This document shows positions 1-64,000 of a stretch of DNA of 64,000 nt, in pieces. Origin of the DNA: Halorubrum trapanicum. Its GTDB lineage: Archaea > Halobacteriota > Halobacteria > Halobacteriales > Haloferacaceae. The translations under genes and the position numbers were made by a program. The stretch spans positions 124,001-188,000 of the forward strand of contig NZ_JAGGKE010000005.1 of the NCBI RefSeq assembly GCF_017873555.1, given 5' to 3'. How positions within the stretch are numbered: position 1 is the first letter of the stretch; every line of letters begins with the position of its first letter. A model generated the notes under the pieces. That model made no database searches, was not told where the DNA came from, and saw only the letters and a program-made list of their open reading frames with translations.

Positions 1-1
1 C

Positions 2-2278
2 CCGACGGCCGACGACCCCGACGAACCGCCCCACGGCGGCGTCGACGACTCGAATCCGGCGGGAGACGGCGAGGACGCCCCGAGCGGCGACTCCGAGCCC
101 GACGACGGTCCGGCGAGCGAACCCGGCGTCGACGAGGACCCGGCCGCGGACTCCGGTGGGGAGTCGGCCGCGGACCCCGACGACGAGAACCCCGACGACG
201 CGGACGAACCCTGGGACGACGGCGTCGTCGTCGACGAGGGGGACGGGTTCGAGGACGGCGAAGTCGTCGGAGAGGGTCCCAACGGGAGCCGGAACGGCGA
301 GACAGCCGATCCGGCCGACGACGGCGGGATCGACGAGCTCGGCAGCACCGTCGAGGTCGAGGGCGCCGAGATCGACGAGGACCCCGACGAGGACGACCTC
401 CTCGGCGGACTCAAGATCGACACGACCGCCGAACTCGAAATTCCCGACCGGCTCGTCGACCAGGTCATCGGGCAGGAACACGCCCGCGACGTGATCATCA
501 AGGCGGCGAAACAGCGCCGCCACGTGATGATGATCGGCTCGCCCGGGACCGGGAAGTCGATGCTGGCGAAGGCGATGTCCGAACTCCTCCCCAAAGAGGA
601 GCTTCAGGACGTCTTAGTGTATCACAACCCCGACGACGGCAACAAGCCGAAGGTGCGGACGGTGCCGGCCGGTAAGGGCGACCAGATCGTCGAGGCGCAC
701 CGCGAGGAGGCGCGCAAGCGCAACCAGATGCGGTCGCTCCTCATGTGGATCATCATCGCCGTCGTGTTGGGCTACGCGCTCATCATCGTCGGCCAGATCC
801 TCGTCGGCATCATCGCCGCCGGGGTCGTCTACCTCGTCTTCCGGTACCTCAACCGCGGGTCGGACGCGATGATCCCGAACCTGCTGGTGAACAACGGCGA
901 CACGAAGACGGCGCCGTTCCGCGACGCGACCGGCGCGCACGCCGGCGCGCTGCTCGGCGACGTCCGGCACGACCCGTTCCAGTCCGGCGGGATGGAGACG
1001 CCCAGCCACGACCGCGTCGAGGCTGGAGCCATCCACAAGGCGAACAAGGGCGTGCTGTTCATCGACGAGATCAACACGCTCGACATCCGCAGCCAGCAGC
1101 ACCTCATGACGGCGATCCAGGAGGGAGAGTTCTCGATCACGGGTCAGTCCGAGCGCTCCTCGGGCGCGATGGTCCAGACCGAGCCGGTCCCGACGGACTT
1201 CGTCATGATCGCGGCCGGGAACCTCGACGCGATGGAGAACATGCATCCGGCGCTCCGGAGCCGTATCAAGGGGTACGGCTACGAGGTGTACATGGAAGAC
1301 ACCATCGAGGACACCCCGGAAATGCGCCGGAAGTACGTCCGGTTCATCGCCCAGGAGGTCGCGAAGGACGGCCGCCTGCCGGAGTTCACGGCCGAGGCCG
1401 TCGAGGAGGTCATCCTCGAGGCCAAGCGCCGCTCCGGCCGGAAGGGCCACCTCACCCTGCTGTTCCGGAACCTCGGCGGGCTGGTCCGCGTCGCGGGCGA
1501 CATCGCTCGCGGCGAGGACGCCGACTACACCACCCGCGACCACGTCCTTCAGGCGAAGGGCCGCTCGCGGTCGATCGAACAGCAGCTCGCCGACGACTAC
1601 ATCGAGCGCCGGAAGGACTACGAGCTACAGGTCTCCGACGGCTACGTCGTCGGGCGCGTCAACGGTCTCGCCGTGATGGGGGAGGACTCGGGGATCATGC
1701 TCCCGGTGATGGCCGAGGTGACGCCGACCCAGAGCGGCGGGCAGGTGATCGCCACCGGCCAGCTCAAGGAGATGGCCGAGGAGTCGGTCCAGAACGTCTC
1801 GGCGATCATCAAGAAGTTCTCCGACGAGAACATCTCCGAGAAGGACATCCACATCCAGTTCATCCAGACGGGCCAACAGGGCGTCGACGGCGACTCCGCG
1901 TCCATCACGGTCGCGACCGCCGTCATCAGCGCCTTGGAGAACGTCGGCGTCGACCAGAGCCTCGCGATGACCGGCTCGCTTTCGGTCCGCGGCGACGTGC
2001 TCCCCGTCGGCGGGGTCACCCACAAGATCGAGGCGGCCGCGAAGGCCGGCTGTACCCGGGTGATCATCCCCGCGGCCAACGAGCAGGACGTGATGATCGA
2101 AGACGAGTACGAGGAGATGATCGAGATCATCCCCGTCTCGCACATCAGCGAGGTCCTCGATATCGCCCTCGAAGGCGAGACCGAGAAGGACTCGCTCGTC
2201 TCCCGGCTGAAATCGATCACGGGGTCGACGCTGAAGGACAGCAACGTCTCCAGCCCGTCCAGCCCGAGTCCGCAGTAA
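2..2278 (+). CDS. lonB: LonB, membrane-anchored archaeal Lon protease (5' truncated by window)
   Basis: ATP-dependent AAA+ serine protease tethered to the inner face of the membrane, responsible for regulated and quality-control proteolysis. The frame is open from base 2, so the true start lies outside the window. At least 150 very acidic, Pro/Gly-rich residues precede the conserved part (from about 418, LKIDTTAELEIPDRLVDQ). Walker A GSPGTGKS lies near 536-559. Two hydrophobic segments (about 737-850) are inserted in the ATPase domain, the LonB hallmark. Walker B is LFIDEIN near 1055. The protease domain carries the catalytic Ser in GDSAS (1895-1897) and the Lys in GGVTHKIEAA. The stop is TAA, after a Ser/Pro-rich tail. 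LonB is essential in studied haloarchaea. The identity is secure; only the length of the acidic extension is unknown. Confidence 0.97.
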   Translation, partial: PTADDPDEPPHGGVDDSNPAGDGEDAPSGDSEPDDGPASEPGVDEDPAADSGGESAADPDDENPDDADEPWDDGVVVDEGDGFEDGEVVGEGPNGSRNGETADPADDGGIDELGSTVEVEGAEIDEDPDEDDLLGGLKIDTTAELEIPDRLVDQVIGQEHARDVIIKAAKQRRHVMMIGSPGTGKSMLAKAMSELLPKEELQDVLVYHNPDDGNKPKVRTVPAGKGDQIVEAHREEARKRNQMRSLLMWIIIAVVLGYALIIVGQILVGIIAAGVVYLVFRYLNRGSDAMIPNLLVNNGDTKTAPFRDATGAHAGALLGDVRHDPFQSGGMETPSHDRVEAGAIHKANKGVLFIDEINTLDIRSQQHLMTAIQEGEFSITGQSERSSGAMVQTEPVPTDFVMIAAGNLDAMENMHPALRSRIKGYGYEVYMEDTIEDTPEMRRKYVRFIAQEVAKDGRLPEFTAEAVEEVILEAKRRSGRKGHLTLLFRNLGGLVRVAGDIARGEDADYTTRDHVLQAKGRSRSIEQQLADDYIERRKDYELQVSDGYVVGRVNGLAVMGEDSGIMLPVMAEVTPTQSGGQVIATGQLKEMAEESVQNVSAIIKKFSDENISEKDIHIQFIQTGQQGVDGDSASITVATAVISALENVGVDQSLAMTGSLSVRGDVLPVGGVTHKIEAAAKAGCTRVIIPAANEQDVMIEDEYEEMIEIIPVSHISEVLDIALEGETEKDSLVSRLKSITGSTLKDSNVSSPSSPSPQ

Positions 2279-2338
2279 GCGGTACCGCTTCTCTTCGCGG
2301 TTTCTCCGTTCACGCATCCCGCCGCTGAGCCGTCGCCT

Positions 2339-2399
2339 CGCCCTTTTCCGGCGGGCCTCTGCCCCGCCCTCTTCCGGCGGGCCGTCGCCCCGCCCTCTT
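2339..2399. repeat. 26-bp tandem repeat, two full copies plus a partial third
   Basis: Units begin CGCCCT at 2339, 2365 and 2391, a 26-bp period. Each full unit contains TTCCGGCGGGCC. The third unit runs into the T-rich core promoter of the CBS-ParB gene. There is no coding sense. It may be a slippage-generated array or an upstream promoter element. Confidence 0.7.
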
Positions 2400-2405
2400 T
2401 TTATT
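2396..2405 (+). promoter_or_regulatory. TATA-like box of the CBS-ParB gene
   Basis: The CTTTTTATT stretch is centred about 27 nt upstream of the ATG at 2428. This is the spacing expected for a leaderless haloarchaeal transcript. A transcription terminator for lonB is an alternative reading, because the run is T-rich. Confidence 0.5.
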
Positions 2406-2427
2406 CCGGGAGCCTCTACGACGGACG

Positions 2428-3210
2428 ATGAGCGGGAAACCGACCGTCGGGGAGTACATGACCCGCGAGGTGGAGACGGTCAGCCCGGACGAGACGGTGA
2501 CGACCGTCGCGCGCCGCATGGCCGACAGTGACGGACACAACGGGTTCCCGGTGACGCAGGGCCGCACCGTCGAGGGGTTCGTCTCGGCCGGGGACCTGCT
2601 GCTCGCGGACGACGACGCCCCCGTGTTCACGGTGATGACGGAGGACCTGATCGTCGCGCACCCGGACATGAAAGTGACCGACGCCGCGCGGGTGATCCTC
2701 CGCTCCGGCATCCAGCGGCTCCCGGTCGTCGACGACGCCGACAACCTCGTCGGGATCATCTCGAACACCGACGTGGTCCGCTCGCAGATCGAACGGGCGA
2801 CGCCCGGCAAGGTCGGGAAGCTGATGCGCACCCTCTCGCAGATCCACGGCGTCGAACTCGACGAGGAGCGCCGCGAGGTGGAGATCGCGGCCCTGACCCC
2901 GACGCAGGCGCGGGTGTACGCCGACGAACTGGAGGGGCGACAGTACGAGCTGGAACACGGGCTGGCGGAGCCGCTCGTCGTCATCGACAACGACGGCACG
3001 CTCTACCTCGCCGACGGCCACCACCGGGCCATGGCCGCCCGCGAGGCCGGCATCGAGACGATGGACGCGTACGTGATCGTCCCGCAGACGCCGGTCGACC
3101 TGGGAATGGCGAAGACCGCCGAGAAGGAGGGGCTTCGCGCCGTCGACGACATCGAGATCGTCGACTACGCGCGACACCCCCTCGTGGAGACGACGAAGCG
3201 GCTCCAGTAA
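2428..3210 (+). CDS. CBS-pair domain protein with ParB-like C-terminal domain
   Basis: A 260-aa soluble protein. Residues about 8-58 and 68-125 form two CBS motifs (TVGEYMTREVETVSPDET; RLPVVDDADNLVGIIS), a module that usually binds adenine nucleotides or SAM as an energy or ligand sensor. Residues about 140-225 resemble a ParB/Srx-type domain, with LADGHHRAMAAREAG as the diagnostic motif. Start at 2428 is supported by a TATA box 27 nt upstream. It is a stand-alone gene; the substrate of the ParB-like part (nuclease, kinase or CTP-binding) cannot be told from sequence. This architecture is widespread in haloarchaea. Confidence 0.85.
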   Translation: MSGKPTVGEYMTREVETVSPDETVTTVARRMADSDGHNGFPVTQGRTVEGFVSAGDLLLADDDAPVFTVMTEDLIVAHPDMKVTDAARVILRSGIQRLPVVDDADNLVGIISNTDVVRSQIERATPGKVGKLMRTLSQIHGVELDEERREVEIAALTPTQARVYADELEGRQYELEHGLAEPLVVIDNDGTLYLADGHHRAMAAREAGIETMDAYVIVPQTPVDLGMAKTAEKEGLRAVDDIEIVDYARHPLVETTKRLQ

Positions 3211-3292
3211 CGCGCTGTCCCGCCAACACCACCGCCGTCAGGGAATCCGTCCGGCGGTAGATTGATAATGCTGGTGCCGGGAGGAGTGTCAC

Positions 3293-4345
3293 ATGACAAC
3301 AGGGGACGCCTTGGTCGAACTCGACGAGGTGACGAAGCAGTTCGGCGATCTCACTGCGGTCGGCGGTATCGATTTCTCCGTCCGGAAAGGCGAGTTCTTC
3401 ACCTTGGTCGGTCCGTCCGGCTGCGGGAAGACGACGACGCTCCGGATGATCTGCGGCTTCGAGCACCCGACGGAGGGCGAGGTTCGGATCAACGGCCGGT
3501 CGATGGGGTCGGTACCCCCGGAGGCCCGCGATACCAACCTCGTGTTCCAGCAGCTCTCGCTTTTCCCCCACATGACCGTGGGCGAGAACGTGGGATACGG
3601 GCTCGCGAAGGCGGGCGTCGACGCGGACGAGCGGTCGGAGCGCGTCTCCGAGTACCTCGATCTCGTCGACCTCGGCGGGTTCGAGGACCGCAACCCCGGA
3701 GAGCTTTCCGGCGGCCAACAACAGCGGGTCGCCCTCGCTCGCGCCCTGGTCAACGAGCCGTCGGTGTTGCTGCTCGACGAGCCGCTCTCCAGCCTCGACA
3801 GGAAGCTCCGGAAACAGATGCAGGTCGAACTCCGGCGGATCCACAAGCAAACCCAGGGCGGGTTCTTCTACGTGACCCACGACCAGGAGGTGGCGATGAC
3901 GCTCAGCGACCGGATCGCCGTGATGAACGACGGCCACATCGAGCAGATCGGTCCCCCGGAAGAGATCTACCGCGAGCCGGCGTCCGAGTTCGTCGCCGAC
4001 TTCATCGGCGACACGAACCTCATCGCCGCGCAAGTCGCGGAGCGGAACGGAACGACGGTCGCCGAGATCGGCGGTGAAGGCGGGTTCAGCGTACCGGTTG
4101 AGGGACGAACCGGCGAGGTCACCGTCTCGATCCGCCCGGAGGACTTCACCATCGCGAAGGGCGACGGCGCCCTGCGCGGCACCGTCGTCGAGCGGTACTT
4201 CCAGGGCGATCAGACGAACTACGTCGTCGACCCCGACGGGGACATCGACGAGCTTCAGGTGGTCATTCAGGGACGCGAGTCGGCGGTCGACACCGGCGAC
4301 GACGTCGCGCTCGACGTGGTCGAGGGCGCGCCCACCGTCTTCTGA
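3293..4345 (+). CDS. potA: Polyamine-type ABC transporter ATP-binding protein
   Basis: A 350-aa ABC ATPase of the spermidine/putrescine (PotA) class that would energise the permeases encoded at 4443-6246. Walker A is [10 protein letters not shown] (residue about 42), signature [15 protein letters not shown], Walker [14 protein letters not shown], switch His in VTHDQ. The C-terminal ~110 residues form the TOBE regulatory domain (VSIRPEDF). A T/A-rich box near 3258-3268 sits about 28 nt before the start. The gene is convergent to potC rather than in the same operon, which is unusual. It could alternatively serve a related ferric or sulfate-type importer. Confidence 0.88.
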
Positions 4346-4442
4346 CCGCCGAGATTCGACGGTTCGACCCGCCTATCGTTCGTATCCGTGGATTTCGCGG
4401 TCTCGAAACGCCACCCGAAACGGGGCTCTCCCCGGTCGGGAG

Positions 4443-5324
4443 CTACTCCTCTTCGGTGACCGTTCCGGCGACGTAGCCGGTCACGTTGCCGACGTTCATC
4501 GCGATTGCCAGCGCGATCGCGACGCCGAACACGATGAGCGCGGAGACGGCGTTGAGCTCCGGCGCGTCGAGCTGTCGGATCCGACTGAACATCCAAATCG
4601 TCAACACGTCCGTGTTGGGACCGGTGAGGAACAGCGCACGGATGTAGTCCTCGAACGAGCGGATCCACGCGAACAGGAACCCCGCCCCGACGGCCGGAGC
4701 GATCACGGGAAGCGTCACGTCCCGGAACACCGTGATCGGGTCCGCGCCGAGGTCCCGGGCCGCCTCCTCAAGAGACTCGTCAAAGGTGTACAGCCGAGCC
4801 GAGACGATGAGGAGCACGAAGGGGAGCCCGTACAGCGAGTGGGCCAACACCACCGTCGTGAACCCGGGGAGGATCCCGAGCAGGTTCTGGAAGTAGATCC
4901 GGAGCGCCACGCCGAGGATGATGCCCGGGATCACCATCGGGATGATCCCGAACGTCCGGTACACCTCTCGGAGGCGGAACCGGTAGCGGGTCAGCGCGAA
5001 GCTCGCCAGCACGCCGAGCACCGTCGCGATCGACGCCGCCACCGTCGCGATCGTGAAGCTCCCGGTGAGCGACGAGCGCATCGATTCGCTGTCGAGCGCC
5101 AGCCGGAAGTTGTCGAGCGTGAACCCCTCGAACGGGAAGATCGTTACGGGGTTTTCCGCGAACGCGAGCAGGATGATGATCGCGAGCGGGACCCACAAAA
5201 ATAAGAGTAGCAGGCCGGACACGACGTACAGCGAGGTGCTGAGCAGCTGTTCGACCCGTTGGTGGCCGAGGAGTCGGTCGCTCGACTCCGCCGGTTCGGA
5301 CGATTCGGTCGCCATCTCAGGCAC
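4443..5324 (-). CDS. potC: Polyamine ABC transporter permease, PotC type
   Basis: A 293-aa integral membrane permease with about six helices. The cytoplasmic EAA loop EEAARDLGADPITVFRDVTLP docks on the ATPase. It is the last gene of the minus-strand potD-potB-potC cluster, and its start overlaps the end of potB by 8 nt, so translation is probably coupled. The N-terminus is polar and acidic (about 20 residues) before the first helix, typical for haloarchaea. Specificity is assigned from the neighbouring PotD-like protein and is not proven. Confidence 0.9.
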   Translation of the reverse strand: MPEMATESSEPAESSDRLLGHQRVEQLLSTSLYVVSGLLLLFLWVPLAIIILLAFAENPVTIFPFEGFTLDNFRLALDSESMRSSLTGSFTIATVAASIATVLGVLASFALTRYRFRLREVYRTFGIIPMVIPGIILGVALRIYFQNLLGILPGFTTVVLAHSLYGLPFVLLIVSARLYTFDESLEEAARDLGADPITVFRDVTLPVIAPAVGAGFLFAWIRSFEDYIRALFLTGPNTDVLTIWMFSRIRQLDAPELNAVSALIVFGVAIALAIAMNVGNVTGYVAGTVTEEE

Positions 5325-6246
5325 CCCCCAGTTCCTCGATGCTCACGTACCGGAAGGCGAGGATCATCGCACCGATGATCGAGACGAGCACGAACATCGA
5401 CGCCGCGCTCGCGTAGCCGATCGAGTACGTTCCGGCGACCCGGTTCTCGATGAGCATCCCGATCATCTGGACTTTGCCTTGGCCGAGGAACGTCGGCGTG
5501 ATGAACGCGCCGACGCTCGGGACGAAGACGAAGAGGCTCCCGCCGATGATCCCCGGAAGCGTGAGCGGGATCACGTGGTCGCGGAACACCTCGACCCGCG
5601 ACGCGCCCAGGTCGCGAGCGGCCTCGATGATCGAGAAGTCGAGACCGTCGAGGCTCGCGTACAGCGTCAGGAGCATGTACGGGAAGTACGCGTGTGTGAG
5701 TCCGACGATGATGGCCGGCACGCCGTAGTTGAATATCCCGAGGGGGGCGTCGATCAGCCCCCAGCTCATGAGCGTGCTGTTGATCACGCCGCCGGGACCG
5801 AACATCAGGACCCACGAGTACGCCCGCACGAGGTACATCGTGAAGAACGGCAAGAGCACGAAGAAGATGACGACCTTGAACAGCCGGCCGCCGTTCCGCG
5901 CGAGCAGGTACGCCAGCGGGAACGCGAGCGCCAGACACAACACCGTGGTCACGGTGGCGATGACGTACGAGAGCCACAGCGCCGTGACGAACGGGGTCTG
6001 CCAGATCGCGCCGCCGCCGTCGAAAAGCGACCGGTAGTTGTTCAGCGTCGGCTCGTAGATGATCTGATACGTCAGCGAGCTGACCTCGAAGAAGCTCACG
6101 GCGACCATGAACGCCAGCGGCGCGACGAGCAGGGTGAGTATCCACGCCGCGCTGGGACCGACGGTGATGCCGAGCCGACTCCGTGGTCCACTCAACAACC
6201 TCACCGCTCTCGCTCGCCTGTTCTCGTCCGGCTCGTCGGTCGACAT
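5317..6246 (-). CDS. potB: Polyamine ABC transporter permease, PotB type
   Basis: A 309-aa permease with six predicted helices (first at about residues 30-52). EAA motif IEAARDLGASRVEVFRDHVIP. It pairs with PotC to form the channel. The start codon follows directly on the stop of potD (6247), so potD-potB-potC read as one operon transcribed leftwards. Sequence features such as SVGAFITPTFLGQGKVQMIG are characteristic of PotB/YdcU-like permeases. Confidence 0.9.
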   Translation of the reverse strand: MSTDEPDENRRARAVRLLSGPRSRLGITVGPSAAWILTLLVAPLAFMVAVSFFEVSSLTYQIIYEPTLNNYRSLFDGGGAIWQTPFVTALWLSYVIATVTTVLCLALAFPLAYLLARNGGRLFKVVIFFVLLPFFTMYLVRAYSWVLMFGPGGVINSTLMSWGLIDAPLGIFNYGVPAIIVGLTHAYFPYMLLTLYASLDGLDFSIIEAARDLGASRVEVFRDHVIPLTLPGIIGGSLFVFVPSVGAFITPTFLGQGKVQMIGMLIENRVAGTYSIGYASAASMFVLVSIIGAMILAFRYVSIEELGGA

Positions 6247-7452
6247 CTATGCCGCCTTGACCTCTTCCCACGTGGAGACGTACGCCTCTTCGACGTCGGA
6301 GGCGATGTCCTTGAGCGAGTACATCCCTTCGAGACGCGAGGGATCGATCCGTCCGTACAGGTCGTTCTGCTCTTCGGTCAGTTCGTCGGCGACGTTGGGG
6401 TTCGTGCTGGGCGAGAAGCCCGCCTCGGCGAGCGCCGCGCCGTTCTGCGGCGTGATGAACTCGTTGATGACTTCCCAAGCGGTCTCTTGGTTGTCCGAGG
6501 CGGCCGAGACGAGCGCGGTCTCGTACCACGCCAGCGCGCCCTCTCCGGGGGCGACGAACTCCACCCAGTCGTCCCCCTCGCTCCGCATCTGGACGGTCTC
6601 GTTGCGTCCGCTGTGCCCGACGAGGAAGTTGCCCTGCCGGAACTCCTGGATGAACGTCGGGTCCGGGGCGATGTACCCCTGGAGCCGCGGCTTCTGCTGG
6701 ATGAGCAACTCCTGAATCTCCGAGAGCTGGTCCTCCGTGAACGTCATCCGCGCACCCGACATCGCGTCGTCCATGCCGAGGTACAGCGCCGCGGCGGGGA
6801 TGGTCTTCGCCGCCTCGTCGTACATGATGATCTCGCCGTTGAGGTCGGCGTCGACGTAGTCCTCTTCGAACAGGATGTCGTAGCTCGGCTCGTGGTCCGG
6901 AACGCTCCGGGAGTCGTAGGAGTAGCCGTACCAGCCGAACCGGATCGGAACCCCGTAGGCGTCTCCGCCCTCCGTGAACTGGTCGTCGACGAACGTCTGG
7001 AACCGGTCGTACATCGAGCCGAAGTTGTTCACCACGTCGCGGTTCACCGGCGCGACGAGACCGGCGTCCATGAACCGCGGGACGAGGTTGTTGTTCGGGA
7101 CGGCGATGTCGTACTGCGCGTCTTGGCCGGCACTCCACTGTGAGAACATCTCCGTCGACGACGTCGAGGGCGTGATGTTCAGCTCCACGCCGTCGAGCGT
7201 GGACTCGATGTTCTCTTGCATCTCGGCGTACTCCTCCCACGTGATGATGTTGATCGTGGTCGTTCCGTTGCCGCCCATGCTACCGCCGTCACCACCGTCG
7301 CCACCGCCACCGTCGCCGCCGTCGCCGCCGTCGCCGCCGCCGCCGCCACAGCCGGCGAGCGCGACCGTGCCTGCCGCACCGGCAGCCGCGATGTACTGAC
7401 GGCGACTCACGCTTCCGTTCGATCGTGCCCGATCATCGTTATTCGTTGGCAT
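6247..7452 (-). CDS. potD: Polyamine ABC transporter substrate-binding lipoprotein, PotD type
   Basis: A 401-aa extracellular solute-binding protein. The N-terminus has a twin-arginine signal (SRRQYI at about residues 16-21) and lipobox LAGC near residue 34, followed by a Gly/Asp linker that spaces the domain from the membrane. The mature part starts TTINIITWEEYAEM, typical of PotD/PotF-like proteins that bind spermidine or putrescine. It is the first gene of the operon. A TATA box at 7476-7486 implies a nearly leaderless mRNA. The ligand is inferred from family only. Confidence 0.9.
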   Translation of the reverse strand: MPTNNDDRARSNGSVSRRQYIAAAGAAGTVALAGCGGGGGDGGDGGDGGGGDGGDGGSMGGNGTTTINIITWEEYAEMQENIESTLDGVELNITPSTSSTEMFSQWSAGQDAQYDIAVPNNNLVPRFMDAGLVAPVNRDVVNNFGSMYDRFQTFVDDQFTEGGDAYGVPIRFGWYGYSYDSRSVPDHEPSYDILFEEDYVDADLNGEIIMYDEAAKTIPAAALYLGMDDAMSGARMTFTEDQLSEIQELLIQQKPRLQGYIAPDPTFIQEFRQGNFLVGHSGRNETVQMRSEGDDWVEFVAPGEGALAWYETALVSAASDNQETAWEVINEFITPQNGAALAEAGFSPSTNPNVADELTEEQNDLYGRIDPSRLEGMYSLKDIASDVEEAYVSTWEEVKAA

Positions 7453-7475
7453 ACCTCGTATGTGCGAAGTGGCAC

Positions 7476-7486
7476 AAATAAATATT
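7476..7486 (-). promoter_or_regulatory. TATA box of potDBC operon
   Basis: The minus-strand sequence AATATTTATTT is centred about 29 nt upstream of the potD start (7452). It lies in an A/T-rich stretch of about 110 bases (7465-7600) that contrasts with the GC-rich surroundings. No gene is recognisable between 7453 and 7750. Confidence 0.65.
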
Positions 7487-7750
7487 GCCCACGGAATACA
7501 TGTCTGATATTATTTAAGTCAATACACATAGCAGGTAGTAAATATACGCCCTCCGGGGTTCAACCGCCGATATATCGCTTGATTAATATTTCAGATTCGC
7601 GCTCGTCGCGCGGACGTCTTCGGGAACGGCTACACGAACCGGGGAAGCGGGCCGCCGTGATCGACGGAGACGCCGCGCCGTGTTCGGCGACCACCGCCGC
7701 AGGGCGGTTCGCCGCTCACCCCAATCCGTGGTTTCCGCAGACACATTTTT

Positions 7751-8020
7751 ATGAATCGACAAGATATGGGAGGTATGGGACGAATCCGAAACGCGGTCGA
7801 CAGGGCGAAGTACGCGGCCGTGGGCGCCGCGGTGGGCGCCGCGGTCGGCGGACTGTGGAGCCGGAACGCGGCCAGTACCGGCGGCGCGCTGGGCGGACTG
7901 GCGGGCGCGACGCTCGCCGAACTGAAGTCCGGCGCCGGCGGCGTGTTCGCGGACGGTAACGAGGACGATACAGACGGCGACGAGACCGACGAAGCCGTCG
8001 AAGCCGACGCGGCGGCGTGA
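7751..8020 (+). CDS. Small glycine-zipper protein
   Basis: An 89-aa protein. Residues about 23-50 contain two hydrophobic Gly/Ala-rich stretches with GxxxG-like spacing (VGAAVGAAVGGLW; GGALGGLAGATL), which fits membrane association or helix packing. The tail is strongly acidic (EDDTDGDETDEAVEADAAA). The start could also be Met6 or Met9. It is a monocistronic gene in front of nop56. No function is assignable. Confidence 0.6.
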   Translation: MNRQDMGGMGRIRNAVDRAKYAAVGAAVGAAVGGLWSRNAASTGGALGGLAGATLAELKSGAGGVFADGNEDDTDGDETDEAVEADAAA

Positions 8021-8126
8021 CCGCCGGACCCGCATGAACTCCGGACCCGCGCGAGCGGGACGCGGGGCGAGTGACCGCCAGTCGCATCGGGAACGTCTAT
8101 ACCGGCGGGGCGAGTAGCCGCCGGCA

Positions 8127-9104
8127 ATGAGCGACACCGACGCCGGACCGGACGCGAACGCGGCGTCCGACGGCGGGGGCGGCTGGTTCGAGGCGCTTCC
8201 GTCGGACGCGGCCGACGGGAACGACATCGAGACGGAGAGTGACGACGACGCGACCGCGGCGGCCGCGGCGCGGATACGCGACGGGACCGCCCCGGCGCCC
8301 GACGACTGGCCGGCGCGCGCCGTCGAGTCCGGGTTCGTCGACGACGCGGACGAGTACTACGACCGGCTCAAGGCCGCGACGACGCGCGCGACCCGCGATG
8401 CGGTCCGTGAGCGGGAGCGCGCGGACGACGCGCAGCTGATCCACGCGGTGCGGGCCATGGACGACTGCGAGCGCGTCGCCAACGAGCTGGCCGAGCGCGC
8501 CGTCGAGTGGGGCGGGAGCCTCTTCGACGAGGTCGATCCGGGAATCGAAGGCGCCCGGGAGATCGCGGCGCGAGAGCCGGAAAGCGAGGTCGAGCGGCGG
8601 GCGATCTCCCTCGCCGAGCGCGCCGTCGAACTCGACGGCGAGCGGGCGGCGCTCGCCGAGACCATCGGCCGGATCGCGCCCGCGGTCGCGCCGAACCTCA
8701 CCGAAATGGCCGAATCGGAACTCGCCGCGCGGCTGATCGCACTCGCGGGCGGACTGGACCCTCTCGCGAAGAAGCCGTCCGGGACGGTTCAGGTGCTCGG
8801 CGCCGAGGACGCGCTGTTCGCGCACCTCTCGGGGCGGGCCCCCTCGCCGAAACACGGGATCATCTACACCCACGAGTTCGTCCGCGGCACGCGGCCCGAG
8901 GACCGAGGGTCTGCCGCGCGTGCGCTCGCCGGGAAGCTGACGCTCGCGGCCCGTGCGGACCACTACGCCGGCGAGCGACGCGAGCGACTCCACGCCGACC
9001 TCCGCGAGCGAATGGCGACGATCCGGGCGCGGGCGGACGACGGAGGGACAAGCGACGGAGCAGACGACGAAGCGACGACCGACGGAGGGACCGACGATGA
9101 GTGA
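8127..9104 (+). CDS. nop56: aNOP56 (Nop5), C/D box sRNP scaffold
   Basis: A 325-aa core protein of the archaeal C/D-box ribonucleoprotein that bridges L7Ae-bound sRNA and fibrillarin for 2'-O-methylation of rRNA and tRNA. The NOP domain is clear at residues about 180-290 (APNLTEMAESELAARLIALAGG; VQVLGAEDALFAHL; PSPKHGIIYTHEFV). A coiled-coil region precedes it. The N-terminal domain is short and the C-terminus ends in an acidic tail. The gene overlaps the fibrillarin gene by 8 nt, the standard archaeal operon. A TATA-like CTATA near 8096 fits a leaderless start. Confidence 0.95.
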   Translation: MSDTDAGPDANAASDGGGGWFEALPSDAADGNDIETESDDDATAAAAARIRDGTAPAPDDWPARAVESGFVDDADEYYDRLKAATTRATRDAVRERERADDAQLIHAVRAMDDCERVANELAERAVEWGGSLFDEVDPGIEGAREIAAREPESEVERRAISLAERAVELDGERAALAETIGRIAPAVAPNLTEMAESELAARLIALAGGLDPLAKKPSGTVQVLGAEDALFAHLSGRAPSPKHGIIYTHEFVRGTRPEDRGSAARALAGKLTLAARADHYAGERRERLHADLRERMATIRARADDGGTSDGADDEATTDGGTDDE

Positions 9105-9735
9105 CGCCGCGCTCCCCGACGGCGTCGAACGCCGCGAGATAGACGGGACGCGGCGGCTGGCGACCCGGGGCGAGCCGGTGTACGGCGAGCCGACCGCCGA
9201 CGGATGGCGCGCGTGGAACCCCGAGCGGTCGAAGCTCGGCGGGATGCTCGAACTCGGGTTGGAGACCGGGCTGACGGGCGGCGAGACGGTCCTCTACCTC
9301 GGCGCCGCGAGCGGCACCACGGTCAGCCACGTCGCCGACTTCGCCGGTCCCACCTACGCGGTCGAGTTCGCGCCGCGGCCAGCGCGTGACCTGCTCGACG
9401 CCGCCGCGTCCCGCGACCGACTGTTCCCGCTGCTCAAGGACGCGCGGAAGCCGGAGACGTACGCGCACGTCGTCGAGACCGACGTCGACGCGATCGTTCA
9501 GGACGTTGCCACACGCGGGCAGTCAGACGTTGCCGTCCGCAACGCGGAGTTTCTGGCCGACGACGGCCGGCTCCTGTTGGCGATCAAAGCGCGCAGCGAG
9601 GACGTGACGGCCGACCCGGAGACGGTGTTCGAGGGCGCGCTCGACCGGCTCCGAGAGACCTACGAGATACTGGAGACGCGGCGGCTCGACCGATATCACG
9701 AGGACCACCTCGGCGTCGTGGCGACGCCGCGGTAG
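9097..9735 (+). CDS. flpA: Fibrillarin-like rRNA/tRNA 2'-O-methyltransferase
   Basis: A 212-aa SAM-dependent methyltransferase, catalytic subunit of the C/D sRNP. SAM-binding motif TVLYLGAASGTTVSHVAD, then YAVEFAPRPARDLL and later VAVRNAEFLADDGRLLLAIKARS. Start chosen at 9097 (MSDAALPDG), overlapping the nop56 stop. An upstream in-frame ATG at 8953 would add 48 residues of read-through from the nop56 frame and is unlikely. The length matches archaeal fibrillarins. Confidence 0.95.
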   Translation: MSDAALPDGVERREIDGTRRLATRGEPVYGEPTADGWRAWNPERSKLGGMLELGLETGLTGGETVLYLGAASGTTVSHVADFAGPTYAVEFAPRPARDLLDAAASRDRLFPLLKDARKPETYAHVVETDVDAIVQDVATRGQSDVAVRNAEFLADDGRLLLAIKARSEDVTADPETVFEGALDRLRETYEILETRRLDRYHEDHLGVVATPR

Positions 9736-9774
9736 GAGCGGGAGAGTGCGGCGGAAAGTCCGGGGTGTGTAGGG

Positions 9775-11139
9775 TCACGCGTCGGTGACAGCCGCGACGA
9801 GCGCGTCGGTCGCCGCGCCGACGTCGACAGTCTCGGCGCTCACCAGCCGTTCGTCGACAGTTTCGAGCAGCGCGCCGAGCGTCGCGGGCGGGAACGCCAG
9901 CCCGTGGGCCATCGACGGCAGGCGCTCGTCCGCGTCGCGGTACGCTCGGGTGACGGTCGTCAACGGCGGCTCAAACCGGGCGGGCGAGACGTCGGTTCGG
10001 GGCGGTACCGAACCCCGCGGCGCGGGCGGATCCTCGCGGTCTTCGGGGGAGGGGTCCGGACGCGCCCCCGCCGACGGCGGGCTGTTGAACGCGACCTGAC
10101 CGGTCTCGGACCCCGCGAACGCGAGCCACGCGGCGGCTCCCTCGGGCGAGGGGGATCCCGCCGGCGGGACGAACGCGTCGTACAGGACGACCGGAGCGTC
10201 GCCGAGACCGACGACTCCCCAACTCCCCGTCCCGTCTTCGCTCCGGTGTCCGAACCCGGCGCGCCGGAGGGACGCCGACAGCCACGAGCCGGATTGGACG
10301 ACGGTCGCCGCACCGCTTCCGACCCGACGACCCGCTTCGATCTGGACGTCGGCCGCGTCGTCTCCGACGGCGGAGAGGAGCCGCGACGTCGCCGCCACCG
10401 CCTCGCGGACGGCGGATCGAGGCTCGCCGCCCGAGACGAACCCGCGGTAAGCCTCGGGGTCGACGGCGGCGAGCAGAGCGGCGAACAGCTGAAGCGTGGG
10501 CCGCGGCCGGCCGAGCGCGTGGCCGAGCGGTCGCGCGTCGGTCGACGACGACGCCGCGACGGCCTCGACGGCCGCGAGGACCCCGTCGACGGACGAGAGC
10601 GAGGCGGGAGCGACGCCGACGTCGTCGAGGATATCGACGTTGTAGTAGACGGTGTCGACCCGGAACGCAGCGACCGGAACGGCTCGATAGGCGCCGTCCC
10701 GACGGCACACCTCGCGAGCGAGCGGGGGGTGAGCGTCGGTCAGTTCTCCGGTCCACACGTCGTCGACCGTCGCCAGCGAGTCGTCGAAGGGAGCCAGGTT
10801 CTCCCCCGGAACGGTTCCGACGGTCCCGGGCGGGTCGCCCCCCTCGACGCGCCGCACGAGGAGGTCGTCGACGTCGGCGTCCGCGACGGGTCGCACGTCC
10901 GTCGGAACCGACGGGTGGGCCTCGCGGAACGCCGCGGCGAACGACTCGCTCGCGAGCATGTTGGGACCGGACGTCCAGTTGTGGAGGACTTCGACCGGCG
11001 AGCCGGAGGAGGGATCGGTCTCGGGCGTCGGCCCCGACTCGGAGGCACAGCCGGTGAGGGCCGCGAGACCACTCGTCGCGAGCGCCGCCAAGAACGGTCG
11101 GCGGCGGGGAGTCCGCAGCGGCGTCGGGGGACCGGTCAT
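9775..11139 (-). CDS. Orphan extracellular solute-binding lipoprotein
   Basis: A 454-aa Tat lipoprotein: RRR motif at residues 12-14, lipobox LTGC near 30. The mature part begins VEVLHNWTSGPNMLASESFAAAFREAHP, which matches family 1 (sugar-type) solute-binding proteins. There are no permease or ATPase genes alongside, and it is convergent to flpA. It may serve a transporter encoded elsewhere. The C-terminal half is very Ala/Asp/Pro rich. Sugar specificity cannot be read from sequence. Confidence 0.75.
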   Translation of the reverse strand: MTGPPTPLRTPRRRPFLAALATSGLAALTGCASESGPTPETDPSSGSPVEVLHNWTSGPNMLASESFAAAFREAHPSVPTDVRPVADADVDDLLVRRVEGGDPPGTVGTVPGENLAPFDDSLATVDDVWTGELTDAHPPLAREVCRRDGAYRAVPVAAFRVDTVYYNVDILDDVGVAPASLSSVDGVLAAVEAVAASSSTDARPLGHALGRPRPTLQLFAALLAAVDPEAYRGFVSGGEPRSAVREAVAATSRLLSAVGDDAADVQIEAGRRVGSGAATVVQSGSWLSASLRRAGFGHRSEDGTGSWGVVGLGDAPVVLYDAFVPPAGSPSPEGAAAWLAFAGSETGQVAFNSPPSAGARPDPSPEDREDPPAPRGSVPPRTDVSPARFEPPLTTVTRAYRDADERLPSMAHGLAFPPATLGALLETVDERLVSAETVDVGAATDALVAAVTDA

Positions 11140-11195
11140 CGGTTTCGACGGTTCGCCGGCCGGTTACAAGTGTTTTCCGTCGGCTGTGAGAGTCG

Positions 11196-11399
11196 TCACC
11201 CGTCTTCGTCCGCCGGCTCGAACAGGTCCTCGATCCGGCAGCCGAAGTGGTCGGCCAACTTGAAGGCCAGCTTCAGCGAGGGGTCGTAACGCTCGCGTTC
11301 GATCGCGTTGATCGTCTGGCGCGTGACCCCGACGGCGGCGGCGAGGTCGGCCTGACTCTCGCCGGTCTCTGCGCGCCGGTCGCTGATGTCGTTTCTCAT
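11196..11399 (-). CDS. XRE-family helix-turn-helix regulator (67 aa)
   Basis: A minimal Cro/C1-type DNA-binding protein. The helix-turn-helix is ESQADLAAAVGVTRQTINAIE, followed by a YDPSLKLAFKLADHFGCRIEDLF helix that is conserved in this subfamily. Its ATG overlaps the TGA of the upstream DUF2178-like gene (ATGA), so the two are translationally coupled. Such pairs are widespread in archaea. It probably autoregulates through the palindromes at 11821-11874. Confidence 0.9.
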   Translation of the reverse strand: MRNDISDRRAETGESQADLAAAVGVTRQTINAIERERYDPSLKLAFKLADHFGCRIEDLFEPADEDG

Positions 11400-11812
11400 G
11401 ACCGGTACTTGTGGTAGAGGACGGACGCGCCGAACACGACGAAGACCGCGAAGAGAGTCCACGTCGCGCCGTAGAACTCTCCGGGGAGCGTGACGACGCC
11501 GCTCTCCTCTAACGCGAGTCCGCCGGGCGTCCCGAGGATGAACACGTACGCGAAGACGTTCACCGTGTTCTGGCTGGCCTTGCGCTCGATGGTGGTGTCG
11601 CGCTCGTCGTACAGCTCGACCGGGCTGAACCGCTGGACGAGTCCCATGCCGATGCCGCCGGCCCAGTAGAGCGCCACGCCGAGGACGAACCGGTCGAGCG
11701 CGATACCGATCCACAGCGCGAGGATGCCGGCGCCGAGTAAGGCGTACGCGACGCGTTTGTACCGTTTTCGGGTGGAGGGCCGAGTCGTTGCGGAGGTCGT
11801 GTGTTCGCTCAT
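11396..11812 (-). CDS. DUF2178-like integral membrane protein
   Basis: A 138-aa protein with about four hydrophobic helices and an intervening polar loop, FSPVELYDERDTTIERKASQNT, where the DERD...ERKAS pattern is typical of the DUF2178-like partners of short XRE regulators. Start set at MSEHTTS (11812); an upstream in-frame ATG at 11869 lies beyond the operator and is less likely. Role unknown; possibly a membrane sensor or a stress-linked partner of the regulator. Confidence 0.8.
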   Translation of the reverse strand: MSEHTTSATTRPSTRKRYKRVAYALLGAGILALWIGIALDRFVLGVALYWAGGIGMGLVQRFSPVELYDERDTTIERKASQNTVNVFAYVFILGTPGGLALEESGVVTLPGEFYGATWTLFAVFVVFGASVLYHKYRS

Positions 11813-11820
11813 GGTGGAGG

Positions 11821-11874
11821 GTAAAGCGAGCGCGAATTTGTGTAAAGCTCGCTTTACAGTAAAGGACACTTTAC
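11821..11874. promoter_or_regulatory. Palindromic operator with five GTAAAG half-sites
   Basis: The region upstream of the DUF2178/XRE operon contains GTAAAGC at 11821 and 11842, its complement GCTTTAC at 11851, then GTAAAG (11859) and CTTTAC (11869). These form two palindromes, GTAAAGC-TC-GCTTTAC (11842-11857) and GTAAAG-GACA-CTTTAC (11859-11874), plus an 11-bp perfect inverted repeat between 11821-11831 and 11847-11857. The array lies between a TAATAAAT box (11881-11888) and the start codon, as expected for a repressor operator. Confidence 0.75.
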
Positions 11875-11937
11875 GTTAGATAATAAATCTGTCGCTGTCG
11901 AGGGACCCGCGGGGACACCGCTGTAGAGAGTCGTTAT

Positions 11938-11998
11938 CCGGCGTATCCGGGCCTCACCGCGGAAAGAGGACTGTCACCCGGCGTATCCGGGCCTCACC
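11938..11998. repeat. Pair of 21-bp direct repeats
   Basis: An identical 21-bp sequence beginning CCGGCGTATCCGGGC occurs at 11938-11958 and 11978-11998, a 40-bp period. The second copy overlaps the stop codon and last codons of the TFB-like gene, so the C-terminal residues of that protein are encoded by repeat sequence. Confidence 0.8.
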
Positions 11999-12302
11999 AC
12001 GATGGGGGCGAGAAGCCGGCGTCTTCGAGAATGGGCTTCCAGCGCTTCTGGACCGAGAGCCGCGAGACGTCCATCGCGTCGGCGACGGCGGACTGCGAGC
12101 GCTCCTCGCCGCGGATCAGGCCGGCGGCGTAGAGGCTGGCGGCGGCGGCGACGCGCTTCCCGCGGTCGTCGTCGGGGGCGCGCGAGAGGAAGAGATCGAC
12201 CGCGGTCGAGCGCGTCTCCTCGTCCAGATCGAGCGAGACGCACGTCTCGTCGAGGAGTTCGATCCATGCCTCGTTGTCGACTCGGTCGCTCGCGCGGTAC
12301 AC
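11994..12302 (-). CDS. Short TFB (TFIIB)-like cyclin-fold protein
   Basis: A 102-aa protein matching only the C-terminal cyclin repeat of archaeal transcription factor B: GKRVAAAASLYAAGLIRGEERSQ followed by the recognition helix region AVADAMDVSRLSVQKRWKPIL. The zinc ribbon, B-finger and first cyclin repeat are absent, so it cannot act as a complete initiation factor. It could bind BRE DNA or modulate TFB. A TATA box at 12322-12332 on the minus strand gives a leaderless start at 12302. Confidence 0.75.
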   Translation of the reverse strand: MYRASDRVDNEAWIELLDETCVSLDLDEETRSTAVDLFLSRAPDDDRGKRVAAAASLYAAGLIRGEERSQSAVADAMDVSRLSVQKRWKPILEDAGFSPPSW

Positions 12303-12321
12303 GCGCCGTGGTAGTCGAGGG

Positions 12322-12332
12322 AGGTATATAAA
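12322..12332 (-). promoter_or_regulatory. TATA box of TFB-like gene
   Basis: The minus-strand GTTTATATACC is centred about 25 nt upstream of the ATG at 12302. It directly abuts the 33-bp tandem repeats, which would occupy the BRE and upstream activator position. Confidence 0.7.
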
Positions 12333-12333
12333 C

Positions 12334-12440
12334 GACCGCGTCCACCCTCCGTCCCGGCACGGTTCCGACCGCGTCCACCCTCCGTCCCGGCACGGTTCCG
12401 ACCGCGTCCACCCTCCGTCCCGGCACGGTTCCGACCGCGT
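12334..12440. repeat. 33-bp tandem repeat, three perfect copies plus 8 bp
   Basis: Identical units begin GACCGCGTCCACCC at 12334, 12367 and 12400. A truncated fourth (GACCGCGT) is at 12433-12440. The unit length is a multiple of three, so one frame reads an 11-residue repeat, but no credible start or domain supports coding. The array lies between the divergent TFB-like and nth promoters. Confidence 0.95.
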
Positions 12441-12477
12441 TCGCCGCCCTGAAGTCGCCCGCGAACGTAGCGCGCGT

Positions 12478-13176
12478 ATGTCGACGCAGACGTGGGACGA
12501 GACGCGGGTTCGGGCGCTTCACGACGACCTCGTGTCGCTGTACGAGCCGGTCGACCGGACCGCCGAACACGGGGCGGACCCGACCGCCGAACCGGGCGAG
12601 GGCGTCCGCCAGCTGGTGACGACGATCCTCTCGCAGAACGTCGCCGACGAGAACACGCGCCGGGCCTCGGAGGCGCTGTTCGACCGCTACGACGACTTCG
12701 CGGCGATCGAGGCGGCCGACCACGAGGAGCTGAAGGAGACGATCCGGGTGGCCGGGCTGCCGGACCAGAAGGCCGCACGGATCCAGCGCGCGCTGACCGC
12801 GATCCGCGAGGAGACGGGCGGCGCGTACTCGCTGGCGTTCCTCGACGCGATGGCGACCGACGACGCGAAAGACTGGTTGACGGAGATCAAGGGCGTCGGC
12901 CCGAAGACCGCCAGCGTCGTGTTGAACTTCCACTTCGGGAAGCCGACGATGGCGGTCGACACCCACGTCGAGCGCGTCTCGAAGCGGTTCGGGCTGGTGC
13001 CGGAGTCGGCCTCGAACGAGCGCGCCCACGAGGTGCTGGGCGAGCAGGTCCCCGACGAACTGATCTACCCGCTTCACGTCCTCCTGATCCGACACGGTCG
13101 GGAGAACTGTTCGGCTCGGGGGGCGGACTGCGACAACCCGGTCTGTGAAACGTACTGCGAGTGCGAGTACTGTTGA
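12478..13176 (+). CDS. nth: Endonuclease III (DNA glycosylase/AP lyase)
   Basis: A 232-aa base-excision-repair enzyme that removes oxidised pyrimidines. Helix-hairpin-helix motif EIKGVGPKTASVVLNF contains the catalytic Lys; the catalytic Asp is in MAVDTHVERVSKRF. The C-terminus is Cys-rich (six Cys within residues about 209-232) and should carry the 4Fe-4S cluster, but the spacing after C-X6-C differs from the bacterial C-X6-C-X2-C-X5-C. Start at 12478 (MSTQTWDE). An upstream in-frame ATG would translate the tandem repeats and is rejected. Confidence 0.93.
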   Translation: MSTQTWDETRVRALHDDLVSLYEPVDRTAEHGADPTAEPGEGVRQLVTTILSQNVADENTRRASEALFDRYDDFAAIEAADHEELKETIRVAGLPDQKAARIQRALTAIREETGGAYSLAFLDAMATDDAKDWLTEIKGVGPKTASVVLNFHFGKPTMAVDTHVERVSKRFGLVPESASNERAHEVLGEQVPDELIYPLHVLLIRHGRENCSARGADCDNPVCETYCECEYC

Positions 13177-13250
13177 TACGTCGTTGCTGGCGCGGAGAGT
13201 CGGTTTAAGGACTCGATCGCTCGTTTATAAGTGGCTACTCGCACGGCGGC

Positions 13251-13274
13251 CACCTCCAAAGCCCCGGCCGCTCG
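13251..13274 (+). repeat. Partial 5' copy of the structured element (half-copy)
   Basis: CACCTCCAAAGCCCCGGCCG plus CTCG duplicates the 5' end of the full element that begins 49 nt further on. A closely similar half-copy lies in the same position before copy 3 (48236-48261, two mismatches over 19 nt). A TTTATAAG box (13224-13231) sits about 25 nt upstream. Confidence 0.7.
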
Positions 13275-13299
13275 GCGATACGTGGCTGCTACCGCGGAG

Positions 13300-13553
13300 A
13301 ACACCTCCAAAGCCCCAGCCGGGAGGGCTCGCGCGCCTTGTTGCGCGCCTCGCTCGTTCGCTCCGCTCACTCGCTGCGGTGCTTACTGCGGCGTGCTTCG
13401 CCCTCCCGGCTGCCCCTTTGAGTCCCACCCGACCGCACCGCACAGCACCTCACACCTCCCCAGCCTCGCGGCTCCCTCCGCTTCGCTCCGGTCGCCGCGT
13501 CCCTCGCGCGTGCGACTCGCGCCCTACGGGCACTCGTCGGCACGCGCCACCGC
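13300..13553 (+). ncRNA. Structured repeat element, copy 1 (candidate ncRNA)
   Basis: A non-coding 254-nt element shared with 23677-23944 and 48293-48557. Visible structure: CAAAG (13308-13312) pairs with CTTTG (13416-13420) around a C-rich internal loop. Stem A, 11 bp: 13318-13328 with 13400-13410. Stem B, 6 bp: 13467-13472 with 13494-13499, around the conserved loop CTCCGCTTCGCTCC. Stem C: GTGC-GAC (13510-13516) with GTC-G-GCAC (13536-13543), capped by GCCC-TAC-GGGC. TGCGGTGC (13375-13382), inside the stem A loop, complements GCACCGCA (13435-13442) outside it, making a pseudoknot. Flanking TTTATAA at 13224 and 13555 could be promoter boxes or target duplications. Transcription is inferred. 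Confidence 0.6.
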
Positions 13554-13621
13554 ATTTATAAATAGACTCGCTGCTGGCGGTTCGTCAGGTTCTTGAGTCG
13601 GTTTCGCTTACCTCAGTCTGC

Positions 13622-13706
13622 GCGCGGGTTGCCGAGCCAGGCCAAAGGCGTAGCGCTTAGGACGCTATCCCGTAGGGGTCCGCCGGTTCGAATCCGGTCC
13701 CGCGCA
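13622..13706 (+). tRNA. tRNA-Leu (anticodon UAG)
   Basis: An 85-nt cloverleaf: acceptor GCGCGGG pairs with CCCGCGC, discriminator A at 13706. Anticodon stem TAGCG/CGCTA closes loop CTTAGGA with anticodon TAG (13658-13660), reading CUA. A long variable arm, as in class II tRNAs, precedes the T arm CCGGTTCGAATCCGG. CCA is not encoded. Confidence 0.95.
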
Positions 13707-13845
13707 CTGAACGAAGGAGCGTAGCGACTGAGTGAGAGAGCAGGAGCGGATTCGAACCTTAGAACTCACGAGGACAGCCACAGGTACGTACCGCTCAATA
13801 GCGCACATACCAGTAGCTATCAGCGCGGCGCGCGGTGACCGAACC

Positions 13846-14910
13846 ATGACGGAGGTTCCTCGCCTCGGGTGTCCGGTGTGTGGTTCGTCGAGTTCGTCCC
13901 ACGCGGTCGACGCGGTCTCTGGCAGGGATCGAGACGCGACCGACGGGTTCGGGGCTGCCCTCGACTCCCGGCGACGGCGCGCCCTGTTGCTCGGGACCGC
14001 GACCGCCGCGGCGGGGGCCGTCGGAGTCGCGTCCGTCTCGCGGCCGGTGACCGACGGCGGGACGGAGTCGGCGGCCGCCGCCGACGCTCCCGACAGGACC
14101 ACCGACCCGACGCTGATCGCCCATCGGGGGTTCGCGGGGGAGAACCCGGAGAACACGCGCGCGGCGGCGCGGGCGGCGGCCCGCGAGGAGGGACCCGGTC
14201 GCCGCGCCGACCTCGTCGAGGTCGACGTCGTGCCGACCGCCGACGGCGACGTAGTGGCGTTCCACGACGACGAGCTCTCGGGCCGCGACGACGGGCTGGG
14301 ACTCACCGACGAGACGGGCGTAGTCTGGGAGACGGACACGGAGACCGTCACGAGCGCGGAAGTGCTCCGGAGCGGGGAGACGGTGCCGCGGCTCGGGGCG
14401 CTGCTCGAATCGATCCCGGCGGACGTCGGCGTCAACGTCGAACTGAAGAACCCGGGGAGTACCTCCCTCCGGTTCGCCGAGAAGCTCGACGGGGACGCCC
14501 TCGAAGCGCAGCGGTCCGTCTGGCGACCGTTCGTCGAGCGCGTCGTCGAGATCCTCGACGGACACGACCACGAGGTCCTCTTCTCGTCGTTCTACGAGGC
14601 GGCGCTCGCCGTCGCCGCCGAGCGGTCGACCGCGTCGCTCGCGCCGATCCTGTGGGAGTCGGTCGCGGACGGGGTCGCGATCGCCGATGCGTACGACGCC
14701 GACGCGCTCCACCCGCCCGCGGCGATGGTCCGCGGGACGCCGTTCTTCGACGACGCGCGCTTCGGCGGGACCGATCTGGTGCGGACGGCGCGGGACCGCG
14801 GCTGGGCGGTCAACGCCTGGACGGTCGACTCGTGGTACCGGGCGGACCGGCTGCTCGACGCCGGCGTCGACGGGCTCATCGCCGACTACTCGGCGCTCGT
14901 CCGCGAGTGA
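13846..14910 (+). CDS. ugpQ: Glycerophosphodiester phosphodiesterase, exported
   Basis: A 354-aa GDPD-family TIM barrel that hydrolyses glycerophosphodiesters to glycerol-3-phosphate. Motifs: LIAHRGFAGENPENT (catalytic His, Arg), VEVDVVPTADGDVVAFHDDELS (metal-binding Glu/Asp and second His), VNVELKN, and C-terminal AVNAWTVDSW with GVDGLIADY. Residues about 42-62 (SRRRRALLLGTATAAAG) look like a Tat signal behind a Cys-containing N-terminal stretch (CPVCG). It lies just upstream of ugpBAEC, so it probably supplies that transporter. Start at 13846; an upstream in-frame ATG reads out of the tRNA flank. Confidence 0.88.
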   Translation: MTEVPRLGCPVCGSSSSSHAVDAVSGRDRDATDGFGAALDSRRRRALLLGTATAAAGAVGVASVSRPVTDGGTESAAAADAPDRTTDPTLIAHRGFAGENPENTRAAARAAAREEGPGRRADLVEVDVVPTADGDVVAFHDDELSGRDDGLGLTDETGVVWETDTETVTSAEVLRSGETVPRLGALLESIPADVGVNVELKNPGSTSLRFAEKLDGDALEAQRSVWRPFVERVVEILDGHDHEVLFSSFYEAALAVAAERSTASLAPILWESVADGVAIADAYDADALHPPAAMVRGTPFFDDARFGGTDLVRTARDRGWAVNAWTVDSWYRADRLLDAGVDGLIADYSALVRE

Positions 14911-15051
14911 GCGGTCGGCGTCCGCGGCTTCGAACGCCTCGCAACCGCTACCGGGCCGCACGGATCGGTATATAGTCCCACGAACCGGCTCGTAGCGCCA
15001 CGTATCCCTATTAGCAGCGGTTATACCGGATGTTCGGGAACCCGGACGTGT

Positions 15052-16407
15052 ATGGCGCAACACACCGAGGAGCCGACCGGAGTCTCACGTCGAAACACGC
15101 TCGCGACGACAGGGGCCGCGCTCGCGGCAGCCACCGGACTGGCGGGCTGTCTGGGCGGCGGGGGTGGCGGTGGCGCGCAGTTCTCGCCGATCAACGAGGA
15201 GCTCACCGTCTGGCACGCGATGGGCGGGACGAACGGCGAGACCCTCGACGGGATCGCCGCGGACTTCGAGGAACAGACCGGGACGGGCGTGAACATGGAG
15301 TTTCAGGACTCCTACGAGAACGTCCTGACGAACACCCTCTCGGCGTTCGACTCGGGGAACGTCTCGGACATGCTCCAGGTGGACTCGCTGTTCGCCCAGC
15401 AGGTGCTCGACACGGATCAGGTGCGCCCGGTCGAGGAGATCCTCCCCGACGAGTTCGACGCCGACGTCTTCCTCGACAACGTCGCGGAGTTCTTCACCGT
15501 CGACGGCGAGCTCGCCTCGCTCCCGTTCAACAACTCGAACGCGATCATGTACATCAACCGGGACGCCTTCGAGGCGGCCGGACTGGACCCCGACGACCCG
15601 CCGCGGACGCTGGCCGAGGTGCGCAGCGCGTCGGAGCAGCTCGTTGACCAGGACGTGACGCAGTACGGGATCACCTGGCCGAACCACGTGTGGTTCGTCG
15701 AGACGTGGTACGGGTTCGAGGGCGAGCTGCTGACGGACGCGGAGAACGGCCACGCCGGGACCCCGACCGAGTTCCGGACCCCCGACGCGGCCTACGACCT
15801 CTACGAGTGGTGGAAGGGGATGGCCGACGACGGTCTCTACACGAACCCGGGGATCGAGGCGTGGGGCGAGGCGACCTCGCTTTTCATCGAGCAGGAGGCC
15901 GCGATGGTGCTCACGAGCACCGCGTCGGTCGCGGGCCTTATCGCCGACTCCGAGGAGTTCACGGTCGACGCGGCTCCGTACCCGAGCATCAGCGAGACCC
16001 GCGTGGGACCGGTGATCGGCGGCGCGTCCTTCTACGTCCCCGACGGGCTGCCCGAGGACCGGTACGAGGACATCGGGCGACTGCTCGAGTACATGTCCCA
16101 GCCGGAAGTCCAGACGGAGTGGCACAAGGGGTCCGGCTACTACCCGATCACGCAGCCGTCGGTCGACGCGCTCCGCGAGGAGGGGTGGTTCGAGGAGAAC
16201 CCGATGTACGGGGTCGCGCTCGATCAGCTCCAGAACGGTGACGCGAGCGACCCGGCGACCAAGCGGGCGCTCCTCGGTCCGGCGCGGAACGTCCAGACGG
16301 TGATTCAGGACAAGTCGGTCGACATCCTGAACGCGGACGATATCGGCGGCGAGATCGAGTCGCTCAAGGCGGAGGTCGACGACGTGCTGGCCGAGTACTA
16401 CGACTGA
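15052..16407 (+). CDS. ugpB: Glycerol-3-phosphate-type ABC substrate-binding lipoprotein
   Basis: A 451-aa extracellular binding protein. Tat signal (SRRNTLATTG), lipobox LAGC near residue 35, Gly-rich spacer, then LTVWHAMGGTNGETLDGIAADFEEQTG, typical of UgpB. Motif SLPFNNSNAIMYINRDAFEAAGLDP supports this family. First gene of the ugpBAEC operon. A GGTTATACC box at 15019-15027 is about 29 nt upstream of the ATG, so the mRNA is leaderless. The adjacent phosphodiesterase supports a glycerol-3-phosphate or glycerophosphodiester ligand. Confidence 0.9.
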   Translation: MAQHTEEPTGVSRRNTLATTGAALAAATGLAGCLGGGGGGGAQFSPINEELTVWHAMGGTNGETLDGIAADFEEQTGTGVNMEFQDSYENVLTNTLSAFDSGNVSDMLQVDSLFAQQVLDTDQVRPVEEILPDEFDADVFLDNVAEFFTVDGELASLPFNNSNAIMYINRDAFEAAGLDPDDPPRTLAEVRSASEQLVDQDVTQYGITWPNHVWFVETWYGFEGELLTDAENGHAGTPTEFRTPDAAYDLYEWWKGMADDGLYTNPGIEAWGEATSLFIEQEAAMVLTSTASVAGLIADSEEFTVDAAPYPSISETRVGPVIGGASFYVPDGLPEDRYEDIGRLLEYMSQPEVQTEWHKGSGYYPITQPSVDALREEGWFEENPMYGVALDQLQNGDASDPATKRALLGPARNVQTVIQDKSVDILNADDIGGEIESLKAEVDDVLAEYYD

Positions 16408-16423
16408 CCACGAGGGCACACGC

Positions 16424-17308
16424 ATGTCAACGCGCGAGATTTTCGACAGCCGGATCGAGTCCGGGCTGCTGCTGTTGCCGACGCTCGTCGTCTCGGTCGT
16501 CTTCCTGTACTACCCGACGGCGATGGCCGTGCGGACCAGCTTCTTCGACTCGAGTTTCGGGCAGGCGGACGAGTTCGTCGGGCTGGAGAACTACGCCGCG
16601 CTGGTGACAGACTCCGCCTATCACTCGAGCGTGCTGCTCTCCGTGCTGTTCGCCGCCGTCGTCGTGGCCGGCGTCATGGCCGTCTCCCTGTACCTCACCT
16701 TCCTCATCCACGAGGTGGACACCGGGCAGGGGGTGTACCTGATCAGCGTGATCTGGCCGTACGCGCTCCCGCCCGCGGTCGGGGCGCTGGTGTTCCTGTT
16801 CATCGCGCACCCGACGCTCGGCGTGTTGACCGGGCCGATAGAGGCGCTCGGCGTCGACGTCGACTGGTTCAACGACGGCCCGCAGGCGTTCGTCGTCGTC
16901 GCGCTCGCGGCGATCTGGAAGCAGATCGGCTACAACGTGATCTTCATGATCGCGGCGATGAACAACGTCCCCGACACCCTCACGGAGACCGCGAGGCTGG
17001 ACGGCGTGAGCGGCCTCCGGCGACTCGTCTCGGTGTACGTGCCGATCATGACGCCGACGCTGTTCTTCCTCGTCGTCATCAACACCATCTACGCGTTCTT
17101 CAGCACGTTCGCGTTCGTCGACCTGCTCACGAGCGGCGGCCCGTCGAACGCGACGAACATCCTGATCTTCGATCTGTACCAGGAGGGGTTCTCCTTTTTC
17201 AACTTCGGCGTCGCCTCGGCGAAGTCGGTCGTGCTGTTCCTCGTCGTGGGCGCGCTGATGCTCGTACAGTTCCGCGTGACCGACGAGTACTCCTACTACG
17301 GTGCCTGA
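16424..17308 (+). CDS. ugpA: Glycerol-3-phosphate-type ABC permease, UgpA
   Basis: A 294-aa membrane permease with six helices. EAA loop TETARLDGVSGLRRLVSVYVPIMTP. It starts 16 nt after ugpB. The distal sequence LTSGGPSNATNILIFDLYQEGFSFFNFG is diagnostic for UgpA-like sugar-phosphate permeases. It forms the heterodimeric channel with UgpE. Confidence 0.92.
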   Translation: MSTREIFDSRIESGLLLLPTLVVSVVFLYYPTAMAVRTSFFDSSFGQADEFVGLENYAALVTDSAYHSSVLLSVLFAAVVVAGVMAVSLYLTFLIHEVDTGQGVYLISVIWPYALPPAVGALVFLFIAHPTLGVLTGPIEALGVDVDWFNDGPQAFVVVALAAIWKQIGYNVIFMIAAMNNVPDTLTETARLDGVSGLRRLVSVYVPIMTPTLFFLVVINTIYAFFSTFAFVDLLTSGGPSNATNILIFDLYQEGFSFFNFGVASAKSVVLFLVVGALMLVQFRVTDEYSYYGA

Positions 17309-17309
17309 G

Positions 17310-18194
17310 ATGCCGGCGCTACTCCAGTACGCGAAGCGCGGGGTCGACGCGCTCCGCCGCGACCGGTCGACCGAGACCGTCCGCGGCGCGAGTCCGGGGA
17401 CGCACCTCCAGCTGTGGGTGCTGGTCCTCGCAGTCGTGTTCCCCGTCGCCGTCGCGGTGATCGTCAGCACCAAAGAGACGGGCGTCGTCACGAGCCTCGG
17501 CGACCTGCTGCCCGGGAGCTACGCCGTCGAGAACTACCGCGAGGCGCTGGTCGACTACCGGTTCGGCCGGTTCATGTGGAACTCGCTGGCGATGTCGCTC
17601 GTGATCGTCGTCGGCAAGCTCGTCGTCTCCGTGTTCGCGGCGATGGCGGTCGTCTACTACCGAATTCCGTACAAGGACCTCGTGTTCCTGTTCATCCTGT
17701 TCACGCTGCTCCTGCCCGTCCCCGTGCGGTTCGTGCCGCTGTTTCAGCTGATGAACGACCTCGGGTGGAGCAACACGATCCTCGCGATCACCGTCCCGTA
17801 CGTCGCGAGCGCCACGACCGTGTTCATCCTGCGCCAGCACTTCCTGTCGATCCCGGCCTCGATCGTCGAGACGGCGAAGCTCGACGGCGTCGGCCCGCTC
17901 CGGTTCATGCTGTTCGTGCTGCTGCCGATGTCCAAGGGGGTCCTCGTCGGCGTCTCGATCATCATGTTCGTCTACGCGTGGAACCAGTACCTCTGGCCGC
18001 TGATCATCATCGACTCCGAGGCCAATCAGGTCGCGCAGGTCGGACTCCAGCTGCTCCAGGGCGACGTTCAGGGCGGCCAGCTCTCGTGGTCGCTCGTGAT
18101 GGCCGGCTCGACGCTGACGCTTTTGCCGCCGCTACTGTTGATGATCGTGTTCCGCAAACCGCTCCTGAAGACGTTCAACATCCAACAAAAGTAA
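17310..18194 (+). CDS. ugpE: Glycerol-3-phosphate-type ABC permease, UgpE
   Basis: About 294 aa, six helices. EAA loop VETAKLDGVGPLRFMLFVLLPMSKG, then YAWNQYLWPLIIIDSEANQVAQVGLQLL, typical of UgpE. The ATG at 17310 follows the ugpA stop by one base; a GTG at 17301, overlapping the ugpA stop, is an alternative start adding three residues. Operon position between ugpA and the ATPase supports the role. Confidence 0.92.
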   Translation: MPALLQYAKRGVDALRRDRSTETVRGASPGTHLQLWVLVLAVVFPVAVAVIVSTKETGVVTSLGDLLPGSYAVENYREALVDYRFGRFMWNSLAMSLVIVVGKLVVSVFAAMAVVYYRIPYKDLVFLFILFTLLLPVPVRFVPLFQLMNDLGWSNTILAITVPYVASATTVFILRQHFLSIPASIVETAKLDGVGPLRFMLFVLLPMSKGVLVGVSIIMFVYAWNQYLWPLIIIDSEANQVAQVGLQLLQGDVQGGQLSWSLVMAGSTLTLLPPLLLMIVFRKPLLKTFNIQQK

Positions 18195-18196
18195 CA

Positions 18197-19372
<1,176 letters not shown>

Positions 19373-19391
19373 CGGCGGCGACGGAGCTGTC

Positions 19392-20414
19392 TCACTCCCC
19401 GTCCGCGGCCGACACCCGCACTACCTGCTTGCCGATGTTGTCGCCGGAGAACAGCCCGAGGAAGGCGTCGGGAGCGTTCTCCAGTCCCTCCACGACCGTC
19501 TCGCGGTGTTCGAGGTCGCCGCTCGCGACCCAGCGGGCGAGCCGTTCGCTCGCCTCGCCGAACCGGGTCGCGAAGTCGCCGACGAGCAGTCCTTCGACCT
19601 TCGCTCGCACCGAGATCAGCCCCGGGAGCTTCCGCGGGCCGGTCGGGACGCCCTCGTCGTTGTAGTGGGCGATCTGGCCGCAGACCGCGACGCGCGCGTC
19701 GAGGTTGAGCTTCGTGAACACGGCGTCCGTGATCGGGCCGCCGACGTTGTCGAAGTACACGTCGACGCCGTCGGGCGCCGCCTCGTCGAGCGCGGCGCGG
19801 TAGTCGTCGGTCTCCTTGTAGTTGATCGCGGCGTCGAAGCCGAGGTCGTCGGTGAGCCAGTCGGTCTTCTCGTCGCTGCCGGCGAAGCCGACCACGCGGC
19901 AGCCGTTGCGCTTCGCGATCTGGCCGACGACCGAGCCGACCGCGCCCGCCGCGCCGGAGACGACGACCGTGTCGCCGGGCTTCGGCTCGCCGACTTCGAG
20001 GAGACCGAAGTAGGCAGTCCGGCCGGGCATCCCGAGGACGCCGAGGTACGCCTCGGGGTCTGCGACCGTCGGATCGACGGGCGCGACGTCGTCGGCGTCG
20101 ACGGTCGCGTAGTCGGCCCAGCGCCCCTCGCCGGTCACGAGGTCGCCCGCGTCGTACGCGTCGCTCGCGCTCTCGACCACTTCGCCGACGACGCCGCCCT
20201 TGAGCGTATCGCCCACGTCCCACGGCTCGGCGTACGACTCGGCGTCGCGCATCCGGCCGCGCATGTACGGGTCGACCGAGAGGTACCGGATTCGAACGAG
20301 GAGTTCGCCGGGGTCGGGAGAGGGTACGTCGGTCTCGCGCAGTTCGAAGCTGTCCATGTCCGGTTCGCCTTCGGGTCGCTCGGCGAAGATCCACTCGCGG
20401 TTGGTGTTCGTCAC
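19392..20414 (-). CDS. NADP-dependent MDR-family oxidoreductase
   Basis: About 340 aa, medium-chain dehydrogenase/reductase without zinc ligands, close to the CurA / prostaglandin reductase type of alkenal and quinone reductases. Rossmann motif VVVSGAAGAVGSVVGQIAKRNGCRVVG; NADP-type segment GSDEKTDWL; VDVYFDNVGGPITDAVF and VAVCGQIAHYN are family signatures. Start taken as GTG at 20414 (VTNTNREW); a second in-frame GTG lies at 20420. A CCTATTTGG box centred near 20443 fits both. Confidence 0.85.
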   Translation of the reverse strand: MTNTNREWIFAERPEGEPDMDSFELRETDVPSPDPGELLVRIRYLSVDPYMRGRMRDAESYAEPWDVGDTLKGGVVGEVVESASDAYDAGDLVTGEGRWADYATVDADDVAPVDPTVADPEAYLGVLGMPGRTAYFGLLEVGEPKPGDTVVVSGAAGAVGSVVGQIAKRNGCRVVGFAGSDEKTDWLTDDLGFDAAINYKETDDYRAALDEAAPDGVDVYFDNVGGPITDAVFTKLNLDARVAVCGQIAHYNDEGVPTGPRKLPGLISVRAKVEGLLVGDFATRFGEASERLARWVASGDLEHRETVVEGLENAPDAFLGLFSGDNIGKQVVRVSAADGE

Positions 20415-20539
20415 GGGCACGCTTGGAGCATCGGACCAAATAGGGTTTGGACCCCAGCAGCCGCCGTGGGGATCCGGAAGCCCGAGCCGTCTGGGGATTG
20501 GGGGATCGGCGCCGCCGAGACGTCGGACGCCGCGTCGGG

Positions 20540-21706
20540 CTATTCCTCGCTCAGCGGGATCCGGAGTCGGCCGTCGTCGCGCTCGCCGTCGATCCTCTCG
20601 ACCGGGGTGTCGTACGGCGCGGAGCGCTCGGCGACCGTCTCCCGCACCCACTCGGCGACTTCTCCGTCTGCGAGGGTCGCGGTCTCGTCGACGATCTCGG
20701 TCGGCGTGACCTCAAGGGCGGCGAGGTCGCCGTCGCGGACGACCAGCTCGAACAGCGCGCTCCGCTTGTTGCGGACGCCCTCGCGGTCGCGGTAGCTGAC
20801 GTAGTCGTCGACGAAGTCGCCCGCGTCGTAGACGATCGGCCGCCCCTCGTACACCTCGACGCCCTGGAGGACGTGCGCGCTGTGGCCGTGGACCACGTCG
20901 ACCCCCTGATCGACGAGCCACCGGCCGAACCGCTCGTGGACCCGGCGGGGTTCGGTCTCCCAGTTCGCTCCCCAGTGGAGCGAGGCGACCACCAGATCCG
21001 GGTCCGTCTCGGCGACGCGGTCGAGGGCCTCCCCGACGAGGTCGCGGGTCTCGCGCACGGCGGGGTCGAGCCGCGCGAACGCGGTCCCCGGGTCGGCGTC
21101 CGTCGCCGCGAACGCCGTCGACTGGTCCGTGAGACCGAAGGCGGCCACGGTGAGGTCGCCCGCCTCGAACGTCGCGGGGGCGAGCGCCTCGTCCGCGGTC
21201 GTGCCGGCGCCCGCGCGGGCGACACCGGCGTCGGCGAGGTGCGTCCGGGTGTCGCGGAGCGCCGGCTCGCGATAGTCAAGGACGTGGTTGTTGGCGAGCG
21301 AGACGAACGACGCCCCCGCCGCCTCAAGCGCGGGGGCCGCGAACGACGGCGGCGCTCGGAAGTAGTAGGTCTTGTCCGGCCAGCGCTCGCCGCGGTCGGA
21401 GACGCAGCACTCTAGATTCCCGACGAGCGCGTCGAGCTTTCGGAGCCGCGGGAGCGTCGTTCCCCAGACGCCCGCGGGGTCGTCGCTCTCGCCCCAGCGG
21501 TCGGCGACGCTGCGCCCGAGCATCATGTCGCCGACGAACCCGATCCGCGTGGGGTCGACGTCGGTGGCGGCGGCGTCCCCGTCGGCGGTGTCGGTATCGT
21601 CCGCACTGGCGTCGGCGGCGCCGAGGTCGGACGGAGCGGCGGCGCAGCCGGCGATACCGCCGAACCCGGCGACGCCCGAGGCGAGCAGCGCCCGACGGGA
21701 GAGCAT
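20540..21706 (-). CDS. CapA-family (PgsA-like) metallophosphoesterase, exported
   Basis: About 388 aa. Tat signal LSRRALLASG with lipobox AGC near residue 20 predicts a surface lipoprotein. The calcineurin-like CapA fold shows IGFVGDMMLGRSV, VGNLECCVSD, FVSLANNHVLDY and VVHGHSAHVLQGVEVY. Bacterial CapA/PgsA proteins take part in poly-gamma-glutamate export; the haloarchaeal substrate is unknown. ATG at 21706 preferred over GTG at 21712. Confidence 0.85.
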   Translation of the reverse strand: MLSRRALLASGVAGFGGIAGCAAAPSDLGAADASADDTDTADGDAAATDVDPTRIGFVGDMMLGRSVADRWGESDDPAGVWGTTLPRLRKLDALVGNLECCVSDRGERWPDKTYYFRAPPSFAAPALEAAGASFVSLANNHVLDYREPALRDTRTHLADAGVARAGAGTTADEALAPATFEAGDLTVAAFGLTDQSTAFAATDADPGTAFARLDPAVRETRDLVGEALDRVAETDPDLVVASLHWGANWETEPRRVHERFGRWLVDQGVDVVHGHSAHVLQGVEVYEGRPIVYDAGDFVDDYVSYRDREGVRNKRSALFELVVRDGDLAALEVTPTEIVDETATLADGEVAEWVRETVAERSAPYDTPVERIDGERDDGRLRIPLSEE

Positions 21707-21779
21707 CGTCACGTGGTCTCGACGAGCGACGACTTCAAGCCTCCGAACGGGGCGAAAGGAGTCCGTATCGGTGGTTCCG

Positions 21780-21980
21780 TTACGCGACGGCGACGCCGTT
21801 ACGCGTGAGGTAGTCGCTCGCGGCTTTGATCTCGACCGGGCTACCGATGATCCGGTACCGCTCCGGCAGCTCGACGACGGTGACGGTGAACCGGTCTTCG
21901 AGACACTCCCGGTGCCCGTCGAGCGCGTGGCGCGGGAGGACGATCTGTGTGCTGTCTCGAAGGCTCGACGGATCTGGCAT
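21780..21980 (-). CDS. Small conserved-type hypothetical protein (66 aa)
   Basis: Soluble and mostly beta-like: MPDPSSLRDSTQIVLP then FTVTVVELPERYRIIGSPVEIKAASDYLTRNGV. No recognised domain; the tail resembles a compact ligand or DNA-binding helix after two strands. Start at 21980 is supported by a minus-strand GTTATATC box around 22009-22016. Transcribed divergently from the DRG GTPase gene. Function unknown. Confidence 0.65.
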   Translation of the reverse strand: MPDPSSLRDSTQIVLPRHALDGHRECLEDRFTVTVVELPERYRIIGSPVEIKAASDYLTRNGVAVA

Positions 21981-22103
21981 TCGACGTGTCCGAGAGTTAC
22001 GCGTCGCCGATATAACCGTGTCGAAGTATCGGCGTGCCAACCACTCTCCCGGCGGCGATCCGAAGGAACACCTTTAACGAGCCGACCGGCCGAGAAACGG
22101 GTA

Positions 22104-23213
22104 ATGGGACTGGAGGAGGAGATCGAAGACCTCCGCGAGGAGATCGCCGAGACGCCCTACAACAAGTCCACGGAGGCTCACATCGGGCGCCTAAAGGCGA
22201 AGCTCGCGGAGAAAAAGGAGAAGCTGGAGAACCAGTCCTCCGCCGGCGGCGGCCACGGCTACGCGGTCGAGAAGCACGGCGACGCCACGGTCGCCTTAGT
22301 CGGGTTCCCGAGCGTCGGCAAGTCCACCCTCATCAACGCGCTCACCAACGCCGACAGCGAGGTCGGCTCCTACGAGTTCACCACCCTCGACGTCAACCCG
22401 GGCATGCTACAGTACCGCGGCGCGAACATCCAGATCCTCGACGTTCCCGGGCTGATCGAGGGCGCCGCGGGCGGCCGCGGCGGCGGGAAGGAGGTCCTCT
22501 CGGTCGTCCGGACGGCGGATCTCGTCGTGTTCATGCTCTCCGTGTTCGAGATCGAGCAGTACGATCGCCTGCGCGAGGAGCTGTACGCGACCAACATCCG
22601 CCTCGACACCGAGCCGCCGAACATCAACATCCGGAAGACGCACAAGGACGGGCTGGGCGTGACGATGAGCGACGACGTGAGCCTCGACGAGGAGACGGTC
22701 AAGCAGGTCCTCCGCGAGTACGGCTACGTCAACGCGAAGGTGACGATTCCCCACGACCTCACTATCGACGAACTGGTCGACGCCGTGATGGACAACCGCG
22801 AGTACCTCCCCTCGATGGTCACCGTCAACAAGGCGGACCTCATCGACAAGAGCTACCTCCCGACCGTGAAGGAACAACTTCGCGAGCGCGACCTGGACCC
22901 CGACGACGTGCTCTTCATCTCCGCCGAGAAGGAGCTCGGTCTCGACGGACTCAAAGAGCGCCTCTGGGAGGAGCTGGGGGTTATTCGGATCTACATGGAC
23001 AAGCCGGGCCGCGGCGTCGACTACGAGGAACCCCTAATCTTGTTCGAGGGCGACACCGTCGGCGACGCCTGTACGAAGATCGGAGGCGAGTTCGACGAGC
23101 GGTTCAAATTTGCGCGCGTTTCGGGGGAGAGCGCGAAACACGACGACCAGCAGGTCGGGAAGGGCCACGAGCTGGCCGACGAGGACGTGCTTCGGATCGT
23201 CGCTCGAAAATAG
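22104..23213 (+). CDS. drg: DRG-family GTP-binding protein
   Basis: A 369-aa translation-associated GTPase of the Obg/DRG superfamily. N-terminal coiled-coil (EEEIEDLREEIAETPYNKSTEAH), G1 GFPSVGKSTL, G2 region YEFTTLDVNPG, G3 DVPGLIEGAAGGRGGGKEVL, G4 NKAD, G5 SAEK, and a C-terminal TGS domain (IRIYMDKPGRGVDYEEPLIL). The S5D2L-type insertion after G3 is typical of DRG. Start at 22104, 18 residues before the coiled coil, chosen over long in-frame upstream read-through. Confidence 0.95.
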   Translation: MGLEEEIEDLREEIAETPYNKSTEAHIGRLKAKLAEKKEKLENQSSAGGGHGYAVEKHGDATVALVGFPSVGKSTLINALTNADSEVGSYEFTTLDVNPGMLQYRGANIQILDVPGLIEGAAGGRGGGKEVLSVVRTADLVVFMLSVFEIEQYDRLREELYATNIRLDTEPPNINIRKTHKDGLGVTMSDDVSLDEETVKQVLREYGYVNAKVTIPHDLTIDELVDAVMDNREYLPSMVTVNKADLIDKSYLPTVKEQLRERDLDPDDVLFISAEKELGLDGLKERLWEELGVIRIYMDKPGRGVDYEEPLILFEGDTVGDACTKIGGEFDERFKFARVSGESAKHDDQQVGKGHELADEDVLRIVARK

Positions 23214-23302
23214 GTCTGTGAACTGATCGCAACGGTAGAGCGGTTGTTACTCCTCTAACACGTTCCTCGTTCTCAGATAACGAGGTGACAACGGACGGAG
23301 AT

Positions 23303-23660
23303 CTGTTGAAATCCTCAGCAAGTGCTGTATTTTGACCCAGTCGCAGTCAGTACAGGCGATCATCTACCGTAGAATTCACGTGAAACAAGCGCTGCTCTCG
23401 GGTGAATGTCCGTCCAGAAAGCAGTCCTCATCGAGGTGTTTGCGTTACTCCTGACCGTACACCGCGGAGTTGCGATGCTTTCCCCTGATATGTATGCCTC
23501 GCCGGGTTCACTCCATTTCGGACTCCTCATCGGTTTTCTCGGGCTCATATACGGTCTCGCTGGAGAGACGATTAGGAATGCGTCCCAAGGCGAGTAATTC
23601 GCAGGCTTCAGCGACCAAGTGTTTCAGTCGAGGGTATGTCTAAAAATAGGATTTCAACAG
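23303..23660. mobile_element. Low-GC island bounded by 13-bp inverted repeats (possible MITE/IS remnant)
   Basis: CTGTTGAAATCCT at 23303-23315 is matched by its exact reverse complement AGGATTTCAACAG at 23648-23660. The ~360-bp interior is clearly richer in A/T than its surroundings and contains only a 63-aa membrane ORF. No transposase and no evident target duplication. It resembles a non-autonomous element or decayed insertion sequence. Structured element copy 2 starts 17 nt beyond the right repeat. Confidence 0.5.
23406..23597 (+). CDS. Small two-helix membrane protein (63 aa)
   Basis: Two hydrophobic segments (KAVLIEVFALLLTV and FGLLIGFLGLIYGLAG) separated by a polar loop; charged C-terminus. 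It lies inside the low-GC island between 13-bp inverted repeats, so it may be a cargo gene of a small element. No family recognised, and an antisense ORF overlaps it. Moderate confidence that it is expressed. Confidence 0.45.
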   Translation: MSVQKAVLIEVFALLLTVHRGVAMLSPDMYASPGSLHFGLLIGFLGLIYGLAGETIRNASQGE

Positions 23661-23676
23661 GGCCCGGACGGAGACG

Positions 23677-23944
23677 AACACCCCAAAGCCCCAGACGTGA
23701 GGACTCGCGCGCCTTGTTGCGCGCCGCGCTCAGTCGCTCGCGTTGCTCGCTCCCTCGCTGCGGTGCTTACTACGGCGTGCTTCGTCCTCACGCCTGCCCC
23801 TTTGAGTCCCGCCCAGCACGGCACCGCAGCCTCGTTCCTCCCCAGCCTCGTCGATGGTCCTCCGCTTCGCTCCGGACCATCGACTCCCTCGCACGCGCTC
23901 CTCGCGGCCGTTTTAAACGGCCGCTCGGAGGCGCGCGCCACCGC
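23677..23944 (+). ncRNA. Structured repeat element, copy 2 (candidate ncRNA)
   Basis: 268 nt, same scaffold and orientation as copies 1 and 3. CAAAG (23684-23688) pairs with CTTTG (23800-23804). Stem A CGTGAGGAC (23696-23704) pairs with GTCCTCACG (23784-23792). Stem B is 11 bp, 23850-23860 with 23874-23884. Stem C GCGC-TCC pairs with GGA-G-GCGC, capped by a GGCCGTTT/AAACGGCC hairpin. TGCGGTGC and GCACCGCA are both present. Variable stems differ in sequence from the other copies but remain complementary. A TCTAAAAATAGG stretch (23639-23650) precedes it. Six-frame ORFs here are arginine-rich and not credible. Confidence 0.6.
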
Positions 23945-24024
23945 ACCGTCCTGCTCCAACTGTCTCTGGATACCTCCCCGCGCCCGACCGAAAGGCGCTT
24001 TTCGCGGGGCCGCGACCCTCGGGT

Positions 24025-25212
24025 ATGCTCACGGTCGCGCTCGCGGGCAAGCCGAACGCCGGCAAGTCCACCTTCTACACCGCCGCCACGATGGCCGACG
24101 TCGACGTCGCGAACTACCCGTTCACGACCATCGACGCCAACCGCGGGGTGACCCACGTCCGGACGCGCTGCCCGTGTCTCGACCGCGAGGAGCGCTGCGG
24201 CAACGAGAACTGCCACGGGGGGAAGCGGTACGTCCCGGTCGAGTTGCTCGACGTGGCCGGGCTGGTGCCGGGCGCCCACGAGGGGAAGGGCCTCGGCAAC
24301 CAGTTCCTCGACGAACTGACGAACGCGGACGTCGTGTTGAACGTCGTCGACGCCTCGGGCGCGACGAACGCCGAGGGCGACCCCGTCGAGGTCGGGAGCC
24401 ACGACCCCCTCGACGACGTGGACTTCATCGAGGAGGAGATGGACCTGTGGCTCGCGGGCATCGTCGACGGCAACTGGGAAAGCGTCGAGCGCAAGTCGCG
24501 CGCGCCCGACTTCGACCTCGAAGCCGCGCTCTCGGAGCTGCTCACCGGGTTCGGCGCGACCGAGCGCGACGTGACCGCGGTCCTCCGCGACCTCTCGTAC
24601 CCCGACGACCCGAAGGCGTGGGCGGACGACGACCGCGAGGCGCTCGCGCGGGCGGTCCGCCGCCGCACCAAGCCCATCGTCGTCGTCGCGAACAAGGTCG
24701 ACGCGGCGCCCGAGGGCGCGGTCGACCGTATCCGAGAGGGGACCGACAAGCCCGTGGTCCCCGCGACCGCCGACGGCGAGCTCGCCCTCCGGCGGGCCGC
24801 GGAGGCGGGCGTCGTCGACTACGACCCGGGCGACGAGTCGTTCGAGGTCGTCGGCGACATCTCCGACGACCAGCGCGCCGGCCTCGACGCGCTCCGCGAG
24901 TCGATGGCGGACCACGACGGGACGGGGGTTCAGGCCGCGCTGAACGCGGCCGTCTACGACCTGCTCGACCGGATCACGGCCTACCCGGTCCAGGACGCCG
25001 GCAAGTGGACGGACGGCACGGGCAACGTCCTCCCGGACGCGTTCCTGCTGCCGTCGGGGGCGACCCCGCTCGACCTCGCCTACGCGGTCCACTCCGACAT
25101 CGGCGAGGGGTACCTCCACGCCGTCGACGCGCGCGCCTCGCGCCGGATCGGCGAGGACCGCGAGCTGACCGAGGGGGACGTGATCAAGATCGTCTCGACC
25201 GCGGGCCCGTGA
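24025..25212 (+). CDS. ychF: YchF/OLA1-family GTPase/ATPase
   Basis: A 395-aa Obg-related P-loop protein, archaeal subtype. G1 GKPNAGKSTFYTAAT starts almost at the N-terminus; G2 NYPFTTIDANRG; a Cys/His cluster (CPCLDREERCGNENCHGGK) typical of the archaeal branch; G3 DVAGLVPGAHEGKGLGNQFLDEL; G4-like NKVD; C-terminal TGS domain (VLPDAFLLPSGATPLDLAYAVHSDIGEGY). Family members bind ribosomes and often prefer ATP. TATA-like CGCTTTTCG about 25 nt upstream. Confidence 0.95.
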   Translation: MLTVALAGKPNAGKSTFYTAATMADVDVANYPFTTIDANRGVTHVRTRCPCLDREERCGNENCHGGKRYVPVELLDVAGLVPGAHEGKGLGNQFLDELTNADVVLNVVDASGATNAEGDPVEVGSHDPLDDVDFIEEEMDLWLAGIVDGNWESVERKSRAPDFDLEAALSELLTGFGATERDVTAVLRDLSYPDDPKAWADDDREALARAVRRRTKPIVVVANKVDAAPEGAVDRIREGTDKPVVPATADGELALRRAAEAGVVDYDPGDESFEVVGDISDDQRAGLDALRESMADHDGTGVQAALNAAVYDLLDRITAYPVQDAGKWTDGTGNVLPDAFLLPSGATPLDLAYAVHSDIGEGYLHAVDARASRRIGEDRELTEGDVIKIVSTAGP

Positions 25213-25319
25213 CCGGGCACCGAGGCGGGGGAGGGGGTCGTCGCCGACGCCGCCGAGGACTCGCCGTGCGACCGACAGGCACATGCGGGTCGCCCGAGAC
25301 GGGCCGGTAGAGAGCGGCC

Positions 25320-26150
25320 ATGCTCGGGCTCGAACACGACTTCCGGATCGTCGACACCCGCGCGACCCTCGACCCCGACGAGTCGTCGGTCGCCACCCAC
25401 GGGCGAGACATCTCCCCGGAGCGGCTGGAACGCGAGATGCTCCAGGCGGGGATCGTCCGCGCGGTCGCCAGTCCGGGGCAGCGCGCCGCCGGGCGGAGCT
25501 ACCTCCGCGCGAACAACGCCGTCGCCCGGCTGTCGATCGACCGCCCGTTCGTCGCGTTCGCCCGCCTCAACGGTCCCCGCGACCCGGGGACCGGACCGGT
25601 GTCGGTCGTTCGGAACCTCCGCGCCGAGCGCGACGACCACCACACCCGGCCGGACGACGTCGAGCAGTACTCCTACGACGACCGCTTCCACGGGTTCACG
25701 CTGGCGCCCCACGTCGACGGGCTGCCGAACGAGGACGTGCTCCGCCGACTGGAGGACGCCGACCTCCCACTCTTCGTCCACGCGGGGCGGGAGTTCCCGC
25801 CCGAGGCGGTCGAGACGGAGCTGCTCGGCTACGACCTCCCGCTCGTCCTCGGGAGCTTCGGCGGGTACCCGCTCGACGCCGAACTGATGAACCGGACGCT
25901 GGACCTGCTCGACGACTACGACCGGGTGTACGTCGACACGAGCGCGGTGCGCTACCGCGAGGTGCTCGAACGCGGCGTGCTGGAACACCCCGATCGCGTC
26001 CTCTTCGGCTCCGGCGCGCCCGACGTCCACCCGAACGTCGGCGTGATGGAGGTGCTCACCCTCGACGTCTCCGAGGACCTGATGGCCCGCGTGCTGGCGA
26101 AGAACCCCGCCCGACTCGTCCCCGCGCTCGCCGAGGGCGCCGACGTCTGA
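25320..26150 (+). CDS. Amidohydrolase-family TIM-barrel protein, metal site altered
   Basis: A 276-aa amidohydrolase-2-like protein. LPLFVHAGREFPPEAVE and PDRVLFGSGAPDVHPNVGV correspond to the family His and DRxLFGSDxP motifs. The usual N-terminal metal-binding DxHxH is replaced by VDTRATLDP, and the expected late Asp is replaced by GSGAP, so canonical zinc binding looks compromised. Start at 25320 follows ychF by about 100 nt; possibly co-transcribed with the DUF371 gene. Substrate unknown. Confidence 0.75.
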   Translation: MLGLEHDFRIVDTRATLDPDESSVATHGRDISPERLEREMLQAGIVRAVASPGQRAAGRSYLRANNAVARLSIDRPFVAFARLNGPRDPGTGPVSVVRNLRAERDDHHTRPDDVEQYSYDDRFHGFTLAPHVDGLPNEDVLRRLEDADLPLFVHAGREFPPEAVETELLGYDLPLVLGSFGGYPLDAELMNRTLDLLDDYDRVYVDTSAVRYREVLERGVLEHPDRVLFGSGAPDVHPNVGVMEVLTLDVSEDLMARVLAKNPARLVPALAEGADV

Positions 26151-26224
26151 CCGACCCACTCCTCCGAGCCGATTCCCGCCCCCGAAGCGACGGCCACTTG
26201 TCGCGTCGCGGCCGACCGGCGACA

Positions 26225-26686
26225 ATGAGCGACGACGCCGACGACCCCCACGTCGAGGTGGTCCGCGCGGTCGGCCACGAGAACGTCACCGCCGAGCACG
26301 CGAGCACCGTCGAACTCACGACCGACGACTGGCTCACCCCCGCCGGCGACTGTATCGTCGGAATCGAGGCGGACCGGACCCCCCGTGACTTCTCGGCCGA
26401 GTTCCGCGAGGCGTGCCGGGACGCGGACGCGACGATCGAGGCGACGTTCGTCGTCGACGCGGGCGACGACGAGTACCGAGAGACCATTACGGGCCGCGGC
26501 GACCCCGAACTCACCCTGCTCGACGACCGGTCGATGGTCGGGCGCACCAGCGACTACACCGACGACGAGCGCACGATCCTCGTCGACGGCGACGGGGCCG
26601 CGGCGGACCTCGACCGCGACCTCGTGGCCGCGCTGGCCGACGGGGCCGACCTCACGCTGCGGCTCGAAGTCGACCCGGCGGAGTGA
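26225..26686 (+). CDS. DUF371-family protein
   Basis: A 153-aa small soluble archaeal protein. Pattern AVGHENVTAEHASTVELTTDDWLTPAGDCIVGIEAD, then ITGRGDPELTLLDDRSMVGRTSDY, is characteristic of DUF371. Highly acidic. Start at 26225 (MSDDADDPH), 75 nt after the amidohydrolase. Molecular function not established. Confidence 0.85.
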   Translation: MSDDADDPHVEVVRAVGHENVTAEHASTVELTTDDWLTPAGDCIVGIEADRTPRDFSAEFREACRDADATIEATFVVDAGDDEYRETITGRGDPELTLLDDRSMVGRTSDYTDDERTILVDGDGAAADLDRDLVAALADGADLTLRLEVDPAE

Positions 26687-26846
26687 GACGGGAAGGCCGG
26701 TCGTCGCGATGTTATCGATGGACGGAGACGCAGCTGTGCGTTAGAACGTGTCGCCCCTCAATAAACGGCTCCGTTGGAGTTCTCAAGCGAGGATACGTTC
26801 TCGCAGGCGTGCCGAATACAGGGCGCAGATGTTCTGCGAGTAGCGA

Positions 26847-27137
26847 TCAGCTGTAGCGTTTGTGCGCTTCGTCGATGTCGACGATCTCCACTACCCGGAC
26901 TTCTTCCTTCTCTTCCAGCACGTCGTAGAAGGCGGTGTGGGTACGGCCGATGTGGAGCCGGTAAATCTCTTCACCGTCGACCGTCAGCTTCTCACGGTCG
27001 CCAGAGCCGGCCCCGGGACGTGGATACGGCTCTTCGGCCAGCTTCCGGAGGTTCTCCTTGACGATCCGTGTGCTCTTCTCGTCAAGCGCGGAGACGTACT
27101 CGCGTGCGTCGTCTGCGAGCAGGACGTTATAGCTCAT
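26847..27137 (-). CDS. relE: RelE/ParE-family toxin
   Basis: A 96-aa RelE fold: MSYNVLLADDAREYVSALDEKSTRIVKENLRKLAEEPYPRPG, central GDREKLTVDGEEIYRLHIGRTH and terminal VRVVEIVDIDEAHKRY. RelE toxins cleave mRNA on the ribosome; ParE-like members target gyrase. The start overlaps the upstream antitoxin by 11 nt, which couples toxin to antitoxin synthesis. Lower GC than the neighbourhood suggests acquisition. Confidence 0.88.
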   Translation of the reverse strand: MSYNVLLADDAREYVSALDEKSTRIVKENLRKLAEEPYPRPGAGSGDREKLTVDGEEIYRLHIGRTHTAFYDVLEEKEEVRVVEIVDIDEAHKRYS

Positions 27138-27324
27138 CAAGCGGCGTCAGTTCCTCCGTGTCGGCCTCGCGAACCTCGCGGACCTTGTCGGCAAGCTGAC
27201 GCCGTCGGTGCTCTTGGATCAGTTCGTCCAGCAGATCGTCGTAGGTCTTCCCTGCGGACTTTAACTCGTTCAGTTCCTTCCATCGTTCTTCGGTTACTGG
27301 TATTCTTTTTGTTGCGTTCGTCAT
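27127..27324 (-). CDS. Antitoxin partner of RelE-type toxin
   Basis: A 65-aa protein: MTNATKRIPVTEERWKELNELKSAGKTYDDLLDELIQEHRR, a ribbon-helix-helix-like DNA-binding N-terminus of the type common in archaeal VapB/RelB antitoxins, followed by a charged tail expected to wrap the toxin. ATG at 27324; GTG at 27336 is an alternative. First gene of the operon. Confidence 0.85.
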   Translation of the reverse strand: MTNATKRIPVTEERWKELNELKSAGKTYDDLLDELIQEHRRRQLADKVREVREADTEELTPLDEL

Positions 27325-27336
27325 GGTCGAAGTCAC

Positions 27337-27709
27337 CGGGCTATCCCACAGGGGTTCCCTAGGCCCCTTGCGCCGTGGCGTGCGCTAAATACGGTACACA
27401 ACGAGGCTCAGTCCATCTACCCGCGCAACTGGATGTCGTCAGAGCCTCGTTGCAAATCCTTACAACCTTTACAATATAAAGGCAGCGCTGAGACGATGAC
27501 ACGGAGATGGCGATTTGATTTCTAACCGAGAAAGTTGGTCTACAGCTCGTTCTAACGGGTTCTATAATTTAAACAGAGAGCATAATACGGCACTTGTGCT
27601 GACTACATCGTCCGTATCCAGCAACCAGTCCCTAACAGCCGCTGAGAAGTTCACCGAGGCTACATAAATGAGTGAGCGATTGGGACCGAGGCGCTGAAAG
27701 CATCAACAG
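27337..27709. other. Low-GC intergenic region with 11-bp inverted repeat
   Basis: No credible gene. CAACGAGGCTC (27399-27409) and GAGCCTCGTTG (27442-27452) form a perfect 11-bp inverted repeat with a 32-nt loop. Downstream sequence is A/T-rich (TACAATATAAAG; CTATAATTTAAAC). Possibly an insertion scar or terminator region next to the toxin-antitoxin pair. Confidence 0.5.
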
Positions 27710-28309
27710 TCAGATCGGCAGTTCGGCGTCCGCGCCGACGACGCGGTCCGGCTCCGCGGGCGCGCGCCAGTCGGTCGTCCGCTCCAGTAGCTGGACGACC
27801 ATCCGGCCCGTCACGCCCCAGACGGTGTAGCCGTCGACGTGGAAGTAGTGGACGCGGTGGTCGCCGTACTCCGGGTGGCCGACGCGGCGCTCCGACTCGT
27901 AGTTCGCGGGGTCGGTGAGCGCGTCGACCGAGAGGACCGCCACCTCCGCGACCTCCGACTCGTCGGGAATATACTCGCGGTCGGGCGCGACGCCGACGAA
28001 CGGGCGGACCGCGTACTTGCTCGACGTGCGTGTGTCGTCGAGGCGGCCGACCACATCCACCTCGTTCGGCCGCATCCCGACCTCCTCGTCGGCCTCGCGC
28101 AGTGCGGTGTCCGTCAGCGTCCGGTCGATCGGCTCGCGGCCACCGCCGGGGAAGCTCATCTGCCCGGGGTGCTCGCCGAGGTGCGCTGCGCGCTTGGTGA
28201 ACAGCAGGTGGGCGTCGCCGCCGCGCTCGACCACCGGCGCCAGCACCGCCGCCTCCCGCCGCCCGGCGAGCGACTGCGGCGCGTGTCGACGCAGCCCCGA
28301 CAGGTCCAT
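27710..28309 (-). CDS. Nudix hydrolase, CoA pyrophosphatase type
   Basis: A 199-aa hydrolase cleaving nucleoside-diphosphate-linked substrates. Nudix box GGGREPIDRTLTDTALREADEEVG matches GX5EX7REUXEEXGU, and the upstream LLFTKRAAHLGEHPGQMSFPGG matches the CoA-specific NUDT7/NudL extension (LLT-R-LR-HxGQxxFPGG). Probable role: CoA or oxidised-CoA turnover. Divergent from proS. Confidence 0.9.
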   Translation of the reverse strand: MDLSGLRRHAPQSLAGRREAAVLAPVVERGGDAHLLFTKRAAHLGEHPGQMSFPGGGREPIDRTLTDTALREADEEVGMRPNEVDVVGRLDDTRTSSKYAVRPFVGVAPDREYIPDESEVAEVAVLSVDALTDPANYESERRVGHPEYGDHRVHYFHVDGYTVWGVTGRMVVQLLERTTDWRAPAEPDRVVGADAELPI

Positions 28310-28467
28310 GGACGAGGTAGGCGACGCGAGGCGGTTAACGTTTCCCCGAATTCCGTCCGCGTGGGACGTGAGCGTCCGCCAGGGATTCGGGCTGAATCGA
28401 CCCGGCGCCCGCGGCGCGGCGGTCGGGTTCGGACCTTTTAAGCCCGCGACACCCGCTTTCGAGAGTA

Positions 28468-29943
28468 ATGAGCGACGACGACCAGGAGCTCGGGATCACC
28501 GAGTCCAAGACGCACAACACCGGCGAGTGGTACGCCGAGGTCGTACAGAAGGCCGGGCTGGCCGACTACGGGCCGGAGGGGATGAGCGGCTTCATCGTCA
28601 CCCGCCCGCGGGCGTACGCGGTCTGGGAGCGGCTCCAGGGGTTCCTCGACGCGAAGTTCAAGGACACCGGCGTTCAGAACGCCTACTTCCCGCTGTTCAT
28701 CCCCGAGTCGTATCTCGAACGGGAGAAGGACATCGTCGAGGGGTTCGACCCCGAGGTGGCGTGGGTCGAAGAGGCGGGCAACAAGGAGCTGGAGGAGCGG
28801 CTCGCGGTCCGGCCCACCTCCGAGTCGATCATCACGCCGTACATCTCGCAGTGGGTGCGGAGCCACCGCGACCTCCCGCTGCGCGTGAACCAGTGGTGTT
28901 CGGTCGTCCGGTGGGAGGCGACCGAGACGAAGCCCTTCTTCCGCACGAAGGAGTTCCTCTGGCAGGAGGGCCACACCGCGCACGCGACGAGCGAGGACGC
29001 GTGGGAGGAGACGATGACGCGGCTCGACCAGTACGAGTCCGTCTACGAGGACCTGCTGGCGCTGCCGGTCCTGAAGGGGCAAAAGCCCGACCACGACAAG
29101 TTCCCCGGCGCGGACACGACGACGACCGTCGAGGCGCTGATGCCCGACGGAAAGTCGGTCCAGGCCGGCACCTCCCACCACCTCGGGCAGTCGTTCGCGG
29201 AGGCGTTCGACATCACCTACTCCGACGAGGACGAGGAGGAGCGCGTCGCCCACACCACCTCGTGGGGGCTCTCGTGGCGCGCGCTGGGCGCGCTGATCAT
29301 GACCCACTCCGACGAGCAGGGGCTGGTCTTGCCCCACACCGTCGCGCCCACGCAGGTCGTCGTCGTTCCCATCTGGCAAGAGGACACGAAAGACGACGTG
29401 CTGGAGTACGCCGAGAGCGTGGTCGACGACCTCGACGAGGCCGGCGTCCGCGTCGAGCTGGACGACCGCGACGAGCGCAATCCCGGGTTCAAGTTCAACG
29501 AACACGAGCTGAACGGCGTCCCGCTCCGGATCGAGATCGGCCCCCACGAGGTCGACGACGAGGAGCTGACGCTCGTCCACCGCCCCGACGGCGAGAGCGT
29601 CGAGGTCGACCGCGACGGCGTCGCGGAGACCGTCCGCGAGGAGTTCGACGAGATCTACGCCAAGCTGTACGCGACCGCCGAGGAGACCCTCGACGACGGC
29701 GTGCGCGAGGCCGACGACCGCGCCGACATCTTGGGGACCCTCGGACAGCACGGCGGCTACGTGAAGGCGCCGTGGTGCGGCGACGAGGCCTGCGAGGAGC
29801 CGATCAAGGAGCCGCTGGCCGCCGAGATCGTGATGGTCCCGTTCGAGGACGAGGACCCCCTCGCCGACGGCGACGCCGACGAGACGTGTGCGATGTGCGA
29901 CGCCGACGCCGAGCGGACCGCCTACTTCGCGAAGACGTACTGA
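28468..29943 (+). CDS. proS: Prolyl-tRNA synthetase
   Basis: A 491-aa class II synthetase of the archaeal/eukaryotic ProS type. Motif 1 region VQNAYFPLFIPESYLEREKDIVEGF, VRPTSESIITPYISQWV, motif 2 FFRTKEFLWQEGHTAHAT, motif 3 TSWGLSWRALGALIMTHSD. Anticodon-binding domain follows (QVVVVPIWQ). The C-terminal zinc domain has WCGDEACEE and ETCAMCD and ends in Tyr. A TTTTAAG box (28435-28441) is about 29 nt upstream, so leaderless. Confidence 0.97.
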   Translation: MSDDDQELGITESKTHNTGEWYAEVVQKAGLADYGPEGMSGFIVTRPRAYAVWERLQGFLDAKFKDTGVQNAYFPLFIPESYLEREKDIVEGFDPEVAWVEEAGNKELEERLAVRPTSESIITPYISQWVRSHRDLPLRVNQWCSVVRWEATETKPFFRTKEFLWQEGHTAHATSEDAWEETMTRLDQYESVYEDLLALPVLKGQKPDHDKFPGADTTTTVEALMPDGKSVQAGTSHHLGQSFAEAFDITYSDEDEEERVAHTTSWGLSWRALGALIMTHSDEQGLVLPHTVAPTQVVVVPIWQEDTKDDVLEYAESVVDDLDEAGVRVELDDRDERNPGFKFNEHELNGVPLRIEIGPHEVDDEELTLVHRPDGESVEVDRDGVAETVREEFDEIYAKLYATAEETLDDGVREADDRADILGTLGQHGGYVKAPWCGDEACEEPIKEPLAAEIVMVPFEDEDPLADGDADETCAMCDADAERTAYFAKTY

Positions 29944-30097
29944 GTCGCGACGCCGGAGGACTCGAGCGGACGGCAGCTCCGCGACGACGGGGATTTTCGA
30001 GGCGTCGTCCGTCCCCGCCGCGTCCTGCGATTAATCCGCGTTGATCCGGCTTAACGGAGTTCCGGATATATAGGTGCGGAGCGCGTACGGTCCGGTA

Positions 30098-31213
30098 ATG
30101 AACCGATGGATCGCGAGCCTCGTCGTCGCGGCCGTCGCTGGGGCGGTGATCGTCGGGACCGCCGCCGCCGCGCCGGCGGGAGTAGCGACCGCACAGACCG
30201 ATCCGACGACGAACGGGAGCGGCGCGAACGCGACGCCCGACCTCAGTCCCGGAGAGCGCCTGTCCGGCGTCATCGGCGTTCAGGGCGCCGAGATCGAGGG
30301 CGAGGTGGAGTCGCGCGCCTTCGAGGTCGGACTCCGGGAGGCCGAGACCAACGAGAGCCGCGCCGACGTCGTCGCGGAGCGCCTGAACCGGACCGAAGAG
30401 CGGCTCGCGGAACTGGAACAGCAACAGCGGGAGCTCCGCGAGCGACGCGCGGCCGGCGAGTTGAGTCAGGGCGCGTACGCCGCGCGGATGGCGACGACGA
30501 CCGCGCGGATTGAGACGCTCTCCCGGGGGCTGAACCGGAGCGCGAGCGCGGCCGCCGAACTCCCGGCCGTCGTCCGCAACGAGACGGGCGTCGACGACGA
30601 GCGGCTGTCGACCCTTCGAGAGCGCGCGAACGAGCTTAGCGGGCCCGAGGTCGCCGCCATCGCCCGCGGCGTGGCCGGCGAGGGCGTCGGCGGGCCGGTC
30701 GGAGCGAACCGACGCGGTCCGCCGGGCAACGCGACCGACCGCGGCCCGCCGGGCGACGCCGGTCCGCCCGGGAACGGCCCGGGCGTCGGCGGTCCCGGAA
30801 ACGGATCTGCGGGAGCGCCGGGAGCGGGAGCGGGACCGGGAAACGGATCTGCGGGAGCGCCGGGAGCGGGAGCGGGACCGGGAAACGGATCTGCGGGAGC
30901 GCCGGGAGCGGGACCGGGAAACGGAGCGGGTGGACCGCCTGAGGCGGGACCGGGGAACGGCTCTGGCGGACCGCCTGAGGCGGGACCGGGGAACGGCTCT
31001 GGCGGACCGCCGGGAGCGGGTAACGCGACCGACGACGGAAACGGAGACGCGTCGAACGGCCCGCCCACCGGCTCCGGACGCGGGTCCGGAGAAGGCGGTT
31101 CGAGCGGTGACGGCTCCGACGGAGCGGGTGGCGGCAGCGGCCCTCCCTCGCTCGAACGGACGGCGGGCGTCTTGGCTTCGATAGTCGACGACCCGTGGGT
31201 CCGCTCCGCGTGA
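30098..31213 (+). CDS. Secreted Gly/Pro/Asn-rich repeat protein
   Basis: A 371-aa protein. Signal peptide MNRWIASLVVAAVAGAVIVG, then an Asn/Thr-rich mature start, a charged coiled-coil (RLNRTEERLAELEQQQREL, residues about 90-125) and, from about residue 205, low-complexity Gly-Ala-Pro repeats. Many N-x-S/T sequons suggest a glycosylated surface protein. DNA repeats of about 42 bp and 36 bp underlie the Gly-rich part. TATA-like GATATATAG about 30 nt upstream. No catalytic domain seen. Confidence 0.7.
   Translation: MNRWIASLVVAAVAGAVIVGTAAAAPAGVATAQTDPTTNGSGANATPDLSPGERLSGVIGVQGAEIEGEVESRAFEVGLREAETNESRADVVAERLNRTEERLAELEQQQRELRERRAAGELSQGAYAARMATTTARIETLSRGLNRSASAAAELPAVVRNETGVDDERLSTLRERANELSGPEVAAIARGVAGEGVGGPVGANRRGPPGNATDRGPPGDAGPPGNGPGVGGPGNGSAGAPGAGAGPGNGSAGAPGAGAGPGNGSAGAPGAGPGNGAGGPPEAGPGNGSGGPPEAGPGNGSGGPPGAGNATDDGNGDASNGPPTGSGRGSGEGGSSGDGSDGAGGGSGPPSLERTAGVLASIVDDPWVRSA
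30796..31018 (+). repeat. Intragenic 42-bp and 36-bp tandem repeats
   Basis: Units containing GGAAACGGATCTGCGGGAGC recur every 42 bp near 30797, 30839 and 30881, then a 36-bp unit containing ACCGGGGAACGGCTCTGGCG recurs near 30950 and 30986. They encode GNGSAGAPGAG- and GNGSGGPPEAG-type peptides. Likely to vary in copy number between strains. Confidence 0.8.
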
Positions 31214-31282
31214 GCGGCGTCGAACGGTGAACGCGGGTTCCTGCGGAAACCGATTCCCGGCGGGCGGTCGAGGCCGCCGCGG

Positions 31283-32575
31283 ATGGGAAGGAATTTTACG
31301 GCACCTCTTGTGAATTTGTCCGTGCAGCGAGCGTCGGTCCTCCTCGTGGTCGTCGCCCTGCTCGGAGCCGCCGGTCTCGCGCTCGGCGCCGGCGGCGCGG
31401 GCGCCGTCCCGTTCGAGGGCGGGTTCGCGCAGATGGACGTCGAACCGGACGACGTCTCGATGGAGGTCGCCGTCCAGCCGGACGGCGACGCGCGGTGGAC
31501 CGTCGAGTACCGGATCCGGCTCGGCACCGACGAGGAGGAGCGGGCGTTCGAACAGCTCCGCGCGGACGTCGAGAACGACACCGAGGCGTACACGAGCCGC
31601 TTTCGCGAGCGGATGGTCTCGACCGCGAGGACCGCCGAGGAGGCGACCGGCCGCAACATGACCGTGTCGAACGCGACCGTGACCGCCGAGCGCCGCGAGC
31701 TTCCCCAGTCGTACGGCGTGTTGACCTACCGGTTCGAGTGGACGAACTTCGCCGCCGTCGACGGGGACCGACTGCGCGTCGGCGACGCGGTCGACGGCCT
31801 GTTCCTCGACGACTCCTCGTCGCTCATCGTCTCGTGGCCGGAGGGGTACCGCCTCGCGGAGACGACGCCGGGCCCGAGCGAGGTGCGCGAGCGGTCCGTC
31901 GTCTGGAACGGTCCCGTCGACTTCTCGGCCGGCCAGCCGCGGATCGCAGTCGCCCCCGCGGGAGCACTCTCGGGGATACCGACCGCCGGTCTCGTCGCGC
32001 TTCTCGGTCTCCTCGTCGTCGCCGGCGGAGCCGTCGCCTATCGTCGGCGAGGGGGAGCCGACGGCGAGGGGGCGGGAGTCGTCGCGACCGGAGGTGCCAG
32101 CGCCCCGGCGGAGAGCGATACGCCGGGGGACGACGCGGACGCGGGCGCGGTCGGCGCGAGTGCGGGCGGCGCGGCGTCGACCCCCGACGCGAGCGACGAG
32201 CCGGACTCCGGGGACGAAGGCGACGCGGACTCCGCGACCGGATCGGAGGGGCCGCCCCCCGTCGACAGCGACCTGCTGAGCAACGAAGAGCAGGTGCTTC
32301 GGCTGATCGAGTCGGAGGGCGGGCGGATGAAACAGAAGCGGGTGGCCGAGGAGCTGGACTGGACCGCCGCGAAGACGAGCCAGGTGGTGACGGGGCTGCG
32401 CGACGAGGGCGACCTCGACGGCTTCCGGCTGGGCCGCGAGAACGTCCTCTCGCTGCCCGACTACGATCCAGAAAGCGATTCGAGTGGGGACGGCAAGGAC
32501 GGGAAGGCCGAGACGGCCGAGGAGAGCGACGACGCCGACGGGAGTGACGACGCCGACGCTACCGGGAGCGACTGA
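31283..32575 (+). CDS. Membrane-anchored protein with cytoplasmic winged helix-turn-helix
   Basis: About 430 aa. N-terminal signal (SVLLVVVALLGAAGLALG), an extracellular beta-rich domain of about 190 residues, a transmembrane helix (TAGLVALLGLLVVAGGAVAY) followed by RRR, a long acidic linker, and a C-terminal winged HTH (LLSNEEQVLRLIESEGGRMKQK; AAKTSQVVTGLRDEGD). This suggests a one-component surface sensor-regulator. An A/T-rich box at 31289-31297 would place the transcript start near 31318, so TTG 31316 or GTG 31322 may be the real start. Confidence 0.8.
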   Translation: MGRNFTAPLVNLSVQRASVLLVVVALLGAAGLALGAGGAGAVPFEGGFAQMDVEPDDVSMEVAVQPDGDARWTVEYRIRLGTDEEERAFEQLRADVENDTEAYTSRFRERMVSTARTAEEATGRNMTVSNATVTAERRELPQSYGVLTYRFEWTNFAAVDGDRLRVGDAVDGLFLDDSSSLIVSWPEGYRLAETTPGPSEVRERSVVWNGPVDFSAGQPRIAVAPAGALSGIPTAGLVALLGLLVVAGGAVAYRRRGGADGEGAGVVATGGASAPAESDTPGDDADAGAVGASAGGAASTPDASDEPDSGDEGDADSATGSEGPPPVDSDLLSNEEQVLRLIESEGGRMKQKRVAEELDWTAAKTSQVVTGLRDEGDLDGFRLGRENVLSLPDYDPESDSSGDGKDGKAETAEESDDADGSDDADATGSD

Positions 32576-32617
32576 TCGGACCGACGACGAACCGAGAACG
32601 GTCGGGTACGACGCCGG

Positions 32618-32749
32618 TCACAGGTCCCGCGAGCGTCCGATGTGACGCAGTTCGCCGCCGCACTCGCACTGGCCGGGCGATTCCGTTCGCCGACCGCATT
32701 TGAAACACTCGTACACTTCCTCGCTGTCGCAGTCGTATTCTGGTCGCAT
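32618..32749 (-). CDS. Small zinc-ribbon (rubrerythrin-like) protein, 43 aa
   Basis: Reading the minus strand gives MRPEYDCDSEEVYECFKCG, then RRTESPGQCECGGELRHIG and a short tail. CxxC (CFKC) and CxC (CEC) pairs fit a rubredoxin/zinc-ribbon knuckle, the haloarchaeal rubrerythrin-like mini-protein type. A minus-strand GATTATCTAAC box (about 32769-32779) is 26 nt upstream, giving a leaderless start. A longer ORF in another frame here is a shadow. Confidence 0.75.
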   Translation of the reverse strand: MRPEYDCDSEEVYECFKCGRRTESPGQCECGGELRHIGRSRDL

Positions 32750-32893
32750 ATCACGGTGTACGTCCCCTTGTTAGATAATCACACACCTAATATTGTTTCG
32801 AGAATATAAATCAAACAGCGAGTGGCGGTGACCGAACGATCGGAACTCCGTAGAGGGTCGAGACTCTCCGAGTCGGCGTCGATTCGGCAGAAA

Positions 32894-32966
32894 AGCCGGA
32901 GGAGGGATTTGAACCCTCGACCTATTCCTTACGAAGGAATCGCTCTGCCAGCTGAGCTACCCCGGC
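32894..32966 (-). tRNA. tRNA-Thr (anticodon CGU)
   Basis: A 73-nt cloverleaf on the minus strand: acceptor GCCGGGG pairs with CTCCGGC (one G-U), discriminator U at 32894. Anticodon loop TTCGTAA closed by ATTCC/GGAAT gives CGT (plus-strand 32931-32933), reading ACG. T arm GAGGGTTCAAATCCCTC. CCA not encoded. Flanked by an A/T-rich stretch. Confidence 0.95.
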
Positions 32967-33518
32967 GCACTCAATAATTCCCGGAGGGAAAAATAAGGGT
33001 TCCGAAACGGGGACGGAGCGGCGATCCGCCCTGTCGCTTCCGGAGCGAGGAATCGGCGAGTTCCACCGGTAGTAAGCACACGTTCGTCACGGTAGTCGAG
33101 ATATTCTACACCAACACGCAAGAGAACTGCGAATACAATAGAGGAATATAAGGAAAAAGACTAAATACGTGTTCGGACCTCCATCTAATCGTGATGACAC
33201 CGCCCGCGTGCCGAGACGGCGGGGATCGACTCCCCCGGCGGTGCGTGCCCGGTCGAAGCCCGTACCGGGCGGCGAGGGTTCCGTCGGTCGTCACCCCCAC
33301 GGCGACTCGACGCGGCCGTCATCCCCAGCAGCGTTCCGTCGCGGCGACCGTGTGAAACGCGTCTCCGACGCGCCAAGCGCAAAATCGCCTCTGGTCCGAC
33401 GACTCGTGCCGCGACAGCTTGTCATGTGACGGGCCCCCAGCCGCTCCGCCCCGACCCCCCTCGGGACGGCGCGGCGTTTTCGCTGTCTCGACCTCGACTC
33501 GCGAGCGACGCGAGCGGA
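32967..33518. other. Intergenic region without recognisable gene
   Basis: 550 bases between tRNA-Thr and trm5. The left part (about 33090-33175) is A/T-rich with AATAGAGGAATATAAGGAAAAAGACTA-like promoter sequence on the plus strand. The right part is GC-rich with only short, Arg/Pro-rich ORFs on either strand. An uncharacterised short transcript is possible, but nothing supports a gene call. Confidence 0.4.
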
Positions 33519-34514
33519 TTACCCGTCAAGTCGCGTCAGCCGGACGTCGAGACAGACGTTGTACTCGTGGGGGGCGTACGACCGGACGACGCGCTCGGTC
33601 TCGACCTCGACCGCGTAGGCGTCGCCCGCGGCGGTCTCGATCGCGCGGCGACCCGGCCCGAACGGGTCGTCCTCGTGTTGGATGTCGTAGTAGTGGACCA
33701 CGCAGTCGTCGCCGGCGAGCGCGACCGCGGTCTCTACGAACTCGTCGGCGGAGTGCGGGAGGTTCATCACGAGACGGTCGGCGGTCCCGGCGTGCGAGTC
33801 CGCGAGGCCGCGCACGTCGCCAGCGATCGCCGTCACGCGGTCCGCGACGCCGTTTCGCGCGGCGTTCTCGCGGAGGTACTCCACGGCGCGCTCGTTGAGG
33901 TCGCAGGCGACCACGTCGGCGCCGCGGGCCGCCATCGGCACCGCGTACGGGCCCACGCCGGCGAACATGTCGATGGCCGACTCCCCGGATTCGACCTGCT
34001 CGACCACGCGGTGGCGCTCGGTCGCGAGCCGCGGCGAGAAGTACACCTCGGCGACGTCCAACAGGAACTCGTGGCCGTACTCGCGGTGGACCGTCTCGGT
34101 GCCGTTCCCGGCCAACACGTCCCACTGACGGACCCGAAGCTCCCCCTCGATCGGCGACGCGCGGTTGAGGACGGTCTCGCAGGGGAGGTCGGAGGCCAGT
34201 ACGGCGTCGGCTATCTCGCGGGCGCGCTCGTCGTCGTCCTCGTCGACGATGACGATGTCGCCCAGCCGCTCCAAGGAAGGCTCGTAGCCGAGGATCTCGG
34301 CGGGCGTCGTGGGGCGCTCTCGCGCCGCCGCGTCGCGCTCGACGATCCGGTCCGCGAGGTCGGCCGGGACTCGGCCGCGGCCCGCGACGGGGATGTAGAT
34401 GGTGTCGCCGTCGACGGCGATCTGGTGGTCGCCGTCGAGTGCGTCCGCGTCGGCGAGCCGGCTCCGAACGGTCTCGCCGTCCTCGCGGGCGACGGCGACG
34501 CAGGGAACGCTCAT
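33519..34514 (-). CDS. trm5: tRNA (guanine-37-N1)-methyltransferase, Trm5 type
   Basis: A 331-aa class I SAM-dependent enzyme making m1G37 (and wyosine precursors) in tRNAs. N-terminal D1-like domain, then REYGHEFLLDVAEVYFSPRLATER, SAM motif AIDMFAGVGPYAVPMAARGADVVACDLN and motif NLPHSADEFVE (N-L-P-x-x-A/S, the Trm5 catalytic motif). Start MSVPCVAV at 34514. Length matches archaeal Trm5. Confidence 0.93.
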   Translation of the reverse strand: MSVPCVAVAREDGETVRSRLADADALDGDHQIAVDGDTIYIPVAGRGRVPADLADRIVERDAAARERPTTPAEILGYEPSLERLGDIVIVDEDDDERAREIADAVLASDLPCETVLNRASPIEGELRVRQWDVLAGNGTETVHREYGHEFLLDVAEVYFSPRLATERHRVVEQVESGESAIDMFAGVGPYAVPMAARGADVVACDLNERAVEYLRENAARNGVADRVTAIAGDVRGLADSHAGTADRLVMNLPHSADEFVETAVALAGDDCVVHYYDIQHEDDPFGPGRRAIETAAGDAYAVEVETERVVRSYAPHEYNVCLDVRLTRLDG

Positions 34515-34581
34515 CGTCGGGGGAAAGCGGGCGAGCGAATAAACGGTGACGCTTCGCGGGTGGCGGGCAGCGGCAGACCCG

Positions 34582-35862
34582 TCACTCCTCGGCGGTCGCG
34601 GTCGCGACCGCGTCGAGCAGTTCCGCGTCGCCGACGCCGGCGGAAACGGTGACGAGGCGGTCCGCGGCCGCGGCCACCTCGCCGTTCGGGCCGACCGCGT
34701 CGCCGGAGCCCTCGAAGCCGACCGCGAGCGTCGCGTCCGCGGCGGCGGCGAGGTCGCACGCAGCCCCGACCGTCTCCGCGGACGGTCCCTCGAAGGCCGG
34801 CGCCGTCACCGCGGTCGCGCCAGCGTCCGCGGCGGCGCCGGCGGCCGCGTCGCCGGCCGGGACCACGCCGACCGACGGCTCGTGACCCGCGGCGGCCAGC
34901 CGGGCGACGACGCGCGCGGCCGGACGACCCGTGCCGATCACGTGAACGCGCCGCCCCTCGACGTCGCTGTGCGGGAACGCCGTGACCGCGGGCGTCCCGG
35001 TCGCCGGGTTGCGGCCGACGAACGCCTCCGCGTCGAAGGCGGCGCCGACGGCGTCGGCGGAGAGCACCGACTCCGGCGGACCGGCGGCCCGGACGCCGCC
35101 GTTCGCGAGGACGACGACCTCGTCGCAGTACCGGGCGGCCGCGTCCAGGTCGTGGATGGCGGCGATCGCCCCCCGGTCGCCGTCGTCGACGAACTCGCGG
35201 ACCAGTTCGAGCGTCTCGACCGCGTGGTTCACGTCGAGGCTGGCGGTCGGCTCGTCCAACAGGAGGAGAGGGGCCGCCTGCGCCAGCGCTCGCGCGAGCA
35301 GCACGCGCTGGCGCTCCCCGCCGGAGACCTCGGTGATCGACCGGTCGGCGAAGCGGTCGACGTCCGCGGCAGCCATCGCGGCGTCGACCGCGGCGTCGTC
35401 CTCGACGCCGTGACCGTCGAACCTGCCGAGGTGCGGCGTCCGTCCCATCTCGACGACGTGGCGCACGCGGAAGTCGAACGCGAGGTTCGTCGCCTGCGGG
35501 ACGCTCGCGACGCGGCGCCCGACCTCCTTGGCCGACAGCGACGCGGCAGGGTCGCCGCCGATTTCGACGGTCCCCGCGTCCGGCTCGACCGCGCCGGTCA
35601 CCGCGCGCAACACCGTGGTCTTGCCGGCGCCGTTCGGCCCGACGAGACCGACGAGCGACCCCGGCTCGACCCGGAGGTCGACGCCGGAGACGACGTCGAG
35701 GTCGCCGAACGAGACGGCCACGTCCGAGGCCGACAGGAGCGGCGTGTCGCCGAACGACCGCGCCGTGTCTGGGAGCGAGGCCGGGTCGTCGCGCGCGGCC
35801 GCCGACTCCGCCGCGTCAGCCGCGTCCGACGCCGCGGCGTCCGCGGGGCGGTCCGCGCTCAC
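34582..35862 (-). CDS. btuD: Cobamide/heme ABC transporter ATPase with C-terminal extension
   Basis: A 426-aa ATPase partner of the BtuC-type permease. Walker A GPNGAGKTTVL, signature VSGGERQRVLLARAL, Walker B LLLLDEPTASLD, switch AAIHDLDAA. Residues beyond about 265 form an additional Ala-rich Rossmann-like domain (VHVIGTGRPAARVVARLAAAGHEPSVGVVPAG) absent from bacterial BtuD. GTG start at 35862 overlaps the btuC stop (GTGA). Substrate could be cobamide, heme or a siderophore. Confidence 0.9.
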   Translation of the reverse strand: MSADRPADAAASDAADAAESAAARDDPASLPDTARSFGDTPLLSASDVAVSFGDLDVVSGVDLRVEPGSLVGLVGPNGAGKTTVLRAVTGAVEPDAGTVEIGGDPAASLSAKEVGRRVASVPQATNLAFDFRVRHVVEMGRTPHLGRFDGHGVEDDAAVDAAMAAADVDRFADRSITEVSGGERQRVLLARALAQAAPLLLLDEPTASLDVNHAVETLELVREFVDDGDRGAIAAIHDLDAAARYCDEVVVLANGGVRAAGPPESVLSADAVGAAFDAEAFVGRNPATGTPAVTAFPHSDVEGRRVHVIGTGRPAARVVARLAAAGHEPSVGVVPAGDAAAGAAADAGATAVTAPAFEGPSAETVGAACDLAAAADATLAVGFEGSGDAVGPNGEVAAAADRLVTVSAGVGDAELLDAVATATAEE

Positions 35863-37025
35863 AGCTCCGACACCTCCCGGGTCACGAGCAGGTAGACGAA
35901 GAACGGCGCGCCGACCGCGGCGGTGATGATACCGACCGGGTACTCCGCGGCCGCCGAGCGCGCGAGCGTGTCGGCCGCGACGAGGAACGTGCCGCCCGCG
36001 AGCGCCGCGGTCGGGAGCAGCACACGGTGGTCGGGACCGACGACGAGCCGGAGCATGTGCGGGACGATGAGACCCACGAACCCGATCACGCCGGCGAACG
36101 CGACGCCGGCGGCCGTGATAAGCGCCGAGGCCGCGAGCAGCACGCGCTTCGTGCGCTCCACCGCGATGCCCAGCCCGCGGGCCTCCTCCTCGCCGAGCAG
36201 GAGGACGTTGAGGTCGCGGGCGTACGCGAGCAACACGACGAAAAGCGGCGGCACGACGAGCGCGGTGACGGCGACCTCGCTCCACGCGGCGCCCGACAGG
36301 TGACCCATCAGCCACGCGACGATCTGGCGGAGCGACTCGCCGGCCTGTAGCTGGAGGTACGAGACGACCGCGCCGAGGAACGTCTGGACCGCGACGCCCG
36401 CCAGGAGGAGGGTGGCGACGGGCGTCCGACCGCCCCGGGTCGCGATGGCGTACACGCCGAAAGCGGCGACGAGCGCCCCGACGAACGCGAAGAGGCTGGT
36501 CCCCGCGCCGCGCGAGAGCGCGAGGTCGACGGACCCGACGAGCGGGAGCGCGACCGTCGCCGAGAGCGCGGCGGGGAAGACGATGAACGCGACCGCGCCG
36601 ACCGCCGCCCCGGAGGAGACGCCGATGATCGAGGGGTCGGCCATCGGGTTGCGGAAGAACCCCTGCATCACCGTTCCTGCGGCCGCGAGCGCGAAGCCGA
36701 CGAGCGCGGCCAACAGGATCCGCGGGAGCCGCACGCCCACGACGATCTGCTGGTGAACGGAGTCGACGGGGAACGCGAACGGCGACGCGAACGCGAGGTC
36801 GATCCCCGGGAGCGTGAGCGGCCCGACGCCGGGCACCGGAAGCGGGCCGACGCCGCTCGCGCTCGTCTCGATCCCCGCCGGCACCGAGAGCGCGTTCAGC
36901 ACCGATTTGACGACGGTATCCGGCGGTATTCTGACGGGACCGATCGCCGCGCTAACGACGACGACGGCGGCCAGCAGCGCGGCTATCGCCCCCGACCAGA
37001 GCGACGATCGGACCCAGGGTCGCAT
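35859..37025 (-). CDS. btuC: Cobamide/heme ABC transporter permease, BtuC/FecCD family
   Basis: A 388-aa permease with about ten helices. Family motifs: VGVRLPRILLAALVGFALAAAG, MQGFFRNPMADPSIIGVSSGAAVGA, WLMGHLSGAAW, GFVGLIVPHMLRLVVGPDHR and LARSAAAEYPVGIITAAVGAPFF. Start at 37025 (MRPWVRSS); the longer upstream frame is read-through. First gene of btuC-btuD, divergent from btuF with a shared promoter region. Confidence 0.93.
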   Translation of the reverse strand: MRPWVRSSLWSGAIAALLAAVVVVSAAIGPVRIPPDTVVKSVLNALSVPAGIETSASGVGPLPVPGVGPLTLPGIDLAFASPFAFPVDSVHQQIVVGVRLPRILLAALVGFALAAAGTVMQGFFRNPMADPSIIGVSSGAAVGAVAFIVFPAALSATVALPLVGSVDLALSRGAGTSLFAFVGALVAAFGVYAIATRGGRTPVATLLLAGVAVQTFLGAVVSYLQLQAGESLRQIVAWLMGHLSGAAWSEVAVTALVVPPLFVVLLAYARDLNVLLLGEEEARGLGIAVERTKRVLLAASALITAAGVAFAGVIGFVGLIVPHMLRLVVGPDHRVLLPTAALAGGTFLVAADTLARSAAAEYPVGIITAAVGAPFFVYLLVTREVSEL

Positions 37026-37052
37026 ACGTTCTCCAACACAACTTGTAGTAGG

Positions 37053-37063
37053 TAAATACTTAT
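37053..37063. promoter_or_regulatory. Bidirectional TATA element between btuC and btuF
   Basis: TAAATACTTAT is roughly self-complementary and centred 30 nt from the btuF ATG (37088) and 33 nt from the btuC ATG (37025), so one A/T box could direct leaderless transcripts both ways within a 62-bp gap. Confidence 0.55.
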
Positions 37064-37087
37064 TGGACGAGGCCGGTCGTCGATGCG

Positions 37088-38320
37088 ATGCGAAACAGCT
37101 TCGCGATCGCGATGGCCGTGCTGGTGACGACCGCCCTGCTGGGCGGCGTGGCCGGGACCGCCGCGGGCGCACAGCCGACGATGTCGACCGACGGACCGAC
37201 CGCGGGCGCGGGGCCGGCGGTCGGTGCCGCGGGCGCGACGGGGACCGGGCCGGCGCAGACCGACGACGCCTGCGGGTTCCCGGTCGAGCTGACCGACGCG
37301 ACCGGGGAGACGGTGACGCTGGAGGAGCGTCCCGACCGGATCACGACGCTCAACCCCTCGGCCGCGCAGACGCTGTGGGAGCTGGGCGAGCGGGACCGGG
37401 TCGTCGGCGTGAGCCAGTTCGCGTTCTACCTCGACGGCGCCGAGGAGCGCGCCAACGTCTCCGCCGAGTTCGGCGCGAGCGTCGAGCGCGTCGTCGACAC
37501 CGACCCCGACCTGGTGTTGGCGCCGAACTCCTCGGCGGCCGACGTCGGGCCGCTCCGCGAGCAGGGGCTGACCGTCTACCACTTCCCGGCGGCGACGTCC
37601 GTCGACGACATCGCCGAGAAGACGGAGACGATCGGCCGGCTCGTCGGCGCGTGCGACGCCGCCAACGAGACCAACGCGGAGATGTACGACGCGGTCGACG
37701 CCGCCGAGGAGCGGACGGCCGACGTCGACCGCCCCGCCGCGCTCTACCCGCTCGGCGGCGGCTACGTCGCCGCGAACAACACGTTCATCGACGCGATCAT
37801 GAACGCGGGCGGGACGGACAACGCCGCCGCCGAGTACGAGGCGTACCCGCAGCTCTCCGACGAGGTCATCCTCGAAACGAATCCCGAGGTGATCCTCGTC
37901 ACCGACTCCGAGGCCGCCATCCTCGACTCGGAACCGTACGCCAGCACGACCGCGGGGACCGAGGGCAACTACATCGTGATGAACGAGAACTACCTCAACC
38001 AGCCGGCGCCGCGCAGCGTGATCGAGTCGACGGCGACGCTCTCGAACGCGGTGGTAGCGCTTCAAGACGATGGCGCTGAGTCGACCGACGGGGCCGACGA
38101 CGGGTCGGCCGACGACAGTTCGTCAGACGGCGACTCCTCGGGCGACGACAGCGGGACCGACGGCGAAGACGGCAACTCGACGGATCTCACGTCCGCGGAC
38201 GGGAACGAAAGCGACGAGAACGAAAGCGCCGGCGACACGGGCGCTGAATCGCCCGGATTCGGCGTCGTCGCTGCCGCCCTCGCACTGTTCGCGACCGGCC
38301 TGCTCGCGCGGCGCGACTGA
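37088..38320 (+). CDS. btuF: Cobamide/heme ABC substrate-binding protein with PGF-CTERM anchor
   Basis: A 410-aa protein: signal peptide, then a periplasmic-binding domain of the BtuF/FepB class (VELTDATGETVTLEERPDRI; VDTDPDLVLAPNSSAADV; QLSDEVILETNPEVILVTD). After residue about 330 comes a Ser/Asp/Thr linker and a C-terminal tripartite signal: SPGFGVVAAALALFATGLL then ARRD. This is a PGF-CTERM sorting motif, so archaeosortase-dependent lipid anchoring is expected, instead of the lipobox used by the other binding proteins here. Confidence 0.9.
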   Translation: MRNSFAIAMAVLVTTALLGGVAGTAAGAQPTMSTDGPTAGAGPAVGAAGATGTGPAQTDDACGFPVELTDATGETVTLEERPDRITTLNPSAAQTLWELGERDRVVGVSQFAFYLDGAEERANVSAEFGASVERVVDTDPDLVLAPNSSAADVGPLREQGLTVYHFPAATSVDDIAEKTETIGRLVGACDAANETNAEMYDAVDAAEERTADVDRPAALYPLGGGYVAANNTFIDAIMNAGGTDNAAAEYEAYPQLSDEVILETNPEVILVTDSEAAILDSEPYASTTAGTEGNYIVMNENYLNQPAPRSVIESTATLSNAVVALQDDGAESTDGADDGSADDSSSDGDSSGDDSGTDGEDGNSTDLTSADGNESDENESAGDTGAESPGFGVVAAALALFATGLLARRD

Positions 38321-38350
38321 CTTGAACCGGTTTCCGACCGACGCTTCCTT

Positions 38351-39598
38351 TTAAATTCCCTGGCCCATCAGGTGGCTGCGGAGGATGTCCGGCGTCTTCA
38401 GCCCGGCGTCGCCGTTGAGCAGCACGACGGTCTCGTCGCCGTCGAAGAAGCCCGCCTCGGCGAGCGCCCACGCCCCGGCGGGAGCCGCCCCGCCCGCCGC
38501 GCCCATCTCGACGACCTCGTTCTGCGCCACGGCGACCGCGCTCGCGAGGACCTCGTCGTCGTCGACGCCGACCGCGGTCCCGCCGCTCTCCGTGACCGCC
38601 TCGACGGCCGCGGCGCCGCCCGCGGGGTTCGGGATCTCCAGTTCGCCGCAGATGGTGTCCGGCGTCGACCACGGCTCCGGCTCGTCGAGGCCACGCTCGA
38701 CGGCGGCCGCGATCGGGGCGCAGCCCGAGGCCTGGGCGGCGACGACCTTCGGGACCCCGTCGATCGCGCCGATCCGGTCGAGCTCGTCGAACCCCTTGTG
38801 GACGCCCGCGACGACCTCGCCGGAGCCGGTCGGGACGACGACGACGTCCGGGGCGTCGCCGAGGTCGGCGACGAGTTCGAACGCAATGGTCTTCGCTCCC
38901 TCGTGGCGGTACGGCGTGACGAACTCGCCGAGGTCGGTGTAGTCGGTCTCCAGCTGCTCGTCGACCGCGGCGGCGGCGTCCGGGAAGCGCCCGCCGACCA
39001 CGCGCATCTCGCCGCCGTGGACGTTCGTCATCGACTTGTTCGAGAACGCACAGCGGGAGGGGACGAACGCGTACGAGCGCAGGTCAGCCCGGCCCGCGTA
39101 CGCCGCCATCGACTGGCCGGCGTTACCGGGGCTCGCGCAGACGAGCGGCTCCACGTCGGCCCCCTCCGCCGCCCGGTCCGCCACCGCGGTCACGGCGAGC
39201 GAGAGGCCGCGGTCGAGGACGGTGCCGGTCGGGTTCCGCCCCTCGTCTTTGACGTACACGGCGTCGACGTCGAGCTCGTCGGCGAGCCGCTCGGTGGCGA
39301 CGAGCGGCGTGGCGCCCTCGCCCGCGGTGAGCGCGTCCTCCGCCGGGAAGGGGAGGAGCGCGTCGAAGCGCCAGTGGCCGCGGGCGGTGGCGGGCGCGGT
39401 CCGGGCGTCGCCGCTCGCGCCGCGGGCCGCGGGGTCGAACAGGTCGTCCGGGTCGACCGCGTCGTAGTCGTAGACGGGGTCGAGGCCGCGCGCCCGCTCG
39501 TCGTCGTCGATCTCCGCCGCGTCGGCGGTCTCGTGAACGCGTCCCGACGCCCGACTCTTCAGCCCGCGAAACGCCGGCGTGGTCTCGGTCGTCTCCAT
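38351..39598 (-). CDS. Threonine-synthase-like PLP-fold protein lacking Schiff-base Lys
   Basis: A 415-aa fold-type II PLP enzyme homologue closest to threonine synthase: EGATPLVATERLADELDVDAVYVKDEGRNPTG, then SPGNAGQSMAAYAG (substrate loop) and PTGSGEVVAGVHKG (PLP-phosphate loop). The family motif NPTGSFKDR, whose Lys forms the internal aldimine, reads NPTGTVLDR here; the codon is CTC (Leu). Either catalysis differs or the protein is non-catalytic. The reading frame is otherwise intact and full length, so this is not a decayed pseudogene. Confidence 0.85.
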   Translation of the reverse strand: METTETTPAFRGLKSRASGRVHETADAAEIDDDERARGLDPVYDYDAVDPDDLFDPAARGASGDARTAPATARGHWRFDALLPFPAEDALTAGEGATPLVATERLADELDVDAVYVKDEGRNPTGTVLDRGLSLAVTAVADRAAEGADVEPLVCASPGNAGQSMAAYAGRADLRSYAFVPSRCAFSNKSMTNVHGGEMRVVGGRFPDAAAAVDEQLETDYTDLGEFVTPYRHEGAKTIAFELVADLGDAPDVVVVPTGSGEVVAGVHKGFDELDRIGAIDGVPKVVAAQASGCAPIAAAVERGLDEPEPWSTPDTICGELEIPNPAGGAAAVEAVTESGGTAVGVDDDEVLASAVAVAQNEVVEMGAAGGAAPAGAWALAEAGFFDGDETVVLLNGDAGLKTPDILRSHLMGQGI

Positions 39599-39646
39599 AC
39601 CGACCCGTGCGGCGGCGGCGACTAATCGCTTCTCACTCCGGCCCGC

Positions 39647-40099
39647 CTACTCGGGGGTGAACCGGACCGCCGCCGTCCGGTCCGCCCGCTCGCGGCGGTC
39701 GCGGACCTCCTCGACCAGCGCCGCCACGCGCTCCGGCTCCGTTTCGAGCGCCTCGGCGGTCGTCTCCCGGTCCATGTCGAACCAGCCGAACAGCACGACG
39801 ATCCGCGCCTCTCGCGGGGGGAACAGCGACTCGGCGACGAGGTCGGCCGCGAGCGCGCCCACGTCCACCTGCTCGAAGCCGTTTCCGAACCGCCGGTAGA
39901 GGTCGCGGTCGAGCTCGCCGAGCGGCATCCGGCCGCGGTCCTCGTCGGCGGGGACGTCGACCCGATCCAGGAAGCCGGAGGGAAACGTTCCGAACTTCGG
40001 ATTCTCAGCGTCGTCGACGTAGCCGAAGGTCCGCTCCGGACGGTCGATCGGCGTCGCGACCGCGCCGTAGTGAAGCCAGCGGTCGTCGGACCGGGTCAT
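39647..40099 (-). CDS. Hypothetical protein with sigma-region-4-like C-terminus
   Basis: A 150-aa acidic protein: MTRSDDRWLHYGAVATPID start at 40099. C-terminal LFPPREARIVVLFGWFDMDRETTAEALETEPERVAALVEEV resembles the helix-turn-helix of sigma-70 region 4 or a TetR-like bihelix, but weakly. The N-terminal part has no recognised domain. It is immediately upstream of the threonine-synthase-like gene on the same strand (48-nt gap), so possibly co-transcribed. Confidence 0.65.
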   Translation of the reverse strand: MTRSDDRWLHYGAVATPIDRPERTFGYVDDAENPKFGTFPSGFLDRVDVPADEDRGRMPLGELDRDLYRRFGNGFEQVDVGALAADLVAESLFPPREARIVVLFGWFDMDRETTAEALETEPERVAALVEEVRDRRERADRTAAVRFTPE

Positions 40100-40468
40100 G
40101 GACCCCTCCCGGCCGACGCGGTCGTCTGTCGTACTGCGATTCTTCTTCCGCGAGACTCTCGGTCCGCCGCCGAGCGCGTCACGGAGACGGAGCGTTTCCT
40201 CCGGAACGCCGACTCGGGGCACATACCCTCCGATTCCTGTGGGGGAATTTCAAACCGATCCCCCCGGTTATCGCGCGTGATTCCGCCGTCGGGAGATCGA
40301 TGCTAAATAACCATCAGTAGTTGGACATATTCTTTTCAACCATCGCGTAGGTCCTCGGCCGGTGATTCGCCGCGCGGTAAACGGTCAGATCGAGGGCACA
40401 GCTTCGGAGACTTGATCGGTGCCGCCACGTCGGGACGCCCGTCGTGATCGTGTCGTCCTCGCTCGTAG
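40100..40468. other. Intergenic region without recognisable gene
   Basis: About 370 bases. Contains an A/T patch (40300-40335, CTAAATAACC and ATATTCTTTTC). ORFs on either strand are short, rich in Arg/Thr and without domain features. Probably 3' flank of the siderophore-binding gene and promoter of the 150-aa gene. Confidence 0.4.
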
Positions 40469-41692
40469 TTAGAAGTCCCCGTTGATGATATCCGCCACCC
40501 GCTGGCGGTCGAAGAGCCGTTCGCTCTCGGGAATTTCGGGGTACGGTCCGTCGGTGTAGGGTGGCCACTCGCCGAAGACGTCGGGGTACAACTGCTTGGC
40601 GGCCATCTCTGTCTGGAAGAGGTTCATTATCGGTCCCTGATAGCGCCCGCCTTGGGTGTAAATGCGCTCGTTTTGAACGGCCGACAGCGATTGAGTCGCC
40701 TGATTGCTCGCGAGGCGCTCTCTGGTTCGTTCGACGTGTCTGGACTCGGACATCCCCGCCAGACAGAGGATCACGTCCGGATCGGCCTCAATGAGCGCTT
40801 CGAAATCGACGGTCGACTCCGTCGGGATGTCGGCAAACACGTCTTCCGCCCCGAGCGGTCGAGTATGAGCCGTCAGGAAGCCGGGACCGTTCAACGCGTA
40901 GACGTACAGACTGTCCTTCCCGCCGATGAGAATAACCATCGCTACCGTCGGTCGCTCGTCCTCGGGCGGGAGGTTCGTCTCGATGGTGGAGAGCATCTCG
41001 GTGTGGACCTCGGCGAGCGCCTCGTAGCGGTCCTCGGCCTGGAACACCGCCGCGACGTTCTCGAATATCTCCCAGAGGGTGTAGTACTCGTAGTCCGCGG
41101 CCCACTCACTGGCCGGTTCTTTGTTGGCGTTGCTGAGCGTGTTACCGAACCACGGGGAGACGTTCTCGGCGACCTCCTCGATGTCGTCGCGCGTCCAGTT
41201 CTGCATGTTCGTCATGTAGGCCGGATCGGCGAGGTGGAGGTCGCTGTCCAGTTCGTAGAGTCGCTCCTTGCCCGGGTTCCACGTTCCCGGGAGGTCGGCC
41301 CAGTCGACCGAAACGCCGGGAATCCGTTCGAGAAACTTGTTCCATATCGTGTCGTTGTATCCCTTGTTGTACATCATCGAGGCGACTGCCTCCCCGTGAC
41401 CGGCCGCGGTCACCATGTCGGCGTGGTGTGGAAGCACCGTGAAGACGGTCTCAGGCGGCTGCTCGAAGCTGACCTCTCCCACGGGTGCCATCGACACCGT
41501 GTAGCTGTCCTCTTCCGGCACGGGCGTCTCCGATCCGGTCGACTCGTTGCCTGCGCTCGCGTCGGTCGGTGACGAGCCGGGATCGGACTGCCCGGTACAC
41601 CCGGCGAACAGTCCGCCACCGATGGCTGCTCCGCCGTACTTCACGTAGTCACGTCGGGTCGGTGCTTCGCGGTCGCTCTGATCGTCTGCCAT
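40469..41692 (-). CDS. Iron-siderophore ABC substrate-binding lipoprotein
   Basis: A 407-aa protein. Tat signal TRRDYVKYGG and lipobox FAGC near residue 32. Binding domain of the FepB/FhuD type: VFTVLPHHADMVTAAGHG, LHLADPAYMTNMQNW, VDFEALIEADPDVILCLAGMSE. No permease or ATPase adjacent. A DtxR-type iron box overlaps its promoter (41697-41712), supporting iron regulation. Lower GC than the neighbours. Confidence 0.88.
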   Translation of the reverse strand: MADDQSDREAPTRRDYVKYGGAAIGGGLFAGCTGQSDPGSSPTDASAGNESTGSETPVPEEDSYTVSMAPVGEVSFEQPPETVFTVLPHHADMVTAAGHGEAVASMMYNKGYNDTIWNKFLERIPGVSVDWADLPGTWNPGKERLYELDSDLHLADPAYMTNMQNWTRDDIEEVAENVSPWFGNTLSNANKEPASEWAADYEYYTLWEIFENVAAVFQAEDRYEALAEVHTEMLSTIETNLPPEDERPTVAMVILIGGKDSLYVYALNGPGFLTAHTRPLGAEDVFADIPTESTVDFEALIEADPDVILCLAGMSESRHVERTRERLASNQATQSLSAVQNERIYTQGGRYQGPIMNLFQTEMAAKQLYPDVFGEWPPYTDGPYPEIPESERLFDRQRVADIINGDF

Positions 41693-41696
41693 ACGA

Positions 41697-41748
41697 TTTA
41701 GGCTGCCCTAAATATACAAAACAGTTCCGGGTTTTAGGCCAGCCAAAA
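41697..41748 (-). promoter_or_regulatory. DtxR/IdeR-type iron boxes and TATA of the siderophore-binding gene
   Basis: TTTAGG-CTGC-CCTAAA (41697-41712) is a perfect palindrome resembling the DtxR/IdeR consensus, lying between the TATA (minus strand TTTTGTATATTT, about 41710-41721) and the ATG at 41692. A second, imperfect site TTTTAGGCCAGCCAAAA is at 41732-41748, upstream of the TATA. The placement predicts repression by an iron-dependent DtxR homologue. Confidence 0.75.
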
Positions 41749-41915
41749 CATCTGGAAGTTGCTCGTCCTCCGGGACCGCGGGAAGCGTCATCTGTGAGTT
41801 CCGTATCGTCTAACGAGTTTATTGTGACTCACCGCATCGGTTTCGGTCGCGTCGGTCGGCCGCCCGCGAGCGGGTCCCGCCGCCGCTTATAAACCACCGG
41901 CCCGTTAGACCGAGT

Positions 41916-43238
41916 ATGAACGGAGACGCCACGGTCGTCGGCGGCGGGCTGGCGGGGCTGGTCGCGGCGACGCGGCTGGCCGAGGCGGGCGCGGACGTGA
42001 CGCTGTACGAGCGACGGCCCGAGGTCGGCGGGCGCGTGCGGACCGAGACGGTCGACGGCTTCACCCTCGACCGCGGCTTTCAGGTGCTGTTTTCGAGCTA
42101 CCCCGCCGTCGAGCGCGAACTGGGACCCGACGGGCTGGACGAACTCGACCTCCGGACGTTCGCCCCGGGCGCGACGATCTGTCGACCCGGGTCGCGCTCG
42201 ACCCTCGGGGACCCGCTCCGCGACCCGCGCTCCGCGGTCCCGTCGCTTTTGAACGACGAGGTTTCCCTCTCCGACAAGCTCCGGACGCTCGCGCTCCGGT
42301 ACGACCTCGAGAACCGCGACGAGGACGAGTTCTTCGCCGGCCCCGACGCGCCGATCCGCGAGTACCTCCGCGACTGGGGGTTCGCCGACAACTACGTGAC
42401 GAACTTCGTGGAGCCGTTCTACGGCGGGATCACCCTCGACCGGTCGCTGTCGACCTCGAAGCACGTCTTCGAGTACACGTTCCGCGCGATGGGCCGGGGG
42501 TCGATCGGCGTCCCCGCCGACGGGATGGCCGCGCTCCCCGCCGCGCTCGCCGACCGCGCCCGCGAGGCGGGCGTCGAGATCCGGACCGGCGAGGACGTGG
42601 AGGCGGTACGGATCGCGGGGGAGGGCCGGATCCCGTTCCGGACCGGCAAGGCCGACGCCGACGGCGCCACCGTCGAACTCGCGGACGGCTCGACCCGCGA
42701 GACGGACGCGGTCGTCGTCGCGACCTCGCCGCCCGAGGCGCGGCGGCTCACCGGCGTCGAGTCGATTCCGACCGAGGGCGTGCCGAACGTCACGGGGTGG
42801 TACGCGCTCCCCGCCGGTGAGTCGTTCGAGACGGGCGGGCGGATCCTGCTCAACGCCGCCGACGAATCCCCCAACGCCGTGGTCCCGATGTCGGAGGTCG
42901 CGCCCGAGTACGCGCCCGACGACCGCGCGCTGCTCGCGGCGACGTTCCTCGGCGAGGACGCGCTCGACCGCGACGCCGACGCGCTCCGCGGCGACGTGCG
43001 CGACGCGCTGGCGGCGTGGTTCCCCGAGCGCGAGTTCGCGGGGCTGGAGACCCTCGACGTCCACCGGATCCGGTTCGCGCAGTTCGCGCAGCCGCCGGGC
43101 GTCCACGCCGAGCTCCCCGACCCGGACGACCCCGAAGGGCCGGTCGTCCTCGCGGGCGACTACACGGAGTGGTCGTCGATCCAGGGCGCGTTATCGAGCG
43201 GGCGGACGGCGGCCGAGGCGGCGGGCGAGTACCTCTGA
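41916..43238 (+). CDS. FAD-dependent amine oxidase/protoporphyrinogen-oxidase-like protein
   Basis: A 440-aa flavoprotein. FAD dinucleotide motif VVGGGLAGLVAATRLAEAGADVTLYE with GGRVRTE, then DGFTLDRGFQVLF. C-terminal GPVVLAGDYTEWSSIQGALSSGRTAAEA is the second FAD contact. Related to phytoene desaturase and HemG/HemY-type oxidases; the substrate is not readable. TATA-like GCTTATAAAC (41885-41894) gives a leaderless start. Confidence 0.85.
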   Translation: MNGDATVVGGGLAGLVAATRLAEAGADVTLYERRPEVGGRVRTETVDGFTLDRGFQVLFSSYPAVERELGPDGLDELDLRTFAPGATICRPGSRSTLGDPLRDPRSAVPSLLNDEVSLSDKLRTLALRYDLENRDEDEFFAGPDAPIREYLRDWGFADNYVTNFVEPFYGGITLDRSLSTSKHVFEYTFRAMGRGSIGVPADGMAALPAALADRAREAGVEIRTGEDVEAVRIAGEGRIPFRTGKADADGATVELADGSTRETDAVVVATSPPEARRLTGVESIPTEGVPNVTGWYALPAGESFETGGRILLNAADESPNAVVPMSEVAPEYAPDDRALLAATFLGEDALDRDADALRGDVRDALAAWFPEREFAGLETLDVHRIRFAQFAQPPGVHAELPDPDDPEGPVVLAGDYTEWSSIQGALSSGRTAAEAAGEYL

Positions 43239-43259
43239 CCGGAACCGCGACCGCTCGCT

Positions 43260-44447
43260 TTACTCCTCGCGCCGGAACGCCTCCTCGCCGTGCTCCTCGA
43301 CGGCCGCGAGCAGCTCGTCGCGCTGGCGGCGGACCTCGGGCGGGAGCTCGGCGTACGCGTGGTCGAACATGTCGCTCGGGTCGGCCTCGACCGACTCCGC
43401 GAAGCCGATCGCGTCGGCGACGAGGTCGTCCGCCTCGTCGCGGATCGCCGCGACGCCCTCGTCGTCGATCCGCCCGGTCTCCCGCAGGAACGCCTCCATC
43501 CGGTCGAGCGGGTCGAGCGCGCGCCACGGGTCCACGTCGTCGGGGTCGCGGTAGGCGGTCGGGTCGTCGGCGGTGGTGTGGGCGCCGAACCGGTACTCGA
43601 CGAACTCGATGAGGACGGGACGAGGGTCGGCCTCGTCGGAGGCGTCTGCTCCGTCCGCAGAACCGCCTCCGTCCCCACCGCCCCGCGCTCGCTCGGCCGC
43701 CTCCTTCGTGACCGCGTAGCTGGCGAGCGGGTCCATCCCGTCGACGCGGACCCCGTCGAAGCCGTAGGCGGTCGCCTTCTGTGCGAAGGTGTCGCTCGCG
43801 GTCTGTCGCGACTCGGGGACCGAGATCGCCCAGCCGTTGTTGTGACAGCAGAACAGCGTCGGCGTGTCGAAGACGCCCGCGAAGTTCATCGCCTCGTGGA
43901 AGTCGCCCTCGCTGGTCGCGCCGTCGCCGAAGTGCGCGGCGACGACCCGGTCCTCGTCGCGGTAGTCGAACGCCCACGCGGCGCCGACCGCGTGCGGGAG
44001 GTGCGCCGCGATCCCGATATTGAGGGGAAAGACGTTGCCGTCGGCGATCGCTTCCGTCCCGGACTCGTGGCCCATCCAGTAGGGGAGGTACTCGGCGAGG
44101 AGGTCGCGGACGACGACCGCGCCGTGTTCGCGGTACTGGTAGCTGATCAGGTCGCGGTCCGCGAGCGCGTGCGTCGAGCCGACCGCCGACCCCTCCTGTC
44201 CCGCGCAGGGCGCGTACGTGCCGATCCGGCCCTGTCGCTGGAGGCTCACCGCCCGCTCGTCGAACCGCCGCGTGGTCACCAGATCGCGGTAGATGGCGCG
44301 AAATCCCTCGTCGGAGAGGTCCGGAACCGTCGCGTCCGGCAGGGGGCCGCCGTCCGCCCCGAGCACGCGATAGAGGTCCTCGTCGGCGAGGGGGTCGGTC
44401 GCGGAGTCGGAGGCGGACGTGCCCGCACCGGCGCCGTTCTCGTCCAT
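43260..44447 (-). CDS. pdhA: 2-oxoacid dehydrogenase E1 component, alpha subunit
   Basis: A 395-aa thiamine-diphosphate enzyme subunit. ThDP/Mg motif GDGATSEGDFHEAMNFAGVFDTPTLFCCHNN; GTYAPCAGQEGSAVG and SYQYREHGAVV near the active-site entrance; regulatory loop region EYRFGAHTTADDPTAYRDPD. It normally pairs with an E1-beta subunit and E2/E3, none of which is adjacent, so the partner is encoded elsewhere. Pyruvate versus branched-chain substrate is uncertain. Confidence 0.9.
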   Translation of the reverse strand: MDENGAGAGTSASDSATDPLADEDLYRVLGADGGPLPDATVPDLSDEGFRAIYRDLVTTRRFDERAVSLQRQGRIGTYAPCAGQEGSAVGSTHALADRDLISYQYREHGAVVVRDLLAEYLPYWMGHESGTEAIADGNVFPLNIGIAAHLPHAVGAAWAFDYRDEDRVVAAHFGDGATSEGDFHEAMNFAGVFDTPTLFCCHNNGWAISVPESRQTASDTFAQKATAYGFDGVRVDGMDPLASYAVTKEAAERARGGGDGGGSADGADASDEADPRPVLIEFVEYRFGAHTTADDPTAYRDPDDVDPWRALDPLDRMEAFLRETGRIDDEGVAAIRDEADDLVADAIGFAESVEADPSDMFDHAYAELPPEVRRQRDELLAAVEEHGEEAFRREE

Positions 44448-44469
44448 GGGCGATCCGTGTGGGCCGGCG

Positions 44470-44946
44470 TCACAAGGAGTTAGCGGTCGCGTCGGCGTCC
44501 GACCCCGCTCGGCGCCGCCGCCGGAGGAAGGTAATCGGCGGGCCGATCAGTGCGCCGGCAGCCGTCGTCAGCCCGATCACGAGGCCGACGAGGAGCGGGG
44601 TGGGCCCCGCGACGAGCAGGTCGACGCTCCAGACGACGAGGAACCACGCGGTCCACAGGAGGCCGGTGCCGAGCGCCGTGAGCGCCCCGTACGCGATCCC
44701 CGCTCGGTACGTGTACGCCGCGGGGCGCTCGACGAGCAGCCACCAGACCGCGGTGCCGACGAGGAGCGCCGGCGCCGCGAGGAGGGGCACCGGGAACGAC
44801 GGCGGGAGGCCGACGACTTCTGCGAAGAGGCTCAGGAGCGTCGAGAGCAGGCCGGCGGTGACCGCGCCGCAGCCGAAGGCGTAGACGCCGGCGTAAATCG
44901 ACCACCGCCGCGAGAGCGCGGAGCCGGACGAGACGGAGCGTTCCAT
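44470..44946 (-). CDS. Four-helix hypothetical membrane protein
   Basis: A 158-aa protein with about four transmembrane segments (YAGVYAFGCGAVTAGLLSTLL; VPLLAAPALLVGTAVWWLLV; AYGALTALGTGLLWTAWFLVVW; LLVGLVIGLTTAAGALIG) and a basic RRRRR stop-transfer tail. Same strand as the E1-alpha gene, 22 nt upstream of it. No family recognised. Confidence 0.7.
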   Translation of the reverse strand: MERSVSSGSALSRRWSIYAGVYAFGCGAVTAGLLSTLLSLFAEVVGLPPSFPVPLLAAPALLVGTAVWWLLVERPAAYTYRAGIAYGALTALGTGLLWTAWFLVVWSVDLLVAGPTPLLVGLVIGLTTAAGALIGPPITFLRRRRRAGSDADATANSL

Positions 44947-45012
44947 GCGGGGTGATCGCGGGGATGGTAGGAGAGTCTGTCCGTGAGTGAAGCGTCGGTT
45001 TTAGCCTCCGTC

Positions 45013-46053
45013 TCAGGGCGTGATGACGGCGCGCCCGTCGATCTCGCGGTGTTCGAGCTTCTCGGCGACCGTGTTGATCTCGCCGAGTTCGTACCGGCTG
45101 GTGTGGAGGTCGACGTCGCCCTGCTCGACGAGCGCGACGAGCTCCTGTAGCTCCGCGTACCGCCCGACGATGTTGCCGACGAAGGAGAACTCACCGTCCA
45201 CCAGCGCCTGCGACGGCTCGTGGACGTGGCCGCCGTAGCCGATGATGTGGTGGTCGCCGCCGGCGGCGGTGATATCGGGCGCGTAGGAGGTCGTCACGTC
45301 CTCGCCGACGAAGTCGAGCACCTGCGTCGCCCCCGTGCCGTCCGTGATCGCCTCGATCTCGGCGGGAACGTCCTCCTCGGTCGGGTTCACCAGGTGGTCG
45401 GCGCCGTACCCGTCCGCCAGATCGAGCGCCGACTCCTTCAGGTCGACCGCCGTGATCCGCGCCGCGCTCATCGCGTCGAGGCACTGAAGTCCGATGTGAC
45501 CCAGCCCGCCGACGCCGACGACGACCGCGTGGTCGCCGGGGTTCAGCTCCGCGACCGCCTTCTTGACGGCGTGGTACGCGGTGATGCCGGCGTCGGCGTG
45601 AGGCGCGATGTCGACCGGGTCGACGCCGTCCGGCAGCGGGATCACCGAGCGCTCGCTGGTGTGGAGGTACTCGGCGAAACCGCCGTCGGTGGTGAGCCCG
45701 TTGAACGCGTCGTTCTCGCAGTACATCGTCTCGCCGAGCCGACACGGGCGACACGTCCCGCAGGTCTGGACCGGGTGACAGATCACCGGGTCGCCCGGGG
45801 AGACCAAGTCGACGTTGTCGCCCGTCTCGACGACGGTGCCGGCGTTCTCGTGGCCGAGCGTCATCGGCAGCTCCTGCGGGACGTACTCGGCCCACATCCC
45901 CTCGATGATGTGGTTGTCCGTCTGGCACCACCCCGCCCCCTCGACCTCGACGATCACGTCGTCCGGTCCCGTCGCCGCCGGCCGGTCGACCTCGTCGATC
46001 GCGAGTCCCTCGCTCATGTCGTCCGTGTACTCGTGGAGCCTGGCTGCTTCCAT
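45013..46053 (-). CDS. adh: Zinc-dependent alcohol dehydrogenase
   Basis: A 346-aa MDR enzyme. Catalytic zinc ligands Cys (GWCQTDNH) and the TLGHENAG motif; structural zinc Cys cluster CGTCRPCRLGETMYC; NAD-binding VVVGVGGLGHIGLQC. Oxidises alcohols or reduces aldehydes with NAD(P). Start at 46053. A palindrome GCGTGA-AAAGA-TCACGC lies directly upstream. Same strand as, but separate from, the flanking genes. Confidence 0.92.
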   Translation of the reverse strand: MEAARLHEYTDDMSEGLAIDEVDRPAATGPDDVIVEVEGAGWCQTDNHIIEGMWAEYVPQELPMTLGHENAGTVVETGDNVDLVSPGDPVICHPVQTCGTCRPCRLGETMYCENDAFNGLTTDGGFAEYLHTSERSVIPLPDGVDPVDIAPHADAGITAYHAVKKAVAELNPGDHAVVVGVGGLGHIGLQCLDAMSAARITAVDLKESALDLADGYGADHLVNPTEEDVPAEIEAITDGTGATQVLDFVGEDVTTSYAPDITAAGGDHHIIGYGGHVHEPSQALVDGEFSFVGNIVGRYAELQELVALVEQGDVDLHTSRYELGEINTVAEKLEHREIDGRAVITP

Positions 46054-46088
46054 GCGTGAAAAGATCACGCGGAATTCACATAAACGTT
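46054..46088 (-). promoter_or_regulatory. Promoter and palindromic operator of adh
   Basis: GCGTGA (46054-46059) and TCACGC (46065-46070) form a 6-bp inverted repeat with a 5-nt spacer touching the start codon. A minus-strand TTTATG box near 46082-46087 would start transcription about at 46058, inside the palindrome, a typical repressor position. Confidence 0.5.
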
Positions 46089-46154
46089 CGTCGCGGCCGT
46101 CCGTGTCGCGCGGTCGCCGCGGTGCTTCCGCTCGGCGGCCTCCCCGGCCGGGAC

Positions 46155-46931
46155 CTACAGCAGTCGGTCGAACTCCCCGAGCGGCGGGAACCGGACCGGC
46201 TCCCCGCGGTCGGGGTCGTACACGACCGGGGCGAACGCGGCCGCGTCGTCGACGAGCGGCGACTCCAGCCCCGCCGTCGCCGCGTCGTTGACCGGGACGC
46301 CGGCGGCGAGCCGGGTGAACGCGGGCAGCACGAGGAGGTCGGACCCGCGATACGTTCCGGCGCCGGAGAGGAAGCAGGGCCGGCGGTCCCCCTCGATCTC
46401 GATCGTCGGGTGGACGTGACCGATCACGTACCGGTCGGCCGAGGTCGACGGCGGTTCGTGACCGTGACAGACGACCGTGGTTCGCGGCGACTCGGTGGAA
46501 TCGCCCCCGTCCTCCATGGCGAGCGTCTCCTGAACCGGGCCGTCCCACGCGGTCGCGAGCGCGGCGTCGTGGTTGCCGGCGACGAGTTCGAGATCCGCGC
46601 CCCGAGCCGAGCACGCCCCGCGGAGCGCGCGAAGCGTCTCGGCGGCGCGGTCGGTGACCCGCTCAAACGTGTGGACGGCGTCGCCGGCGACGACGACCGT
46701 CTCGGGGTCGAACCGGTCGAGGAGGGCGCCGAGGCGGTCGGCGAGGTCCGCGCGCTCGCCCAGCGGGAGCGAGACGGCGGAGGCCTCGCCGCGCCCGACG
46801 TGGAGGTCGGCGACGACGAGCGCGTCGTGCGCGGGGAGGTAGACCGCGCGCTCCGCGAAGGCGACGTCAGAGAAGGGGGTCGCGGTCCCGATTTCGGCTC
46901 CGTCCCCGGCGTCGGCCTCCGGTCCCGTCAC
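46155..46931 (-). CDS. Calcineurin-like metallophosphoesterase
   Basis: A 258-aa archaeal phosphoesterase. All metal motifs are present: ADLHVGRG, VVAGDAVHTF, AGNHD, VCHGHEP, GHVHP. Belongs to the group often annotated as helicase-associated or YmdB/SbcD-like small phosphoesterases. Overlaps the J-domain gene by 4 nt (ATGA), so they are coupled. Substrate unknown. Confidence 0.88.
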   Translation of the reverse strand: MTGPEADAGDGAEIGTATPFSDVAFAERAVYLPAHDALVVADLHVGRGEASAVSLPLGERADLADRLGALLDRFDPETVVVAGDAVHTFERVTDRAAETLRALRGACSARGADLELVAGNHDAALATAWDGPVQETLAMEDGGDSTESPRTTVVCHGHEPPSTSADRYVIGHVHPTIEIEGDRRPCFLSGAGTYRGSDLLVLPAFTRLAAGVPVNDAATAGLESPLVDDAAAFAPVVYDPDRGEPVRFPPLGEFDRLL

Positions 46932-47686
46932 CGGCCGTACCCGGTCGAGCGCTCGCGGCGGCGCTCCGCGTCGCGGTCGGCCGGACCGCCGTCGACGTGG
47001 TTGCGGGCGGTCGCGTACGCCTCGCGGACGCGTCGGAACGACTCCTCGTCGCCGCCCTGGTCCGGGTGGGTCTCCTTGACGCGCTCGCGGTACGCGCCCT
47101 TCACCGCGTCGAGGTCGGCGTCGCGGGAGACGCCGAGTTCGTCGAACGCGTCGCCGACGGGGTCGGCTCGGCCGGCCGGACCGCGCGCGGTCGACCGCCC
47201 GGCGGATCGGTCGGCTCCGAACCGGTCGCCGCCGAGACCTCCGGACCGGCCGTCGCTCGAACCGGTCGCCTCGTCGGTCGCCCAGTCGGGTTCGTCGACG
47301 TCGAACGGGAGCCGGCGGCCCAGCCCGCGGCCCGGCATCTCGTGTTCACAGAGGACGGTGTAGACGCCCTCGCCCTCCAGCCGGAAGTAGTCGTGCGCGT
47401 CGAACGTGATGGCGACGCCGCGGTCGGGGAGGTAGAAGGGGACCGCCACGCCGTCGAACGCGTGGTCCTCGTCGAAGCGCTCGCCGGCCGCGTTCAGGTA
47501 CGTCCGGATCTCGCGGCGGCGGCGCTCGTCGCCGGCGACGCCGCGGTGACCGGCCGCCGCGGCGCGGGGCGGAGCGAACCGGTCCCCGAGGTAGAACGCG
47601 AGCGCAACGAGCGCGGTGGCGACGGCCCCGAGACCGATCCCCCAGAGGACCCACCGCGGAAAGAGACTCGTGAGGTCGGCGAGCAC
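46928..47686 (-). CDS. Membrane-anchored J-domain (DnaJ-like) protein
   Basis: A 252-aa protein. N-terminal transmembrane helix (WVLWGIGLGAVATALVALAFYLG), a middle domain including RGVAITFDAHDYFRLEGEGVYTVLCEHEMPG, and a C-terminal J domain (residues about 183-235): LGVSRDADLDAVKGAY with HPD in KETHPDQGGDEESF. It probably recruits DnaK to the membrane. Translationally coupled to the downstream phosphoesterase. Confidence 0.88.
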   Translation of the reverse strand: MLADLTSLFPRWVLWGIGLGAVATALVALAFYLGDRFAPPRAAAAGHRGVAGDERRRREIRTYLNAAGERFDEDHAFDGVAVPFYLPDRGVAITFDAHDYFRLEGEGVYTVLCEHEMPGRGLGRRLPFDVDEPDWATDEATGSSDGRSGGLGGDRFGADRSAGRSTARGPAGRADPVGDAFDELGVSRDADLDAVKGAYRERVKETHPDQGGDEESFRRVREAYATARNHVDGGPADRDAERRRERSTGYGR

Positions 47687-47866
47687 ACCCGCCGTAACGG
47701 CTCCGCGGTAATCAACCTCCCGCCGGGGCGGCGGCTACGAGACGTGAGGCGGTACGGACCGGCGGGCTGCGGATCGACCGATTTCGGTTCGCCGGACTGC
47801 GGATCGGTGGATGCGGATCGGTAGACGCGGATCGGGGGCAGAAAAGTTCGCTTCGAGCCGGCCGAC

Positions 47867-48124
47867 TCAGATCATCCCTTTCTTTTCCAGCCCGTCGAGG
47901 ATGTCGTCGACGAGCGCCTCGGCGGTGTCGTAGGGGAACTCCTGTTCGCTGCCGAGCTTCGCCGCCATCTCCATGGCGGTGAAGCTCACGTCGCCGGCCT
48001 CGAACTTCGTCGCCGGGCCGTCCGGCAGCGCCGGGACGAGGTCCATCTGGTTCTCGACCGGGAAATCTGCGCCGCCGAACGCGTCTAAGAACTGTTCTCG
48101 GAGTTCCGCTTTCACGTCGCTCAT
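47867..48124 (-). CDS. MTH865-family protein
   Basis: An 85-aa protein: MSDVKAELREQFLDAFGGADFPVENQMDLVPALPDG, then FEAGDVSFTAMEMAAKLG and EFPYDTAEALVDDILDGLEKKG. Matches the small helical (EF-hand-like) MTH865 family of archaea, function unknown. Start at 48124. A TAAACTTATTTAGG box (about 48171-48184) suggests a 25-30 nt leader. Confidence 0.85.
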   Translation of the reverse strand: MSDVKAELREQFLDAFGGADFPVENQMDLVPALPDGPATKFEAGDVSFTAMEMAAKLGSEQEFPYDTAEALVDDILDGLEKKGMI

Positions 48125-48235
48125 ACACACTCCATCCCGCGAGCGCCCGCAAAAGGGTTGCGGAACAACGATAAACTTATTTAGGGTTGTCACGTTCTGC
48201 GACGCCGCTCGGAGTCCGTGACGCGGGTGGGCGAG

Positions 48236-48261
48236 AACACCACCAAAGCCCAAGCCGCTCG
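48236..48261 (+). repeat. Partial 5' copy of the structured element before copy 3
   Basis: AACACCACCAAAGCCCAAGC plus CGCTCG repeats the 5' end of the full element located 57 nt downstream, and matches the half-copy before copy 1. It is followed at once by a TTATAAAT box (48263-48270), which lies 27 nt before the AACACC of the full copy. Confidence 0.7.
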
Positions 48262-48292
48262 CTTATAAATGTCTGATAGTAGATCGACGGCT

Positions 48293-48557
48293 AACACCGC
48301 CAAAGCCCCAGTCGCGAGGCGGACGCACGCTCGCTGCGCTCCTCGCTCAGTCGCTCACTTCGTTCGCTCCCTCGTTGCGGTGCTTACATCGCCTGCGTCC
48401 GCCTCGCGACCGCCCCTTTGAGTCCCACCCGACCACGACCGCACCGCAGCCTCACACCTCCCCAGCCTCGTCAGTCGCCTCCGCTTCGCTCCGCCGACTG
48501 ACTCCCTCGCGCGTGCTGCTCGCGACCTACCGGCCGCTCGCAGGCACGCGCCACCGC
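48293..48557 (+). ncRNA. Structured repeat element, copy 3 (candidate ncRNA)
   Basis: 265 nt. CAAAG (48301-48305) pairs with CTTTG (48416-48420). Stem A is a perfect 17-bp helix, 48311-48327 with 48394-48410. Stem B GTCAGTCG (48470-48477) pairs with CGACTGAC (48495-48502) around CTCCGCTTCGCTCC. Stem C GTGC-TGC (48513-48519) pairs with GCA-G-GCAC (48540-48547), retaining the bulged G of the other copies. Pseudoknot arms TGCGGTGC (48376-48383) and GCACCGCA (48441-48448). TTATAA boxes on both sides. No coding potential. Confidence 0.62.
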
Positions 48558-48727
48558 CTATATTTATAAGTAATTCTCGTCGCCGTTCACGGTTGGTTAA
48601 ATATCGTATCGCTGCGACGAGGGTGGTGAACGGGACCTCGGCGGTGTCGATTACTCGGCGTTCGCCGAAGCCAGACGCCCGTGCCGGATCCTGCGGAACT
48701 TTGTCGCTGGCGCGGTCAGTCCGCGGT

Positions 48728-49786
48728 ATGCCACGCGAGTTCGACTTCGAGTTCGACCTGCTCCGAGAGCTGACCGAGGCCCGCGGCGTCCCCGGCTACG
48801 AGGACGACGTCCGCGAGGTCGTCCGCCGCGAGTTCGCCGAGAGCGTCGACCGCGTCCGGAGCGACGCGATGGGCAACGTCGTCGGCACGATCGAGGGCGA
48901 CTCGGACTACTCGGTCGCGGTCGCGGCCCACATGGACGAGATCGGCTTCATGGTCCGCCACGTCACCGACGAGGGGTTCGTTCAGGTCGACCCGCTCGGC
49001 GGGTTCGACGCCCGCGTGCTGCGCGCGCAGCGCGTCACCGTCCACGGCGACGAGGACCTGACCGGCGTCATCGGCTCCGTCCCGCCGCACACGCTCACGG
49101 AGGAGCAGCAGGAGAAGGACGACGAGGTGAAGGACGTGTTCATCGACCTCGGTCGCGACGCCGAGACGGTCGCGGAGCTGGTGGGCGTCGGCGACCTGGT
49201 CACCCTCGACCAGACCACGACCCGGATGGGCGACCGGATCACGGGGAAGGCGCTCGACGACCGGATCTGCCTGTTCGCGATCCTGGAGTCCGCTCGTCGG
49301 ATCGAGGACCCGAACGTGACGGTCCACTTCGCGGCGACGGTCCAGGAGGAGGTCGGGCTGCGGGGGGCACAGGCGCTCGGCGTCGACATCGACCCTGACC
49401 TCGCCGTCGCCCTCGACGTCACCGTCGCCAACGACGTGCCGCAGGTCGGCGACGCGGCCGACGCGGTCACCGAACTCGGCGAGGGGACGGCGGTGAAGCT
49501 GAAGGACTCCTCGGTGATCACCAGCCCGAAGGTCCACAGTCGCCTCACCGAGGTCGCCGAGGCGGAGGGGATCGACCACCAGCACGAGGTGCTGCCCGCG
49601 GGCGGCACCGACACCGCGGGGTTCCAGAACACCGCGGGCGCGAAGCCGGTCGGCGCGATATCGATCCCGACGCGGTACCTCCACACCGTCACCGAGACCG
49701 CCGACGGCGGCGACGTGGAGGCGACGATCGACCTGCTGACGGCCTTCTTGGAGTCGGAGACGGGCGATCACGACTACACGCTGTAA
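48728..49786 (+). CDS. M42-family metallo-aminopeptidase
   Basis: A 352-aa dinuclear-zinc peptidase (TET/FrvX family). Motifs: VAAHMDEIGFMV (His-x-Asp), GKALDDRICLFA (bridging Asp), QEEVGLRGAQ (catalytic Glu pair), LDVTVANDVP (Asp) and RYLHTVTE (His). Typically forms dodecamers that finish peptide degradation. Start at 48728 (MPREFDFEF); the upstream in-frame extension reads element-flanking DNA. Confidence 0.93.
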   Translation: MPREFDFEFDLLRELTEARGVPGYEDDVREVVRREFAESVDRVRSDAMGNVVGTIEGDSDYSVAVAAHMDEIGFMVRHVTDEGFVQVDPLGGFDARVLRAQRVTVHGDEDLTGVIGSVPPHTLTEEQQEKDDEVKDVFIDLGRDAETVAELVGVGDLVTLDQTTTRMGDRITGKALDDRICLFAILESARRIEDPNVTVHFAATVQEEVGLRGAQALGVDIDPDLAVALDVTVANDVPQVGDAADAVTELGEGTAVKLKDSSVITSPKVHSRLTEVAEAEGIDHQHEVLPAGGTDTAGFQNTAGAKPVGAISIPTRYLHTVTETADGGDVEATIDLLTAFLESETGDHDYTL

Positions 49787-49816
49787 TCCGAGCCGACTCC
49801 CGCGCCGCGGTCGGCG

Positions 49817-51118
49817 TCAGTCGTCGCCGGGGACCGCCGGTCCCGGGTCCCGAGTGGCGCGGTGGGCCGCCCGCGCCTGCCACGCGAAGCCGGTGGTCGC
49901 GAACGCGATGAACGCGGCTGCCAGCAGGAACCCGGTCTCGGTGGTCGTCCAGTCCATCGTGGTGCCGACCAGCACCGGCCCGACGACCTGCCCGACCTTC
50001 CACGAGACGGAGCGCAGGCTCATCGCGCTGGCGACGGAGTCGTACGCCTCGCCCTCGCTGACGAACAGCGACATGCTCGCGGGCAGCCGGATCGAGTCGG
50101 CGACCCCCAGAAGCGAGTAGGCGCCGAACAGCGCGAAGAACGCCCCGCCGAGCGTCTGCGAGTCGCCGAGATACGAGACGGTGACCGGCGAGAGAGTCCC
50201 CTCGAAGTACGCCGCCAGCGGGATGATCGCGGTGCCGACGCCGTACAGGAGCGCGCCGACCGCGACGAACAGGTAGGTGCGCTCGTAGCGGTCGGTGAGG
50301 TCGCCGACGAACCCCTGCGTGAGCGCTTTCGTCAGCTTCCCGCCCGCCATGATCCAGCCGATGGCGAACGCGGAGATGCCGAACGTCGTCCGCGCGTAGA
50401 TGGGGAGGAAGATGATCACCGCCATCTTCCCGACGCTGAACGTGAACCGGAAGAAGACGAGCGCGCGCAGCATCGGAAGCCCGAGCAGCGAGCGGAACGT
50501 CTCGACCCCGCCCGCGTCCTCCGGGCTCTTCCGGCCGCCGGGGTTGTCGCGGAGGAAGGCGAAGACGAGGGCGAACGCGGCGAGCGTGACGACGGTCAAG
50601 ACGAGGTACGTCTCGGTGAAGCCGTAGGCGTACAGGAGGTAGCCGCCGACGAGGTCGCCCGCGAGCGACGAGACGGAAGCGAACTGGTTGTACGAGCCGA
50701 GCCAGCGCCCCCGCTCGTCGTCCGGGCTGATCTCGCCGATCACCGTCGCGCCCGTGATCCAGAGGACGCTCGCGCCCAGCCCCTGGACCATCCGCACGAG
50801 GATGATGTGAACGGAGCTGTCGACCAGCGCGAAGCCGACGAAGACGGCGACGTTGATCAGGAAGCCGCCGAGCAGCCACCGCTTCGCGTTGCCGGTGTCG
50901 ACCTTCCGACCCAGCGGCAGAACGATGACCAGTTGGACGATTGCGAAGGCGGTGCCGAACAGCCCCTCGACGAACCCGGTGGTGCCGAAGAGATCCGCGT
51001 ACAGCGCGAGCGCGATGAGGATCGTCGAGTACGCCTGACTGCGGGCGAACGCGGTCCCGGCGAGCGCCGCGAACTCCCGGTCCCCGAGCAGCCGTACCGA
51101 GTTGCCGAACTTCGCCAC
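49817..51118 (-). CDS. MFS transporter
   Basis: A 433-aa protein with twelve predicted helices. Signature loops VLPLGRKVDTGNAKRW (after helix 2) and GFVGDLTDRYER (after helix 8) match the MFS D-R-K/G-R-R motif positions. IGEISPDDERGRWLGSYNQ is typical of drug-efflux-like MFS members. Convergent to the peptidase gene. Substrate unknown. Confidence 0.88.
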   Translation of the reverse strand: MAKFGNSVRLLGDREFAALAGTAFARSQAYSTILIALALYADLFGTTGFVEGLFGTAFAIVQLVIVLPLGRKVDTGNAKRWLLGGFLINVAVFVGFALVDSSVHIILVRMVQGLGASVLWITGATVIGEISPDDERGRWLGSYNQFASVSSLAGDLVGGYLLYAYGFTETYLVLTVVTLAAFALVFAFLRDNPGGRKSPEDAGGVETFRSLLGLPMLRALVFFRFTFSVGKMAVIIFLPIYARTTFGISAFAIGWIMAGGKLTKALTQGFVGDLTDRYERTYLFVAVGALLYGVGTAIIPLAAYFEGTLSPVTVSYLGDSQTLGGAFFALFGAYSLLGVADSIRLPASMSLFVSEGEAYDSVASAMSLRSVSWKVGQVVGPVLVGTTMDWTTTETGFLLAAAFIAFATTGFAWQARAAHRATRDPGPAVPGDD

Positions 51119-51233
51119 GGTCGTCTCTGATCGGGGGCAACGAGACCCGGAGAAAAAAGCGCCCCAGATCCGGCGGTCCGCGTGGGGTTATCGTTTCAGG
51201 GAGCCGAGAGTCGGAACGACAGTACGGGCGAGA

Positions 51234-51548
51234 TCACGTCCACTCGTGGTCATCGATTCCCTCGTAGTGTTTCAGACGACTGTCGATCTCCCAGGCTTCC
51301 CAGCCGCACTCGTGGTAGAGGACCTCCGCGAGGTCGTCGAAGTTGCTTTTGTCGAGTTCGATCCCGCGGTTCCCCCGATAGGAGATGTACGGTTGGCTAC
51401 GAAGCTCGGCGTAGACATCGCGCGCGGTCGGGTAGTCGCCGTCGATCGCGGAGAGTTCGAGGAGCGCCTCCTCCGTAATCGGCGTCCCCCACCTGTGTTT
51501 TGCGATCATCGTCGCCAAGAGGGCGCACTTCACCGACGGCTTCTCCAT
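51234..51548 (-). CDS. Hypothetical protein, 104 aa, divergent partner of HTH gene
   Basis: Soluble: MEKPSVKCALLATMIAKHRWGTPITEEALLELSAIDGDYPTARDVYAELRSQPYIS, then ISYRGNRGIELDKSNFDDLAEVLYHECGW. The first part could be a winged-helix-like fold, but no family is recognised. Start at 51548 is supported by a minus-strand GCATTTATTACC box centred about 27 nt upstream. Shares its control region with the divergent HTH gene. Confidence 0.65.
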   Translation of the reverse strand: MEKPSVKCALLATMIAKHRWGTPITEEALLELSAIDGDYPTARDVYAELRSQPYISYRGNRGIELDKSNFDDLAEVLYHECGWEAWEIDSRLKHYEGIDDHEWT

Positions 51549-51567
51549 AGCGAGGGACTAAGGCCAT

Positions 51568-51618
51568 CCGGTAATAAATGCTGTTAACTGCTGTTACCGG
51601 TGGTGAAAACAGTTATAC
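51568..51618. promoter_or_regulatory. Divergent promoter with repeated CTGTT half-sites
   Basis: Between the two divergent genes: CCGGTAA (51568-51574) and TTACCGG (51594-51600) form a 7-bp inverted repeat. CTGTTAAC (51581) and CTGTTACC (51591) are 10-bp-spaced direct repeats, and AACAG (51608-51612) is an inverted half-site. TATA boxes overlap on both sides (minus GCATTTATTACC; plus GTTATAC near 51612-51618). Suggests control by the HTH protein. Confidence 0.6.
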
Positions 51619-51641
51619 ACGGTGAGGCAGTGACTTCCTGT

Positions 51642-51980
51642 ATGAGCGGCATGGAACACGCGAACGACCGCGGGGCAAAGAAGGACCTCCGGAAAGCACA
51701 CCCCAGCGGGTGGCTGTACCTCACACAGCACGACGCGATCCCGATTCTCGTCGACGCGTTGCTCGATCTGCCGCCGAACCGCGAGTTCAACAAGACCGAA
51801 CTCGCTGAACACGCCGGTGTAACGCGCCAGACCGTCGGGAACTACACCGACCTCATGCGAGAGGTCGAACTCATCGAGGAGGTTCCGGACACGTCGCCGC
51901 GTCGGTACCGGGTCGCGGACAGCGATGTCGTCCGCGAGCTCTTCGAACTCAACAGCGCGCTCAACGGCGTCAGCGAGTAG
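51642..51980 (+). CDS. Winged helix-turn-helix regulator
   Basis: A 112-aa protein: HPSGWLYLTQHDAIPILVDALLDLPPNREFNKTELAEHAGVTRQTVGNYTDLMREVELIEEV, a MarR/ArsR-like wHTH with recognition helix TRQTVGNYTDLM. Short C-terminal tail. Start at 51642 fits the plus-strand TATA; an earlier GTG at 51600 lies within the operator. Probable autoregulator of the divergent pair. Confidence 0.8.
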   Translation: MSGMEHANDRGAKKDLRKAHPSGWLYLTQHDAIPILVDALLDLPPNREFNKTELAEHAGVTRQTVGNYTDLMREVELIEEVPDTSPRRYRVADSDVVRELFELNSALNGVSE

Positions 51981-52034
51981 CGTCGACGACGAGGAGACGG
52001 CCACAGAATCGATTTCCGTCGAAGCCAACCGAGC

Positions 52035-53639
52035 CTAATCGTGCCGGAAGCAGCGCGTCCCGGTGAACGCCATCGCCATGTCGCGCTCGTCGGCCGCGGC
52101 GATCACGTCCTCGTCGTTGACCGAGCCGCCCGGCTGGATCACGGCCTCGATGCCCGCGTCGGCCGCCTCCTCGATCGCGTCCGGGAACGGGAAGAAGGCG
52201 TCCGAGGCCATCACCGCGCCCTCGGCGGACTTCCCCTCGGCGTCCTTCTCGGCCTTCATCGCCGCGAGCGTGACCGCGTCGACGCGGGACACCTGCCCCA
52301 TCCCGACACCGACCGTCTCGGTGCCGGTCGCGAAGAGGATACCGTTCGATTTCACGTGTTTCAGCGTCTGCCACGCGAACAGCATCGTCTCGACCTGCTC
52401 GTCGGTCGGCTCGCGCTCGGTAACGAACTCCAGGTCCTCGGCGGTCGGCGACTGCCGGTCGCGCTCCTGGACGAGGCGGCCGCCGACGACCGGTTTCTCC
52501 GTGAACCGCTCGGAGAAGCGCTCGTCGCCCTCGCCGAGCGGGCCCACGTCGAGCACGCGGAGGTTCTTCTTCTCCCGGAGCACGTCGAGCGCGCTGTCGG
52601 TGTAGCCGGGCGCGACGACGACCTCCTTGAAGGAGTCGGCGACCGCGGTCGCGGTGTCGGCGTCGCACTCGCGGTTCAGGGCGACGATGCCACCGAACGC
52701 CGACTTCGCGTCCGTTCGCAGCGCGCGGTCGTACGCGTCCGCGAGGTCCGAGCCGACCGCGCAGCCCGCGGGGTTCGTGTGCTTGATCACCGCGGCCGCG
52801 GGGTCGGCGAACTCCTTGACCAGATCGAGCGCCGCGTCGGCGTCGTTGTAGTTGTTGTACCCCATCCCCTTCGCGCCGGGGTTGAGCTGGTCGGCGTCGA
52901 CGACGCTCGCCTCCTCGGAGCCGTCGTCGACGTACAGGGCGGCGGCCTGATGGGGGTTCTCGCCGTAGCGCAGCGAGGCGGCGCGCTCTTCGGAGACGAA
53001 CCGGCGCTCGGGGAAGTCGCCGCCGACGTCGCCCTCGACCGCGACGTCGACGGGGTCGCCGTCGGCGTCGCGCTCGACGGTCACGCGGTCCTCGGCGAAC
53101 CAGCGGACCGCCCGCGGGTACGCCGTGAACTCGGCCTCGCGGAGGACGCGTGCCTTCAGCGAGTCGGCGTCGTCGTCCTCGTACACCGGGATCGGCTCCT
53201 GGGTGACGACCGGCCCGGCGTCGACCTCCTCGGTGACGACGTGGACCGTACAGCCGGTCGTGCGGACGCCGGCCGAAAGCACCTGTTCGTGGGCGTCCGT
53301 GCCGGGGAACGACGGGAGCAGCGAGGGGTGGACGTTCAGCGTCGTCGGGACGGCGTCGAGGAACGCGTCGGTCAGCACGCGCATGTAGCCGTCCAAGCAG
53401 ACGAGGTCGACGTCGTAGTCGGAGAGGCGCTCGACGATCCGGCGCTCGTGCGACTCGCGCGACTCCCCCTCGTCGCGCTCGACGACCTCGGTCGGAACGC
53501 GGCGCTCCGTCGCGGCCTCCAACACGGGCGCCTGCTCGCGGTTCGTCAGGACGACCGACAGCTCCGCGCCGCCGGGCGCGGCGTCGGCGATGTGTCTGAG
53601 GTTCCGTCCCCGGTTGCTCGCGAGTCCCGCGATCTTCAT
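52035..53639 (-). CDS. purH: Fused GAR transformylase-AICAR transformylase (PurN-PurH)
   Basis: A 534-aa bifunctional purine enzyme. Residues 1-190 are PurN (GAR formyltransferase): NRGRNLRHIADAA, LNVHPSLLPSFPGTDAHEQVL, TVHVVTEEVDAGPVV. Residues from about 205 are the AICAR transformylase half of PurH: LRYGENPHQAAALY, GYNNYNDADAALDLVKEF, IKHTNPAGCAVG. The IMP cyclohydrolase (MGS-like) domain of bacterial PurH is missing; archaea usually supply that step with PurO. Start at 53639 (MKIAGLASNRG). Confidence 0.93.
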   Translation of the reverse strand: MKIAGLASNRGRNLRHIADAAPGGAELSVVLTNREQAPVLEAATERRVPTEVVERDEGESRESHERRIVERLSDYDVDLVCLDGYMRVLTDAFLDAVPTTLNVHPSLLPSFPGTDAHEQVLSAGVRTTGCTVHVVTEEVDAGPVVTQEPIPVYEDDDADSLKARVLREAEFTAYPRAVRWFAEDRVTVERDADGDPVDVAVEGDVGGDFPERRFVSEERAASLRYGENPHQAAALYVDDGSEEASVVDADQLNPGAKGMGYNNYNDADAALDLVKEFADPAAAVIKHTNPAGCAVGSDLADAYDRALRTDAKSAFGGIVALNRECDADTATAVADSFKEVVVAPGYTDSALDVLREKKNLRVLDVGPLGEGDERFSERFTEKPVVGGRLVQERDRQSPTAEDLEFVTEREPTDEQVETMLFAWQTLKHVKSNGILFATGTETVGVGMGQVSRVDAVTLAAMKAEKDAEGKSAEGAVMASDAFFPFPDAIEEAADAGIEAVIQPGGSVNDEDVIAAADERDMAMAFTGTRCFRHD

Positions 53640-53806
53640 ACCTGACGGTCCGACCGATCGGGTATATCGATTGCGGTCCGCGGCGCGAGAGTATCCACAA
53701 TTGCGGATCGGAACGCGGTTACGATACACCGAGAACGCGCAACGGATCCACGTCCGTGCGTCGCCCCATCGACACGCTTTTGCTGGCTCCGGCGGCAGTC
53801 GCGGAC

Positions 53807-55309
53807 ATGACCGACGACTCCGAACAGACGGCCGACGACGCCGGATCGACGGCCGACGACGCCATCAGCGGGCTGTCGCGGTCGGACCCGCTCGCCGCCG
53901 TCTCGCCGCTCGACGGTCGGTACGCCGGCCGGACCGCGCCGCTGTCCCCGTACGCGAGCGAGGCCGCGCTGATGCGCGCCCGGACCCGCGTCGAGGTCGA
54001 GTACCTGCTCGCGCTGGGGAGACTCGACGCGACGCCGATAGAGTTCGATGAGGCGGCCGAGGCCGCCCTCCGCGACCTCTACGAGGCGTTCGACGCCGAG
54101 GACGCGCGGCTGATCAAGCGGTTGGAGACCGAGGGCGCCGCGGGGTACGAGGCGACCAACCACGACGTGAAGGCGGTCGAGTACTTCCTCCGCGTCCGGC
54201 TGGCGGAGATAGCCGAGAGCGGGACGGACGGGGGCGCCGACGCCGCGCTCGACGACGCCGAGTCGCTGTACCCGTGGATCCACTTCGGGCTGACGAGCGA
54301 GGACGTGAACAACCTCGCGCACCGGCTGCTCGTCAAGCCCGCGGTGAGCGAGGTGATCGTCCCCGCGGTCCGCGAGGTGCGCGACGCCCTGGTCGAGTTG
54401 GCACAGGAGCACCGCGACGCGCCCATGCTGGCGCGAACCCACGGCCAGCCCGCGACGCCGACCACCTTCGGCAAGGAGATGGCCGTGTACGCCGCGCGGC
54501 TCGGCCGCGCGCTGGGCCGGGTCGTCGTCGCGAACGAGGACCTCTCCGGCAAGCTCGCGGGAGCCTCGGGCACCTACGCGGCCCACCGCGCCGCCTACCC
54601 CGAGGTCGACTGGCCCGCCTTCGCCGAGTCGTTCGTGCGCGGCCTCGACCTCGAACACACCGCGCTCGCGACGCAGGTGAACCCCTGCGACGACCTGGCG
54701 GCGCTGTTCGACGCGCTCCGGGGGGTCAACAACGTCCTCCTCGATCTGGACCTGGACGCGTGGCTGTACGTCTCCGACCGCTACCTCGGGCAGGAGACCG
54801 TCGAGGGGGAGACGGGGTCGTCGACGATGCCCCACAAGGTGAACCCGATCGACTTCGAGAACAGCGAGGGGAACCTCTCGAAGGCGAATTCGGATCTGGC
54901 CTTCCTCGCGGACTACGTGACGACCTCACGGCTCCAGCGCGACCTCTCCGATTCCACCGTCAAGCGCAACGTCGGCGCGGCCCTCGCGCACTGCCTGATC
55001 GGCTACTCGAAGGCCGAAGACGGACTCGGCAAGGTCGTCCCGAACGAGGCGGTGATGCGCGAGGAGCTGGACGCGACCCCCGAGGTGATCGGCGAGGCGG
55101 TCCAGACGATCCTGCGCCGCGAGGGCGACACCGAGGCCTACGAGCGCGTGAAGGCGCTCTCTCGCGGCCGGTCGGTGACGCTCGACGACTTCCGCGAGCT
55201 GTTCGACGAGCTCGACGTCGACGAGGAGGTCCGCGGAGAGCTGAAGGCGCTGACCCCGGCGGACTACACCGGCTTCGCCGACGCGCTCGTCGACGATATC
55301 GACGAGTAG
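53807..55309 (+). CDS. purB: Adenylosuccinate lyase
   Basis: A 500-aa fumarase/aspartase-superfamily lyase acting twice in purine synthesis (SAICAR and adenylosuccinate cleavage). Signature SSTMPHKVNPIDFE; TNHDVKAVEYFL and HFGLTSEDVNN; ARTHGQPATPTTFGKEM with the catalytic His. An acidic N-terminal extension of about 25 residues is typical of halophiles. Divergent from the PurN-PurH fusion, so two purine genes share a control region of about 170 bp. Start at 53807. Confidence 0.95.
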   Translation: MTDDSEQTADDAGSTADDAISGLSRSDPLAAVSPLDGRYAGRTAPLSPYASEAALMRARTRVEVEYLLALGRLDATPIEFDEAAEAALRDLYEAFDAEDARLIKRLETEGAAGYEATNHDVKAVEYFLRVRLAEIAESGTDGGADAALDDAESLYPWIHFGLTSEDVNNLAHRLLVKPAVSEVIVPAVREVRDALVELAQEHRDAPMLARTHGQPATPTTFGKEMAVYAARLGRALGRVVVANEDLSGKLAGASGTYAAHRAAYPEVDWPAFAESFVRGLDLEHTALATQVNPCDDLAALFDALRGVNNVLLDLDLDAWLYVSDRYLGQETVEGETGSSTMPHKVNPIDFENSEGNLSKANSDLAFLADYVTTSRLQRDLSDSTVKRNVGAALAHCLIGYSKAEDGLGKVVPNEAVMREELDATPEVIGEAVQTILRREGDTEAYERVKALSRGRSVTLDDFRELFDELDVDEEVRGELKALTPADYTGFADALVDDIDE

Positions 55310-55392
55310 CGTCGGAACGGGGAGTCGCGGACGGAGGGGAACATCGCGGCGCGCCACAAGACGTTTGGTCCTCGGTACGGGAACTACGGGCG

Positions 55393-55752
55393 ATGCCCTC
55401 CGAAAGCGACGAGACGGAGTACTCCGTCTTCGACGACGACGAACTGATCGAAAACGAGACCGACGGCGCCGACCGCGCGGCGGAACCGGCCGGTGGCGAA
55501 CCGGGCGCGACCCCCGACGCCCGCGACGACGACCGCCCCGCTTCCCTCGGCGGCGACGGCGGGGACGGCTGTCCGAAGTGCGGCGGCACCGAGACGGAGA
55601 CCGACGAGATCGCCACCAGCGGGACGGGACTCACCAAGATGTTCGACGTCCAGAACCGGAGGTTCCTCGTCGTCTCCTGCGCGGAGTGCGGCTACTCGGA
55701 GCTGTACAAGGGACAGTCGTCCGGGGACGCGATCGACTTCTTCCTCGGTTGA
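55393..55752 (+). CDS. Zinc-ribbon nucleic-acid-binding-type protein (COG3478-like)
   Basis: A 119-aa protein. Acidic N-terminus, then a zinc ribbon: GCPKCGGTETETDEIATSGTG and SCAECGYSELYKGQSSG, with CxxC pairs about 40 residues apart. KMFDVQNRRFLVVSC between the pairs is characteristic of COG3478/YpzJ-like small zinc ribbons. Start at 55393. Function unknown; possibly nucleic-acid binding. Confidence 0.8.
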   Translation: MPSESDETEYSVFDDDELIENETDGADRAAEPAGGEPGATPDARDDDRPASLGGDGGDGCPKCGGTETETDEIATSGTGLTKMFDVQNRRFLVVSCAECGYSELYKGQSSGDAIDFFLG

Positions 55753-55849
55753 ATCGGTCGCCGCCGACGGCCACGCCGGGACGAGGCGACGCCGCGCACC
55801 ACCCGCCTGAGAGCGATCGATTTTTGTCGGACGCGGAACCAGTCGCGGT

Positions 55850-56845
55850 ATGGTCTCCCTCCGACCGCTCGCAGCCCTCCCCGTCGTCGGCGTGATCGCC
55901 GACGGCCGGACGTATCGCCACCTGCTGTACCTGCTGATCGCGGTCCCGCTGTGGGTCGTCTACTCGGGGTTCGTCTCGTTCGCGCTCGTGTTCGGACTCG
56001 TCTTTTCGGTCGTCCTCGTGGGAATCGGGGTCCTGGTCGCGGCCATCGTCGGATCGCGGCTGGTCGCCGGGCTGGAACGCTGGCTCGCGAACAGCCTGCT
56101 CGGCACCGATCTGGCCGCGCCGGACGACCTCCCCGCCGCCGCGGAGGACGGCTCCGCGGGCGCGACCGCGACGGTTCGCGCGTACCTCGCGGCGCCGTCG
56201 ACGTGGCGGGGACTCGGCTTCGTCTCGCTGAAGTTTTGGGTCACGCTGCTGGCGTTCGCGCCGCTCGCCGTCCTCGCGAGCGCGCTCCCGCTCGTCGCCG
56301 CGCCGGTCCGATACCCCTACTCCCCGGAGTTCGGCGAACTGAACGGTGAGCCGCTGGTGTGGGCCGTCGACACCGCACCCGAAGCCGCCCTCGCGACGGG
56401 ACTCGGGGTCGTCGGCGTGCTGATCGGACTCCACCTCACGAACCTGATCGCGGCCGGCGCCCGACTGATGGCCGTCTCGCTGCTCGGCGACGACGCCGGG
56501 GCGGACGGCGACGCCGGGACAGACGGCGACGCCGGGGCGGACGGCGACGGCGACGCCGGGACAGCCGGCGTCACCGTCGACCGGGACGCGGCCGACCGTG
56601 ACGCCGAGGAAACCGGTGGCGAGGAGCGCGCCGGTTCCGACGACGCCTCGGTCGACGACGCCTCGACCAATGAGACCCGAGAGACGGCCGACGAAACCCG
56701 AGAGACGGCCGGCGAAACCCAGGAGACGGCCGACGAAACCCAGGAGACGGCCGACCGCGACGCCGACGGGTTCGAATTCGGCGCCGACAGCGCCGGATCG
56801 GCCGCCGACGGGGAGGTCGACGAACCCCGGACCGACCGCGACTGA
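55850..56845 (+). CDS. Sensor-domain-like integral membrane protein
   Basis: A 331-aa protein. RTYRHLLYLLIAVPLWVVYSGFVSFALVFG and following helices (four to five) match the putative sensor domain of archaeal multi-TM proteins. From about residue 210 the tail is a low-complexity acidic region with Asp-Gly-Ala repeats and then ETADETRETAGETQE-type heptads encoded by 21-bp DNA repeats. No kinase domain follows. Function unknown. Confidence 0.7.
   Translation: MVSLRPLAALPVVGVIADGRTYRHLLYLLIAVPLWVVYSGFVSFALVFGLVFSVVLVGIGVLVAAIVGSRLVAGLERWLANSLLGTDLAAPDDLPAAAEDGSAGATATVRAYLAAPSTWRGLGFVSLKFWVTLLAFAPLAVLASALPLVAAPVRYPYSPEFGELNGEPLVWAVDTAPEAALATGLGVVGVLIGLHLTNLIAAGARLMAVSLLGDDAGADGDAGTDGDAGADGDGDAGTAGVTVDRDAADRDAEETGGEERAGSDDASVDDASTNETRETADETRETAGETQETADETQETADRDADGFEFGADSAGSAADGEVDEPRTDRD
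56690..56757 (+). repeat. Intragenic tandem repeat, about 21-24 bp units
   Basis: Near-identical units of the form GAGACGGCCGACGAAACCC recur about four times, encoding ETADETR/ETAGETQ peptides in the tail of the sensor-like membrane protein. Indicates slippage-prone low-complexity sequence. Confidence 0.7.
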
Positions 56846-56887
56846 CCCGCCCGGAGCGCTTATTCGCCTCCGAGCGTCAGGACCGGT

Positions 56888-57550
56888 ATGGCACCGACGC
56901 TCGTGAGCGCGGCCGTGGGGGCGCTGCTCGCGGCCGCGCTGCTGGGCGACGCGTTCGACCGCCGCGCGGTCGCGGTCGTCGTCGCGGCCGCGGTCCTCCC
57001 CGGTCTCGACGCAGTCGCGAGCCTCGTCGTCCCGGGCGCGACGAACGCCCTCCTCCACGCCGTCTGGATTCCCCTTCTCGCCGGCGGACTGCTCTACTGG
57101 GACACGACGCTGCGCGCGGCGTCGACCCTCCGCGAGCGGTTCGGTCTCCGCGCGACGCGGGTCGCGTGGGTCGCGCTCGCGTCGTTCGTCGTCGCCGGGA
57201 TCGGGTCGGCGCTGTTCGCCGGCGAGGGCGCGGCGCTCCTCTACCCGCTGGAGGACGCGCGGTACGTACTCCGCGGGCGACTCGTGTTCTCGACGCGGGA
57301 GGGAATCGTCCAGACGTTCGTCGCGCTGGGCGCGGAGGGACCGGGAGCGTTGCCGATTCGGAGCGTCGGCGGTGCGGTCGCCGACCCGGTCGGCTCGTGG
57401 GTCAACCCCGACGGCCACCCCGGACTCGACCCGGGCGGGGACCGCGAGTTCCGGTTCGTGGACGGCGGGTGGCAGCTGGTCGTCGTCGCCGCCGCCGCCG
57501 CGACGCTCGCGGTCCGGTTCGACACCCGAGAGTCGGGGGTGACCCGCTGA
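56888..57550 (+). CDS. DUF457/YdjM-like membrane protein, degenerate paralogue
   Basis: A 220-aa protein with four to five helices. Aligns by eye with the next gene (LEDARYVLRGRLVFSTREGIVQTFV versus LRDRFFSLDGEILYSTADGFVQTFV), so the two are tandem paralogues. It retains NALLHAVWIPLLAG but lacks the His/Asp cluster (HVFAHVALDWTH) of its neighbour, where it reads FVVAGIGSALFAG. Metal-dependent hydrolase activity is therefore unlikely. Its stop abuts the GTG of the next gene. Confidence 0.75.
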   Translation: MAPTLVSAAVGALLAAALLGDAFDRRAVAVVVAAAVLPGLDAVASLVVPGATNALLHAVWIPLLAGGLLYWDTTLRAASTLRERFGLRATRVAWVALASFVVAGIGSALFAGEGAALLYPLEDARYVLRGRLVFSTREGIVQTFVALGAEGPGALPIRSVGGAVADPVGSWVNPDGHPGLDPGGDREFRFVDGGWQLVVVAAAAATLAVRFDTRESGVTR

Positions 57551-58228
57551 GTGCCCTCGACGGTAGTCCACGCCGGGTTCGCGCTCCTGCTCGCTGCCGC
57601 GCTGCTGCGCGACCGCCTCGACCGCCGGGCGCTCGCGGTCCTGCTCGTCGTCCTCGTGCTCCCGGAGGCGGACAGCTTCCTCGGGGTGATCATGGCGGGC
57701 GCACATCGCACGGTCGGGCACAACTTCGTCCTCCCCGCGGTCGCCGCGCTGGCGCTGTACTACGACACGCGCATTCGGAAGGAGTCGTGGATCCGCGAGC
57801 GGCTCTCACCGCGGTGGATCGCGGTGGCGTGGGTCGCCCTCTTCGTCCACGTCTTCGCGCACGTCGCGCTCGACTGGACCCACCTCGACGGCGTGAACGC
57901 GTTCTGGCCACTCCGGGACCGGTTTTTCAGCCTCGACGGGGAGATACTCTACTCGACGGCCGACGGGTTCGTCCAGACGTTCGTCGATATCCGAATCGAC
58001 CCGGAGACGGGGTCCCGGACCGTCGACGCCGGCGCCGGCGGGACGAGCGAGTCGGTCCACGTCAACAACCCGGTCCAGCCGCGCGACCCCGACCTCGACG
58101 TCGAGGAGCCGGTCGACCGGCGGTTCCCGGTCGCGAACAGCGGCTGGCGGCTCTACCTGCTCGGACTGGGGCTGTTCGCGCTCGGCGCGCGGCGGCTTCA
58201 GGGCGACGGCGTCGGAGACGGCGCCTGA
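57551..58228 (+). CDS. Membrane-bound metal-dependent hydrolase-like protein (YdjM/DUF457)
   Basis: A 225-aa protein with five helices. Starts STVVHAGFALLLAAALLRDRLDRRALAV, and includes ADSFLGVIMAGAHRTVGHNFVLP and VFAHVALDWTHLDGVNAFWPL: the His/Asp pattern of the YdjM (LexA-regulated, putative metal hydrolase) family. GTG start directly after the preceding stop. Operon with its degenerate paralogue. Substrate unknown, possibly lipid-linked. Confidence 0.82.
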   Translation: MPSTVVHAGFALLLAAALLRDRLDRRALAVLLVVLVLPEADSFLGVIMAGAHRTVGHNFVLPAVAALALYYDTRIRKESWIRERLSPRWIAVAWVALFVHVFAHVALDWTHLDGVNAFWPLRDRFFSLDGEILYSTADGFVQTFVDIRIDPETGSRTVDAGAGGTSESVHVNNPVQPRDPDLDVEEPVDRRFPVANSGWRLYLLGLGLFALGARRLQGDGVGDGA

Positions 58229-58312
58229 GGGAACGAGAGAATCGGGCGACTACGGCGCCCCTAACATGGTATGACCGCAGCGTAAACCCCTCCGGAACCC
58301 TACGCTCAGCCG

Positions 58313-59935
58313 ATGTCCACCCAACCGGACGCGGGCCCGTCGGACGCGGACGAACCGCTCGCTGGGGAGTCCATCGCGGTCGTCGGCGCCGGCTTCGGCG
58401 GGCTCTCGGCGGCCAGCTACCTCGCCGACGCGGGGGCGGACGTGACGCTGTTCGAGCGGAACGAACACCCCGGCGGGTACGCCGGGCGGATCGAGCGCGA
58501 CGGGTTCCGGATCGACACCGGGCCGTCGTGGTACCTCATGCCGGAGGTGTTCGACCGCTTCTTCGAGCAGTTCGGGCGGTCGACCGACGACTACTACGAC
58601 CTGATCGAACTGGACCCGCTGTACGAAGTGATCTGGAAGGACGGCGACCGCGCGTCGATGCCGGCCGACCGCGCGGGACAGAAGGCGCTGTTCGAGTCGT
58701 ACGAGCCGGGCGCGGGCGAGGTCCTCGACGACTACCTCGCGGACGCCGCAGAGGCGTACGAGCTGGGGATGGACCGGTTCGTCTACCCCAGCCGGTCGCG
58801 GCTGCGGGACATGGTCGACGCCGACGTGCTCCGGTCCGGGCGGGCGCTCCCGAAACTCCGCGAGATGGACGAGTACGTGAGCGGCTACTTCGAGAGCGAG
58901 AAGCTCCGCCAGATCGCGGAGTACAAGCTGGTCTTCCTCGGAGGGTCGCCGTACAACACGCCCGCCATCTACACGCTGATGAGCCACGTCGACATGAACC
59001 TCGGCGTCTCCCACCCGGCCGGGGGGATCGCGAGCGTCGTCGACGCGATGGCCGACCTCGCGCGGGAGCTGGGGGTCTCGATCCGCACGAGCGAACCGGT
59101 GACCGCGATCGAGCCGTCGATTCCGGCGTCGACGCCGACGTTCACGGTGGAGACGGCGCGGCGCGCGGCAGACGACGGCGGCACGGCGGCGGCCGACGCG
59201 AGATCGGCGTCGGGATCGAGTACCCGCTTCGACCGCGTCGTGGCGAACGCGCCGCCGCCGCACGTCGAGCGCGACCTCCTCCCCGCCGGGACCGTCGACC
59301 GCGAGTCCTACTGGGAGTCGCGGACGTACGCGCCCTCGGCGTACCTCTCGTACATCGGCGTCGAGGGCGAGGTGGACTTGGAACACCACACGCTCGTCTT
59401 CCCGACGGACTGGCGCCCCCACTTCGACGACATCTTCGACGAACCGGGGTGGCCGGACGACCCCGCGTACTACGTCCACGTCCCCTCGAAGACGGATCCG
59501 GAGGCGGCACCCGACGGCCACGAGGCCGTCTTCCTGCTCGTGCCGCTGGCCGCCGGGCTCGAGGACGACCCAGAGACCCGCGAGCGGTTCCGCGAGCTGG
59601 TGTTCGACGACCTCGCCGAGCACGCCGGGGTCGACTTCCGCGACCGGATCGTCTTCGAGGAGACCGCCTGCGTCGACGACTTCCGCCGGCGGTTCAACGC
59701 GCCCCGGGGCACCGCGCTGGCGCTGTCGCACACGCTCGAACAGACGGGACCGCTCCGCCCCGCGCACCGCGCGCCCGGCGTCGACGGTCTCTACTACGTC
59801 GGCGCGTACACCAATCCCGGTATCGGGATGCCGATGTGCCTGCTCAGCGGCGAGCACGTCGCCGAGGCGGTCGTCGAGGACGCGGCCGGAAGCGGCGTGC
59901 TCCCGTCGGTCGTCCCGACGTCGACGCTGCGGTGA
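58313..59935 (+). CDS. crtI: Phytoene desaturase-family carotenoid enzyme
   Basis: A 540-aa FAD enzyme. Dinucleotide motif AVVGAGFGGLSAASYLADAGADVTLFE, PGGYAGRIERDGFRIDTGPSWYLMP, and C-terminal GLYYVGAYTNPGIGMPMCLLSGE, the bacterial-type phytoene dehydrogenase signature. Catalyses desaturation from phytoene towards lycopene for bacterioruberin and retinal. An insertion of about 20 residues (DDGGTAAADARSASGSS) is seen mid-protein. No other crt gene is adjacent. Confidence 0.93.
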   Translation: MSTQPDAGPSDADEPLAGESIAVVGAGFGGLSAASYLADAGADVTLFERNEHPGGYAGRIERDGFRIDTGPSWYLMPEVFDRFFEQFGRSTDDYYDLIELDPLYEVIWKDGDRASMPADRAGQKALFESYEPGAGEVLDDYLADAAEAYELGMDRFVYPSRSRLRDMVDADVLRSGRALPKLREMDEYVSGYFESEKLRQIAEYKLVFLGGSPYNTPAIYTLMSHVDMNLGVSHPAGGIASVVDAMADLARELGVSIRTSEPVTAIEPSIPASTPTFTVETARRAADDGGTAAADARSASGSSTRFDRVVANAPPPHVERDLLPAGTVDRESYWESRTYAPSAYLSYIGVEGEVDLEHHTLVFPTDWRPHFDDIFDEPGWPDDPAYYVHVPSKTDPEAAPDGHEAVFLLVPLAAGLEDDPETRERFRELVFDDLAEHAGVDFRDRIVFEETACVDDFRRRFNAPRGTALALSHTLEQTGPLRPAHRAPGVDGLYYVGAYTNPGIGMPMCLLSGEHVAEAVVEDAAGSGVLPSVVPTSTLR

Positions 59936-60291
59936 CCGACTCGCCGGACGAGGCCCGCGGTGCCGCGCGGAGCTCCCGTTCCCGCCTGCGCTCCGAGCGG
60001 CTCCGGCTCCCGGGCGGCAACCCGGTGTGCGAACGGGGCGACGACCCGGTGTGCGAACGGGGCGACAACCCCGTGTCGGTCCGGCGCGTGACGGGGGGTT
60101 TCGGGGCGTGTGCCGCTCTCCGCGTCGAGACCCGGTCCGCGAGAATCTGCCACACCGTTTATTACATAGATAATTCACACAGACAGTGACATGATCCGAG
60201 ACAGCGGCCGGGTTCATCCCGGTCGGTTGCGACCGATCGAGGGGCGAAGTGCGAGGCGGAATCGCGAACGGGAGACGGAAGGTGGACGCCG
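59936..60291. other. Intergenic region upstream of lldP
   Basis: Contains two 24-bp direct repeats (60020-60043 and 60044-60067, core CCCGGTGTGCGAACGGGGCG), then an A/T-rich stretch (60158-60190, TTTATTACATAGATAATTC) that probably holds the lldP promoter. No credible gene. Confidence 0.5.
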
Positions 60292-62046
60292 ATGACGCTG
60301 AGCGCGAGCGCGCCGCTGGCGCTGGTGCCGCTCGTCGTCGTCGCCGCGTTGCTCGTCGGCCTGTTGTGGCCGGCCTCCCGGGCGATGCCGGTCGCGTGGG
60401 CGGCGGCCGCGGGGGTGGCGTTCCTGGCGTGGGGGATGCCGCCGGAGTGGATCCTCGCGGCGTCGGTCAACGGCGCGATGGCGGCCGTCGAGATCCTCTG
60501 GATCGTGTTGGGCGCGCTGGTGCTGTTGTACACCCTGATGAACTCCGGCGCGGTCGACCGGATCAACGCCGGCTTCGCGTCGATAAGCGACGACCGGCGG
60601 GTCCAGGTGGTGCTGCTCGGCTTCTTCCTCGCGACGTTCATCGAGGGCGTCGCCGGCTTCGGCACGCCCGCGGCCGTGGTCGCGCCGCTGCTGTTGGCGC
60701 TCGGCTTCCCCGCGTTCGCCGCCGTCGTCGCCGCGCTGATCGGCCACGCCGTCGCGACCGTCTTCGGCGCGGTGGGGACGCCGATCATCGTCGGGTTCCA
60801 ACAGCCGCTCGACGCGGTCAGCGAGGCGATCGGCGCCGGGGGGTTCGAGTCGGTGGCCGCGTACGCCACCGCGGCCGGCGGGTGGGCCGCCGTGTTCAAC
60901 GGGTTGCTCGGCCTGTTCATCCCGTTCATCGCCGTGGTGATGGTCGTGTACTTCTTCGGCGCGGTCGACGCCGAGGAGCGGTCGCTCGGCCCCGCGCTCG
61001 CCGTGGCGCCGCTGTGTCTGTTCGCCGGGGTCGCGTTCGCGGTCCCGTACGTGGCGTCGGCGTGGTTCGTCGGCCCGGAGCTGCCGTCGCTGATCGCGTC
61101 GATGGCCGGCGGCGGCGCCGTCGTGGCGACGCTGCGGGCCGGCTACCTGCTGCCGGACGAGGAGTGGGAGTTCCCGCCCCGCGAGGAGTGGCCCGGCCAC
61201 TGGGTCGGCAGCATCGAACCGGGCAGCGAGACCGCCAGCGCGGAGGCCGCGACGACCGGGGGAACGGGCGGCGGTGCCGGCGGTGCCGACGGCGCCGAGA
61301 TGTCGCTGCTCCGCGCGTGGTCGCCGTACGTCGCGCTCGTCGTCCTGCTGATCGGCACCCGCGTTATCGACCCGATCGCGACGTTCCTCCAGGAGGGACC
61401 GGGGATGACGATCGCCGTCTCGAACGTCCTCGGGACGGACATCGGCGGGGCGATCGGGTGGGCGTACGTCCCGGGGACGTGGCTGCTCGCCAGCGCGCTG
61501 ATCGCGGTGCCGGTCCTCGGGATGTCGACGGACGAGGTGACGAGCGCGTGGCGCGAGGCCGCCGGGAAGATCGTCTCGCCCGCGGTCTCGCTGGTCTTCG
61601 TCATCGCGATGGTCGAGGTGATGCTCCAGACCGCGGCGCACCCGGGCGCGGCCGCCGACGGCAGCATGATCGTCGTGCTCGCGGACGCGACGGCCTCGAC
61701 GTTCGGCGCCGCGTACCCGCTGTTCGCGCCCGTGGTCGGCACCCTCGGCGCGTTCATCGCCGGCTCGATCACCGTGAGCAACGTGACGTTCGCGGCGTTC
61801 CAGTTCGAGATCGCTCAGGAGCTCGGCCTCTCGACACAGCTGCTCGTCGGCGCGCAGACGGTCGGCGCCGCTATCGGGAACACGATCGCGATCCACAACG
61901 TGATCGCCGCGCTCGCGACGGTCGGTCTCGTCGGGAAGACGGGCCGGGTCGTCCGGCTCAACCTGATCCCGGTCGCCTACTACGTCGGCGTCGGCGGACT
62001 GCTGACCGCGGTGTTCGTCTACGTGCTGTTCCCGGGGGTGTTCTGA
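60292..62046 (+). CDS. lldP: L-lactate permease
   Basis: A 584-aa LctP-family symporter with about 13 helices. Motifs: AAVEILWIVLGALVLLYTLMNSGAVDRI, LATFIEGVAGFGTPAAVVAPLLLALGFP, FGAVGTPIIVGFQ, TLGAFIAGSITVSNVTFAAFQ and GAAIGNTIAIHNVIAALATVGL. Imports lactate or glycolate. Start at 60292; longer frames upstream lack family similarity. A lactate-oxidation gene is not visible next to it. Confidence 0.94.
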   Translation: MTLSASAPLALVPLVVVAALLVGLLWPASRAMPVAWAAAAGVAFLAWGMPPEWILAASVNGAMAAVEILWIVLGALVLLYTLMNSGAVDRINAGFASISDDRRVQVVLLGFFLATFIEGVAGFGTPAAVVAPLLLALGFPAFAAVVAALIGHAVATVFGAVGTPIIVGFQQPLDAVSEAIGAGGFESVAAYATAAGGWAAVFNGLLGLFIPFIAVVMVVYFFGAVDAEERSLGPALAVAPLCLFAGVAFAVPYVASAWFVGPELPSLIASMAGGGAVVATLRAGYLLPDEEWEFPPREEWPGHWVGSIEPGSETASAEAATTGGTGGGAGGADGAEMSLLRAWSPYVALVVLLIGTRVIDPIATFLQEGPGMTIAVSNVLGTDIGGAIGWAYVPGTWLLASALIAVPVLGMSTDEVTSAWREAAGKIVSPAVSLVFVIAMVEVMLQTAAHPGAAADGSMIVVLADATASTFGAAYPLFAPVVGTLGAFIAGSITVSNVTFAAFQFEIAQELGLSTQLLVGAQTVGAAIGNTIAIHNVIAALATVGLVGKTGRVVRLNLIPVAYYVGVGGLLTAVFVYVLFPGVF

Positions 62047-62174
62047 CGGGCAATAGCGCTCAGACGGCTCAGCGGCGGCGACCCGGGCGGAGCCGGAGCG
62101 GCGTCCAGCCCGGATACGTGGTCATTGACTGAAACGAACGTTATCCGTCTCCGTCTCCGAGGTTCGGACGGCCG

Positions 62175-63725
62175 ATGCGAGAGATCACCGCCGCCGTCGC
62201 CCTCGCCCTGCTCGTCGCGCTCGCCGGCTGTGGCGGACTCGGCGGCGACATCGACGGAGCCGGACCCCTTGGGGAGCCGTCGCCGTCGATCGAGTCCGTC
62301 TCCGCGCCGGCGTCGCTCGACCACGACGAGCGGGCGACGGTCGAGGCGACCGTGCGGTGGAAGGGCCTCGTGAGCGACGCGGACGGGTCGACGGCCGACG
62401 CCGACGGATCGGCGGACGAGGGGGGTTCGAACGCGACGCTCGACCCGGTTCGGGTGACGGTCCGCGTCGGCGACCGGACGCTGCGCGCCGAGAACCGGTC
62501 CGTCCCGGCGAACGGGTCGATGACGGTGACGGCCGAGATCGACGCCGCGGCGCTCGACCCGGGCGAGCACGTGCTATCGGTGAGCGTCGGCGCGGCGAGC
62601 GCGACGCGGACGGTCGCCGTCGCGGAGGCGCGGGCGGCGACGTTCGTCGTCTCCGAGGTCGAAGCGCCGGAGCGCGTGGAATACGGCGAGAACCTGTCGG
62701 TCGTCGCGACCGTGGCGAACGTCGGCGACCTGGCGGGCACCCAGACGGTCGCGTTCCGGTACGGGACCGGGGCGAGCGCGAACCGAACGGTCGCGCTCGA
62801 CGGCGGCGCGGAGGCGCGGGTGTCCGTCACGTTCGCGGACGTGCGACTCGACGGCGGCGACTACCCGGCCGTCGTGACGACAGCGAACCGGACGCGGGAG
62901 CGGACGGTCGCACTGTCGCATCCGAGCCCGTACGGGAAGACGACGCTCCGGCTCTCCGTCGACGACGGCGGGGTCGACCGGAACGTCTCCGGGGTGGTCG
63001 CGGCCGCGACGGGCTACTGGGAGCGCAACGACGAGCGCTACCTCGGCTACCCGGTCGATTACGAGCGGGTGGCCGAGGAGGGAGACGCCGACGTGGTCCT
63101 GCGGTTCGACCGCGTGGAGCGCTGCGGCGTGGAGGGCGGCGACGCGCGCTACTTCGGCTGCGCGGACCTCCTCGTCGACGAGCCGCGGGAGCCGATGACC
63201 GCGACCGTCGAGCCGAACGTCTCCGACGCGGAGATGAACGCGACGATCATCCACGAACTCGGCCACGTACAGGGGCTCGAACACGGCGAGGAGCCGACCG
63301 GACTGATGGCCGAGACGAGCACGCTCGCGACGCATCGCCCGGTGACGGTCCACCTGCGCGCCGAGAGCGGGGAGGTCCCGCGGCGCGTCGAGGACGCGGT
63401 CGCGATGGGACTCGACTACTTCGCCGACCGCGAGGACGTCGCCGGGAGCGACGGGTTCGCGTGGGAGTTCGTCGACGAGGCGCGGGAGGCGCACGTCCAG
63501 GTCACCTACGACGACCGCGGGGAGGTCTGCTTCGCCGACGGCGGCGGCTCCTGTACGGTCGACGGCGAGTACTACGGCCAGCAGGACGTGCGGCTGGAGG
63601 GAGTCGACGACGAGGTGGTCGCGTGGCACGTGGGGGCCTCGTTCGCGCCGGTGCTGTTGGAGGAGGTCCCGCCGGAGCTCACGGGCGAGGCGGACCGGCG
63701 GGAGCGGGAGGCGTGGCCGGCGTAG
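62175..63725 (+). CDS. Surface lipoprotein with CARDB-like repeats and metzincin protease domain
   Basis: A 516-aa protein. Signal with lipobox LAGC near residue 19. Two Ig-like/CARDB-type segments (APASLDHDERATVEATVRW; APERVEYGENLSVVATVANVGDLAGTQTV). A metzincin domain follows, with zinc motif HELGHVQGLEH (about 63252-63284) and the Met-turn GLMAE. Many N-x-S/T sequons. Probable extracellular zinc endopeptidase; the C-terminal part is unassigned. Monocistronic. Confidence 0.85.
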   Translation: MREITAAVALALLVALAGCGGLGGDIDGAGPLGEPSPSIESVSAPASLDHDERATVEATVRWKGLVSDADGSTADADGSADEGGSNATLDPVRVTVRVGDRTLRAENRSVPANGSMTVTAEIDAAALDPGEHVLSVSVGAASATRTVAVAEARAATFVVSEVEAPERVEYGENLSVVATVANVGDLAGTQTVAFRYGTGASANRTVALDGGAEARVSVTFADVRLDGGDYPAVVTTANRTRERTVALSHPSPYGKTTLRLSVDDGGVDRNVSGVVAAATGYWERNDERYLGYPVDYERVAEEGDADVVLRFDRVERCGVEGGDARYFGCADLLVDEPREPMTATVEPNVSDAEMNATIIHELGHVQGLEHGEEPTGLMAETSTLATHRPVTVHLRAESGEVPRRVEDAVAMGLDYFADREDVAGSDGFAWEFVDEAREAHVQVTYDDRGEVCFADGGGSCTVDGEYYGQQDVRLEGVDDEVVAWHVGASFAPVLLEEVPPELTGEADRREREAWPA

Positions 63726-63837
63726 GGGGCGAACGCCCGGCGAGAGCGGTCCGCTCGGGTGGGTCGCGGTGCCGGGGGGTCGGGGACGGCCGTCGAAGAA
63801 AAGTCTATACGGCCGCCGGTGTTCGTCCGTTTCATAC

Positions 63838-63987
63838 GTGATACCTCGCGAACGAGTCTGGCGGCGCGTCGCGGTCGCGGGTCCGGGCGGCGAACCGGAC
63901 CTCGGAATCGCCGGCCCGCCCCTCGGAGACGGCGACGCGGCCGACGGCAGCGACTCCGACGGTTCCTTCAGCGCACCCCCCGCCTGA
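63838..63987 (+). CDS. Possible small Gly/Asp-rich protein (49 aa)
   Basis: GTG start at 63838 is about 29 nt downstream of a GTCTATACGG box (63804-63813), which fits a leaderless transcript. Sequence IPRERVWRRVAVAGPGGEPD then an acidic Gly/Ser tail; no domain recognised. May simply be a start-proximal ORF of something else. Low confidence. Confidence 0.35.
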   Translation: MIPRERVWRRVAVAGPGGEPDLGIAGPPLGDGDAADGSDSDGSFSAPPA

Positions 63988-64000
63988 GATGCAGGGATCA

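Follow-up and report, generated by a model that had tools for sequence, protein, structure and literature searches.

A dispersed element of haloarchaeal genomes with a covarying, strand-specific G.A-ladder hairpin

The element in the window and across Halorubrum

The window, i.e. the whole stretch of 64,000 nt analysed here, belongs to a genome that orthologue searches placed in Halorubrum, near H. sodomense, H. coriense and H. ezzemoulense. It contains three elements in the same orientation, for which an earlier note on this DNA had listed a series of common blocks; all three were found in their reported positions, with every block in place (Table 1). In the window, CCAAAGCCC is found 5 times, whereas 0.13 occurrences would be expected by chance. 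The earlier opinion that this is not a known family agrees with the Rfam comparison, which returned no match at the gathering threshold for the three window copies and none at E<=1 for seven related loci, and on the basis of which SRP RNA, RNase P and a riboswitch were rejected. A separate G.A-ladder hairpin (ACGAAGGAGCGTAGCGACTGAGT, 13711-13733, + strand) lies at the end and just downstream of tRNA-Leu and gives a weak covariance model match (13685-13758, E 0.0018); a related observation is that, in many haloarchaea, the motif GWGAGCGNAGCGA seems to outnumber its reversed control.

Table 1. Parts of the three copies of the element and neighbouring features, in window coordinates (E-values approximate)
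Feature	Position	Strand	Remarks
TTATAA, TATA-like box left of copy 1	13225..13230	.	precedes the extra 5' unit
Extra partial 5' unit left of copy 1	13247..13270	+	CACCTCCAAAGCCCC...
Copy 1, full element	13300..13553	-	minus-strand order: stem C, stem B, purine-rich linker, A-hairpin
Copy 1, covariance model match	13299-13429	-	111.9 bits, E 2.4e-21
Copy 1, A-hairpin	13308..13420	-	helix 1 CAAAG/CTTTG, 3x3 G.G loop, variable stem A, G.A ladder, triloop
Copy 1, stem B hairpin	13469..13499	-	
Copy 1, stem C hairpin	13504..13550	-	
TTATAA, TATA-like box right of copy 1	13556..13561	.	
Copy 2, full element	23677..23944	-	
Copy 2, covariance model match	23676-23813	-	87.2 bits, E 3.2e-16
Copy 2, A-hairpin	23684..23804	-	
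Copy 2, stem B hairpin	23851..23884	-	
Copy 2, stem C hairpin	23889..23941	-	
Extra partial 5' unit left of copy 3	48236..48258	+	
TATA-like box left of copy 3	48263..48268	.	30 bp before AACACC, the family's commonest position
Copy 3, full element	48293..48557	-	
Copy 3, covariance model match	48292-48429	-	133.4 bits, E 7.9e-26
Copy 3, A-hairpin	48301..48420	-	
Copy 3, stem B hairpin	48471..48502	-	
Copy 3, stem C hairpin	48507..48554	-	
TATA-like box right of copy 3	48564..48569	.	

The number three turned out to be a sampling effect, as the genome holds about 100 copies: the core CTTTGAGTCCCRCCC has about 91 exact occurrences in its 3.08 Mb, in other copies the core is mutated, and a total of 90 were extracted for analysis. 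All copies examined are intergenic. Among the 80 with both flanking genes called (approximately, by a simple codon model), 35 lie in convergent, 39 in codirectional and 6 in divergent spacers, and the codirectional spacers of this genome hold the two orientations in balance (19 vs 20 copies), which makes a one-way role as UTR or terminator less likely and rules out a one-strand 3'UTR role in Halorubrum.

The exact core string was found in 43 of 46 Halorubrum genomes, with 0 to 145 copies per genome, and almost nowhere outside the genus. Full-copy identity within genome G000 or G153 never exceeds 92% (1,638 near-full-length pairs), which indicates that the Halorubrum copies are old, yet they are still paired. 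Occupation of orthologous sites is patchy. Many Halorubrum species have a counterpart of copy 2, oriented alike, upstream of the GTPase gene, while H. persicum has a short spacer and no element there. The site of copy 3 holds an element in 6 of 30 species loci, the site of copy 1 in somewhat under half. TTATAA boxes flank many Halorubrum copies at a preferred spacing, on the left in 108 of 163 cases and on the right in 72 of 134. To the left of the element, loci L018, L023, L051 and L326 carry tandem near-identical units of ~57 bp, each with a TATA-like box or its remnant and up to five of them in L326; that these 57-bp units are independently mobile was rejected, as eight seemingly solo matches proved to be full elements, most of them with a slightly changed core.

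Covariation and the strand that folds

The A-hairpin, the core module of ~130 nt, consists of a short helix, a 3x3 G.G loop and a long variable stem, followed by a conserved internal loop in which CGACGYAAGCACYGCA stands opposite GAGCGCAGCGAG, and finally by 2-bp Watson-Crick steps that alternate with tandem G.A pairs up to a closing GNA triloop. The complementarity described earlier for stem A is real, but its end point was misplaced: the supposed loop is part of one hairpin of ~94 nt, in which covarying pairs extend to the triloop. The first 10 nt of the stem A arms are 97.6% paired (n=195 copies), and 84% paired if arms are swapped between copies. For 47 copies of equal length, our own R-scape-like test (not R-scape itself), whose null re-places substitutions on a FastTree tree, identified 8 pairs with E<0.02, and the best-scoring pairs fall mostly in a single register leading from stem A through the "loop" to the triloop. 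In the 47 ungapped copies, 99.4% of the pair cells of a 36-pair structure are standard, as compared with only 26-46% if the partners are slid out of register, and 24 of the 36 pairs have changed on both sides (12.6 in shuffles). Distant homologues are 93.4% paired and show 364 double-change cells against 111 in shuffles, in an alignment (A3) that was fitted to the model and is hence biased towards its structure. Covariation beyond phylogeny, by which structured noncoding RNAs are recognised, is present in the element, and selection on its secondary structure is strongly supported, with covariation in the 47 copies and in distant homologues that is stronger than had been claimed. Stem A is absent from L089, L293 and L295, so the constraint does not act on every copy.

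The triplets of stem C covary as well (TCC/GGA, TGC/GCA, GAC/GTC, GGT/ACC), albeit less cleanly than the three window copies had led the earlier note to believe, with TCC standing opposite GCA 18 times. Its statement that compensatory change had occurred repeatedly also needs to be narrowed: double changes do exceed shuffles, but a part of them reflects the replacement of whole hairpins. Comparison of L322 with L326 at the orthologous site of copy 3 revealed a clean case, in which the flanks of stem B are identical at 55/55 and 201/202 positions and stem B itself is a wholly different hairpin; a part of the "covariation" between copies is therefore not stepwise compensation. An inverted stem A interior was found in 5 of 82 copies here and in one copy of another genome. 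Within the same interior, Halorubrum copies show a correlation resembling direct repeats, with GGTCC on one side accompanied by GGTCC on the other and GCGCTTC by CCAGTGCTT.

About 20% of the copies in this genome contain, at fixed places, nested double-hairpin inserts made of two perfect palindromes with triloops, e.g. AGCGAGGGACCGAAGGTCCCTCTGGCAGCCGGCGCGTAGCGCCGGCGAC (carriers: L013, L014, L015, L034-L037, L039, L045, L048, L061, L064, L066, L069, L075, L076, L079). In L042, L053, L064, L075, L082, L084 and L290, stem B is interrupted by G/C homopolymer junk or a contig end, which suggests that sequencing or assembly failed at the hairpin.

The fold belongs to the minus strand and not, as first read, to the + strand, because of conserved mismatches and an excess of wobble pairs. 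Taken as the minus strand, the sequence has G.A/A.G at the tandem positions that separate the covarying 2-bp steps in 46-47 of 47 copies; 36 tips are GNA and 11 ANC, and an invariant G.G and the 3x3 G.G loop appear on the same strand. Tandem G.A pairs occur in stem B in 84/166 cases on the minus vs 0/166 on the plus strand, and in stem C in 70/131 vs 1/131. The ratio of G.U to A.C on the folded strand is 46:12 in the first set, where the binomial p of 8e-6 overstates independence since some mismatches are shared alleles, and 42:6 in other genera. Repair of one arm from the other would remove the G.A mismatches, and their persistence means that the complementarity is not due to simple arm correction; homogenisation of the arms as its sole source is ruled out by the invariance of these mismatches.

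Relatives in other genera and the link to transposition

Searches with the A-hairpin covariance model gave matches in 145 of 194 Halobacteria genomes, from 54 of 65 genera, and in none of the remaining 49 (best E outside Halorubrum 7e-20, with all E-values of the model being rough owing to a short calibration). A genus-specific family is thus true of the exact core string only and is overturned by the model, and the earlier advice to look in related genomes for further copies with compensatory changes has led to hundreds of them. The 39 matches in 30 loci that were retrieved contain the same blocks (GGYGGGAMTGAAAGGGGC, CGACGYAAGCACYGCA, GAGCGCAGCGAG and GGGGCTTTC), and helix 1 covaries across genera (CAAAG/CTTTG, GAAAG/CTTTC, GGAAG/CTTCC). 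A set of 86 hairpins from other genera includes 71 distinct arms; 68 of the 84 tips scored are GNA, and the G.A ladder is on the folded strand in 65 of the 86 and on the complement in 1. Named carriers of plasmid-borne copies include Halorussus vallis, Halobaculum halophilum and Haloterrigena turkmenica. Viral carriage was rejected, as phage records gave no match to the element and the 31 viral contigs that carry the 15-mer gave none to the covariance model.

Solo hairpins of other genera lean weakly towards one orientation (26 vs 15). In the loci L366-L395 and L429-L488, a codirectional gene located 3' of the folded hairpin often starts about 80-105 nt from the hairpin end, and the stop of a convergent gene is often about 37-60 nt away. 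Close inverted pairs of A-hairpins are frequent in other genera (L366, L372, L378, L384, L383, L390, L393).

Analysis of the element boundaries in two non-Halorubrum genomes, G131 and G030, revealed that the hairpin is enclosed by inverted repeats (GGTNGTGTTYAG...) with a distance of about 215 bp between them; non-Halorubrum units measure about 205-219 bp between their ends, which leaves no room for a transposase gene. The target duplication of the IS6 family is 8 bp. Both ends resemble terminal inverted repeats (TIRs) in 26 copies, with direct repeats of 8/8 in 5 and 7/8 in 2 of them (expected 0 and 0.14), and ends of this kind also bound IS240-domain (IS6-type) transposons in G030 and G138. 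These non-Halorubrum copies are short, lack a transposase and have shared TIRs and target duplications, and the hairpin in two non-Halorubrum genera is shown to be the body of a MITE. Some pairs of hairpins in G131 reach 97.7% identity, which implies recent spread in that genome; the search for the IS240 domain in G131 gave no hits, although MITEs are present.

The copies in Halorubrum, including those in the window, have neither TIRs nor target duplications: no IS6-type TIRs were found, TIR scores equal those of shuffled sequence, direct repeats are not in excess at the TATA boundaries, and G000 and G153 contain no IS240-domain transposase. A match to an IS family, which the earlier note regarded as evidence against a new RNA, was therefore found in part, as IS6-type ends in two other genera, but not at the Halorubrum copies. 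A REP/BIME origin with a RAYT was ruled out, since the Y1 transposase is dispensable: Y1_Tnp gave no hits in several high-copy genomes, including G009 and G193. Likewise, RVT_1 was found in 0 of 49 Halorubrum genomes, and in a genus without reverse transcriptase a retroelement, a retron and SINE retroposition are ruled out.

Possible function and comparison with known systems

The element is probably an old, non-coding, MITE-derived dispersed sequence, the minus strand of which is kept folded for a single-stranded function. The A-hairpin module would have been spread by IS6-type transposases acting in trans, which for Halorubrum is argued by homology only; short-tract gene conversion, perhaps after nucleases had cut extruded hairpins, could have swapped hairpins between copies, and the fold would be preserved because the minus strand acts single-stranded. 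Judging from the sequences, the acting molecule has about an even chance of being an RNA transcribed from the element, slightly ahead of a ssDNA hairpin, to which we would give somewhat less than an even chance; the GNA triloops, a hallmark of very stable DNA mini-hairpins, favour ssDNA over RNA. Of the earlier proposal of a new structured RNA family, the structure and the lack of an Rfam match have been retained, the three-copy gene and the + strand have been abandoned, and RNA is a candidate only. We tentatively raise a broader interpretation, which we regard as somewhat doubtful: a haloarchaea-wide, high-copy ncRNA (or ssDNA) family of alternating Watson-Crick and tandem G.A pairs, carried by MITEs and maintained in working form in over 50 genera, for the host or for the element, could be the archaeal counterpart of a structured SINE-like repeat, with the fold as the functional unit.

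It is unlikely, though worth weighing, that the copies form a host-beneficial ncRNA family, each being a small RNA gene with its own promoter and a minus-strand transcript that acts in trans or binds a protein that recognises sheared G.A pairs, much as L7Ae does with kink-turns, and that the mobile ends seen in some genera are secondary. The strand-specific fold with covariation, the G.U excess on the folded strand, the flanking TTATAA boxes at preferred spacing on both sides and the old, diverged copies that still keep the fold would all agree with such genes; however, copy numbers by core string range from 0 to 145 within Halorubrum, 49 of the 194 genomes have no model match, the left TATA would drive the unfolded strand, and the loops are GNA triloops rather than typical RNA tetraloops. 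We find it less probable still that these are purely selfish or inert MITE/REP-like repeats with a functionless fold, the complementarity of which arises from arm-to-arm gene conversion or template switching. The MITE structure in other genera fits this, the inverted interiors and hairpin exchange are signs of DNA-level recombination, and 6 divergent vs 35 convergent spacers are expected from purifying selection alone, but arm-to-arm correction would convert to Watson-Crick the G.A and G.G mismatches that 46-47 of 47 copies have retained, on a single strand, and Halorubrum copies, old as they are, remain 99.4% paired in the aligned class. A REP/BIME-like element marking transcription-unit boundaries (mRNA 3' stabiliser, terminator or insulator) would explain why the examined copies are always intergenic and over-represented between convergent genes, but it is very improbable, as no one-strand UTR role fits the equal codirectional orientations, the solo hairpins of other genera lean only weakly, and much of the placement is explained by promoter avoidance.

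Within the preferred reading of a MITE-derived element with a selected single-stranded fold, transposition can be separated from selection on single-stranded structure, with mobile forms elsewhere and old resident copies in Halorubrum. Most haloarchaeal genera carry the element, some with dozens of copies per genome, but it is missing from Rfam; its strand-specific G.A-ladder fold is unusual and directly testable. Covariation among paralogous repeats may come partly from whole-hairpin exchange, which calls for caution in covariation tests. A search of the open-access literature with the sequence blocks found no description of the element, and the prokaryotic match (PMC5217627) is a CRISPR repeat.

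The element is reminiscent of haloarchaeal MITEs, e.g. the MITEs and SMRs of Haloquadratum walsbyi (PMC3119063), in being short, non-coding, transposase-free and multicopy, and the tested non-Halorubrum copies share with them TIRs and target duplications; it differs in the class-wide, covarying and strand-specific fold of its body, and the Halorubrum copies lack recognisable TIRs and duplications and possess the extra hairpins B and C. With the IS6 family (IS240-type DDE transposase), the MITE forms have in common the GGTNGTGTTYAG-type ends and 8-bp duplications, but the element has no transposase gene, and no such hairpin was seen in the autonomous copies that were inspected. REP/BIME sequences are similar in high copy number, intergenic placement, palindromes and a mosaic of hairpin modules, whereas the element is much longer, folds on one strand with a G.A ladder and does not need a Y1 (RAYT-like) transposase. 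The double-hairpin elements of organelles (PMC5910586, PMC4478555) look similar to the paired-hairpin inserts in about 20% of this genome's copies; this is a resemblance only, as the inserts are in an archaeal chromosome, at fixed places in a larger structured element. Finally, the mini-hairpin DNA d(GCGAAGC), which is very stable and has a GNA triloop as its hallmark (PMC4686876), shows the same two G-C pairs and GNA loop with a non-canonical G.A pair, but whereas it is known from synthetic oligonucleotides, here the motif forms the conserved tip of a long genomic hairpin.

Follow-up and report, generated by a model that had tools for sequence, protein, structure and literature searches.

Threonine synthases (TS; ThrC) adopt the fold type II structure of pyridoxal phosphate (PLP) enzymes and carry the PLP Schiff-base lysine in the motif NPTGSFKDR. 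LCB1/SPTLC1 of serine palmitoyltransferase belongs to PLP fold type I. It is a lysine-less PLP-enzyme paralogue that is kept as the partner of its catalytic paralogue (PMC3794620). Literature searches returned no account of a threonine synthase without the Schiff-base lysine.

The window, a 64,000-nucleotide stretch of Halorubrum trapanicum DNA, encodes a TS homologue in which leucine occupies the position of this lysine. Within the threonine synthase family, the protein is probably a pseudoenzyme that has kept the fold, lost the PLP chemistry and serves a non-catalytic role. The gene, its motifs and its divergent neighbour are located in the window as follows.

38351..39598 (-), gene of the putative threonine-synthase-like pseudoenzyme, 415 aa (ORF, Pfam, AlphaFold2 model)
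39500..39556 (-), degenerate N-terminal zinc ribbon (alignment)
39209..39250 (-), KDEGRNPTGTVLDR, aa 117-130, with Leu128 in place of the PLP Schiff-base Lys (alignments)
39116..39133 (-), SPGNAG, aa 156-161; SAGNAG in lysine-bearing orthologues (alignment)
38804..38833 (-), former PLP-phosphate loop PTGSGEVVAG, aa 256-265 (alignment)
38621..38647 (-), GELEIPNPA, aa 318-326; GGIEIPDPG in lysine-bearing orthologues (alignment)
38354..38389 (-), C-terminal tail DILRSHLMGQGI, aa 404-415 (alignment of orthologues and paralogues)
41916..43238 (+), FAD amine-oxidase/HpnE-like gene, divergently transcribed neighbour (profile match, synteny)

The reading frame (38351-39598, minus strand) starts with ATG and encodes 415 residues without an internal stop, in line with the full length reported by the initial annotation. 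The only Pfam domain of the protein is PALP (PF00291; E = 7.5e-61), and the solved structures nearest to it by sequence are threonine synthases. Bacterial TS share 32-35% identity with the window protein, in which the ThrC framework of NPTG...DRG, GN and YRxEGxKT is also found. The TS motif NPTGSFKDR aligns with NPTGTVLDR (residues 122-130; 39209-39235), and Leu128, encoded by CTC at 39215-39217 on the minus strand, falls on the Schiff-base lysine. The initial annotation had placed this Lys-to-Leu change within 39214-39246. Unlike ThrC, the window protein lacks the PLP lysine, has GSGEV in place of the loop sequence GNAGN (PVGNAGN in TS) and contains Glu/Phe at positions 225/226, aligned near the N-S of the TS motif NSVNPYR.

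The lysine-bearing haloarchaeal orthologues (PRK08197) are closer, with ~48-56% identity, the same amine-oxidase locus and the same RSHLMGxG tail. Compared with them, the window protein has lost the lysine, PTGGGVG, SAGN, K235, G326 and the zinc ribbon, whose cysteines number four in the lysine-bearing orthologues and zero here. The SPGNAG motif that had been named earlier is present at residues 156-161. The PLP-phosphate loop, in contrast, is not retained as had been claimed: PTGSGEV exists as a string, but the lysine-bearing orthologues read PTGGGVGLVG (PTGGGVGL in all of them) where the window protein reads PTGSGEVVAG, with GGG changed to GSG and followed by Glu. The glycine-rich PLP-phosphate loop of PALP fold type II is thus altered (PTGSGE) and the Schiff-base lysine is missing (Leu128), whereas the fold itself is present (Pfam E = 7.5e-61; Z 47 between the model and TS). 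The window protein scores below both threonine synthase profiles, with 136.7 against the cutoff of 167.1 for TIGR00260 (thrC) and 252.5 against the cutoff of 303 for the PRK08197 'threonine synthase' equivalog (NF006050). All lysine-bearing proteins that were scored lie above the latter cutoff (366-407), whereas L105, like the window protein, lies below it (299.4).

The AlphaFold2 model was obtained with a 99-row alignment (pLDDT 95.8, pTM 0.94; single-sequence input gave only pLDDT 34.8), and the predicted fold is intact. The top structural matches of the model are threonine synthases (6nmx, 6cgq, 1v7c, 2zsj, 2d1f and 2c2b; Z 42-47 over ~327 residues), and the match to the plant enzyme 2c2b extends over the N-terminal part too. 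An essential catalytic residue is lost and both fold and selection are kept, the combination expected of a pseudoenzyme.

The absence of the lysine extends to the whole family as sampled. We searched 392 sampled Halobacteriales genomes for KDExRNPTG..[x]DR with exact DNA patterns. The window's family accounts for 94 of them, of which 92 show a non-lysine codon and the remaining two encode Ile and Thr, so that Lys is missing in all 94. Across 40 orthologous loci from Halorubrum and close relatives, the residue is Leu throughout except for Phe in two and Tyr in Halohasta. The alignment with haloarchaeal homologues that the initial annotation had proposed thereby shows the loss to be conserved in Halorubrum and the window's family, and this conservation across species rules out a sequencing error or a strain-specific mutation. 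The orthologue group as a whole, with lysine-bearing and lysine-less members pooled, has a match at E 1e-80 in 353 of the 392 genomes. In one Halorubrum genome, a change of frame around residue 251 breaks the orthologue (L123; G120:C1:545321-554064) in two, through either real decay or an assembly error. Outside Halobacteriales, no lysine-less variant was found in the sampled genomes of the phylum with the exact pattern, which misses codons starting with A.

The lysine has been lost repeatedly. In other haloarchaeal families, the syntenic orthologue mostly contains NPTG[ST]FKDR, but lysine-less versions also occur in families f4, f5, f6, f7, f9 and f12. Residue 128 of the lysine-less rows is Leu, Ala, Thr, Tyr, Arg, Gly, Glu, Asp, His, Ile, Trp or Val. 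On a tree of 106 proteins with the motif columns removed, the residue must have changed state 6 times or more, and well-supported branches enforce 5 of these changes. If regain of Lys is disallowed, our reading of the tree, which ignores the frame-broken L053 and L123, gives ~11 losses. When the co-varying columns are dropped along with the motif columns, a second tree rejects the union of all lysine-less proteins in one clade (AU p = 4.6e-6, delta lnL 180.5; the long-branched L150 was left out of this test). The clearest loss lies within genus g25 of f5, where L158-L160 contain Thr beside Lys in L111 and L161, and is recent.

Loss of the lysine is accompanied by coordinated changes in the cofactor site. 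The comparison covers the 183 columns whose conservation reaches 93% or more across 29 lysine-bearing rows, and its 11 lysine-less lineages, f9 not among them, are set by our reading of the tree, for which 5-6 changes are the firm minimum. K128, A157, T225 and G326 are changed in 11 of 11 lineages, C369, G259 and M238 in 10, and K235 and F127 in 9. A157 lies in the motif that reads SPGNAG in the window protein, and G259 is the PLP-phosphate loop position at which GGG becomes GxG. T225 and K235 fall within the segment aligned to the NSVNPYRIEGQKT segment of TS, which is expected from TS structures to contact the substrate phosphate. Despite the loss of the lysine, K117, D118, R121, N122, P123, T124, D129 and R130 are nearly invariant, as are G158, K188, H194, R231, G260, Q289 and others. 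All 31 rows of the window's family carry Glu261 and Glu319. Elsewhere, Glu261 recurs in two further lysine-less lineages, and the f7 lineage shares Glu319. Judged from the alignment, an acid in the former phosphate cup would speak against PLP there.

The locus and the C-terminal tail are common to lysine-bearing and lysine-less members. The FAD amine-oxidase gene adjoins orthologues of both kinds in 8 families, and genes for a putative metallophosphoesterase, a LysE-type exporter and a DtxR-type regulator, identified by eye, recur nearby. The tail LRSHLMGxG[IV] is shared by lysine-less rows and lysine-bearing rows from the same locus. In the alignment, it is absent from the lysine-bearing copies at a second locus (L002 type) and from ThrC. 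Because the tail outlasts the catalytic lysine, a constraint other than catalysis appears to act on it. The initial annotation did not include the recurrence of the loss, the coordinated changes around the cofactor or the locus and tail that lysine-bearing orthologues share.

The genome contains nine PALP genes. One of them, at another site, is a canonical ThrC (L003; G000:C14), which scores 292.6 bits against the TIGR00260 cutoff of 167.1 and answers the search for a second thrC proposed earlier. Its orthologue is present in 384 of 392 genomes and in 345 of 345 good ones, so threonine synthesis would not need to depend on the lysine-less gene. In H. volcanii, insertion in thrC3, one of its thrC genes, leads to auxotrophy (PMC4300041), and the other thrC copies there therefore do not cover for thrC3. 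In one genome (G212:C1:823793-825046), the search output shows a canonical ThrC with an in-frame TGA. The second-locus lysine-bearing copy (L002, L182-L186) occurs in several genera of the window's family and groups with proteins of genus g78 of f4 and of f17; this grouping with proteins of other families suggests acquisition by horizontal transfer. Dependence of the lysine-less gene on this second-locus paralogue was rejected because many genomes of the family have no copy by the exact pattern, which misses, for example, L002.

Loss of the lysine, its conservation and purifying selection are best read as a non-catalytic role, which the initial annotation had offered as one option, and it is probable that the conserved job of the protein lies outside catalysis. 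The most economical account combines an ancestral non-catalytic role with repeated loss of PLP. The haloarchaeal TS paralogue would have had its non-catalytic job already in the lysine-bearing ancestor, and PLP chemistry would have been dropped several times, either because the universal ThrC supplied it or because the need for it had gone. A job that predates the loss would make the lysine repeatedly dispensable and would explain why the locus, the pocket rim (K117, N122-T124, D129, R130 and R231) and the LRSHLMGxG tail are kept. A more specific and more tentative version is that PLP was shed ~10 times in parallel with the same pocket changes and that in the window's family the emptied pocket, having gained two invariant Glu residues, now binds a new ligand or a partner protein; the new ligand would then probably be cationic or amino.

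The protein may act on the universal ThrC, or on another fold II enzyme, as a non-catalytic partner or regulator, at somewhat less than an even chance; with a slightly lower probability, it may be a sensor whose emptied pocket binds an amino acid or a related compound. The role is most likely one of these two, between which we make no firm choice. By analogy with LCB1, canonical ThrC would be the candidate partner, and it co-occurs in all good genomes. The partnership has been shown for LCB1 (PMC3794620), whereas that of the window protein is only inferred; moreover, the lysine loss here has recurred inside one orthologue group.

A redirected enzyme, whose reaction would be PLP-independent or use non-covalent PLP and would employ the pocket residues with Glu261 and Glu319 in the window's family, is unlikely. 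The almost invariant pocket rim, which here includes K236 with K117, N122, P123, T124, D129, R130 and R231, would fit residual catalysis as well. The full invariance of Glu261 and Glu319 in the family and the occurrence of each in other lysine-less lineages resemble selection for novelty rather than decay. The structural matches also include fold II lysine mutants, namely K41A OASS (1d6s, whose title names a PLP-amino acid external aldimine), K95A CAS (3vc3) and K87T TrpB (2tys). Since such mutants can bind external aldimines, PLP could be bound without the lysine, above all where a lineage has retained a larger part of the loop. However, position 128 varies freely and so is not a new catalytic residue, and neither Glu261 nor Glu319 is universal among the lysine-less lineages.

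Relaxed decay, in which a redundant thrC paralogue is turning into a pseudogene, is very improbable. The zinc-ribbon cysteines are also gone in Halorubrum and several sister genera, the reading frame of L123 is broken, and amino-acid divergence exceeds that of ThrC (dN 0.081 versus 0.039 in ten matched genomes). The retention data nevertheless argue strongly against decay. The median dN/dS is 0.20 over 592 Halorubrum pairs and, in the ten matched genomes, 0.18 versus 0.13 for canonical ThrC, values that bear out the earlier claim of a gene under selection. Moreover, 82 positions are invariant over 31 rows of the window's family, the tail and the syntenic position are conserved, and the orthologue group is as widely present as described above. 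The weakest alternative, in which the Schiff base would be formed by a pre-existing lysine such as K117 or K188, is scarcely credible: K117, K188, K236 and K401 are kept in 94-100% of lysine-less rows (and K268 in most), but the same residues are equally conserved in lysine-bearing orthologues, which indicates no recruited replacement and gives no support to the earlier suggestion that another lysine is used; K117, K236 and K401 align to Lys in canonical ThrC and so have other roles in PLP enzymes, and the phosphate loop is altered simultaneously.

Pseudoenzymes are usually studied as single events, whereas one orthologue group here contains independent losses of the same lysine. The co-varying residues separate the needs of PLP catalysis from those of the retained function. 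If the non-catalytic role is indeed ancestral, the group would provide natural replicates of the conversion of an enzyme into a pseudoenzyme. Many haloarchaeal genomes carry the gene under the homology-based label 'threonine synthase', which is very unlikely to be correct; such labels matter for metabolic models, and annotation as threonine synthase is inadvisable.

Directly upstream of the gene, a 191-aa ORF (39647-40222, minus strand) matches nothing in Pfam or NCBIfam, and only two of the examined loci contain a clear homologue of it. A second substrate-binding protein (40469-41692, minus strand; Peripla_BP_2), weakly similar to an F420-0 transporter protein, is encoded between the pseudoenzyme and amine-oxidase genes, with no adjacent permease genes. 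BtuD/BtuC/BtuF-like transporter genes (34582-38320) lie beside the gene in many Halorubrum genomes and not in other genera, and the BtuF-like protein is a PGF-CTERM-anchored substrate-binding protein (TIGR04281). A link to cobalamin transport was rejected because the BtuCDF neighbours are limited to Halorubrum and its closest relatives and leave the gene unexplained. A LysE/RhtB-like exporter gene, recognized by eye, is located 3' of the orthologue at L135:5896-6588 and at 32 other loci from several families; exporters of this type include threonine/homoserine exporters.
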